DNA from: a virus
Reading direction: 5' to 3' (one strand)
Virus record (IMG/VR): IMGVR_UViG_3300025133_000403
Coordinates: 1-31,952 of that record
DNA length: 31,952 nucleotides
Part shown: piece by piece, positions 1 to 31,952 of the stretch
How the letters are laid out: each line of letters begins with the position of its first letter
Position numbering within the stretch: the first letter of the stretch is position 1
Notes under the pieces: generated by a model
Database searches by the model: none
The model's input: only the letters and a program-made list of their open reading frames with translations
Told to the model about the DNA's origin: nothing
Position numbers and translations under genes: made by a program

Positions 1-41
1 ATCACTACTAACTAACCACATTAAACGAGGCGGTAGGCTAA

Positions 42-188
42 ATGAAATCTAACCAAATAATTTCACATCAAATTAAAAACAGATTAAGAAATTGTGTTAA
101 AGAACAACACGTTAGGCGTACTTATAAATATAAAGGTATGCCTAACCTGAGCCGTAACCTAGTACACGGCTTTTATAGACTTGCCTAA
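42..188 (+). CDS. Small basic protein of unknown function (48 aa)
   Basis: A short open frame read directly from the sequence: ATG at 42, TAA at 186-188. The product is rich in Lys, Arg and His (for example VRRTYKYKG), has no obvious membrane segment, and ends HGFYRLA. A purine-rich CGAGG lies about 11 bases upstream of the ATG, slightly far for a ribosome binding site. It is followed by another small gene on the same strand, which fits the usual small early genes at the edge of a phage module. I do not recognise a family. The basic composition would allow nucleic-acid binding, but that is only a guess. Confidence 0.4.
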   Translation: MKSNQIISHQIKNRLRNCVKEQHVRRTYKYKGMPNLSRNLVHGFYRLA

Positions 189-224
189 ATTAATAACCGA
201 TAAATAATTATAGGGGATAATCCT

Positions 225-380
225 ATGGATAAATTTGAAATATTACTAGCTACATTGGCATTTGCATTATTAATGCTAACCAATACAGTTATACTAATAA
301 ATATGTACGAATTAAAATTTCCAAAATCTTCTTCTTGTACAGAAGAAATAAATATTACAGATAAATATCATTATAAGTAG
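225..380 (+). CDS. Small single-span membrane protein (51 aa)
   Basis: ATG at 225, TAG at 378-380, with a good ribosome binding site (TAGGGGAT, 211-218). Residues about 5-29 are a continuous hydrophobic stretch (ILLATLAFALLML and onward) followed by a polar, Ser/Glu-rich tail, so it is a one-span membrane protein with a short soluble tail. Tiny membrane proteins at the start of phage early regions often affect host envelope functions, but nothing here identifies a target. Its stop codon lies inside the first copy of the recurring 16-bp palindrome (376-391). Confidence 0.55.
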   Translation: MDKFEILLATLAFALLMLTNTVILINMYELKFPKSSSCTEEINITDKYHYK

Positions 381-391
381 TTTAGACTACT
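376..391. repeat. 16-bp palindromic repeat, copy 1
   Basis: AGTAGT-TTAG-ACTACT: six-base inverted arms around a four-base centre. It overlaps the stop codon of the small membrane protein (TAG at 378-380) and ends just before the ribosome binding site (AGGGAG, 393-398) of the gene starting at 405. Five other copies share the same arms (1578, 3205, 5646, 7517, 12362). An operator for a dimeric regulator, or an RNA hairpin near the next start, are both possible. Confidence 0.8.
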
Positions 392-404
392 AGGGAGTAT
401 TGTT

Positions 405-731
405 GTGTCATTAATGAAAATGTTTGGTAGTAAGAAAAAAGATTTCGCCAAAGTAATTGACGAATCTGATGCGTTAGGAGAAGTTACCATTGACTGCCCT
501 GCGGTCATGGAACTTAAACAAGATAATGAATTAAACAAGGAATTAAATCTTAAAATTGATGATGATTTTTATACACTCGATGATTTATTTTTATTCCTTA
601 ACCTATCTAAAACTAAAATTACTGAGTGCAAAGTTAAAGTTAAAAAAGTAGATGATTCTACTGCACACATTATTTTTAATGGTGGTAAACTTGTATTAAA
701 ATCTGATTTTACATTTGATTGGGAGATATAA
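405..731 (+). CDS. Hypothetical protein (108 aa)
   Basis: Starts at GTG 405. This start is supported by AGGGAG at 393-398 with about six bases of spacing; in-frame ATGs at 414 and 420 are less well placed. The product is soluble, with a basic N-terminus (MKMFGSKKKDF), an acidic middle and a predicted beta-rich C-terminal part (ECKVKVKKV..TAHIIFNGGKLVLKSDF). I recognise no family. It lies immediately upstream of the type 2 amidoligase (three bases between stop and next ATG) and is probably co-transcribed with the amide-chemistry cassette. A role in that cassette is possible from position only. Confidence 0.7.
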   Translation: MSLMKMFGSKKKDFAKVIDESDALGEVTIDCPAVMELKQDNELNKELNLKIDDDFYTLDDLFLFLNLSKTKITECKVKVKKVDDSTAHIIFNGGKLVLKSDFTFDWEI

Positions 732-734
732 ATT

Positions 735-1568
735 ATGCCAAAACAAATAGTGACTGTTGGACATGATGCTGAATTATTTTTATATGATGAAAATGATAAC
801 GCTGTGTCTGGTGTAGGTTTAATTGGTGGCAGTAAAGAATGTCCTAGAGAAGTTAATGGTGGGGCGGTTCAAGAGGATAATGTTATGGCTGAACTTAATA
901 TTGAGCCTTGCACTACTCCCACGCAGTTTGTAAGTAGGACTAATGAGGTTATGGAATCATTGAGTACTATCACATCAATGCACGGACTACACTATAAAAT
1001 AATGGATTATCAAAAGTTTGAGCCTGAATTTTTAAAATCTAAACAGGCTAAAATGTTTGGCTGTATGCCTGATTACAACATTTATTCATCAAAAGAAAAT
1101 GTTGTTGATACTTCTTCATTAAATAAAAATAATGTACGTACGGCAGGCGGTCATATACACATTGGGTTAACTAATCCAAATTTTCACCCTATGGCTAGAA
1201 GTAGTTTAGTTAAAGGCTGTGACATGTATGTTGGATTGCCATTAACAATATTAGAGGGAACATCACAAAGAAAAGCATTTTATGGTAAGGCGGGTTCATT
1301 CAGACATAAAGAATATGGAATTGAGTACAGAACGCCCAGTAATGTATGGTTAAGTAGTGATAACATAAAAATGTGGATATTTAATCAAATAAAGCTCGTG
1401 GCAAGTGATGTGGTATATAATTTATCACATAATAATCAACCTAGACATGAGCGGTGGATAGCAGATACAGGAGAAAATTCTTTTCAAACTATTATTAATT
1501 CTGGTCTTGTTGATGATGCTTGGGATTTATGTGAAAATTATGGTATAGAAATTCCTAAATTAAATTAA
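735..1568 (+). CDS. Putative COOH-NH2 ligase type 2 (glutamine-synthetase-fold amidoligase)
   Basis: Predicted ATP-dependent ligase joining a carboxylate to an amine, of the type 2 COOH-NH2 ligase family known from phiEco32-like phages. Visible hallmarks are VGHDAELFL at residues 8-16 (D11, E13, probable metal ligands), EDNVMAELNIEPC around 47-59, GGHIHIG at 138-144 (H140, H142), and the block RKAFYGKAGSFRHKEYGIEYRTPSN at about 179-203, split here as RKAFYGKAGSFR then HKEYGIEYRTPSN, with E197 and R199. The 277-residue length looks like a complete domain. The ribosome binding site is GGGAGA before 735. It leads a cassette with a second amidoligase, an amidotransferase, an ATP-grasp ligase and a cyclotransferase. 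Fold and general chemistry are fairly certain; the substrate is unknown. Confidence 0.85.
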   Translation: MPKQIVTVGHDAELFLYDENDNAVSGVGLIGGSKECPREVNGGAVQEDNVMAELNIEPCTTPTQFVSRTNEVMESLSTITSMHGLHYKIMDYQKFEPEFLKSKQAKMFGCMPDYNIYSSKENVVDTSSLNKNNVRTAGGHIHIGLTNPNFHPMARSSLVKGCDMYVGLPLTILEGTSQRKAFYGKAGSFRHKEYGIEYRTPSNVWLSSDNIKMWIFNQIKLVASDVVYNLSHNNQPRHERWIADTGENSFQTIINSGLVDDAWDLCENYGIEIPKLN

Positions 1569-1577
1569 CTACATTTT

Positions 1578-1593
1578 AGTAGTCTAGACTACT
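1578..1593. repeat. 16-bp palindromic repeat, copy 2 (perfect, extends to 24 bp)
   Basis: AGTAGT-CTAG-ACTACT is a perfect palindrome. Flanking TTTT and AAAA extend the perfect symmetry to 24 bp (1574-1597). It lies in the 51-bp gap between the type 2 amidoligase and the next gene, about 26 bp before the ATG at 1620. In RNA it could form a 10-bp stem, but no U-run follows on the plus strand, so a classical terminator is unlikely. Confidence 0.85.
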
Positions 1594-1619
1594 AAAAAAT
1601 TATTTGCGGGAGTGTGTAA

Positions 1620-2291
1620 ATGCATATAAGAGAAAGCAGACGAGATTTTAGACAACGATATAGAACTTGTACTGTTCTAGCTAAATTAAATAATGACGTA
1701 CAGAAATTATTTTATATTGACGATATTGATGAAGATTTAGAATATATTTCTGGTTCAGTTATTACTGACGATAATGAATGGTTGCCTACTAAATGGTATG
1801 TAGGAGATATTGAAATTGATTTTAGATTTCCAAAATTAGCATTATTGAATGCTAAGAAAGGTGTGGTTAGGCTATCTAGACACGCCACGCAACAATACAG
1901 ACAGTCTTTTAACCCTACAGTGATAAATATAATCCATTTGAACATGGAAACATGTGAAATATTTGACTTACCAACATTAAACTATGAGGATTTGAGTCAG
2001 CCATTATTTATAAAAGATATATTTTTTCCAAGTTATTTTACAGCTAGTGGTGCTATAAATAGAATTACGTCAGGAGATAGATACGCGGGTGCTATATCTA
2101 AAGATTTGTACATAAGTACATCTTGGAATACAGCAGGTTTATTTTTAGGATATAAAGAAGTATTGGTGGGTAAAATGAGAGAGGACTCAATGTACCCTAC
2201 TGTTGACTTGTTTAATGGTAATAATGATTTAATTGATTTAATACAATTACAAAATATAAGAGTCGGGGGAATGTTAAATGTCCAAAGATAA
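1620..2291 (+). CDS. Uncharacterised amidoligase-cluster protein (223 aa)
   Basis: ATG at 1620 with GGGAG about eight bases upstream. The product is soluble, with an Arg-rich N-terminus (RESRRDFRQRYR), a mixed central region, and a C-terminal part containing SWNTAGLFLGYKEVLVGK and EDSMYPTVDLF. No catalytic motif is recognisable, and there is no signal peptide or membrane span. Its last 14 bases overlap the start of the second amidoligase (2278), which indicates translational coupling and a shared pathway. It could be a substrate-binding partner or even the peptide that is modified, but neither can be shown from sequence alone. Confidence 0.75.
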   Translation: MHIRESRRDFRQRYRTCTVLAKLNNDVQKLFYIDDIDEDLEYISGSVITDDNEWLPTKWYVGDIEIDFRFPKLALLNAKKGVVRLSRHATQQYRQSFNPTVINIIHLNMETCEIFDLPTLNYEDLSQPLFIKDIFFPSYFTASGAINRITSGDRYAGAISKDLYISTSWNTAGLFLGYKEVLVGKMREDSMYPTVDLFNGNNDLIDLIQLQNIRVGGMLNVQR

Positions 2292-3504
2292 TATTGGTTC
2301 TATATTTGACAAGAATAAAAACGTATTCTCATATCAAGAGTCTATAGATTTTGTATTGCCAAGATGTATTATTGGTGTGGAAGTTGAACTAGAAAATATG
2401 AACGAAGCTTCTGGTTTTGCACACAACGGAGTACGTAGAGGCATTAATCATGGATACTTTAGTGTAGATTCTGAAAATGGGGGAGTATTATTTGGTACTG
2501 GGTATTGGAATGTAAAGAGTGACGGCAGTTTACGTAATTCTGGAGTAGAATTTGTTACTAAAAAATTATTTGGTAAGGATTTGAGTGTGGCTCTAGATGA
2601 ATTAAATGAATACCTTAATATCGAGAAAGAAAACTTAAGCGATATTCCTTCAGATAGGTGTAGTGTACATGTACATTTAGATGTTACTGACTTAAATAAG
2701 AATGAGTATGCTAGATTATTACTTGATTATGCTATATTTGAAAATGTATTATTTCATTATTGCGGTGTGAGCAGGAAAGAAAATTTATACTGTCTGCCAT
2801 TTGCTAAGTCTGACGATTTTAAACGAACTCTATCTGACATATTGACATCAGTAGAAAAAGACTTGGACTTTAAAAAACACGTTTCTTCTTTTCCAAAGTA
2901 TAGTTCATTAAATTTAAATGCTACGTCTAAGTATGGTAGTCTAGAATTTAGATTACATGGTGGCACATATGACATGATGCGAGTTAAAGAGTGGATTAAT
3001 ATAATTATGTGCCTGAAGAAAAATTGTATCAATAACAATACACACAATTTACATAGGGAAATATCTAGATATGGTGTAACAAATTATTTGGAAAAAGTTT
3101 TTGAGAACTATCATAGGGTACTCGACTACGACGACTGCGAAACAGATATAGTTGAGGGATTAAGGCTAGCCCAAGATATTATACTATACAATAATATGCA
3201 AGAAAGTAGTTTAGACTACTTCAAGCATAATTCTGTATTTGAGGGTGGTTTAGATTTAGATACAGAAAACATAACGAGTGAAATAATATCTGAACTTTTA
3301 GAATACTATGAAATTCCACACCCATTAGATAAGCATATATCTAGGCTAGAAAAGAAAATTAAGAGTGCAGGTTTAAAAAATTGGATAAATATATTTATGT
3401 ACAATGAAAAAATGAATAAGATACAACAGTATCAAGAAGAAGAATTAGAAGATTACGAAGAAGAACGTGACTATGATGAAGAAGAATATTATGACGAGGA
3501 GTAG
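2278..3504 (+). CDS. Putative amidoligase enzyme with acidic C-terminal tail
   Basis: Second ligase of the glutamine-synthetase-like fold, matching the putative amidoligase family (PF12224-type) by motif. Seen: IGVEVELEN at residues 32-40 (E35, E37, E39), KSDGSLRNSGVEFVTK at 80-95 (D82, E91), CSVHVHLDV at 128-136 (H131, H133), and SSLNLNA..GSLEFRLHGGT at about 209-230 (E223, R225, H227). These correspond to metal, ATP and carboxylate-binding positions in the family. The last ~25 residues are almost all Glu, Asp and Tyr, an unusual tail. The start overlaps the preceding gene by 14 bases. It contains palindrome copy 3 within the coding sequence. The substrate is unknown; it probably acts with the type 2 ligase and the ATP-grasp enzyme. 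Confidence 0.85.
   Translation: MSKDNIGSIFDKNKNVFSYQESIDFVLPRCIIGVEVELENMNEASGFAHNGVRRGINHGYFSVDSENGGVLFGTGYWNVKSDGSLRNSGVEFVTKKLFGKDLSVALDELNEYLNIEKENLSDIPSDRCSVHVHLDVTDLNKNEYARLLLDYAIFENVLFHYCGVSRKENLYCLPFAKSDDFKRTLSDILTSVEKDLDFKKHVSSFPKYSSLNLNATSKYGSLEFRLHGGTYDMMRVKEWINIIMCLKKNCINNNTHNLHREISRYGVTNYLEKVFENYHRVLDYDDCETDIVEGLRLAQDIILYNNMQESSLDYFKHNSVFEGGLDLDTENITSEIISELLEYYEIPHPLDKHISRLEKKIKSAGLKNWINIFMYNEKMNKIQQYQEEELEDYEEERDYDEEEYYDEE
3205..3220. repeat. 16-bp palindromic repeat, copy 3 (inside the amidoligase gene)
   Basis: AGTAGT-TTAG-ACTACT, identical to copies 1 and 6, lying within the second amidoligase and encoding SSLDY. The exact match inside coding sequence argues that the DNA site itself is under selection or was copied, because synonymous alternatives were available. 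Confidence 0.8.
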
Positions 3505-3507
3505 AAT

Positions 3508-4929
3508 ATGTGTGGTATAACAGGAGTGATTAATCTCAGTAATTTCAAATTTGGATTAACTGAAAAGAAATTATTTAAGGACTTACTAGTAGCTACGTCT
3601 TTACGTGGTAAACATTCTACTGGTTTGTTTACTGTTCCAACAAATAATCAAAAGCCTGTGCGAGTAATTAAACGTGCTGTTTGTGCGGGCGAATTTATTG
3701 AGTCGGACGTTTTTTCAGATATGATGAAAGAATTTAATGACTATAAGTATGTTATTGGACATACTAGATATGCTACCAATGGGGAAATTAATGATGAAAA
3801 TGCACACCCATTTGTCAATGAAAATATAATCCTAGTACATAATGGAAGTGTTGGTAATAAACATGAAATATGTGTGCTTGGAGACAAGAAAGGTACAGAT
3901 TGTGAGGTTGATTCTGAATCATTGGCTATTGCTTTAAGTAAAAATTCTATTGAAGATTTTATCCAAAAAGTAGAGGGAGCGTTTGCTATTGTGTGGTATG
4001 ACACTACACAGCGTAAGTTACATTTTATCCGCAATACTGAACGCCCTCTACATTTTGGCATAGTGAAAAATGAGGACATTATATTATTTGCATCAGAGGC
4101 GGAAGCATTATATTTTGTAGCAAAAAGAAATGAGGTAGAATTATCTAAGATATTTTCATTGAACGTGGGAACACTATTATCGTTTAATGAAAATCAAGAG
4201 TTTGAAACTAAAAAAATATATGATGGACAAAAGATTGCGACCACGTATGCACGTTATTACAATAATTACAGTAAATATTATGACAATGATTATGCGAGCT
4301 ATACTCCATATTCTAGACCTGCCCACGTACGTAGTACGACTAGGGTAGATGATTTATTTCCTGATGAGGAGGATAACAATCCATTTAAATGTATTGGAAT
4401 GTGTAAGTATGATGAAATAGAATTTACTTATGAATCTTTTGAACCATACTCAAATAATAATCGTGGTTGCATAATTGGTACGCGGACTCACTTTCCAAGA
4501 TACGAGGTTAAGGTTCATAATTTTCCAAAAGATAAGGTGGTTATGGAGGCGGGAGATGAGTGTGTAGGTAAATTAATATCCTTGGCAAAGGATAAAAAAT
4601 CAACTAAATATACTGATAAATACACTTTAATGTTAGATGCAAATAGCATATTAGAAATTATCGACGACCTTTATGATGAATATGATGAAGATATTATGTG
4701 GGACGATTATCCTTATAATGAAATGGGTCAAAAGTATCTAATTAATGGTAAATATGTTGGTTACGACGTATTTAGAAAGGCAACAGAAGATGGTTGCGAA
4801 GTTTGTTCCTGTCCAATCAATTCAATAGATGATTATACACTTGCTTGGACTGATATGAATCGCCCTATTTGTCAAGACTGCGCAAAGACAGGCGAGTATG
4901 ATTCACACATTGCAGTCACAGGAGTGTAG
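3508..4929 (+). CDS. Class II glutamine amidotransferase with C-terminal zinc-ribbon-like extension
   Basis: N-terminal-nucleophile glutaminase: the protein begins MCGITGV, so Cys2 becomes the nucleophile after Met removal. Family signatures follow: GHTRYATNG at 84-92, AHPF at 99-102, VHNGSVGN at 110-117, and DSESLA at 135-140. It should release ammonia from glutamine for an amide-forming partner. No synthetase or isomerase domain is attached. Instead there is a Tyr/Asn-rich linker around 245-270, then an uncharacterised region, then a four-cysteine C-terminal motif (C430, C433 or C435, C455, C458) that looks like a zinc ribbon. The ribosome binding site GAGGAG overlaps the preceding stop codon. 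It sits between amidoligase and ATP-grasp genes and is probably the ammonia donor of the cassette. Confidence 0.88.
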   Translation: MCGITGVINLSNFKFGLTEKKLFKDLLVATSLRGKHSTGLFTVPTNNQKPVRVIKRAVCAGEFIESDVFSDMMKEFNDYKYVIGHTRYATNGEINDENAHPFVNENIILVHNGSVGNKHEICVLGDKKGTDCEVDSESLAIALSKNSIEDFIQKVEGAFAIVWYDTTQRKLHFIRNTERPLHFGIVKNEDIILFASEAEALYFVAKRNEVELSKIFSLNVGTLLSFNENQEFETKKIYDGQKIATTYARYYNNYSKYYDNDYASYTPYSRPAHVRSTTRVDDLFPDEEDNNPFKCIGMCKYDEIEFTYESFEPYSNNNRGCIIGTRTHFPRYEVKVHNFPKDKVVMEAGDECVGKLISLAKDKKSTKYTDKYTLMLDANSILEIIDDLYDEYDEDIMWDDYPYNEMGQKYLINGKYVGYDVFRKATEDGCEVCSCPINSIDDYTLAWTDMNRPICQDCAKTGEYDSHIAVTGV

Positions 4930-4931
4930 TT

Positions 4932-5450
4932 ATGCACGATAAAGTAGAGTTCTCATTTGTACACGAAGATGGTAATACAAGTAAGCATTATATTGGATAT
5001 GACTACAGTAAAGCTGGCTCTTGCTGTGGTGTTCAGGTATTGGCAGACCTGCATATTGCATCTTGGAGAGCACAAATTGCTGATGATGGAGTAGATGTTG
5101 GATATTTTGCTACCACAGGATATAGAGATATAAGCAAGCAATTAAAAATAGAAGCATTTACAATTCTTAGGGATTACATTAACGCAGGTGGGCATAGGAG
5201 AAGTTGGAGTGCGGGTATGGCTGTATTATGTGATTATGTTAAGATGCGTGGTAATAATCGAAACGTATATTTAACTAGAGAATATGCTGAGTGGGACGAT
5301 TGGAATACTGACGGATTGGTAGTAAAGAATCCTAACTCTCCACATTATGTACAATTATGGACTAAGTATCTTACTAAGGTTAAGGTTAATCCTCATTATG
5401 TTGTTAGTGAAGTTCACGAAGTTACTAATGAGTCATTAGCAAATGCTTAG
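4932..5450 (+). CDS. Uncharacterised protein of the amide-chemistry cassette (172 aa)
   Basis: ATG at 4932 with AGGAG upstream, two bases after the amidotransferase stop; its end overlaps the ATP-grasp gene by eight bases. The product is soluble. Recognisable stretches include HYIGYDYSKAGSCCGVQVL near residues 19-37 and a Trp-rich part (EYAEWDDWNTDGLVV). The paired Cys residues and GYFATTGYRD motif give no family that I know. Tight coupling to neighbours on both sides suggests a role in the same pathway, for example as a substrate carrier or an unrecognised transferase, but function is not assignable. Confidence 0.75.
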   Translation: MHDKVEFSFVHEDGNTSKHYIGYDYSKAGSCCGVQVLADLHIASWRAQIADDGVDVGYFATTGYRDISKQLKIEAFTILRDYINAGGHRRSWSAGMAVLCDYVKMRGNNRNVYLTREYAEWDDWNTDGLVVKNPNSPHYVQLWTKYLTKVKVNPHYVVSEVHEVTNESLANA

Positions 5451-6204
5451 ACCAATAATATATCCTTATAAATTACAGTCTGAATCAGCTAAGGCATTAT
5501 CTAAATCCTTATCTGATTTAAGATGTAAACGTGTGCGTGAGAATGGTAATTATTCTTACTATAATAATCATATTATTATTAATTGGGGTAATCCTAGATT
5601 ACCTAATTGGATTAATGATGATGTAGTTATACTAAATAATCCCTCAGTAGTTCAGACTACTCAGAATAAACACAGTGCATTAGAAGTTATGCTTGGTAAG
5701 GTTCGTATTCCTAAATTTACTACACTTATGGAGTCAGCTAAAAGATGGATTAAAGAAGATAGAGTTGCTGTTGCTAGAACGTTATTGCGTGGGTGTGGGG
5801 GTAGAGGCATTAATTTAGTAAATGATGCAGATGATTTACCTGATTGTGCATTATACACGAGATATGTAAAGAAGTCTGATGAATATAGAGTACATATTTT
5901 TATGGGTACTATCATTTTTCTGCAAAAGAAAATGCTACGCAAGGGGAGTGAGGGAAACAATTTTCAAATACGAAACCATGCAAATGGTTGGATATTTGGT
6001 AGTAAAGGTATAGCTGTGCCACAAGATGTTGTGGAACAGGCATTATTAGCTGTCAAAGCACTTAAGTTAGATTTTGGAGCAGTAGATGTTGGGTGGCAGG
6101 AATCTTCACAAAAAGCATTTGTATATGAAGTTAATACTGCACCTGCATTAGAGGGAACTACTTTAAATTTATATAGTCAACACATACGGAGGTTATTGGT
6201 ATGA
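5443..6204 (+). CDS. ATP-grasp ligase (phage type)
   Basis: Predicted ATP-dependent carboxylate-amine/thiol ligase of the ATP-grasp fold, acting through an acyl-phosphate. Seen: the glycine-rich loop ARTLLRGCGGRGI at 111-123, the adenine/linker region YTRYVKKSDEYRVHIF at about 138-153, and the metal-binding end LDFGAVDVGW..FVYEVNTAPALEGTTL with D215, E229, N231 and E237. A preceding region of ~70 residues probably forms the pre-ATP-grasp domain. 253 residues is compact, like phiEco32-type phage members. Its start overlaps the upstream gene by eight bases and its end overlaps the cyclotransferase by four (ATGA). Palindrome copy 4 lies inside it. Substrate unknown. Confidence 0.85.
   Translation: MLRPIIYPYKLQSESAKALSKSLSDLRCKRVRENGNYSYYNNHIIINWGNPRLPNWINDDVVILNNPSVVQTTQNKHSALEVMLGKVRIPKFTTLMESAKRWIKEDRVAVARTLLRGCGGRGINLVNDADDLPDCALYTRYVKKSDEYRVHIFMGTIIFLQKKMLRKGSEGNNFQIRNHANGWIFGSKGIAVPQDVVEQALLAVKALKLDFGAVDVGWQESSQKAFVYEVNTAPALEGTTLNLYSQHIRRLLV
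5646..5661. repeat. 16-bp palindromic repeat, copy 4 (inside the ATP-grasp gene)
   Basis: AGTAGT-TCAG-ACTACT: both six-base arms are exact and only the centre differs from other copies. It is read in a different codon frame (SVVQTT) from copies 3 and 6, so the shared sequence is not explained by a shared peptide motif. Confidence 0.75.
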
Positions 6205-6620
6205 AGAAAATATTTGTATATGGTACGTTAAAACAACATCAACCAAACTTTGCCATTATTAAAGGTGGTATATTTTGTGGTGTTGGTAAATTAGATAAAT
6301 CCTATAAGTTTAGGATGGTTAGTCTAGGTGCATTTCCCGCACTTATTCCTGCTGATTCTGAACATTCTCAGGAAATTAATGGCGAGATATGGAATATAGA
6401 TAAAACTGCGTTCGAAAATGTAGAACACTTGGAAGGGTATCCATCATTTTACGATAGAGATAAAGTTATTGTTAAAGATTCTCAAGGAAATGAACATGAA
6501 TGTTTTGTTTATTTTATTCCTGATGAACTTAGTTCGAGGGAATTAAAAAGTGTAGAGACGGGAACTTGGCTTGGTCGTGAAGATTCAATGTATGGTATAA
6601 CATACAAATATAGTGCCTAA
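6201..6620 (+). CDS. Gamma-glutamylcyclotransferase-like protein (AIG2/GGCT fold)
   Basis: Predicted to cleave a gamma-glutamyl-amine or remove a gamma-glutamyl group as 5-oxoproline. The N-terminal FVYGTLK (5-11) is the family signature loop. E78 in HLEGYPSFYDR is at the usual position of the catalytic glutamate, and VYFIP and WLG segments match the small beta-barrel fold. 139 residues is normal for the family. The ribosome binding site GGAGGTT precedes ATG 6201, which overlaps the ATP-grasp stop. In pathways such as butirosin synthesis, a related enzyme removes a gamma-Glu protecting group added by an ATP-grasp enzyme; the adjacency of the two genes here suggests similar add-and-remove chemistry, which is inference. 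Confidence 0.85.
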   Translation: MKKIFVYGTLKQHQPNFAIIKGGIFCGVGKLDKSYKFRMVSLGAFPALIPADSEHSQEINGEIWNIDKTAFENVEHLEGYPSFYDRDKVIVKDSQGNEHECFVYFIPDELSSRELKSVETGTWLGREDSMYGITYKYSA

Positions 6621-7455
6621 CTATAAAACACAGCTTTCATATCTTAACTCTGAACTAGAAGTTGGTCAGACAACTAGAGATGCACAGTGTCCTTTTTGTT
6701 TAAAACAGAATGGTGATTTTGCTGTAACAAGAGTTGACGATGGATTATTATATAAATGCTTTAGGGTTGCATGTGACTCAAGGGGATTTGTTCCTATTAA
6801 TATGGGGATATGGTGTCTTACTGGTAAACACTCCGCCAAAAAAGACACACTAAATAAGGAATATCCCTTTGAGTCTTTTATTACTAAATTAAATGAATCA
6901 CAAGTTAATTACTTACAAAGTAAGTTTAATCTTACAATAGAAGAATTAATATTAAATAAAATAAAATGGTGTAAAAAAACAGAGAGAATTATATATCCTA
7001 TATTATCTAAAGATGGAGACGTTAAAGGATATGTTTCTCGTTACTATAAGGAGTTATCTGATAAAAAATATGATGGGGTTAAATCTAGAACTTATTGGAT
7101 TAATAGAGATACTAACTATTACAATGTAAGCTTTCCTTATTGTGAGATTAATTTTGATAATTTAATTGTTTTAGTTGAGGACATAATTAGTTCTATACGA
7201 ATAGCTAGGCATGTTCCTAGTATGGCATTATTATCTAATTCTATACCAACTAATGCTATGAAATTTTTATCAGGAAAAGATGTGGTAATAGTGTTAGATA
7301 ATGATGCTACTACCCATGCGTTAGATATAAAACAAAAATATTCTTTATTTTTTAAATCTTGTCAAGTTATACCTGTTGATAATGATCCAAAAAATATGAA
7401 TAATGAAAATATAATAAATAATATAATTACAAGAATATCAACTAATTTGAACTAA
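6613..7455 (+). CDS. DNA primase (zinc finger plus TOPRIM)
   Basis: Makes RNA primers for lagging-strand synthesis. The N-terminal zinc finger has C26, C29, C49 and C54 (CPFC, then CFRVAC). The TOPRIM catalytic core shows LIVLVED (E189), VVIVLDNDA (D229, D231) and a late acidic motif VDNDPKN (256-262). At 280 residues it is a stand-alone primase, not fused to the helicase as in T7 gp4; the helicase is the next gene. The start is GTG 6613, overlapping the previous stop by eight bases. I see no strong ribosome binding site, but the zinc finger begins soon after, and no in-frame ATG precedes it. Confidence 0.85.
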   Translation: MPNYKTQLSYLNSELEVGQTTRDAQCPFCLKQNGDFAVTRVDDGLLYKCFRVACDSRGFVPINMGIWCLTGKHSAKKDTLNKEYPFESFITKLNESQVNYLQSKFNLTIEELILNKIKWCKKTERIIYPILSKDGDVKGYVSRYYKELSDKKYDGVKSRTYWINRDTNYYNVSFPYCEINFDNLIVLVEDIISSIRIARHVPSMALLSNSIPTNAMKFLSGKDVVIVLDNDATTHALDIKQKYSLFFKSCQVIPVDNDPKNMNNENIINNIITRISTNLN

Positions 7456-7516
7456 TTTAGATGCTTATAGTCTAAATTATAAATAATAAATAAGCTATTG
7501 ATTAATAAGAACTTTA

Positions 7517-7532
7517 AGTAGTCTAAACTACT
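7517..7532. repeat. 16-bp palindromic repeat, copy 5 (between primase and helicase)
   Basis: AGTAGT-CTAA-ACTACT, the exact reverse complement of copies 1, 3 and 6. Flanking TA/TA extends the symmetry by two bases per side. It lies in the 144-bp gap between primase and helicase and directly abuts TATAAT (7533-7538), a perfect -10-like hexamer, at the edge of the A/T tract. This is the copy that most resembles an operator over a promoter. Confidence 0.85.
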
Positions 7533-7601
7533 TATAATATATTATAATATAATTATATATTATAATATCATAATAATAATATAATAATATAATAATAATA
7601 T
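7532..7601. other. Nearly pure A/T tract upstream of the helicase: candidate replication origin or promoter
   Basis: In about 70 bases there is a single C (7569) and no G. The tract contains TATAATATATTATA (7533-7546), a perfect 14-bp palindrome, and then repeated ATA/ATAAT units running up to the helicase ATG. It lies between primase and helicase genes beside palindrome copy 5. Such a region melts easily, as expected for an origin or a strong promoter. It also means that the helicase has no Shine-Dalgarno sequence. No direct proof of origin function is visible. Confidence 0.45.
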
Positions 7602-8790
7602 GGAATCTAAAATACTTTCTTCAATTATTCAAGACAGAGAATCGTTTAACAAGTTATCGAAACTAAACATTAAAGATTCTTTCTCTGAACCCGCAAAATT
7701 CATATACGACATTGTATGTGATTTCTATGACAAAGATACGTCTATATCTTTTGTAGATTTAGAATTAGTGGAAAAACGAATCGCAAGAGAGCTTCCCAAA
7801 CAAATAGATCTGTATCGAAATATTCTAAAAACTCTTAATCAAACTACATCTTCACCAAATTTATTGGAAGAAGTTATTGCCTTGAAAAAGGATGCCATTG
7901 CTCGAGAACTATCATCAATATTATTGGCGCAAAATAAAAATGGCGCACTAGAATTGATGGAGGAATACAAGTACGTAGAGGAATATGTAAAATCTCAAGA
8001 GGACGATGATGAAAGCCTATTAATTAGCACAAAAGTTTCTGATGTAGTAGAAACATTAAAAAATAAAAATAGAATCAATCTCTGGCCTAAGGCTTTACAG
8101 CAAGCTACGGGGGGAGCAATGCGAGGACATAATGTCCTTGTGTTTGGTAGACCTGAAGTAGGTAAATCATTGTTTATTATTAATATGGTCGGTGGTCTGT
8201 TACATGACGGCTACAAAGTATTATTTATTGAAAACGAAGACCCAGCAAAAGCAACAATGTCTAGACTCATCTGCAGATTGGCAGAAAAACCTATAGTAGA
8301 CGTTATTGATAATCCTGATGAGGTCGAAAACGTAGTTAAACAAAGAGGCTACGATAATTTAATACTTAAATCATTATCTCCAGGAACTTTCAGAGATATA
8401 CAGAGTCTAATCGACCAACACGGGGTGGATGTTGTTGTAATCAACCAACTCCGTAACATTTGGGTAGGTAAAGAAGGTAGGGTAGAACAGATGGAGATAG
8501 CCGCTACATCTGCAAGAAATCTAGCTAAGAAAAATAATATCTTGGTTATCGGAGTCACTCAAGCAGGTGATTCGGGAACGAATAAACTGCGATTAGAGAT
8601 GGGTGATATAGATTTCTCAAATACTGGAATGCCTGCCCAGATGGACTTAATTGTTGGTGTTGGTTCTAATGAGGAATACGACAGCAAATCGTGGAGAATG
8701 ATTTCTCTGCCTAAAAATAAACTTAGTGGAGAGCATGTATTTTTTCCAGTTATGGTAGATACAAAAACAAGTAAAGTAACGAGCATATAA
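7600..8790 (+). CDS. Replicative DNA helicase (DnaB-like, RecA fold)
   Basis: Unwinds DNA at the replication fork. The N-terminal ~100 residues (ESKILSSIIQDRESF and onward) resemble the DnaB N-terminal domain. The RecA-like core has Walker A GRPEVGKS (183-190), a glutamate in FIENEDP (E211) at the catalytic position, and VIGVTQ (316-321) as the later core strand ending in the usual glutamine. The Walker B strand reads VDVVVINQL, with Asn282 where DnaB relatives have Asp, which is unusual. 396 residues is slightly short for DnaB. The ATG at 7600 has no ribosome binding site, only A/T repeats, yet the N-terminal similarity supports it. The stop overlaps the polymerase start (TAATG). Confidence 0.85.
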   Translation: MESKILSSIIQDRESFNKLSKLNIKDSFSEPAKFIYDIVCDFYDKDTSISFVDLELVEKRIARELPKQIDLYRNILKTLNQTTSSPNLLEEVIALKKDAIARELSSILLAQNKNGALELMEEYKYVEEYVKSQEDDDESLLISTKVSDVVETLKNKNRINLWPKALQQATGGAMRGHNVLVFGRPEVGKSLFIINMVGGLLHDGYKVLFIENEDPAKATMSRLICRLAEKPIVDVIDNPDEVENVVKQRGYDNLILKSLSPGTFRDIQSLIDQHGVDVVVINQLRNIWVGKEGRVEQMEIAATSARNLAKKNNILVIGVTQAGDSGTNKLRLEMGDIDFSNTGMPAQMDLIVGVGSNEEYDSKSWRMISLPKNKLSGEHVFFPVMVDTKTSKVTSI

Positions 8791-10583
8791 TGGATTTTAA
8801 TATACCTGAATTTGTAACTAATCCAAATCCTGATATATTTAAATCAGATAATTATTTAGTATTTGATTTTGAAACAACTAACTTAGATAAAGGAGACCCA
8901 TTAAATGAAAATAACAGTATCATACTCATTGCATGGCAAAGAAACGGTGACGAACGAGGAGTTTTCGTTCGACATCCCGAGCCAATACATATCGAAGACT
9001 TTCTTAACGAAGTGGAAAGAGCTGATTTCATTATTGCGCACAACGCAAAATTCGAACTTGGATGGCTTAAGCGCCTCGGAGTCAGACTTGAGAAAACACT
9101 TCCCTTTTGTACACAATTGGCAGAATATGTACTCCGCTCCAACAGAAGAGGAAAGTTATCACTGGAAGAATGCCTCAGACGAAGAAGACTAGGAGGAAAA
9201 GAATCAATAATTAGTGCTATGATGGGCGCTGGAATATGCCCTTCAGAAATGCCTGAAAATTGGCTCATAAAGTACGCTAAAATGGACGTAGAGCAAACTC
9301 ACAAATTATTTGAGCACCAGCGTAGGGAATTATTTAAAAACAGCTTACAGCGTGTTTTTTATACAAAGTGTATTCAAATACCAGTTATTGCAGATATAGA
9401 ATTTAATGGCATGTGTTTAGATACATCAAAAGTTAAAGAAGTATATAAACAGTCAGTGTCAGATTTACGTTCTGTAGAGAGAGAATTAGATGAATTTACT
9501 GGTGGTCTTAATCCAAGAAGTAACAAGCAAATGGCTGAGTTTATTTATGATGAACTTAAATTTGCTATGCCTAAAGACCATAGTGGTAATATTATAACAA
9601 CCCCAAAAGGGGAAAGAAGCGCTTCGTCGGTAGTAATATCTTTACTGAAGCCAAAAAGTAGTAAACAAAAAAGGTTCATACAATTAAAACAAAAACAGGT
9701 AAAATTAAATGCGCAAGTTACAAAATCTCTTGAAAAATTTAACGAGTGTTGTGAAAAAGGGGGAGGAATCCTCCACGCAGCTATCAACCAAGCAGTTACT
9801 GCTACTGGCAGGTACAGTAGTACTGGAAAAACATACAAGTGCCAGTTCCAAAATGTGGATCGAGGATTTAAACGATTATTTAGAGCAAGGGAACCAAGCT
9901 GGTTGGTGGGTGAAGCTGATGAAGCACAACTGGAATTCAGAGTCGCTGTCTGGTATGGACAGGATGATCAGGGACTTCGAGACATACAGAGAAATTTTGA
10001 CGTTCATTCATTCACAGCTGATATTATATATCCAAGAGAACGGGATAGAGCAATCGCCAGACAAAATGCAAAAGCACATACATTTAAGCCACTCTATGGT
10101 GGAACAAGCGGAACACCATCTGAGAGACGTTATTACAGAACGTTTACTGAGAAATACGGGGGAATCTCTGGAGAGCAAGATAAGTGGGTAGATAAGGCGG
10201 TAGTAACAAAAGAATTAACACTTCCTACGGGGATGAAGTTTTACTTTCCCTCGTTGAAGGTTACACATACTGGTTATGTTGAGGGTAATACATCAGTTAG
10301 AAATTACCCAGTACAATACTTGGCTACAGCTGAGATCGTACCAACAGCACTGGTATATGCTTGGCATTGCTTTAAGTCAGCAAATGCTGAGTCATTTATC
10401 ACAAATACTATACATGATTCAATTATTTGTGAAGTACATCCAGATGAACGGAACTTTTTCATCGATGTGATGTCAGAGTCTTTACAGGATTTTCCTGTGA
10501 AGTATATGAAGAAATTATATGGAATTGATTTTAACATACCATTAAAAGCTGAAATAAAAACAGGAACTCATTGGGGGTCTTAA
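8790..10583 (+). CDS. Family A DNA polymerase with 3'-5' exonuclease
   Basis: Replicative polymerase of 597 residues. Exonuclease motifs: FDFETT (D26, E28), HNAKFEL (N85, with Glu89 where Asp is more common), and YAKMD (Y162, D166). Polymerase motif A is ADEAQLE (D377, Q380, E382); motif B is RQNAKAHTFKPLYGG (R424, K428, F432, Y436); motif C is IHDS (H542, D543). Phe432 corresponds to E. coli Pol I F762. The KPLYGG ending of motif B is unlike the usual GLIYG or GFLYG. There is no 5'-3' exonuclease domain; that activity is a separate gene at 11397. It is translationally coupled to the helicase by an overlapping TAATG. Confidence 0.92.
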   Translation: MDFNIPEFVTNPNPDIFKSDNYLVFDFETTNLDKGDPLNENNSIILIAWQRNGDERGVFVRHPEPIHIEDFLNEVERADFIIAHNAKFELGWLKRLGVRLEKTLPFCTQLAEYVLRSNRRGKLSLEECLRRRRLGGKESIISAMMGAGICPSEMPENWLIKYAKMDVEQTHKLFEHQRRELFKNSLQRVFYTKCIQIPVIADIEFNGMCLDTSKVKEVYKQSVSDLRSVERELDEFTGGLNPRSNKQMAEFIYDELKFAMPKDHSGNIITTPKGERSASSVVISLLKPKSSKQKRFIQLKQKQVKLNAQVTKSLEKFNECCEKGGGILHAAINQAVTATGRYSSTGKTYKCQFQNVDRGFKRLFRAREPSWLVGEADEAQLEFRVAVWYGQDDQGLRDIQRNFDVHSFTADIIYPRERDRAIARQNAKAHTFKPLYGGTSGTPSERRYYRTFTEKYGGISGEQDKWVDKAVVTKELTLPTGMKFYFPSLKVTHTGYVEGNTSVRNYPVQYLATAEIVPTALVYAWHCFKSANAESFITNTIHDSIICEVHPDERNFFIDVMSESLQDFPVKYMKKLYGIDFNIPLKAEIKTGTHWGS

Positions 10584-10584
10584 T

Positions 10585-11142
10585 ATGAATACAGCAGAAG
10601 GGGTCGTAGAGACCATAAGAGCAGGCAGAGGAGTATCGGTATCAATAAGTGGTGCTTGGTATGGTGCTGGCTTTGATGCAACTAAATTACCTTTTAAGGA
10701 AGGTAATACCATTAAATTTGTATATACTGAAAAAGGAATCTATAAGAATATGGATTTGAAATCAGTGGAAGTAATGGATGCATCAGAGACAAGTAACTTA
10801 CAACCAGCAGCTTCGCCTAAAGCAAAAGTTACAGCTGGAGCAACTGTTACCAGAGACTCATACTGGTCTAACAAAGAAGAAGAGGACAAGTTACGTTCTA
10901 AAGAAATTAGATACGAAGCATGTCTAAACAGAGCAATTGCTATGGTTGATTTATTAATTACTTCTGGAGCATTGGCACTAGGTGCTAACGCCAAGAAGAA
11001 AGTTGAAATAGTTGAAAACACAGTAGAAGCATACACTCGTAAATTTTATGAGGAAGCTACTGATGCTAGAGATGGAGCATTTGATGCTCCTTCTCCAGAT
11101 GGTTCTGGCGAGGGTTCTGAAGAGGATACAAGCTATGAGTAA
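10585..11142 (+). CDS. Probable single-stranded DNA-binding protein
   Basis: 185 residues starting two bases after the polymerase stop, with GGGGG about eight bases upstream of the ATG. The first ~65 residues are predicted beta-rich (GVVETIRAGRGVSVSISG..NTIKFVYTEKG..DLKSVEV), compatible with an OB fold. The middle is a low-complexity linker followed by a helical part with many Lys and Glu. The last ~25 residues are an acidic tail (GSGEGSEEDTSYE), as in phage and bacterial SSBs, which use it to contact polymerase and helicase. Position between polymerase and exonuclease fits. The assignment rests on architecture and context rather than a clear sequence signature. Confidence 0.5.
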   Translation: MNTAEGVVETIRAGRGVSVSISGAWYGAGFDATKLPFKEGNTIKFVYTEKGIYKNMDLKSVEVMDASETSNLQPAASPKAKVTAGATVTRDSYWSNKEEEDKLRSKEIRYEACLNRAIAMVDLLITSGALALGANAKKKVEIVENTVEAYTRKFYEEATDARDGAFDAPSPDGSGEGSEEDTSYE

Positions 11143-11395
11143 AAATAATCTAGACGAAACCCTTGATTATGAATTGGTAGTTAAACCTCCCATCAACGCA
11201 TCACCTAATGGTAATGGTAATGGAGTTTACGCTATTGTAAATAAACAAACAAACGTAACAGAGGCAGAAGTGCCATTTCTAGTTCAAGGATATGAGGGTC
11301 TGTATGAGATGCAGGCTAGCTTAGATAATTGGAGAGATAAGTTTGACCAAAAAAAGAAAGAAAAAGAAAAAGATTCAGAGATTTTGGTAAACTAA
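11135..11395 (+). CDS. Hypothetical replication-module protein (86 aa)
   Basis: The best start is ATG 11135, overlapping the SSB-like gene by eight bases, with AGAGGA upstream; an earlier in-frame ATG at 11048 would need a much larger overlap. The product begins MSKNNLDETLDYELV, contains a Gly/Asn-rich stretch (NGNGNGVYAIVNK) and ends with a highly charged run of Lys and Glu. No domain is recognised. It is packed between the SSB candidate and the exonuclease (one base before the next ATG), so it is probably part of the replication operon. Confidence 0.65.
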   Translation: MSKNNLDETLDYELVVKPPINASPNGNGNGVYAIVNKQTNVTEAEVPFLVQGYEGLYEMQASLDNWRDKFDQKKKEKEKDSEILVN

Positions 11396-11396
11396 A

Positions 11397-12263
11397 ATGA
11401 AAGCATTAGTAGACGGAGACATCATACTTTACAGATGTGGCTTTGCCGCACAAAGTAGGATATACAATTTATCAATACCTCTCTTTCAAGGAGAGATACC
11501 TAAGTTTAAGTACAAAAAGGATATGATGGATTGGCTTAATGAACATGGCAGAGAAAAATCTGAGTATGATGTCACTGTAGATACAGTTATCGAACCTGTT
11601 GAGAACGCTTTAAATAACGTTAAGACTGTCTTGACTGAAATAAAAAGCTATTTATCAAAAAGGTTTGGGGAGATTGAGTTAGAAATATTCTTGAGTGGAA
11701 GTACAAACTTTAGAGATAATCTGGCTACAATAAAAATTTATAAGGGTAATAGAGATCCATTACACAAACCACATTGGTATGATGAGATTAAAGAATACCT
11801 AAAATCTGTTTGGGATGCTCAGGAAGTAGAGAACTTAGAAGCAGATGATATATTAGCAGATCTTCAAGAATCTGTTCCTTCATCAGAAGATTCTTGTATT
11901 ATTTCTACTGACAAAGATTTAGATCAGATAGCAGGATGGCACTATAACTGGGTAAAAGACCAATTATATGAAGTATCTGTAGAGCAAGCAATTCATAATA
12001 AGTATGTTCAAATACTTACTGGAGATTCTACTGATAACATAGAGGGTATTCCTGGGGTTGGGCCAGTGGGGGCTGAGAAATGTCTTGAGTGGTGTGAGAC
12101 CGTAGATGATTATGAGCAGTCAGTTTCTCAAGAATACGAACATTTTTTTACTCAGACTAAAAAAGGTGTAGAAAAATGCAACGAGTATTGTATGACTTGG
12201 GATGAAATTCTAGAAGAAACAAGAGCATTAATAACTTTAGGAAGCATAGACAATGGAAAATAA
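11397..12263 (+). CDS. 5'-3' exonuclease / flap endonuclease (PIN-like FEN family)
   Basis: Removes RNA primers and processes 5' ends, comparable to T7 gp6 and the N-terminal domain of Pol I. Acidic metal-binding residues are visible in order: VDGD (D6, D8), EADD (E148, D150, D151), STDKDLDQI (D172, D174) and GDSTDNIEG (D210, D213), followed by the helix-hairpin-helix IPGVGPVGAEKCL (218-230) that binds DNA. 288 residues is typical of phage members. An insertion of about 40 residues (around 25-65) separates the first motif from the core. It complements the polymerase, which lacks this domain. Confidence 0.9.
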   Translation: MKALVDGDIILYRCGFAAQSRIYNLSIPLFQGEIPKFKYKKDMMDWLNEHGREKSEYDVTVDTVIEPVENALNNVKTVLTEIKSYLSKRFGEIELEIFLSGSTNFRDNLATIKIYKGNRDPLHKPHWYDEIKEYLKSVWDAQEVENLEADDILADLQESVPSSEDSCIISTDKDLDQIAGWHYNWVKDQLYEVSVEQAIHNKYVQILTGDSTDNIEGIPGVGPVGAEKCLEWCETVDDYEQSVSQEYEHFFTQTKKGVEKCNEYCMTWDEILEETRALITLGSIDNGK

Positions 12264-12351
12264 TAACAAAGAAATGGTTAGTCATATTGTTGTATCTACG
12301 ATATTTGCATCATTAATAATATTAGCGGTATACCTCTATGCGCAAGCGTAA
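12253..12351 (+). CDS. Tiny single-span membrane protein (32 aa)
   Basis: Read directly from the sequence: ATG at 12253, TAA at 12349-12351, overlapping the exonuclease end by 11 bases and the next frame by 14. The product has a polar N-terminus (MENNNKEMVSH) and then a continuous hydrophobic span (IVVSTIFASLIILAVYLYA) at residues 12-30. Short coupled membrane peptides are common in phage operons. The coherent hydrophobic span and the coupling support it; no function is assignable. Confidence 0.5.
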   Translation: MENNNKEMVSHIVVSTIFASLIILAVYLYAQA

Positions 12352-12574
12352 AAAAACAATGAGTAGTTTAGACTACTTAGAACACGACCCACAAGATACT
12401 TTAGACAAAGCTGGGATAGAGAGGCTTTGGAGAGGGGTTAGTAAAACTAACGTAAAGGACATAGAAGAATTAAGATCAGCAGATCAATTAAAGAAAGTCC
12501 TTTCAAAAAAGGATATTAAAAAATGGCTATCAAATACAGGTCAAAATTTGAAGAAGAAATTGCTGAAAAGTTAA
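12338..12574 (+). CDS. Hypothetical basic protein (78 aa)
   Basis: The longest frame starts at ATG 12338 (MRKRKKTMSSLDYL); a second ATG at 12359 would give MSSLDYL. Neither has a good ribosome binding site. The product is Lys-rich and probably helical, ending KWLSNTGQNLKKKLLKS. It overlaps the tiny membrane protein at its start and the endonuclease gene at its end (52 bases). Palindrome copy 6 lies within its first codons, immediately after the second ATG, so the site may influence its expression. No family recognised. Confidence 0.5.
   Translation: MRKRKKTMSSLDYLEHDPQDTLDKAGIERLWRGVSKTNVKDIEELRSADQLKKVLSKKDIKKWLSNTGQNLKKKLLKS
12362..12377. repeat. 16-bp palindromic repeat, copy 6
   Basis: AGTAGT-TTAG-ACTACT, identical to copies 1 and 3. 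It begins right after the ATG at 12359 and encodes SSLDY in the same frame as copy 3. It is the rightmost copy found; none is seen in the remaining 19.5 kb. Confidence 0.8.
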
Positions 12575-12924
12575 AAGGAACAAGAGCTAGATACGAAAAA
12601 TTAATAATTCCATTTATTAAAATTCACACATATAAACCTGATTGGGTCTTACCCAATGGAATTATAATTGAAGGCAAGGGAAGATTTACGTCCTCCGACA
12701 GAGCAAAACATTTACTTATCAAGGAGCAACTACCTGACTTGGACATAAGGTTTGTGTTTAAATATGATAACAAATTGCATAAAACATCAAAAACTAGATA
12801 TTCAGAATGGTGTAAAAAACACGGTTTTAAATATAGTTTTACTGAGGTTCCGAAGGAATGGATAAAAGAGAAGAAGAAATCTATTACTGTTTCAGATGTG
12901 GAAGTAAGTCTGAAAAAGGATTAG
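12523..12924 (+). CDS. Endonuclease I / Holliday junction resolvase (T7 gp3-like)
   Basis: Cleaves branched DNA, resolving junctions and helping to break down host DNA. It aligns by eye with T7 endonuclease I throughout: RSKFEEEI against RSGLEDKV, HTYKPDWVLPNGI against HTYTPDFLLPNGI, RAKHLLIKEQLPDLDIRFVF against the equivalent T7 stretch, and WIKEKKK at the end. The catalytic residues correspond to E10, D40, E50 and K52 (T7 E20, D55, E65, K67). 133 residues is close to T7's length. ATG 12523 is preceded by AAAGGA and overlaps the previous gene by 52 bases. The 3' end overlaps the zinc-finger gene by 67 bases in another frame. Confidence 0.93.
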   Translation: MAIKYRSKFEEEIAEKLKGTRARYEKLIIPFIKIHTYKPDWVLPNGIIIEGKGRFTSSDRAKHLLIKEQLPDLDIRFVFKYDNKLHKTSKTRYSEWCKKHGFKYSFTEVPKEWIKEKKKSITVSDVEVSLKKD

Positions 12925-13085
12925 ATAACGAGATGGAAGACTGCCATGAATGCGGGGAACACGCAGTTATATCCGTGCTCATGGCTTTTGACATAATCAA
13001 TAGTCTCTACTTACGTGGAGGACTTAATTTAAACTATGAGGAAAATGAATATGAGGAAATATGCTACGACCCTGGTGATTCCTGA
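12858..13085 (+). CDS. Small four-cysteine zinc-binding protein (75 aa)
   Basis: Two CxxC pairs (C11/C14 and C29/C32: CFRC, CHEC) form a probable zinc ribbon in the N-terminal half. The C-terminal half is acidic (NYEENEYEEICYDPGDS). The gene overlaps the endonuclease by 67 bases and the longest reading of the next gene by 50, so three frames are compressed here. Small zinc-ribbon proteins of this type are frequent in phage replication operons, sometimes as transcription or nuclease partners, but no function can be assigned. Confidence 0.65.
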   Translation: MDKREEEIYYCFRCGSKSEKGLDNEMEDCHECGEHAVISVLMAFDIINSLYLRGGLNLNYEENEYEEICYDPGDS

Positions 13086-13860
13086 TGCTCACGATGGTCC
13101 TGAACATAACAAGGATAGATTCGAAGCTCTTGGAAACTTCATTGTCGAAAATAAGCCTGACAATATAGTTCAGATAGGAGACTTCATGAACTTGGATTCT
13201 ATAAACTTTTTTGATAATAATAAGCCTTTAATGAAGGAAGGCAAAAGATTAAAAGATGATATAGATTCAGGCATAGAAGCCTATGAAAAGATAATGAAAC
13301 CCATACGTAACTTGTGGAAAAAGCAAGCTAGATGGAAAACTAAGAAATATAATCCTAATAGATATTGGTTATTAGGAAACCATGAGCTTAGGACTTGGAG
13401 ATATACCCTAGATAAACCTGAGCTTAGTGGGTTTATACCTGAGACAGATTTTGTTGGAGCTGGTAAAGATAAGTGGGATATAATAGAATATAGACAATAC
13501 GTGTACATTGATGGCACAGCGTTCACACACGCACCTATGAATAGAAGAGTTAATCAACCCTTAAGTGGGGAGTACGTTACTAAGAGAGCTACTGAGACAC
13601 ACAATACTTCAATAGTATTCGGACACACACATAGATTTGGTGTGCATACTATGAAGAGAACTTCTGATGACACCACAGTATCTCCTCTTATACAGTCGTG
13701 TAATGTAGGGTGGTACGCAGATTATATGCCTGAATATATGGAGGGAAACGAAGCTACTTGTGATTGGTGGTCAGGATTAGTTACATTAACGCATACAGGG
13801 CAGGGAACTATTGACATAACTCAGCACTCTATAGATAGAGTTAAAGAGGATTACTTATAA
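13051..13860 (+). CDS. Calcineurin-like metallophosphoesterase
   Basis: Two-metal phosphoesterase. Counting from the ATG at 13051, the motifs are VIPDAHD (D12, H14), QIGDF (D44), LLGNHE (N110, H111), FTHAP and FGHTHRFG near the C-terminus; together these are the complete set of ligands. The frame can be extended to an ATG at 13036, but GAGGA (13038-13042) lies about eight bases before 13051, so I prefer the shorter protein beginning MRKYATTLVIPDAH. Phage members of this fold include nucleases (SbcD-like) and nucleotide or protein phosphatases. The location beside endonuclease and exonuclease genes favours nucleic-acid processing, but the substrate is open. Confidence 0.85.
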   Translation: MRKYATTLVIPDAHDGPEHNKDRFEALGNFIVENKPDNIVQIGDFMNLDSINFFDNNKPLMKEGKRLKDDIDSGIEAYEKIMKPIRNLWKKQARWKTKKYNPNRYWLLGNHELRTWRYTLDKPELSGFIPETDFVGAGKDKWDIIEYRQYVYIDGTAFTHAPMNRRVNQPLSGEYVTKRATETHNTSIVFGHTHRFGVHTMKRTSDDTTVSPLIQSCNVGWYADYMPEYMEGNEATCDWWSGLVTLTHTGQGTIDITQHSIDRVKEDYL

Positions 13861-14042
13861 TGACTGTCGATAATACTTTTATACACAAAAGAAGAGCGCA
13901 AATATTTGCAGAGTTATATCACGAATTTGGTCCCGTAGAGGCAGGTCAGTGGATTATAGACAATGTGCCAAAAAATGAACGAGACGAAATATCTAAATAC
14001 TTAGAAAAGGAACTGAGAAAATATGAACCAATTGCCGACTGA
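13860..14042 (+). CDS. Hypothetical protein (60 aa)
   Basis: Start overlaps the stop of the phosphoesterase (TAATG) and its end overlaps the ribonucleotide reductase by 20 bases, so it is translationally coupled on both sides. The product is predicted helical: RRAQIFAELYHEFGPVEAGQW, split as RRAQIFAELYHEF and GPVEAGQW, then DEISKYLEKELRKYE. No family recognised. Its position suggests an accessory role in nucleotide metabolism, or merely operon packing. Confidence 0.65.
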   Translation: MTVDNTFIHKRRAQIFAELYHEFGPVEAGQWIIDNVPKNERDEISKYLEKELRKYEPIAD

Positions 14043-15894
14043 ATACCAACAATTTATACATTTAAGTAGGTATGCAAGACATCTACCTGATAAACAACGT
14101 AGAGAGACTTGGGAAGAAACTGTAAATAGATATATTAATTTTTTTACTGAGAGATTCAATGATGAATTTGATTTTTCTGAAGTAAAAGAAAATATATTAA
14201 ATCTAAAAGTTATGCCATCTATGAGGTGTTTGATGACTGCTGGTAAAGCATTAGACAGAGATAACGTAGCGGGATTTAATTGTAGTTATCTTCCAATAGA
14301 CAACCAAAGATCATTCGATGAGATAATGTATATCTTAATGTGTGGTACTGGAGTTGGTTTTAGTGTAGAAAGACAGTTTATCAATCAGTTACCACAAGTA
14401 TCTGAAGAATTTCATGATACCAATACTGTAGTACACGTAATGGATTCCAAAATGGGATGGGCTAGCGCTTACAGAGAGCTCATATCCCTGCTTTATTCAG
14501 GCAGGATACCATCGTGGGACGTTTCAAAAGTTCGTGCCGCTGGGGCAAGATTAAAGACCTTTGGTGGACGTTCCTCTGGGCCAGAACCACTGGAAGAATT
14601 ATTTAAGTTTACTGTAAATACTTTTATAAATGCCAAAGGGAGGAAACTAACCAGTATTGAATGTCATGATCTTTGTTGTAAGGTGGGTGATATAGTCGTA
14701 GTGGGGGGTGTAAGGAGATCAGCGCTGATTTCTTTATCTAATCTCAGTGATGACAGGATGCGAATAGCTAAGTCTGGAAATTGGTGGGAGCTCAACGGAC
14801 AGAGGGCGTTAGCTAATAATTCAGCATGTTACACTGAGACCCCTGATATGGCTCAATTTATGTCCGAGTGGCAAGCATTATATCTAAGTCACTCAGGAGA
14901 GCGTGGTATATTTAATAGAACTGCTGCTAAGAAGTTTTCCCCTGAGAGAAGGGATACTGATTGGGAATTTGGTACTAACCCATGTTCTGAGATTGTACTA
15001 AGACCTAATCAATTTTGTAATCTATCTGAGGTAATAGTAAGACCTAAGGATACACTTAAAGACCTGAAGAAGAAAGTAGAGATAGCTACTATAATTGGTA
15101 CTATGCAAGCTACACTAACTGATTTTAGATACTTAAGATCTTCTTGGAAAAAGAATACTGAAGAAGAAGCATTACTTGGAGTATCTTTGACTGGTATAAT
15201 GGATCACCCAACGCTTAGTACTACTAAAGACACAACTAAAAAATGGCTACGGGAGATGAGAAATGTGGCAATCAATACAAACGAGACTTGGGCACATAAG
15301 CTGGGTATTAATCCAAGCACTGCAATCACTTGCGTCAAGCCTAGTGGTACTGTTAGTCAGCTTACTGATACTGCTAGTGGTATACACCCTCGTCATAATG
15401 AATACTATATACGAACGGTGCGGCAAGACAACAAAGACCCATTAACTTCCTTTATGAAAGAGTTTGGATTTCCTAATGAACCAGCGTTTGGTAAAGAGAA
15501 TTCAACAACTGTATTTTCTTTTGGATGTAAGAGCCCTAAGGGAGCTGTTACTAGAAATGAACGTACAGCTATACAACAACTAGAACATTGGCTTGTGTAC
15601 CAAGAGAATTGGTGTGAGCACAAACCATCTATTACCGCTTACGTTAGAGAACATGAGTGGATGAAAGTTGGGGCTTGGGTATATGACCACTTCGATGCTA
15701 TAAGTGGAATATCTTTTTTACCTTACGATGGTGGAACTTACAAACAAGCACCATACACTGATTGCACTAAAGAAGAATATGAAGAAGCTGTTAGTAAGAC
15801 ACCTAAAGCTGATTGGTCATTCTTAGTTGAGGAAGATGACAATACAAGTAGTTCACAACAATTAGCTTGTACAGGCAATGCTTGTGAGATTTAA
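14023..15894 (+). CDS. nrdJ: Class II (adenosylcobalamin-dependent) ribonucleotide reductase
   Basis: Reduces ribonucleotides to deoxyribonucleotides using a B12-derived radical; 623 residues, monomeric RTPR-like type. Key residues are visible: C87 in FNCSYLP and C332 in QFCNLSE (the redox pair), the thiyl cysteine and acid in NPCSEI (C321, E323), CGTGVGFSVERQ (107-118), KPSGTVSQL (439-447), and the C-terminal shuttle pair C616/C621 (ACTGNACEI). It is shorter than Lactobacillus RTPR (about 740). The ribosome binding site is AAGGAA before 14023. It supplies dNTPs for phage replication without needing an NrdB partner, and implies that the host takes up or makes cobalamin. Confidence 0.93.
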   Translation: MNQLPTEYQQFIHLSRYARHLPDKQRRETWEETVNRYINFFTERFNDEFDFSEVKENILNLKVMPSMRCLMTAGKALDRDNVAGFNCSYLPIDNQRSFDEIMYILMCGTGVGFSVERQFINQLPQVSEEFHDTNTVVHVMDSKMGWASAYRELISLLYSGRIPSWDVSKVRAAGARLKTFGGRSSGPEPLEELFKFTVNTFINAKGRKLTSIECHDLCCKVGDIVVVGGVRRSALISLSNLSDDRMRIAKSGNWWELNGQRALANNSACYTETPDMAQFMSEWQALYLSHSGERGIFNRTAAKKFSPERRDTDWEFGTNPCSEIVLRPNQFCNLSEVIVRPKDTLKDLKKKVEIATIIGTMQATLTDFRYLRSSWKKNTEEEALLGVSLTGIMDHPTLSTTKDTTKKWLREMRNVAINTNETWAHKLGINPSTAITCVKPSGTVSQLTDTASGIHPRHNEYYIRTVRQDNKDPLTSFMKEFGFPNEPAFGKENSTTVFSFGCKSPKGAVTRNERTAIQQLEHWLVYQENWCEHKPSITAYVREHEWMKVGAWVYDHFDAISGISFLPYDGGTYKQAPYTDCTKEEYEEAVSKTPKADWSFLVEEDDNTSSSQQLACTGNACEI

Positions 15895-15899
15895 TTAAG

Positions 15900-16403
15900 A
15901 TGAGTCCTTACTACGAAGATTTGCAAATTGAACTATATTTTAATGCAGAAATATTTAGTGTAATAGCAAATCCTGATACACAATGGATAGATTATTATAG
16001 TTTCAATGCTTGTTTAATAGATAACAATATTTTAATTAAAGACAAATTTTATAATTGGTTACATAAAAAGCATCCCTTCAGAGCAGGCATTTTAAAAATG
16101 GAAGGTAAAACTATATATAATTGGCATAAAGATACTAATAGAGGTGTATGTATAAATACGGTACTTCCAACACCTCATACTTCCTTTACTTTTTTTAGAG
16201 AAACTGAACAACTAAATCATAGCTTAATTGAATTACAATACCATCCTGGAGGTAGATTTTTATTCAATAATCAAAAGGATCATATGGTTTTAAACTGTGG
16301 ATCACCAAGATTTCTATTAACAATTGAATTTGTAGAAAATAAAAACCAATTAACTTATCAAGATCTACTAAAAGAAATACGAAAAGATTATATAGGAGGA
16401 TAA
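15900..16403 (+). CDS. Putative 2-oxoglutarate/Fe(II)-dependent oxygenase-like protein
   Basis: 167 residues with an HxD...H...R pattern: NWHKDTNRGVCIN (H76, D78, R81), then DHMVLNCGSPRFLLTIEF (H128, N132, R137). Spacing and flanking strands resemble aspartyl/asparaginyl-hydroxylase-like 2OG oxygenases found in marine phages, where H, D and distal H bind iron and the final R binds 2-oxoglutarate. Function could be hydroxylation of a protein, nucleotide or small metabolite. It lies just after RNR (five bases) and before a DUF3310 gene. The assignment rests on motif spacing only, so moderate confidence. Confidence 0.6.
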   Translation: MSPYYEDLQIELYFNAEIFSVIANPDTQWIDYYSFNACLIDNNILIKDKFYNWLHKKHPFRAGILKMEGKTIYNWHKDTNRGVCINTVLPTPHTSFTFFRETEQLNHSLIELQYHPGGRFLFNNQKDHMVLNCGSPRFLLTIEFVENKNQLTYQDLLKEIRKDYIGG

Positions 16404-16407
16404 ACAG

Positions 16408-16623
16408 ATGAATCCTGATAACGTAAAAGATCCTAAGCACTATTCAAGATGGAAAATAGAGCCTGTTCAATTTATGATTGAAAATGAGATACCTTATGCC
16501 GAAGGCAATGTAATAAAATATGTAATGAGATGGAAATACAAAGGGGGGTTAGAGGATTTACATAAAGCCCAAGAATATTTAAACATACTAATTAAGAGTG
16601 AGTTGGAGAATAGCAGTGAATAG
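16408..16623 (+). CDS. DUF3310 family protein
   Basis: 71 residues matching the short phage family DUF3310: DPKHYSRWKIEPVQFMIEN and then EGNVIKYVMRWKYKGGLEDLHKAQEYLNIL read against the usual pattern of HY, IEPI, EGNVIKY, R-K--G--DL-KA--YL. The family is common in phages, is sometimes labelled nucleotide kinase-like, and has no firmly established role. There is a perfect AGGAGG ribosome binding site 5' of ATG 16408. The 3' end overlaps the next gene's GTG start. Confidence 0.85.
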   Translation: MNPDNVKDPKHYSRWKIEPVQFMIENEIPYAEGNVIKYVMRWKYKGGLEDLHKAQEYLNILIKSELENSSE

Positions 16624-16861
16624 CTACGTAATTAAAAGCACACATAGGTGGGAAAAATTTTATGAAATAATTGGAACTATTACTACAGTCGTTGGAGTAT
16701 ATCTCATATCAGAAGGATACTACGTACAAGGATTCTTAATAAATGGTTTCAGTGATATAGTGTGGGCTTGGTGGGCGTATCTTAAAAAGGCAAACTATTT
16801 AATAGCTTTGCAAATATTGCTATTCATTCTTATGATAAATGGGGTGTATAACAATCTATGA
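16616..16861 (+). CDS. Small three-span membrane protein (81 aa)
   Basis: I choose GTG 16616 because GGAGA lies six bases upstream; an in-frame GTG at 16598 would add six residues without a site. Three hydrophobic segments are predicted at about 16-33, 38-55 and 60-78 (IIGTITTVVGVYLIS; GFLINGFSDIVWAWWAYL; YLIALQILLFILMING), with a basic N-terminus. The organisation recalls small phage inner-membrane proteins distantly like PnuC-type transporters, but the similarity is not strong enough to name it. It overlaps DUF3310 at its start and the next gene by four bases (ATGA). Confidence 0.7.
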   Translation: MNSYVIKSTHRWEKFYEIIGTITTVVGVYLISEGYYVQGFLINGFSDIVWAWWAYLKKANYLIALQILLFILMINGVYNNL

Positions 16862-17118
16862 CAACCCCTAAGAAATTTAAAAAATATCCCTTAGTATTAA
16901 TAGAATGGTATGACCACGCTGGGGAAGGTGGTTGGGTTGAAATTAAGGATCTAGAAGATCCCCCCATACTCGCCAAAACTGTTGGGTGGTTAGTTAAAGA
17001 GGACAATTTAAGGTATCACGTTATGAATACCTTAACCAATGACGATGGACAGGGGGGTAACTCTGAAATACTTAAGGGGACTGTAAGATCTGCTAAGATT
17101 CTTAAAAAATCTTTTTAG
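16858..17118 (+). CDS. Hypothetical protein, last gene of the plus-strand block (86 aa)
   Basis: ATG 16858 overlaps the preceding stop. The product is soluble and probably beta-rich: YPLVLIEWYDHAGEGGWVEI, then TVGWLVKEDNLRYHVMNTL, and a basic end SAKILKKSF. The pattern of a short strand, an acidic/Gly turn, TVGWLV and a later strand is reminiscent of small conserved phage proteins of unknown function. The stop codon TAG (17116-17118) directly abuts the stop of the convergent minus-strand gene. A weak A/T hairpin with a short T-run lies over its 3' end (17095-17116). Confidence 0.7.
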   Translation: MTTPKKFKKYPLVLIEWYDHAGEGGWVEIKDLEDPPILAKTVGWLVKEDNLRYHVMNTLTNDDGQGGNSEILKGTVRSAKILKKSF

Positions 17119-17229
17119 CTACCAAGAACCAACTACGAATCCAAGAATAAAGTATCCAGCATACCAAATTATGGTAGGAAGCGATTGACAAAAATCAATT
17201 GCGTAATCTTTTATTTCATCAAATTTCAT
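17119..17229 (-). CDS. Tiny membrane protein, last gene of the minus-strand block (36 aa)
   Basis: Read directly from the minus strand: ATG complement at 17227-17229, stop complement at 17119-17121, preceded by a strong AAAGGAG ribosome binding site (about 17236-17242). The product has an acidic N-terminus (MKFDEIKDYAIDF) followed by one hydrophobic span (PTIIWYAGYFILGFVVGSW). It lies downstream of the lysis genes, so a role as an additional holin or spanin-like peptide is possible, but only by context. Confidence 0.6.
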   Translation of the reverse strand: MKFDEIKDYAIDFCQSLPTIIWYAGYFILGFVVGSW

Positions 17230-17246
17230 TTTATTACTCCTTTAGT

Positions 17247-17498
17247 TTATTCAGTATAATATCTTTTATCTTTTTTCTTTAATTTATAACCTAATTTTTT
17301 ATCAACATCTACCCCTTTCTGAAAAGTTGGATGTTTTCTTCCTTTTAAAAGCATACCTGTTTTAGGATCTCTACTAGGCCAATGGTTATCTTTACCTGCG
17401 CTTAATCCTGATTCTCTGGCAGTTTGATAATCATATCCAGATCCTTCTGGATCAAATTTATTACTATAAGTTTTGTTAACACCAGTATTATTTGACAT
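17247..17498 (-). CDS. Conserved phage protein of unknown function, lysis/virion end (83 aa)
   Basis: Polar protein with GYDYQTARESGL, HWPSRDPKTGMLLKGRKHPTF (about residues 39-59) and a Lys-rich C-terminus KLGYKLKKKDKRYYTE. The series HWPSR--TG--LKG--HPT is one I recognise as recurring in phage proteins, either as small stand-alone genes or as pieces of internal virion proteins; its function is not established. It is four-base-overlap or one-base coupled with the holin-like gene (both share 17498). Confidence 0.7.
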   Translation of the reverse strand: MSNNTGVNKTYSNKFDPEGSGYDYQTARESGLSAGKDNHWPSRDPKTGMLLKGRKHPTFQKGVDVDKKLGYKLKKKDKRYYTE

Positions 17499-17872
17499 TA
17501 GTTTTTACCAATTTTTTTAACACGTTCGAAACTTCTCGCACCAGCTAATCCAAGCATACCTAATAACACAGGCATCATTGTACTTATATCAGCTTGAGGA
17601 ACCATAATTCCAAATGGATCTGCTAATGGGCTAATTAAAAAGTTAACTGTAAATCCAGCTACACATACCCAAGCACATGCGGGACGCCATCCAGATTGAA
17701 ACCAATTACCTTTTGCTTCTTCTTTGTTTACTTCTATTTGAGCCAATGCAACTTCGTGTGCTTGTCTCTCAGCTAGGGTTGCTATCTCGTGAGCTAACTT
17801 TTGTTTAGTGTCAGCATCAGGGATAAATTTATCCAGTATTGAGGCTACTGGTCCTATAAGTGCTTGTAACAT
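17498..17872 (-). CDS. Holin-like protein (GTA-type three-TM holin family)
   Basis: Predicted to permeabilise the inner membrane at lysis. The N-terminus (MLQALIGPVASILDKFIPD) is amphipathic, residues 21-55 form a charged helix, then NWFQSGWRPACAWVCVAGF (56-74) leads into a membrane span (about 64-81), and a second span at 98-113 precedes a basic tail RSFERVKKIGKN. The charged helix followed by W-Q-GWRP and two spans is the hallmark of the holin-of-3-TMs family. 124 residues is the usual size. It is adjacent to the endolysin candidate, as in a lysis cassette. Confidence 0.8.
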   Translation of the reverse strand: MLQALIGPVASILDKFIPDADTKQKLAHEIATLAERQAHEVALAQIEVNKEEAKGNWFQSGWRPACAWVCVAGFTVNFLISPLADPFGIMVPQADISTMMPVLLGMLGLAGARSFERVKKIGKN

Positions 17873-17874
17873 TT

Positions 17875-18267
17875 CTAATCCTCTATAATTAAATCAAACT
17901 CATCTACGTCTTTTAAAATATTTATGAATTCCCTATACCCTCTTCCACTAGCAAGTACAGCAGCCTTGCCATTTAGCATACCGAATTCTTCAGCAATAAG
18001 TACACATCCCTGTGTGTTACGTTCACTATTCCCTTTGTGAAACAATATATGTGTTCTTCCTTCTACATCTAATATTTCAAATGTATCCCCAAATCTTGGA
18101 GACTTAACTCTCTTACAACTATAAGGCCCAGAAGGAATACAACTTATACCCTTTTTGTTATCTTCCCAAGAAGGCTCTAAAGTTACAGCAAATGGTGTAT
18201 CTACATTTATTAATACACCGAATGTAGCATCTTCATTCTCAGCTACTCTCTTCAGTTTTAATTCCAC
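17875..18267 (-). CDS. DUF5675-like protein, candidate endolysin
   Basis: 130 residues starting at GTG (18265-18267), with AGAGG upstream. Visible pattern: VAENEDATFGVLINVDTPFAVTLE-W at 8-34, IPSGPYSCKR (44-53), and ILFHKGNSERNTQGCVLI with H77, N80, T85, G87 and C88. The H...(S/T)xGC arrangement resembles L,D-transpeptidase-type cysteine enzymes, and the whole resembles the DUF5675 family, which often sits beside holins. Position two bases from the holin gene supports a role in cutting peptidoglycan cross-links. Enzymatic activity is inferred, not shown; no lysozyme or amidase motif is present elsewhere in the window. Confidence 0.65.
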   Translation of the reverse strand: MELKLKRVAENEDATFGVLINVDTPFAVTLEPSWEDNKKGISCIPSGPYSCKRVKSPRFGDTFEILDVEGRTHILFHKGNSERNTQGCVLIAEEFGMLNGKAAVLASGRGYREFINILKDVDEFDLIIED

Positions 18268-18469
18268 GTGAAACCTCTAATTTCTTTTTTTCTAAGCTAT
18301 AATTTACTTGCTTAAAATATATACTAACAAGCAATGAACAAAAAGCTATTCCTAAAGCAAACAAAGTTGAATAATGATTGACGTAGGCAGCTATACAAGC
18401 CCAACCTGAGCAACCATATGTTACGAAATCTATGGCCTTAACCACAGTTTCGGGATGTTTATAAATCAT
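18239..18469 (-). CDS. Small two-span membrane protein, holin-like (76 aa)
   Basis: Short N-terminus, then hydrophobic segments at about 14-31 (DFVTYGCSGWACIAAYV) and 33-51 (YSTLFALGIAFCSLLVSIYF), followed by a charged tail (SLEKKKLEVSRGIKTEESS). This matches class II holin architecture. It overlaps the endolysin candidate by 29 bases and the giant virion gene by four. With the three-TM holin-like gene nearby, this is either a second holin, an antiholin or an accessory membrane protein. Confidence 0.6.
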   Translation of the reverse strand: MIYKHPETVVKAIDFVTYGCSGWACIAAYVNHYSTLFALGIAFCSLLVSIYFKQVNYSLEKKKLEVSRGIKTEESS

Positions 18470-21400
18470 GATTTTTCCCTTTTGGGTTTTTTAGCTCTTG
18501 GATGTGCCCTGGGATCCATACTCAGTGGTCCAAGATTGTTGATTAAAAATTCTTCATAAAAGTCAGTTAAAGAGTCAACCCACTCAGAAGGAACGTTTGC
18601 TACTGGCGTCATCCTAGCCATCTCTCTAGCCAAAGCTCTTGGATTACCAGAAGTTGCAGCTGTTAGCATTCTTTCTGATTTACTAAATGCTGGTCCTAAG
18701 ACTACAGAAAGTTTTCCTGCTCCGTGAGAGTGAAAGATAGCATCCAAACCAAATTGAGATACGCCAGCAATACCCCATCTTTCAGCAGCTCTTATCATCC
18801 ATCTTGTTTTATCATCAGGAAATTTTGTTTTATAAAATGGATTTTCTTCACCATATCTTATTTCATCTGTGAGGATATTAGAAATATGAGCTGTTAGTAA
18901 CATAGCCATTCCAGTCCCAACAGCATAGGTTGCGTTTCTTCCTGAAACTAAAGGCATTCCATTATCTCTGTAAGCTTGATTTATATCAGCACCCCAACGT
19001 CTTAATACTGTATTACCAATTAAAGTTGGAAATGCTTTAAGATGCTTTAACCAAGCTAACCCAGGGTTTGAATGCCACATAGGAACAATAGCTGGATTAG
19101 GAGTTAACACTGAATCTTCTGCAAAAGTAAGAGCACCTTTCTTAAGTTTTTCATAGAAAGCACCTTCTAATTTATGTCCTTCTTTAGCCCATTTTATTCC
19201 TTCAGCTAAATCTAATCCATAATATTGCATCAACTTTTGCATTCTAACTTCTTCTTGTGGAAACATATTTAATTTTTTACCAGCAGCTTTACGAGTAAAG
19301 TAATCTCTTACCATAGCATCGTATGTTCCTACTGCCAGATTGTTCATCCATTTTGTCCAGTAGTAAAGACCATTAGCACGAAATACTAAATTACCAGCAA
19401 CAGTAAAATCACCAGCAAACATTTGATTCATTCTTTCCATAGCTGCTATATCACCAGCTTTTCTTATTTGCTCAGTGATAATCATAGACCTAGTTTTATC
19501 TTTACCAAACAATTTAATATCTTTATTTATAGATCTTAATAATTGTAATGGCAAAGTATGAAATAACTCCCGTCCCATAGCTTTGCTATAAGCCCTTACT
19601 CCACCATGATACATGGGTAGAGGAGCTTCAGTTAATGAAGCAACAGATGCTAAAGGTAAAAGAGCAGCATTTAAAAGAGTTATATAACCTTTTTGAAATG
19701 TAATCCATTTCTTATAAGTATCAGATTTATAAATATGCTGAAAAGCAGCCCATAAATCTAATACTTGTTGAACTTCATATTGTCTTAGAGGCCTTCCACC
19801 AGCAGCCGTAGATGCAGCTAATTCTGCGTTTGCTCTGTTGAGCCTATCGTACAATAATTCATTATATGGTCCATTTATTTTTGCATAGGATGTTCTTGCT
19901 GCCGTATCTTCTGCATATTTAGTCATTCTTTTATATACACTTTGTTCTAATAATGGTCCTAATTGAGCATCAGTAATATCAACAAGAACTCTTTCATAAT
20001 CAATACCACTAGCTTTCTTAGCAGCTACTTTAGCTTCTTTAGCATTTTTAGCAATACCTAAAGCCGCTACCTCACTTGCACGTAAAAATTCAGGAGTCAT
20101 TCTTACAGAACCATTGTTTTCTAAGGCGTAGTCAACCATTCTTTGAGCTGCTTCCCTGGCACTATTATTTTCAATTCCTTTACCAAGTTCATCCATAGCT
20201 TTTTTACTACTTTGAAATGCTTTAGTTAATATTTCAACTGCTTGTTCAGGATTTTTTTTCATCCACTTATGATCATAAACCCTGTGTAAGTGGCCCTTTG
20301 TATATTCTAAGTCTGTAAAAACTTCTTTAGCTTCTTTAAATATTTTATCATCCAAAGCTCTTATATCTTTAGCAGCTTGTTTCATATTGTTAGGTATCTT
20401 AGCCAGTACTTCAGGAGAAGTTGTTGGATCTAAAGCTAAAGATAATTGTTTATTTTGTTTTTCAGTTATGACCCATCCACCTCTACCACCAACTCTTCTA
20501 GGAGTAATATTTTTAAGACCTGGAACCCATTTAGGTTTTATCTTAAAGAATATATTATCTAAATCAGTCATATACTCACCAGTTTTGGTATGCCTCATTG
20601 AATGATAACTATCCATAACTTTAGGAGTTTTTGAGTAAGCTTCTGGCCTCCACAAACTATCTTGTATCTCAGCCATTGCTGGAGAAAGTTCTCTTAATTG
20701 CGTATTTGTACCTGGAAACTTAGAATCAGTTTTAAATATAGATATAGCTCTACCACCAGCTAAATTAATTAACCAATTGAGTCCACTCATCTGAGTACTA
20801 TCAAGCATTCCAACTCCTTTAGTAGCTGCTAAAACTTGAGGAGATGGTTCAACAGATTTCTCAACTGGTTTAGTTGGATCTATTTCTATATTTGTAGCGT
20901 CTTTTACTTTGTCTACTGATTTTGTTACCTGTTCAGGAACGGCTTTCCTAGCATTTAATACATCACTTATTTCAAATCCTTCTAACTTACCTTTGAATAT
21001 TTCTTCATAGGTTTTTAAGAAAGGATTAATTATATTTTCACCACCTTCCGCTGACACTTCTTTATCAATAGCTTCCTTTATAGACTTAGGACCTTTAGCA
21101 ACTTCTTCTTTAGGTATTATAGTTTCTTTAGCACTGCTCTTTATAGTATTAGCTTCAGAGTTATTATATACTTCACTATTTTTAACAGCATTACCCAAGG
21201 CTTTTACTTCAGGAGTTTCAGGAATAATCTTACCAGTACTTGCTATTTCTTGTAATTGAGCAACCTCATATTCAGAATAAAATACAGGTTTTCCGTCTTT
21301 TCCTTTTACATGATACCCTCTTTGTACAAGAGTTTCTCCAGCCTTAGCTGCTGCTTGACCAGCTTTTATATAAGTAGGATCTTGTTTAGTAGATAAAAAT

Positions 21401-22734
21401 AATCTACCACTCTCTGCTAGAAGGGCGGGAGTAATAGCACTTAGAATTTCTTGTGCTTTAGGGCGGGTAATATTAGCTGGAACTTTTCCTTGAGAGTCCC
21501 TTACTAATTTAGATATTCTTTTAGCAGCATTAATAGCTTCAGTTTTTATTATAGCTTCATCAAAATTCTTTGCGAATGATCCTTTTCCAACAACTCCATT
21601 ATAATATCCAGGAATAACTTCTCTATTTACATGCTGTATAAACTTTTTAACATATGTGCTTTCTGCAAAAGGTCTTCCTGTTTTAGGATTGTTACCAACT
21701 GAAGCTCGGAATTGTCCATAATACAAATCAGGAGTATCCCATTTTGTCACTTGTTCTTTTACAAATTGCATATCTCTTTGTTCTACATAACGACCAAATG
21801 GTTTATCAAAATCTTTAACCACTTCAGCAAGAGACTCTACTGGCTTGCCTTCTTCTATAGTTGGTTTAGTTTCCTTAAACGCACGAATCTCTTCATGAAG
21901 AGTTCTATACTGAGCTTCAATACCTTCTGGGGTTAATGTTGGATGTGATTTTTTTAATACTTTACTAAAGTGGTCAAAAGATACAACTAGTCCAGGAGTT
22001 TTATTTTGTTCAAAAGTAGGAGCTTTCCACTCCCCCTTTGCTCTCCTACCTACTGGTAACTTAAACCTACTTGTTTCAGTTCCAAATACAAATTTATCAG
22101 CAGGAGCTAATGTTGATGCTTTCTTTGCACCAGCTTTTATTGCTTTACCACCAATAATAGGAGCGAGTAATCCGACTCCTTCTATTGCTGTTTGAGTTGC
22201 GGTTGCAAGAGCGGGATCATTAGTTTGTTCAAATACATTGTCGCCAGCTGATTTGCCTAGAGAACTTATTCTTCCAAAAAATTGTTCATCTAATAGAGTT
22301 AATACTCTTTTGCCAGCTTCTGTTTGAGCTTCGAAAGGTTTTATTCCAGTAAAAGGAATTTTAGTTTTAGATACTACATCTTCAAGAACGTGGTTAAATA
22401 CATCAGCATAATCATCCCAATTACCTTTTTTGAGAGAATCATATGCTCCTACTGCAGCTGCTATAGGAGAACCAAAAGTAAATCCAGCAGCTCCTTTAAT
22501 TAATCCCTCAACTGTTCCTGGCATGCTTTTAATAACATTTCCAACAGTACGTCCGCCTTCAGGGCCTTCATAAGGCTCAATTCCTGGGGTTCCCATAGTA
22601 GGAGAATCTTCCCACCATTTTTGAGTATTACTTATCTCACTTGGAGTGTCCTCCCACCATTTATTAGATCCACCTAAATTTTGTTGTGGCTGAACTAATT
22701 CTTGTTGGGGAGCATCTTGCCACCATTTAGTCAT
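18466..22734 (-). CDS. Giant internal virion / DNA-ejection protein (1422 aa)
   Basis: Likely packaged in the head and released during infection, comparable by size and position to T7 gp16-type ejection proteins. The N-terminus carries three near-identical tags, KWWQDAP (3-9), KWWEDTP (25-31) and KWWEDSP (39-45), followed by a Pro/Gly-rich stretch and a hydrophobic segment (about 75-95). A long helical, Lys/Glu/Ala-rich middle and a C-terminal part with hydrophobic stretches (for example ITLLNAALLPLASVASL; YAVGTGMAMLLTAHIS) follow. No peptidoglycan-cleaving catalytic motif is recognised. It is the largest gene in the window and the last structural gene before the lysis cassette. Confidence 0.75.
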   Translation of the reverse strand: MTKWWQDAPQQELVQPQQNLGGSNKWWEDTPSEISNTQKWWEDSPTMGTPGIEPYEGPEGGRTVGNVIKSMPGTVEGLIKGAAGFTFGSPIAAAVGAYDSLKKGNWDDYADVFNHVLEDVVSKTKIPFTGIKPFEAQTEAGKRVLTLLDEQFFGRISSLGKSAGDNVFEQTNDPALATATQTAIEGVGLLAPIIGGKAIKAGAKKASTLAPADKFVFGTETSRFKLPVGRRAKGEWKAPTFEQNKTPGLVVSFDHFSKVLKKSHPTLTPEGIEAQYRTLHEEIRAFKETKPTIEEGKPVESLAEVVKDFDKPFGRYVEQRDMQFVKEQVTKWDTPDLYYGQFRASVGNNPKTGRPFAESTYVKKFIQHVNREVIPGYYNGVVGKGSFAKNFDEAIIKTEAINAAKRISKLVRDSQGKVPANITRPKAQEILSAITPALLAESGRLFLSTKQDPTYIKAGQAAAKAGETLVQRGYHVKGKDGKPVFYSEYEVAQLQEIASTGKIIPETPEVKALGNAVKNSEVYNNSEANTIKSSAKETIIPKEEVAKGPKSIKEAIDKEVSAEGGENIINPFLKTYEEIFKGKLEGFEISDVLNARKAVPEQVTKSVDKVKDATNIEIDPTKPVEKSVEPSPQVLAATKGVGMLDSTQMSGLNWLINLAGGRAISIFKTDSKFPGTNTQLRELSPAMAEIQDSLWRPEAYSKTPKVMDSYHSMRHTKTGEYMTDLDNIFFKIKPKWVPGLKNITPRRVGGRGGWVITEKQNKQLSLALDPTTSPEVLAKIPNNMKQAAKDIRALDDKIFKEAKEVFTDLEYTKGHLHRVYDHKWMKKNPEQAVEILTKAFQSSKKAMDELGKGIENNSAREAAQRMVDYALENNGSVRMTPEFLRASEVAALGIAKNAKEAKVAAKKASGIDYERVLVDITDAQLGPLLEQSVYKRMTKYAEDTAARTSYAKINGPYNELLYDRLNRANAELAASTAAGGRPLRQYEVQQVLDLWAAFQHIYKSDTYKKWITFQKGYITLLNAALLPLASVASLTEAPLPMYHGGVRAYSKAMGRELFHTLPLQLLRSINKDIKLFGKDKTRSMIITEQIRKAGDIAAMERMNQMFAGDFTVAGNLVFRANGLYYWTKWMNNLAVGTYDAMVRDYFTRKAAGKKLNMFPQEEVRMQKLMQYYGLDLAEGIKWAKEGHKLEGAFYEKLKKGALTFAEDSVLTPNPAIVPMWHSNPGLAWLKHLKAFPTLIGNTVLRRWGADINQAYRDNGMPLVSGRNATYAVGTGMAMLLTAHISNILTDEIRYGEENPFYKTKFPDDKTRWMIRAAERWGIAGVSQFGLDAIFHSHGAGKLSVVLGPAFSKSERMLTAATSGNPRALAREMARMTPVANVPSEWVDSLTDFYEEFLINNLGPLSMDPRAHPRAKKPKREKS

Positions 22735-22751
22735 TAATATTTATCCTATTA

Positions 22752-23864
22752 TCAACCTGTTACCATTCCAGAAAACGACCCAGCCCATCTGTTTAACATG
22801 TCTTGGGTCATTATATCTGCCGCAGCTTGCGCGGATATCTTTTTAGATTCTGCTAAACTTGCAATTTTTCTTTCATATTCAGCTATATCAAAAGCAGGAT
22901 GAGTTGGATGCATAAAATTAACTTCATCCTCCCAAGCTACTCCAGGTAAATCTCGATTTGTTGCTACGGTAAGATCTGTACCAACTCTTTGTTGCACACT
23001 TCCAATGGCATTGCCTGCTGCCATTAATCTTGCTATTGTCTCTTTAAGGTTACTAAGTTGAGTTTTATTGTATCCACCCATTACGCTTCCATCAGTTGCT
23101 AGTTCCATTTTTTCAGTAAAAGAACTAGGCAATCCATATAAAGCATTACCAGCCTGTTTCATTGTTTCCGCATCTATGGTTAAACCTTTTTGTACAGAGG
23201 ATAGCTGTTTATTTAAAGTACCATAGTATTGAGCAGCGGGCTCAGTTTGTATTTCTGCTAATTCTATGCTTTTTCCATGATCACTCATAGCTTTAGCAAC
23301 TTTATTCATGGATTTAACTCTTGGTAAATGGTCAACAGTAAGAGCAAAGTTAGGATCTGATACATTTAATGGTGTCTCTTGTTCAGCTTCACCAAAGTCT
23401 AGTTCCATAGGTTTTCCAGTCATACGAATATGTTCAGCATTAAGCTGTTGGGTCAATTTAGTAGCTTCCTGAGGATTACCATTTGATAAAGCCTCCTCAA
23501 TTGCTTGCCCAAATGCATATTGCATTCCATACTTTTGGTTTAATTGTGCAATACCTAATTTGGTCTCTTGCAGGTCTGCCTGTACTTGCATTCTACCCAT
23601 CACAAACTCAGGACCCAGCTCTTTCATAACTTGGTGAAGTTGAGTGGCGTTTGTATAATTTAACTCATTTAAAGCATCCCTAGTATCTCTGTTAGACATT
23701 AATTCATGAAACATATATTCAGATTGTTCATATTCTAACTCTAGGGCCTTTTTTCGTGTTCCAAATGTTTCCTTTTTTTCAAAAGTAGACTGCTCAACAG
23801 AAGCAGTATTTGCCTGAGTAGATCTTAAGTTAGCTAAAGATTCTAGGCTAGTTTGAATTGCCAT
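22752..23864 (-). CDS. Putative internal virion protein (370 aa)
   Basis: Predominantly helical protein rich in Gln, Glu, Ala and Met, with heptad-like stretches (ALELEYEQSEYMFHELM; MQVQADLQETKLGIAQLNQ) and no membrane span or signal peptide. GGGGAA precedes the ATG at 23862-23864. It lies between the hydrophobic gp14-like gene and the giant ejection protein, which is the place of T7 gp15 in the ejectosome order 14-15-16. That correspondence is by position and general character only; no sequence signature is recognised. Confidence 0.6.
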   Translation of the reverse strand: MAIQTSLESLANLRSTQANTASVEQSTFEKKETFGTRKKALELEYEQSEYMFHELMSNRDTRDALNELNYTNATQLHQVMKELGPEFVMGRMQVQADLQETKLGIAQLNQKYGMQYAFGQAIEEALSNGNPQEATKLTQQLNAEHIRMTGKPMELDFGEAEQETPLNVSDPNFALTVDHLPRVKSMNKVAKAMSDHGKSIELAEIQTEPAAQYYGTLNKQLSSVQKGLTIDAETMKQAGNALYGLPSSFTEKMELATDGSVMGGYNKTQLSNLKETIARLMAAGNAIGSVQQRVGTDLTVATNRDLPGVAWEDEVNFMHPTHPAFDIAEYERKIASLAESKKISAQAAADIMTQDMLNRWAGSFSGMVTG

Positions 23865-23883
23865 ATTAAATTCCCCATAATTC

Positions 23884-24951
23884 TTATAAAATTTTATCCA
23901 TAATTGTATCTAATGCTTGAGAAGTTCCTCTATTCCCGACATTGCTTTGTGCTAAGTTTGATTCAAGTAAACCAATCTGTGCAGTCATTGTATCCGCACC
24001 ACCACCAACAGCTCTCCAATAATCTCTTTCATTAGAAATAAATTTACTTTCAAGATCCATTAGACCTCGTTTAAATTCATCTCTACCAAATCCTGATTCA
24101 GCTGGGTTATGTCCTTGAGCAGTAAGAAGTCTTGACAATCTTTGAGCTTCTCTGTCTAATGCAGCATTATAAGTTTCAGGTAACTCTCCTCTAGCTAATT
24201 TATCTTGATGTTTCTTAGCTTCACTAGCATAATGGCCGGCATATTCACCTCTGTATTGACTTAAATTTTCCCTCAGAGCATCTAACTGTTGTTGCTGTGC
24301 ATCATCTTGATATCCCGAATAACCAGCAGTAATCATTTCTTTTAAAGATTCTCTATCGAATCCAAGTCCAGTTTTACCACTAGGTAATAATTGATTTGAT
24401 TTTAATTGTAATTGTCTTGGCTGTCCTACACCACCAGTAGTTCCCGCAACTACGCCTTGTCCAACAGATGTTGGTGCTCCGCCTGATAGTGAAGATAATT
24501 GTGGTCTATAACTGCCCGCAGAAGCAAGCTGACTACTCATAAAACTTTGAGGAGATGTAACTCCAGTTATACCAGTTCGTGTTGCAGCGTTTGCAGCTAG
24601 ACGAGCAGCTGTTGCCGTTGATCCCATGGTTCCACCAGCTAATCCTAGTGATGTTGCAGCTCCAGTTCCAGCTCTTCCCATTATACCAGCCATAGCTCCA
24701 CCAGACTGAGTTACTGCGCTACCAGCGCCACCGAGTCCACCAAAGAAATTACCAAAGCCACCAGCTTTAACTATTCCTCCACTAAGAGCTCCACCTATAC
24801 CACCTATCAAAGCACCTTTAAGTCCTCCTCCAGAAATTACTCCGCCAAGAGCTCCACCTATAGCTCCTGCCGCAATTACATTAACTCCAGGTATAGCCAT
24901 AGCTGCGATTGGTAATGCTATTGACGCCACTTTTTTAACTGTTGAACCCAT
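23884..24951 (-). CDS. Glycine-zipper internal virion protein, gp14-like (355 aa)
   Basis: The first ~110 residues are hydrophobic and full of Gly/Ala repeats (IAAGAIGGALGGVISGGG; GALIGGIGGALSGGIV), able to insert in membranes. The rest is polar, with a helical part containing ENLSQYRGEYAGHYASEAKKHQ and LESKFISNERDYWRAVGGG. Glycine-zipper N-termini followed by helical domains are typical of phage ejection-channel proteins such as T7 gp14. It starts immediately (one base) after the acetyltransferase-like gene. It probably forms part of the conduit for DNA through the cell envelope. Confidence 0.65.
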   Translation of the reverse strand: MGSTVKKVASIALPIAAMAIPGVNVIAAGAIGGALGGVISGGGLKGALIGGIGGALSGGIVKAGGFGNFFGGLGGAGSAVTQSGGAMAGIMGRAGTGAATSLGLAGGTMGSTATAARLAANAATRTGITGVTSPQSFMSSQLASAGSYRPQLSSLSGGAPTSVGQGVVAGTTGGVGQPRQLQLKSNQLLPSGKTGLGFDRESLKEMITAGYSGYQDDAQQQQLDALRENLSQYRGEYAGHYASEAKKHQDKLARGELPETYNAALDREAQRLSRLLTAQGHNPAESGFGRDEFKRGLMDLESKFISNERDYWRAVGGGADTMTAQIGLLESNLAQSNVGNRGTSQALDTIMDKIL

Positions 24952-24952
24952 A

Positions 24953-25408
24953 TTAATTCTCCGTCTTGTGATTTGGGTTTAATATTCCAAACATGTATTC
25001 ATTTTTATATTTCATAGTATTATAATCTACGTAAGATTCTTTTTTTATTCCTTCTTCTTTCCATCCAGCTCTTAGAGCTAAAGAAGCTACCTTCTTATTA
25101 ATGGTTAGCATTTCTAATCTGTGAACATTTGGATGTGCTTTCCAAAACCACGATTCCATTTTTTTCAATTCTTTATATAACGTTAACATTCCTTTGCAGT
25201 CTGCTATAATATCCATCTCTGCTGTCCAATTACTAGTGGGTCTTAAAATAACAATAATTTGATTTTTTTCACTTCCAACTACAAGTATTTGTTTATTTTT
25301 TTGACTTTCTTCTAAAATTTGTATTGCTTGATTTATTGTAATTTCTGGTCTTTGAAACTTTTCTAAGTCTAGTTTCTTACGGAGTAATTTCTTTACCCAT
25401 AAGTCCAT
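24953..25408 (-). CDS. GNAT-fold protein, T7 gp13-like
   Basis: 151 residues with the C-terminal GNAT signature: HRLEMLTINKKVASLALRAGWKEEG (about residues 103-127), read as the strand-loop-helix of an acetyl-CoA-binding N-acetyltransferase, followed by a final strand with KNEYMFGI. An N-terminal helix and beta strands (QILVVGSEKNQIIVILRP) precede it. T7 gp13, needed for internal-core assembly, has the same fold and genomic position before the ejection proteins. Whether it still acetylates is unclear: the pyrophosphate-binding Q/RxxGxG/A motif is not obvious, so it may be a structural relic. Confidence 0.7.
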   Translation of the reverse strand: MDLWVKKLLRKKLDLEKFQRPEITINQAIQILEESQKNKQILVVGSEKNQIIVILRPTSNWTAEMDIIADCKGMLTLYKELKKMESWFWKAHPNVHRLEMLTINKKVASLALRAGWKEEGIKKESYVDYNTMKYKNEYMFGILNPNHKTEN

Positions 25409-25439
25409 GTCTATTCTCCTCTAATTATTTCTATTTCTC

Positions 25440-26015
25440 CTAAATGGAATACCAATTAGTTGCATCCATTGCTATATATCTTCTTGATGCTCCTTCTCCA
25501 AGTGCGCTAGAGTCTACTGCATTTGCCGAACCACCATTTATGGCATCTCCAGTGTTAGGCCATACTTGAATATCTTGTCCCGCATCAGCATTTATAATTA
25601 AAATTTCTAATCCAGCTGATGCTGTTGGTAACTTAACTCCATCATTATCAGTACCAACTGTTGTTACTCTATTTATATCTTTAGTTAAAGCTGTTGCTCC
25701 AGCTTGAGTTTGAGTAGCACCAGCAGTTATAGAATCAGTTACTGACTTAGTAAAATTTCCACCAGCAATAACCCCAGTGTGTTGCGCTAAAGTTAAATGA
25801 TATCTCTCTCCGCTACTTCCACCTTGATGCGTCTGTAAACTATTATGAGTACGAGTTGCTATTGACGTAATATTAGAACCAGTAAAATCTAATCCATTAT
25901 AATAACCAGTACCACCAGCCTTTCCTCCTCCTAATTGATTACTTAATCTTTCAAAGTACCTCTTCCATAAATTAGAAGTAATAGGACTATGTAATGGAGG
26001 AGGCCCCAAAGCCAT
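25440..26015 (-). CDS. Virion structural protein, probable tail appendage or decoration (191 aa)
   Basis: The N-terminus MALGPPPLHSPITSNLWKRYF is followed by a Gly/Thr/Ser-rich beta-type protein. The C-terminal half carries a stretch common in phage structural proteins: DINRVTTVGTDNDGVKLPTA, then GLEILIINADAGQDIQVWPN and GDAINGG, i.e. repeated strands around a small beta domain ending with ATNWYSI. It directly abuts (one-base overlap) the gp10-like gene. The exact location in the particle is not deducible. Ala/Thr/Gly bias and the lack of charged helices fit an outer protein. Confidence 0.6.
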   Translation of the reverse strand: MALGPPPLHSPITSNLWKRYFERLSNQLGGGKAGGTGYYNGLDFTGSNITSIATRTHNSLQTHQGGSSGERYHLTLAQHTGVIAGGNFTKSVTDSITAGATQTQAGATALTKDINRVTTVGTDNDGVKLPTASAGLEILIINADAGQDIQVWPNTGDAINGGSANAVDSSALGEGASRRYIAMDATNWYSI

Positions 26016-27448
26016 TAATTATTTCCCTCAGCATATTTACCTTGCACTACTCCCATCTCAAGAGATTCTAATCTAAGAGGTGTATTTGCGGTATGAGCCA
26101 ATCTAAAAGCTCTTCTGTTAAATCTTCCTAATGCTACTAATCTTGGAAAAGTATTACTCATATCTACAGTTCGAGATGTTGCATAATTATTATAATCATC
26201 ATCTGACCAATCAATAGTTATTGGAGATGATGAAGATTGTATATCTCCTATAACACCTAATCTATATAAAAATTTAGGTTTAGTAGATTGAAAATCTATT
26301 CTACTAGTTAATATTTCTACCTTAATATCATTTGATGAATCTTGGTGAATATCAATGTCCATATTATATACTTTACCATTATCTTCATCTAATATAAATT
26401 TCTTATCTGCATCTTCACAAAAATCTACACCAGTAAAATAAGTTTCGGTAGTTCCATCAAAAGAAGACCATTCATGCCAAGTAGAATCTCGTAAATCACA
26501 TACTAAAGTTTTAGCTGTATTTTTAAGAGTTAATATATAAAATTGATGCCCATCAATTCTCATACCATAGGCATAAGCATCAGCTATACCATTTCCACCA
26601 CCATTAGCTTCTTCATCAATTAAACGTTCTATAGGCTTTGTACTAATAGTTTTTAAATCTTGTCCTTCAAGCATCATAACAGATTTACCACCAGTACGAC
26701 CTTGAGCTAACCACACTATAGTATTTTCACCAGAGAAAATGGTATCTCCATTTGCACATCCATATCTAATTGCTATACCTTCTACTGGGCTTAGAGTTGA
26801 TCCTGCTGCGTTACCAGCATTAAAGAAAAACTCAGTAGACCACTCATTAAATGCAACAACAAAGTTTAAATGCTTTGCTATTCCAACTCCTAAATCAGGT
26901 TCTAAGGAAGCAGTAAGATTGCTATCAGCATTCCAACTAGTTGGATCGTTTACATCAGCGTGAAATATTTGATTAGTGGAACCTTTCATTACACAAATAA
27001 ATCCATCTATATTTACTATACCCGATACTAATCCAGTTGGTATATCAGCATCAGTCTGTTTTGTCATTGTACCATCTTCAGCAACTGTCCATATTTTATC
27101 AGCTACTCTAAATACAAGTCTTGGTGTTCCACCTCTAACTTCAGTTATATCAACTCTACCAGTAGTATCATCCAATGTACCACTTAATGCTGAACCATCT
27201 CTGAATATTTTATTTCCAACAACAGCATAAATTTTTCCATCCTGAGTCCAACCATATAATCCTCTGCCAGCAGCAGTAGCTGTAGTCTGAGAATCTGAAA
27301 ATCCTGGGCGTTTAACTACAGAAGTATAGGGAGTTTCCCCTGGGCCAGGTATTAGTTCAGGATAACAATTTTTAAACCATTGATCCTCTGTGGTGCTAAA
27401 TTGCCTTTGTTGAGGCAACGCGAATAAAGGTACTCGTACTGAATCCAT
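26015..27448 (-). CDS. P22 gp10-like tail hub / packaged-DNA stabilisation protein
   Basis: 477 residues, the size of P22 gp10 (472). The layout matches by eye: N-terminal opening with PLFALPQQRQFS and the NCYPELIPGPGET stretch, KRPGFSD, GRGLYGWTQDGKIYAVVGNKIF (split as GRGLYGWTQDG and KIYAVVGNKIF), then a propeller-like set of strands including HLNFVVAFNEWSTEFFFNAG (P22: DFIVCFGSSTIEYFSLTG), GDTIFSGENTIVWLAQ, and a C-terminal RIDFQSTKPKFLYRLGVIG. Such proteins seal the portal vertex after packaging. It is next to a gp4-like gene, as in P22. Confidence 0.8.
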   Translation of the reverse strand: MDSVRVPLFALPQQRQFSTTEDQWFKNCYPELIPGPGETPYTSVVKRPGFSDSQTTATAAGRGLYGWTQDGKIYAVVGNKIFRDGSALSGTLDDTTGRVDITEVRGGTPRLVFRVADKIWTVAEDGTMTKQTDADIPTGLVSGIVNIDGFICVMKGSTNQIFHADVNDPTSWNADSNLTASLEPDLGVGIAKHLNFVVAFNEWSTEFFFNAGNAAGSTLSPVEGIAIRYGCANGDTIFSGENTIVWLAQGRTGGKSVMMLEGQDLKTISTKPIERLIDEEANGGGNGIADAYAYGMRIDGHQFYILTLKNTAKTLVCDLRDSTWHEWSSFDGTTETYFTGVDFCEDADKKFILDEDNGKVYNMDIDIHQDSSNDIKVEILTSRIDFQSTKPKFLYRLGVIGDIQSSSSPITIDWSDDDYNNYATSRTVDMSNTFPRLVALGRFNRRAFRLAHTANTPLRLESLEMGVVQGKYAEGNN

Positions 27449-27450
27449 AA

Positions 27451-28428
27451 TTATCTACGATATGTTCCTTGTCTATCAGCTGGAAGTAAAAACAATGATT
27501 CTTTTTCTGTTGACCAGTTTTCACATTTTAATTTTAATGCCGCAGCTATCTGAACTAACTCACTATATTTATGTTCGCTTACTCCATATTTAGGAGCTAT
27601 ATAAACTGCTAATCCCCAACATAGTGGTAAATACCATTCTTGAGGAAAGTCAGGTTCACTTTCATTTGTTACACCATCAAAATCTTCATATGCTCTTGTA
27701 ACGTATAAATGTATTCTATCGTTTGTGTATGAATCATCAGGTACAGGCCAAATATTTATGTTGGAAGTAGTTACTTGGGGATCAAAATGCATTTGATTTA
27801 TTCTGCCACTTTCTGTCTTTTTACTTAGATCAACATACTCTTGCCTTGATATTACATTAATAGGTATGTCAGTATCATCAGTAGTGCGAACCCAAGAATT
27901 ATTAATATTTAAAATCTTTTGTGTAAATGCTGTTGTATATGTATATACTCTGTCATTATCAGATGCATTGTCATCTATTGCATCAGCAATAGTTAATGTT
28001 GTAGCAGAACCTACAGCAGTGATAGTACTAAAATGTATTCCCGAAGAATCCGTTACTACACCTATTACATCTCCCACAGCCATACCAGTAGTATCATCTA
28101 CTGTTAGTGAGGTTGCTGAAGAAGATACACTACCATTTAGTTTAGTAGTAATAACCTCATCTTCTTTAGCCATTCTATCTACTGAAGAACCACCAAATGT
28201 ATATTGTCTTTGCCCTTTTACTGGAAACAAAACTATTTCCTGATTGACAAATAAATTCATTCCATCTGCCATCCAGAACTTAACCATCATATTAAGAGAT
28301 CTAGCGCAATCAGATTTTTGGTTAGTGCTTGGAGTTTCACCCTCACCAATAACACCAACAAGCTGAAGAGCTTCAGTAATTATATTATCTCTTGTTATTG
28401 AAAAATCAACTGATCCACTTGTAGCCAT
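27451..28428 (-). CDS. P22 gp4-like head-tail adaptor with beta insertion
   Basis: 325 residues. The N-terminal part (RDNIITEALQLVGVIGEG, then LNMMVKFWMADGMNLF) reads like the helical start of P22 gp4, the first tail accessory factor that attaches to the portal. The C-terminal part PDFPQEWYLPLCWGLAVYIA followed by helices matches the second half of the gp4 fold. Between them (about residues 90-165) is a Ser/Thr/Val-rich beta segment (SSATSLTVDDTTGMAVGDVI; TTLTIADAIDDN), absent from P22 gp4 and resembling small repeated beta domains. It is two bases from the gp10-like gene. Confidence 0.75.
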   Translation of the reverse strand: MATSGSVDFSITRDNIITEALQLVGVIGEGETPSTNQKSDCARSLNMMVKFWMADGMNLFVNQEIVLFPVKGQRQYTFGGSSVDRMAKEDEVITTKLNGSVSSSATSLTVDDTTGMAVGDVIGVVTDSSGIHFSTITAVGSATTLTIADAIDDNASDNDRVYTYTTAFTQKILNINNSWVRTTDDTDIPINVISRQEYVDLSKKTESGRINQMHFDPQVTTSNINIWPVPDDSYTNDRIHLYVTRAYEDFDGVTNESEPDFPQEWYLPLCWGLAVYIAPKYGVSEHKYSELVQIAAALKLKCENWSTEKESLFLLPADRQGTYRR

Positions 28429-28892
28429 TATTCTTCCTTTGTATCGTTTCCGTTTAATGATGAACTGTGGTAATGTTGTACCGTAAAGTCACTTTCCTCA
28501 TCTGGATAATCTACCTTCTTATGTCGTATTCTTAAATATTCATATAACATAGTATATTTCTTTTTCTTTGTGTACCATAAAGCAGCACTATACCCAAACA
28601 TAATTAACCAAGGATTAAATACTGCTGCAAATATAACTAAGTTCCATTGGCTTTCATCTCCTAAATACATATAAGGTGATAAAGCTTCTTGCAATAACAT
28701 CTGTGTTAATGCACCCATTGGTGTACCTATTGCAATAGCACTTAATAAACTTTTCTTATAAGTCCAAGGTGCATTATTTTCTTGTCTGTTAATACGTTTT
28801 AATACTAATTGTATATAAATACCTACCACAGTACTTATTAACAGAGGCAAGAATAAAATTAATAAATATGCATACCAAGGTACAGCTGTCAT
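28428..28892 (-). CDS. Three-span membrane protein within the tail module (154 aa)
   Basis: Hydrophobic spans at about 7-30 (YAYLLILFLPLLISTVV and onward), 49-68 (LLSAIAIGTPMGALTQMLL) and 84-107 (NLVIFAAVFNPWLIMFGYS), followed by a basic region (KKKKYTMLYEYLRIRHKK) and an acidic tail. The start shares one base with the tail-chaperone gene (28892) and the end with the gp4-like gene (28428), so it is firmly part of the structural operon. A membrane protein here is unexpected. It may be an extra holin, a superinfection-exclusion protein or an envelope-localised assembly factor. Confidence 0.7.
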   Translation of the reverse strand: MTAVPWYAYLLILFLPLLISTVVGIYIQLVLKRINRQENNAPWTYKKSLLSAIAIGTPMGALTQMLLQEALSPYMYLGDESQWNLVIFAAVFNPWLIMFGYSAALWYTKKKKYTMLYEYLRIRHKKVDYPDEESDFTVQHYHSSSLNGNDTKEE

Positions 28893-29167
28893 TAAGGTTT
28901 ACTCGGCCACGTTATATTATCTACGTCACTCTGAGTAGGTAAATCTCTTAATGCTTTTCTGTAAGCAGTTTGTGCATCTGACATAGTTAAATCAGAAGAT
29001 GCCCACCAATCACATCTTGCTAATAACACATCACGTTTATTTCTAATAGTAGCCCATTTTTCTTCAGTAGATGGTTTAGATGCTTCCATAGCATCTTTTT
29101 CCGCTTGGGTATAATCTCTGTCAGTTCTTTCACCTGTTGATACATTAATTTCAATTACATCAGCCAT
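28892..29167 (-). CDS. Tail assembly chaperone-like protein (91 aa)
   Basis: The C-terminal half matches the phage tail assembly chaperone pattern by eye: RNKRDVLLARCDWWASSDLT (42-61), YRKALRDLP (68-76) and WPSKP at the end, corresponding to the usual R--R--LL---DW, YR-aLRD-P, WP-KP. The N-terminus contains a short variable sequence (NVSTGERTDRDYTQAEKD). Such proteins help fold or attach tail fibres. It sits in a run of short fibre genes and is probably specific to one of them. Confidence 0.75.
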   Translation of the reverse strand: MADVIEINVSTGERTDRDYTQAEKDAMEASKPSTEEKWATIRNKRDVLLARCDWWASSDLTMSDAQTAYRKALRDLPTQSDVDNITWPSKP

Positions 29168-29178
29168 TATATTTTCCT

Positions 29179-29712
29179 TTATTCAAATTGGATATTAATT
29201 CTGCCCGAATCAAAAGCATCAGAACCATCCATAAATATTTTTAATTGCGTTAGGTCTCCAGATAAATCCACCCAGCCACCGCCTGAGAAACATTCATTCT
29301 CCCCAGTTTTTCTTGCGCCAACAACTGAACAAACCCAAACATCCAGAGAAGCATCCAGTAAACAGATAGTCTGTAACCAACTTCTTGTTTCGCCAGCACC
29401 AATACCTTGAGTTATCGCTAAAGAATTTGTCTGAGTGTTTGTTGCACAATTAGCACTATTAGGTAGACCTACTATTGTTGAATCATAACCAGATGTTACC
29501 AAGCCGCCAGACGTTCCTAGTTGAGTCCTTATTTCATTAGAACCATTAGTTGAAACGTCTTTACCTATAATTATTATTTTTGACGTTCCCGCTGGAATAC
29601 TTGAATAAGTAACTGCTGTGCCTGAAGTAGTTGCAACAGACGTTCCTAAAGTAATATTATAAGGATTCGCCCCTGCGGCATTTTCAATTTCTCCTACTAC
29701 TAATTTACTCAT
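29179..29712 (-). CDS. Putative tail fibre / receptor-binding subunit (177 aa)
   Basis: Thr/Ser/Gly-rich beta protein with N-terminus MSKLVVGEIENAAGANPYNI, probably a short attachment motif, and a single globular beta domain ending with LKIFMDGSDAFDSGRINIQFE. The central part TAVTYSSIPAGTSKIIIIG and RTQLGTSGGLVTSGYDST resembles modules in marine phage fibres in which a strand-rich domain caps a short stalk. Four-base overlap with the upstream gene. It is one of several short fibre genes that could vary independently for host recognition. Confidence 0.65.
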   Translation of the reverse strand: MSKLVVGEIENAAGANPYNITLGTSVATTSGTAVTYSSIPAGTSKIIIIGKDVSTNGSNEIRTQLGTSGGLVTSGYDSTIVGLPNSANCATNTQTNSLAITQGIGAGETRSWLQTICLLDASLDVWVCSVVGARKTGENECFSGGGWVDLSGDLTQLKIFMDGSDAFDSGRINIQFE

Positions 29713-30182
29713 AGGTTATTTACCTCTGCAATCACTTCATTCATTCCTGTTTTTAGGTTAGCAACAGAATCAGCATTAGTTATCTTGGTATTTGCTGTAG
29801 CATCTCTTGCTGTTTGTTTTTTAGTAGCTACTGCGGTCTTAGCATCAGAATCACCTGCTTCATCAGCACGTTGGTATGCAATATCTAATTCTTGAAACTT
29901 AGGGGTTCTGGCTTGGCGAACTTTATCTTTAGCTATATCTTTAGCTTTAGCTAAGTCAACCTCTGTACTTTTACCTTTTTCAGTAACCCAAGCATTGCGA
30001 AATGTCCTGTCGCTTTCAACTGTATCAACTTCAACAATATCTGCGGAGTCTCTGCAATTTTCAGGAACACATTTGATTAATACATCATTCAATGTATTTC
30101 CCTTTGCTAAATACTCTAGTGATGGCACAACAATTTTAGCTATTCCATCTTCCCCTTGATAAACTATTCTTTTATCAGACAT
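29709..30182 (-). CDS. Fibre-associated chaperone-like protein (157 aa)
   Basis: I choose the ATG at 30180-30182 (MSDKRIVYQ), which has GGAG nine bases upstream; a TTG at 30197 would overlap the preceding gene. The product reads DRTFRNAWVTEKGKSTEVDL, split as DRTFRNAWV and STEVDL, then KDKVRQARTPKFQELDIAYQ and an Ala/Thr-rich helix. The FRNAW...R-AR-PK---LD--Y-RA-E-GD pattern recurs in phage genes next to tail fibres and is probably a small assembly factor or fibre adaptor. It is helical rather than beta-rich, unlike its neighbours. Confidence 0.6.
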   Translation of the reverse strand: MSDKRIVYQGEDGIAKIVVPSLEYLAKGNTLNDVLIKCVPENCRDSADIVEVDTVESDRTFRNAWVTEKGKSTEVDLAKAKDIAKDKVRQARTPKFQELDIAYQRADEAGDSDAKTAVATKKQTARDATANTKITNADSVANLKTGMNEVIAEVNNL

Positions 30183-30183
30183 A

Positions 30184-30585
30184 TCATGTATCTCCAAACA
30201 CTACTGCTGTAACTATTTCCCAATCATCTTCTGCATATGTATTACTACCACAATGAATCCTAAAAGAACCAACAGCTATATTATTAACATTTGCACCTTG
30301 CAATGGCTGATTTGATGTCGATGTTTCATCCATCCCACCCCCAGCAATTACTGAATAATTAGTATTAGACATATCATTATCTATTGTTACAGTATATTGA
30401 CCTGTTTCGTGGTCAGTTAACCCAGACACGTTAAAGTTATCCCTTAATGCAATCGTGCCTGTGCCATTAAAATTAACCCACACCTTAGCTCTACCAGTAT
30501 GAATTTCAGCAGGAGTTGATGGATTATTGCCACTCCCATCTTTAAGCGTTGTGACTTGTGCGTTAGTTACATTTAATGTACTCAT
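30184..30585 (-). CDS. Short tail fibre protein (133 aa)
   Basis: Starts MSTLNVTNAQVTTLKDGSG and continues with HTGRAKVWVNFNGTGTIALR, NFNVSGLTDHETGQYTVTIDN and a terminal DDWEIVTAVVFGDT. The domain (WVNFNGTGT..I--sFNVS--TD--TG-YTV) is one that I recognise in cyanophage and pelagiphage minor fibres. The first codons share an identical 18-base stretch (30568-30585) with the gene starting at 31375 (31358-31375), so the two have the same attachment motif followed by different heads. It probably plugs into a common baseplate or fibre socket. Confidence 0.7.
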   Translation of the reverse strand: MSTLNVTNAQVTTLKDGSGNNPSTPAEIHTGRAKVWVNFNGTGTIALRDNFNVSGLTDHETGQYTVTIDNDMSNTNYSVIAGGGMDETSTSNQPLQGANVNNIAVGSFRIHCGSNTYAEDDWEIVTAVVFGDT

Positions 30586-30869
30586 TTTGGATATTTGTCC
30601 TTAGTTACTTTAATTGTTTTCTTCCACTCATCAATGCCGTTGTGGTAGATGTCATCAAGTTGATCTTGAATAGATGGATATTCAGTTTTTCGTTTACCTT
30701 TATACGCTTCCTTATCATCCCATTCTTTTTCAGCAGCATCTACTAAATCTTGAGTCAATTCAGGTAGTGAATCAGGCCACTCAGTAACAACTCCATCTCT
30801 GGTTGATATACCAGCAACATAATCATATTTCCACCCCAATGCTTCAGGGTTATTAGTAGTTACACTCAT
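30582..30869 (-). CDS. Small fibre-associated protein (95 aa)
   Basis: N-terminal half: NNPEALGWKYDYVAGISTRDG; C-terminal half: KTEYPSIQDQLDDIYHNGID then EWKKTIKVTKDKYPK. The YP-I-DQLD-IYH---..W---I---K--YP pattern is common in small phage proteins encoded beside tail fibres in marine phages; it may act as a chaperone or connector. The gene has four-base overlaps with both neighbours (30866-30869 and 30582-30585), which indicates tight translational coupling in the fibre operon. The precise role is unproven. Confidence 0.65.
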   Translation of the reverse strand: MSVTTNNPEALGWKYDYVAGISTRDGVVTEWPDSLPELTQDLVDAAEKEWDDKEAYKGKRKTEYPSIQDQLDDIYHNGIDEWKKTIKVTKDKYPK

Positions 30870-31375
30870 ACTCTAATCTCCGAAATTGTAATTGATGATG
30901 AAAGTACCCCACCATAACGTCTATTTGAGCCCTCTGCATTAAATTGTACAGTACCAGAACTAGTTCCCCCTATTCTAACTTTGAATGTAATTTCTGATGT
31001 TCCACCTGCAGTCATTTTGTGAGTAAATCCAATATATTCCATTCTACTTGTAAGATTGGAAGTTTCTGTTGACATACATGCCAACGCAGCTGCAGTTGAA
31101 TCTTTAAATAATGCTGCTTGTAAATGTTCATTAGCTACAGAATGACTAGCGCATACATCAACTCTTATTATTAATGTATTACTAGCATGTGTTGGAGTAA
31201 TGGCACGAGTCATTACTTCAACGCCCTCATCATTCTGAGGAATAGTATCATCATAAGGCAGAATAGTCGTGCCAGTTGCTGCTGCTCCTGTCTCGGTATT
31301 GACAACCTGTACTAATCTAGCGTGTTCAAAAGCACCTGCTTTGTCTTGAAGTGTATCTACATTTAATGTACTCAT
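30866..31375 (-). CDS. Tail fibre protein with shared N-terminal motif (169 aa)
   Basis: The better start is the ATG at 31373-31375 (MSTLNVDTLQDKAG), one base after the previous stop; a longer open frame upstream would overlap that gene by 71 bases. The N-terminal MSTLNV--LQ is shared with the gene at 30184-30585. The remainder is a beta-rich head (GTTILPYDDTIPQNDEGVEV; THASNTLIIRVDVCASHSV; MTAGGTSEITFKVRIGGTSS) ending SSSITISEIRV. The pattern of a short motif plus a trimer-like beta domain suggests a small receptor-binding or decoration fibre. Confidence 0.7.
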   Translation of the reverse strand: MSTLNVDTLQDKAGAFEHARLVQVVNTETGAAATGTTILPYDDTIPQNDEGVEVMTRAITPTHASNTLIIRVDVCASHSVANEHLQAALFKDSTAAALACMSTETSNLTSRMEYIGFTHKMTAGGTSEITFKVRIGGTSSGTVQFNAEGSNRRYGGVLSSSITISEIRV

Positions 31376-31376
31376 A

Positions 31377-31952
31377 TTATACCACCGTCCATGTTTCATC
31401 AGTACCAACCGTAGCAACGTGTGTACTTGCAATTGTGAATGGTCCACCAGTTACTAGATTCTTACCATTAGTTACTGTAAAATTCCCAGATGTTGTTACG
31501 TGATTTTCAACTCCTACAATATTTCCTCCAGCATCTGCCAAACCACCAGAAGCAGCTACTGGGGAAGAACCACTATTAGGAAATGGCATAAATAAAAATG
31601 TAGAAGTAGTTAGTGCATATACAAGAGCTAAATCATTAGCAGCAGCTTGATAATTAGTATTACCAGCTACCGTTATTGTGGCGCTATCTTGTACAACTGC
31701 AGCAGCATCAAATATTAACCACATATGGCAGCCAGCTCGCTTCGGGGTACCAAAGTCAGTAATAGTATCAGTACCTGTTATGTGTATTGTATTTCCGTCA
31801 TCACCAGCCCATATATTTGTATCACCATCTTCAGATGCAACAGCAGCTCCTTGTGACATGCTAATAAACTTGCCATTAGTATCTAAAAATCCACCTAATT
31901 GAGGTGTAGTATCCTCTACTATGTCTCCACTGGCTGCTGCAGCCCATTTTAC
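31377..31952 (-). CDS. Tail fibre protein, 5' part beyond the window edge (partial)
   Basis: The frame stays open from the stop at 31377-31379 to the right edge of the window, so this is the C-terminal 191 residues of a longer gene rather than a 160-residue protein starting at the internal ATG (31857-31859). Evidence for this is the upstream in-frame sequence SGDIVEDTTPQLGGFLDTNG, a motif typical of phage tail fibres and immediately preceding MSQGAAVASEDG. The C-terminal part is a beta-rich Ala/Thr/Gly domain (DNTIHITGTDTITDFG-like, DSATITVAGNTNYQAAANDL) ending GTDETWTVV. It is probably the main fibre gene of which the downstream short genes are relatives. Confidence 0.75.
   Translation of the reverse strand, partial: VKWAAAASGDIVEDTTPQLGGFLDTNGKFISMSQGAAVASEDGDTNIWAGDDGNTIHITGTDTITDFGTPKRAGCHMWLIFDAAAVVQDSATITVAGNTNYQAAANDLALVYALTTSTFLFMPFPNSGSSPVAASGGLADAGGNIVGVENHVTTSGNFTVTNGKNLVTGGPFTIASTHVATVGTDETWTVV

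Follow-up and report, generated by a model that had tools for sequence, protein, structure and literature searches.

Genes of the cassette

The DNA analysed here, referred to as the window (31,952 nucleotides), comes from a marine virus of bacteria. Between positions 735 and 6620 its (+) strand encodes two ligases of glutamine-synthetase (GS) fold, a class II glutamine amidotransferase (GATase), an ATP-grasp ligase and a gamma-glutamylcyclotransferase (GGCT), and this block is adjoined by primase, helicase and polymerase genes. By its clustering, its common strand and its replication-gene neighbourhood it is a phage 'peptidoglycan modification' (amidoligase) cassette, i.e., an added member of a kind that is already known. 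According to papers that cite Iyer 2009 and Hardies 2013, cassettes of this kind in RIO-1-, PA11-, LUZ24/tf- and phiEco32-like phages were predicted in 2009; in the later literature read, neither a biochemical test nor a measurement of product or phenotype was found. A first-pass annotation had placed five enzymes here, and all of the reading frames are indeed present, with Pfam matches above cut-off wherever a model exists and with predicted catalytic residues that are conserved in all five on alignment across loci, a point on which that annotation had made its reading depend. Its description of the frames as overlapping holds for three junctions (1620-2291/2278, 4932-5450/5443 and 5443-6204/6201) but not for the others, which are gaps of 2-51 bases, and beside the five enzymes the cassette contains two further genes that it had overlooked (1620-2291 and 4932-5450). 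The reading frames are not chance, for in pairwise comparison with five close relatives dN/dS is low (0.12-0.25 for the core enzymes, 0.17-0.35 for GGCT). Counts of promoters and terminators were no different from those in shuffled sequence, and searches for tRNAs and Rfam matches found none.

The first ligase, CL1 (735..1568, + strand), is a phiEco32-like COOH-NH2 ligase type 2. It matches COOH-NH2_lig (PF14395) with 57.3 bits against a cut-off of 25 and phrog_3815 at 3.5e-63, and its GS-fold motif residues D11/E13, E53, H140/H142 and E197/R199 are kept at 82-85 of 85 loci. The solved folds closest to its AlphaFold model (pLDDT 95.6) are YbdK relatives (Z 14-15), with glutamate-cysteine ligase, Dop/PafA and GS also among the matches; the best of them reaches a Z of up to 14.7 over 225 residues at an rmsd of 3.4. 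CL2 (2278..3504, + strand), which has an acidic low-complexity tail, is a predicted Amidoligase_2 enzyme of GS fold by its profile score (PF12224, 47.6 bits, cut-off 22; phrog_7469, 8e-53) and by the ExE, HxH and ExR motifs (E35/E37, H131/H133, E223/R225), which are kept in 82/82. Profile search thus placed both ligases in amidoligase families, as had been proposed; at the sequence level neither of the two had a match in the PDB.

The GATase (GAT, 3508..4929, + strand) scores 64.7 bits against GATase_6 (PF13522, cut-off 27), aligns to GlmS (1xff) and is assigned to class II by its N-terminal cysteine nucleophile (C2), arginine (R87, together with H85), Asn-Gly oxyanion hole (N112-G113) and aspartate (D135), all of them conserved. 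Its C-terminal CxxC...CxxC zinc-ribbon-like motif (C430/C433/C455/C458) is found in most family members. The ATP-grasp ligase (GRASP, 5443..6204, + strand) had no Pfam match above cut-off. It matches phrog_2599 at 2.8e-68, a family whose profile in turn matches the RimK structure 5zct (E 7e-7), and residues K76, E147/R149, K163, D215, E229 and N231 are kept at 79-81 of 81; among these, K76 would be a nucleotide-binding lysine, and D215, E229 and N231 the Mg-binding D and ExN of an ATP-grasp fold. Against the RimK family TIGR00768 it scores 29 bits, below the NCBIfam cut-off of 143.4, and in the alignment with RimK the R-T of ART.L.G takes the place of the second ATP-binding lysine of the KL.EG strand. 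GRASP is accordingly predicted to be a RimK-like ATP-grasp enzyme and not RimK itself; D-Ala-D-Ala type ligases are more remote relatives. The GGCT (6201..6620, + strand), an AIG2-like protein, scores 73.7 bits against GGACT (PF06094, cut-off 22.8) and matches 2kl2/3jub, AIG2-like domain-containing protein 1. Its YG(S/T)L motif (Y7-G8-T-L10) and putative catalytic glutamate E78 support the family assignment, Y7-G8 and E78 being present in 48 of 49-50 members. Enzymes of this family act on small gamma-glutamyl compounds.

U and the other small genes

Between CL1 and CL2 lies the gene for a conserved protein, U (1620..2291, + strand, phrog_11055/4877), which does not resemble an enzyme and whose relatives were found in phages only. 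The gene is present in 71/85 loci, placed between the two ligases, and in 68/69 of the four-enzyme loci that carry it, it lies within 150 nt of CL2. The structural model (pLDDT 93) has a small Sm/tudor-like barrel at the N-terminus. No whole-fold PDB match was listed for U; the barrel alone resembles Sm, tudor and Ski2-insertion domains with Z 5-7, perhaps a common arrangement. The first-pass annotation contained neither this sixth conserved gene nor the published name of the module.

Two more small genes on the (+) strand are specific to the lineage of this phage, each present in 8/85 loci. One encodes a 172-aa protein (4932..5450; dN/dS 0.09-0.20), for which family searches gave no match. 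The other, the upstream neighbour at 405..731, encodes a 108-aa protein that probably stands outside the pathway. With a C-terminus, FDWEI, that does not vary among seven relatives, it was considered as a LysW/Pup-like carrier. This was rejected, as the codons for these conserved residues fall on the ribosome-binding site that serves the following gene: the stretch GATTGGGAGATA is identical in DNA including third positions and lies a few bases ahead of the next start codon, and for these two reasons is most simply a ribosome-binding site. DUF7685-like zinc-knuckle peptides, encoded downstream in 17 loci, were likewise discarded as a constant small substrate peptide, their distance from the cassette being variable and the window lacking them.

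Comparison of 85 loci

The composition of the cassette was compared across 85 loci, 56 of them well covered, with CL1, CL2, GAT and the ATP-grasp ligase taken as the core. All four core enzymes occur together in 55/56 well-covered loci. They share one strand in 81/81 four-enzyme loci, and in 77 of these 81 no more than 150 nt separate GAT from one of the GS-fold ligases. An enzyme expected to cleave gamma-glutamyl groups, be it GGCT, a PuuD-like peptidase C26 (PF07722, with invariant active-site Cys, His and Glu) or both, was scored in 55/56 well-covered loci as well; in the 56th, Salmonella phage 7-11, an annotated GGCT (gp086) is located at or just beyond the edge of the scored stretch. Over all 85 loci, 34 have GGCT only, 31 a PuuD-like protein only, 15 both and five neither, the last being Salmonella phage 7-11 and four contig-edge or incomplete loci. 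By count the two enzymes are complementary (Fisher p 2.8e-7), but significance is lost once relatedness is taken into account (of 6-8 independent contrasts, none run the same way and 1-3 opposite). Primase and C26 were the sole common families in the neighbour survey. A scan of species genomes for non-phage bacterial homologues returned eight loci, all of them in MAGs and all with other cassette genes or C26/GGCT, and such homologues were discounted; the two MAG loci whose neighbours were examined (L110 and L111) adjoin primase/helicase-like and exonuclease/polymerase-like reading frames.

The kinship with the phiEco32-like set, which had been suggested from the sequence, is borne out by cultured phages with the same genes in the same order. 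The cassettes of RIO-1-, PA11-, LUZ24/tf- and phiEco32-like phages share with the window the four core enzymes and GGCT, the single strand and the replication-gene neighbours, and phage tf and Bruynoghevirus have exactly its order CL1-U-CL2-GAT-ATP-grasp-GGCT. However, the window's proteins are only about 22-41% identical to those of the cultured members, which carry DUF7195 in place of the lineage-specific 172-aa gene, and in contrast to the C26-bearing relatives no C26 gene was detected in the window.

Possible function of the cassette

The interchange suggests that GGCT and the C26 hydrolase, although unrelated, may serve one and the same step, and it is the best evidence for a pathway in which a gamma-glutamyl intermediate forms and is afterwards removed. 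It lends indirect support to the add-then-remove gamma-Glu logic put forward in the first-pass annotation, although both enzymes could instead clear side products. Butirosin side-chain assembly employs such logic with the ATP-grasp enzyme BtrJ and the GGCT BtrG, and in the window the ATP-grasp and GGCT genes adjoin with a 4-nt overlap. Unlike the butirosin system, the window uses two GS-fold ligases, and no acyl-carrier protein (ACP) family match, as expected for a butirosin-type ACP-bound intermediate, was found among the cassette reading frames; the resemblance would thus be one of working principle only. The Puu/Spu pathway of gamma-glutamylated polyamines combines the GS-fold ligase PuuA with the C26 hydrolase PuuD, a pairing seen in 46/85 relatives. 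Here the window differs in having GGCT, in that CL1 and CL2 belong to amidoligase families other than that of PuuA, and in that the cassette genes include no oxidase or dehydrogenase.

We give about an even chance to a joint model of all steps, by which the cassette builds a glutamate-protected, peptide-like group whose cap is later removed. The proteins would cooperate in the cytosol. A GS-fold ligase would protect or activate an amine by joining it to the gamma-carboxyl of glutamate; the acceptor would most likely be a free amine or a peptide precursor of the cell wall in the cytosol. With one or two more amide bonds, the remaining ligases would then lengthen the group. GAT, encoded beside a GS-fold ligase, would provide ammonia for an amide and may amidate the product or serve another acceptor; U would act as scaffold or substrate-binding subunit, and GGCT, or the PuuD-like C26 hydrolase in other phages, would take off the gamma-glutamyl group. 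The model draws on the conserved catalytic residues, the co-occurrence of the core on a shared strand, the closeness of GAT to a ligase and the constant gamma-Glu-cleaving enzyme, on the YbdK and other gamma-glutamyl/carboxylate-amine ligases as the nearest solved folds of CL1, and on the replication-gene neighbourhood and the same order in cultured phages. It also draws on the prediction of no membrane segments in the cassette proteins of the window, so that the thing modified is probably a cytosolic precursor, a small molecule or a protein.

This last point bears on the published proposal of peptidoglycan as the target (PMC5498523, PMC6256558, PMC11945000). In its full form, three ligases would add unusual linkages to the stem peptides of wall precursors and thereby block superinfection or prepare lysis. 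The named hosts of CL1-bearing cultured phages, among those seen, are Gram-negative, and GRASP is remotely related to D-Ala-D-Ala type ligases, but cassette proteins that look cytosolic could reach precursors only, the cassette has no wall-binding or transport partner, and the literature found gives no experiment; we regard this form as somewhat unlikely. Tagging of a phage or host protein with amino acids or a small tag, as by RimK, Pup or tubulin glycylases, would suit the closeness of GRASP to RimK, an S6-glutamate ligase, the PafA/Dop folds among those near CL1, and U as a target-binding subunit. It is nevertheless unlikely, since the known substrates of the GGCT family are small gamma-glutamyl compounds and the cassette has no constant small substrate protein, 405-731 and 4932-5450 being lineage-specific.

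For Poriferisphaera phage ZRK32, whose set has the same order, a role in nitrogen or glutathione metabolism has been proposed (PMC10945688), by which host glutamate, glutamine or glutathione pools would be shifted. Glutathione, however, requires neither two divergent amidoligases nor U nor a class II GATase, and the order and co-occurrence of the four ligase and GATase genes argue for a single dedicated pathway, making this role improbable. Modification of nucleobases in phage DNA, finally, might be read from the adjoining primase, helicase and polymerase genes and from one relative in which genes for a pyrophosphohydrolase, a thymidylate synthase and a DNA methyltransferase lie close by. Common neighbours of the cassette are primase and C26 only, none of the DNA-hypermodification enzymes accompanies it constantly, and the data on the cassette and its neighbours contain no pointers toward nucleobases; we consider this highly improbable.

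The module is widespread, with CL1 in 316 phage records and in no fewer than 315 stretches of viral contigs. The comparison fixes its constant parts, adds U as a near-constant component and brings out the GGCT/C26 interchange, and an open prediction becomes concrete in that a missing cap remover should leave a gamma-glutamyl intermediate. In a wider version, which we put forward as rather unlikely, a peptide-like compound, diffusible or precursor-bound, would be made on a gamma-glutamyl-capped amine in many lineages of phages infecting Gram-negative bacteria, with GGCT and C26 as interchangeable cap removers. If true, one phage-encoded protecting-group pathway would extend across these lineages and U would represent a new scaffold family.

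Composition and conservation of the cassette

In the linear virus record (31,952 bases) the plus strand carries the early genes and the minus strand the late ones; the series of encoded proteins comprises primase, helicase, DNA polymerase, exonuclease and ribonucleotide reductase, followed by holin, head-closure and tail-fibre proteins. A late protein of 1422 aa (18466-22734) has profile matches to virion-structural proteins and endolysins and is possibly an injected or tail-associated lysin. Seven consecutive plus-strand genes (735-6620) form the cassette in the order CL1 (COOH-NH2 ligase, 735-1568), U (1620-2291), CL2 (Amidoligase_2, 2278-3504), GAT (class II glutamine amidotransferase, 3508-4929), a gene for a 172-aa protein (4932-5450), GRASP (RimK-like ATP-grasp ligase, 5443-6204) and GGCT (gamma-glutamylcyclotransferase, 6201-6620). 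Profile search upheld the five enzymes named in the first-pass annotation, while U and the 172-aa gene have to be added to its list. GRASP and GAT are relatives rather than orthologues of RimK and GlmS, because scores against the respective NCBIfam models fall far below the cut-offs.

The family-expected catalytic residues all occur in the window and hardly vary across profiles of 50-88 relatives: D11/E13, E53, H140/H142 and E197/R199 in CL1, E35/E37, H131/H133 and E223/R225 in CL2, C2, R87, N112-G113 and D135 in GAT, K76, D215, E229 and N231 in GRASP, and Y7-G8 and E78 in GGCT. In GRASP, an R-T pair aligns with the second ATP-binding lysine of RimK, and the C-terminus of GAT (4795-4881) carries a four-cysteine CxxC...CxxC motif common to most family members. 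The enzymes are under purifying selection, with pairwise dN/dS values against five close relatives of 0.12-0.25 for the core enzymes CL1, CL2, GAT and GRASP and 0.17-0.35 for GGCT. The AlphaFold model of CL1 (pLDDT 95.6) has a compact glutamine synthetase (GS)-type fold, with the YbdK relatives 1tt4 and 1r8g as nearest solved folds (Z 14-15), along with plant glutamate-cysteine ligase, Dop/PafA and GS; since matches that differ by less than one Z unit count as equal, the substrate is not readable from the fold.

Occurrence of the cassette and its neighbours

A profile scan of viral contigs yielded at least 315 CL1 relatives, 80 of which were kept. After reference loci from phages and close relatives had been added, the set of 85 loci, window included, was scored with profiles built in this analysis. 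CL1 was present in 85, CL2 and GAT in 82 each, GRASP in 81, U in 71 and GGCT in 49. All four core enzymes occur in 55 of the 56 loci with enough flank; in four-enzyme loci they share a single strand (81/81), and GAT lies within 150 nt of CL1 or CL2 (77/81). The whole set is kept in all near relatives of the window that have flank. The more distant relative L130 (helicase 66%, primase 42% identical) has the same primase/helicase block, with no cassette gene in the 2.6 kb upstream of its primase (L130:1-2641), so relatives this distant can do without the cassette, unless it has been relocated.

U lies within 150 nt of CL2 in 68 of the 69 four-enzyme loci having it. Its absence is chiefly confined to one distinct clade, in which the gene order is CL1-GAT-CL2 or CL1-ATP-grasp-...-CL2; on the tree, the presence or absence of U changed only twice. 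In the profile of relatives G184 is the only strongly conserved residue; the lack of strongly conserved polar residues speaks against an enzyme. No whole-fold counterpart of the U model (pLDDT 93) was among the PDB matches listed; its N-terminal part resembles Sm/tudor barrels (Z 5-7). The proteins structurally close to U in the viral library come from phages, including Salinivibrio phage CW02, a listed cassette carrier (PMC5498523).

Upstream of CL1, the last codons of ORF 405-731 (GATTGGGAGATA) are the same in seven relatives, third positions included, most simply because they contain the ribosome-binding site for the gene that follows (735); L005 and L022 have a different small gene using this site. 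In LUZ24/tf-like phages, CL1 is directly preceded by a pair of adjacent proteins that have CFG or CFA as a motif close to the N-terminus (phrog_7973 and others; L010:1777-3590, L014:4234-6171), and proteins of similar size precede the cassette in other lineages.

GGCT and peptidase C26

Neighbour clustering revealed one further common family, a class I glutamine amidotransferase-like protein in 46 of the 85 loci, which is a peptidase C26 (PF07722, 62-85 bits versus a cut-off of 20.5) with invariant active-site Cys, His and Glu. The gamma-Glu-GABA hydrolase PuuD is a member of this class. GGCT alone occurs in 34 loci, C26 alone in 31, both in 15 and neither in five, and every locus with sufficient flank is accounted for by one or both: three of the five are cut at the contig edge (L079, L091, L103), L085 has no cassette gene but CL1, and in phage 7-11 GGCT lies right at the border of the stretch that was scored. 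By count the association is strongly negative (Fisher p 2.8e-7, kinship ignored); among 6-8 kinship-corrected contrasts, none ran the same way and 1-3 the opposite way, too few for significance. We read GGCT and C26 as two unrelated enzymes that would do the same job, and this speaks for a gamma-glutamyl intermediate needing removal. In 17 loci of the C26-bearing clades (L068:9141-9314, L057:9108-9356, L098:8878-9111 and 14 others), small DUF7685-like four-cysteine peptides, many of them with an acidic tail, are encoded downstream of the cassette.

Possible function

A seven-gene 'peptidoglycan modification cassette' has been described in RIO-1-like phages, conserved in phiEco32, 7-11, PA11, tf, MR299-2, LUZ24, PaP3 and CW02, and proposed to introduce three unusual linkages into wall peptides and to block superinfection (PMC5498523). 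This proposal is repeated in PMC6256558 and PMC11945000, while nitrogen metabolism has been proposed for the same gene set (PMC10945688). No experiment on the cassette product was found in the papers covered.

Beyond the composition, co-occurrence, residues and folds observed here, the cassette proteins may act in a joint pathway in which gamma-Glu would serve as a cap, ammonia would be delivered to a GS-fold ligase and U could be a scaffold; hydropathy suggests a cytosolic site of action. Useful additions are the occurrence statistics and the two apparently interchangeable gamma-glutamyl-removing enzymes, although the primary papers, Iyer 2009 and Hardies 2013, may already note the C26 interchange or U. 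With the cassette of the window, a known phage module of unproved function gains a well-formed new member.
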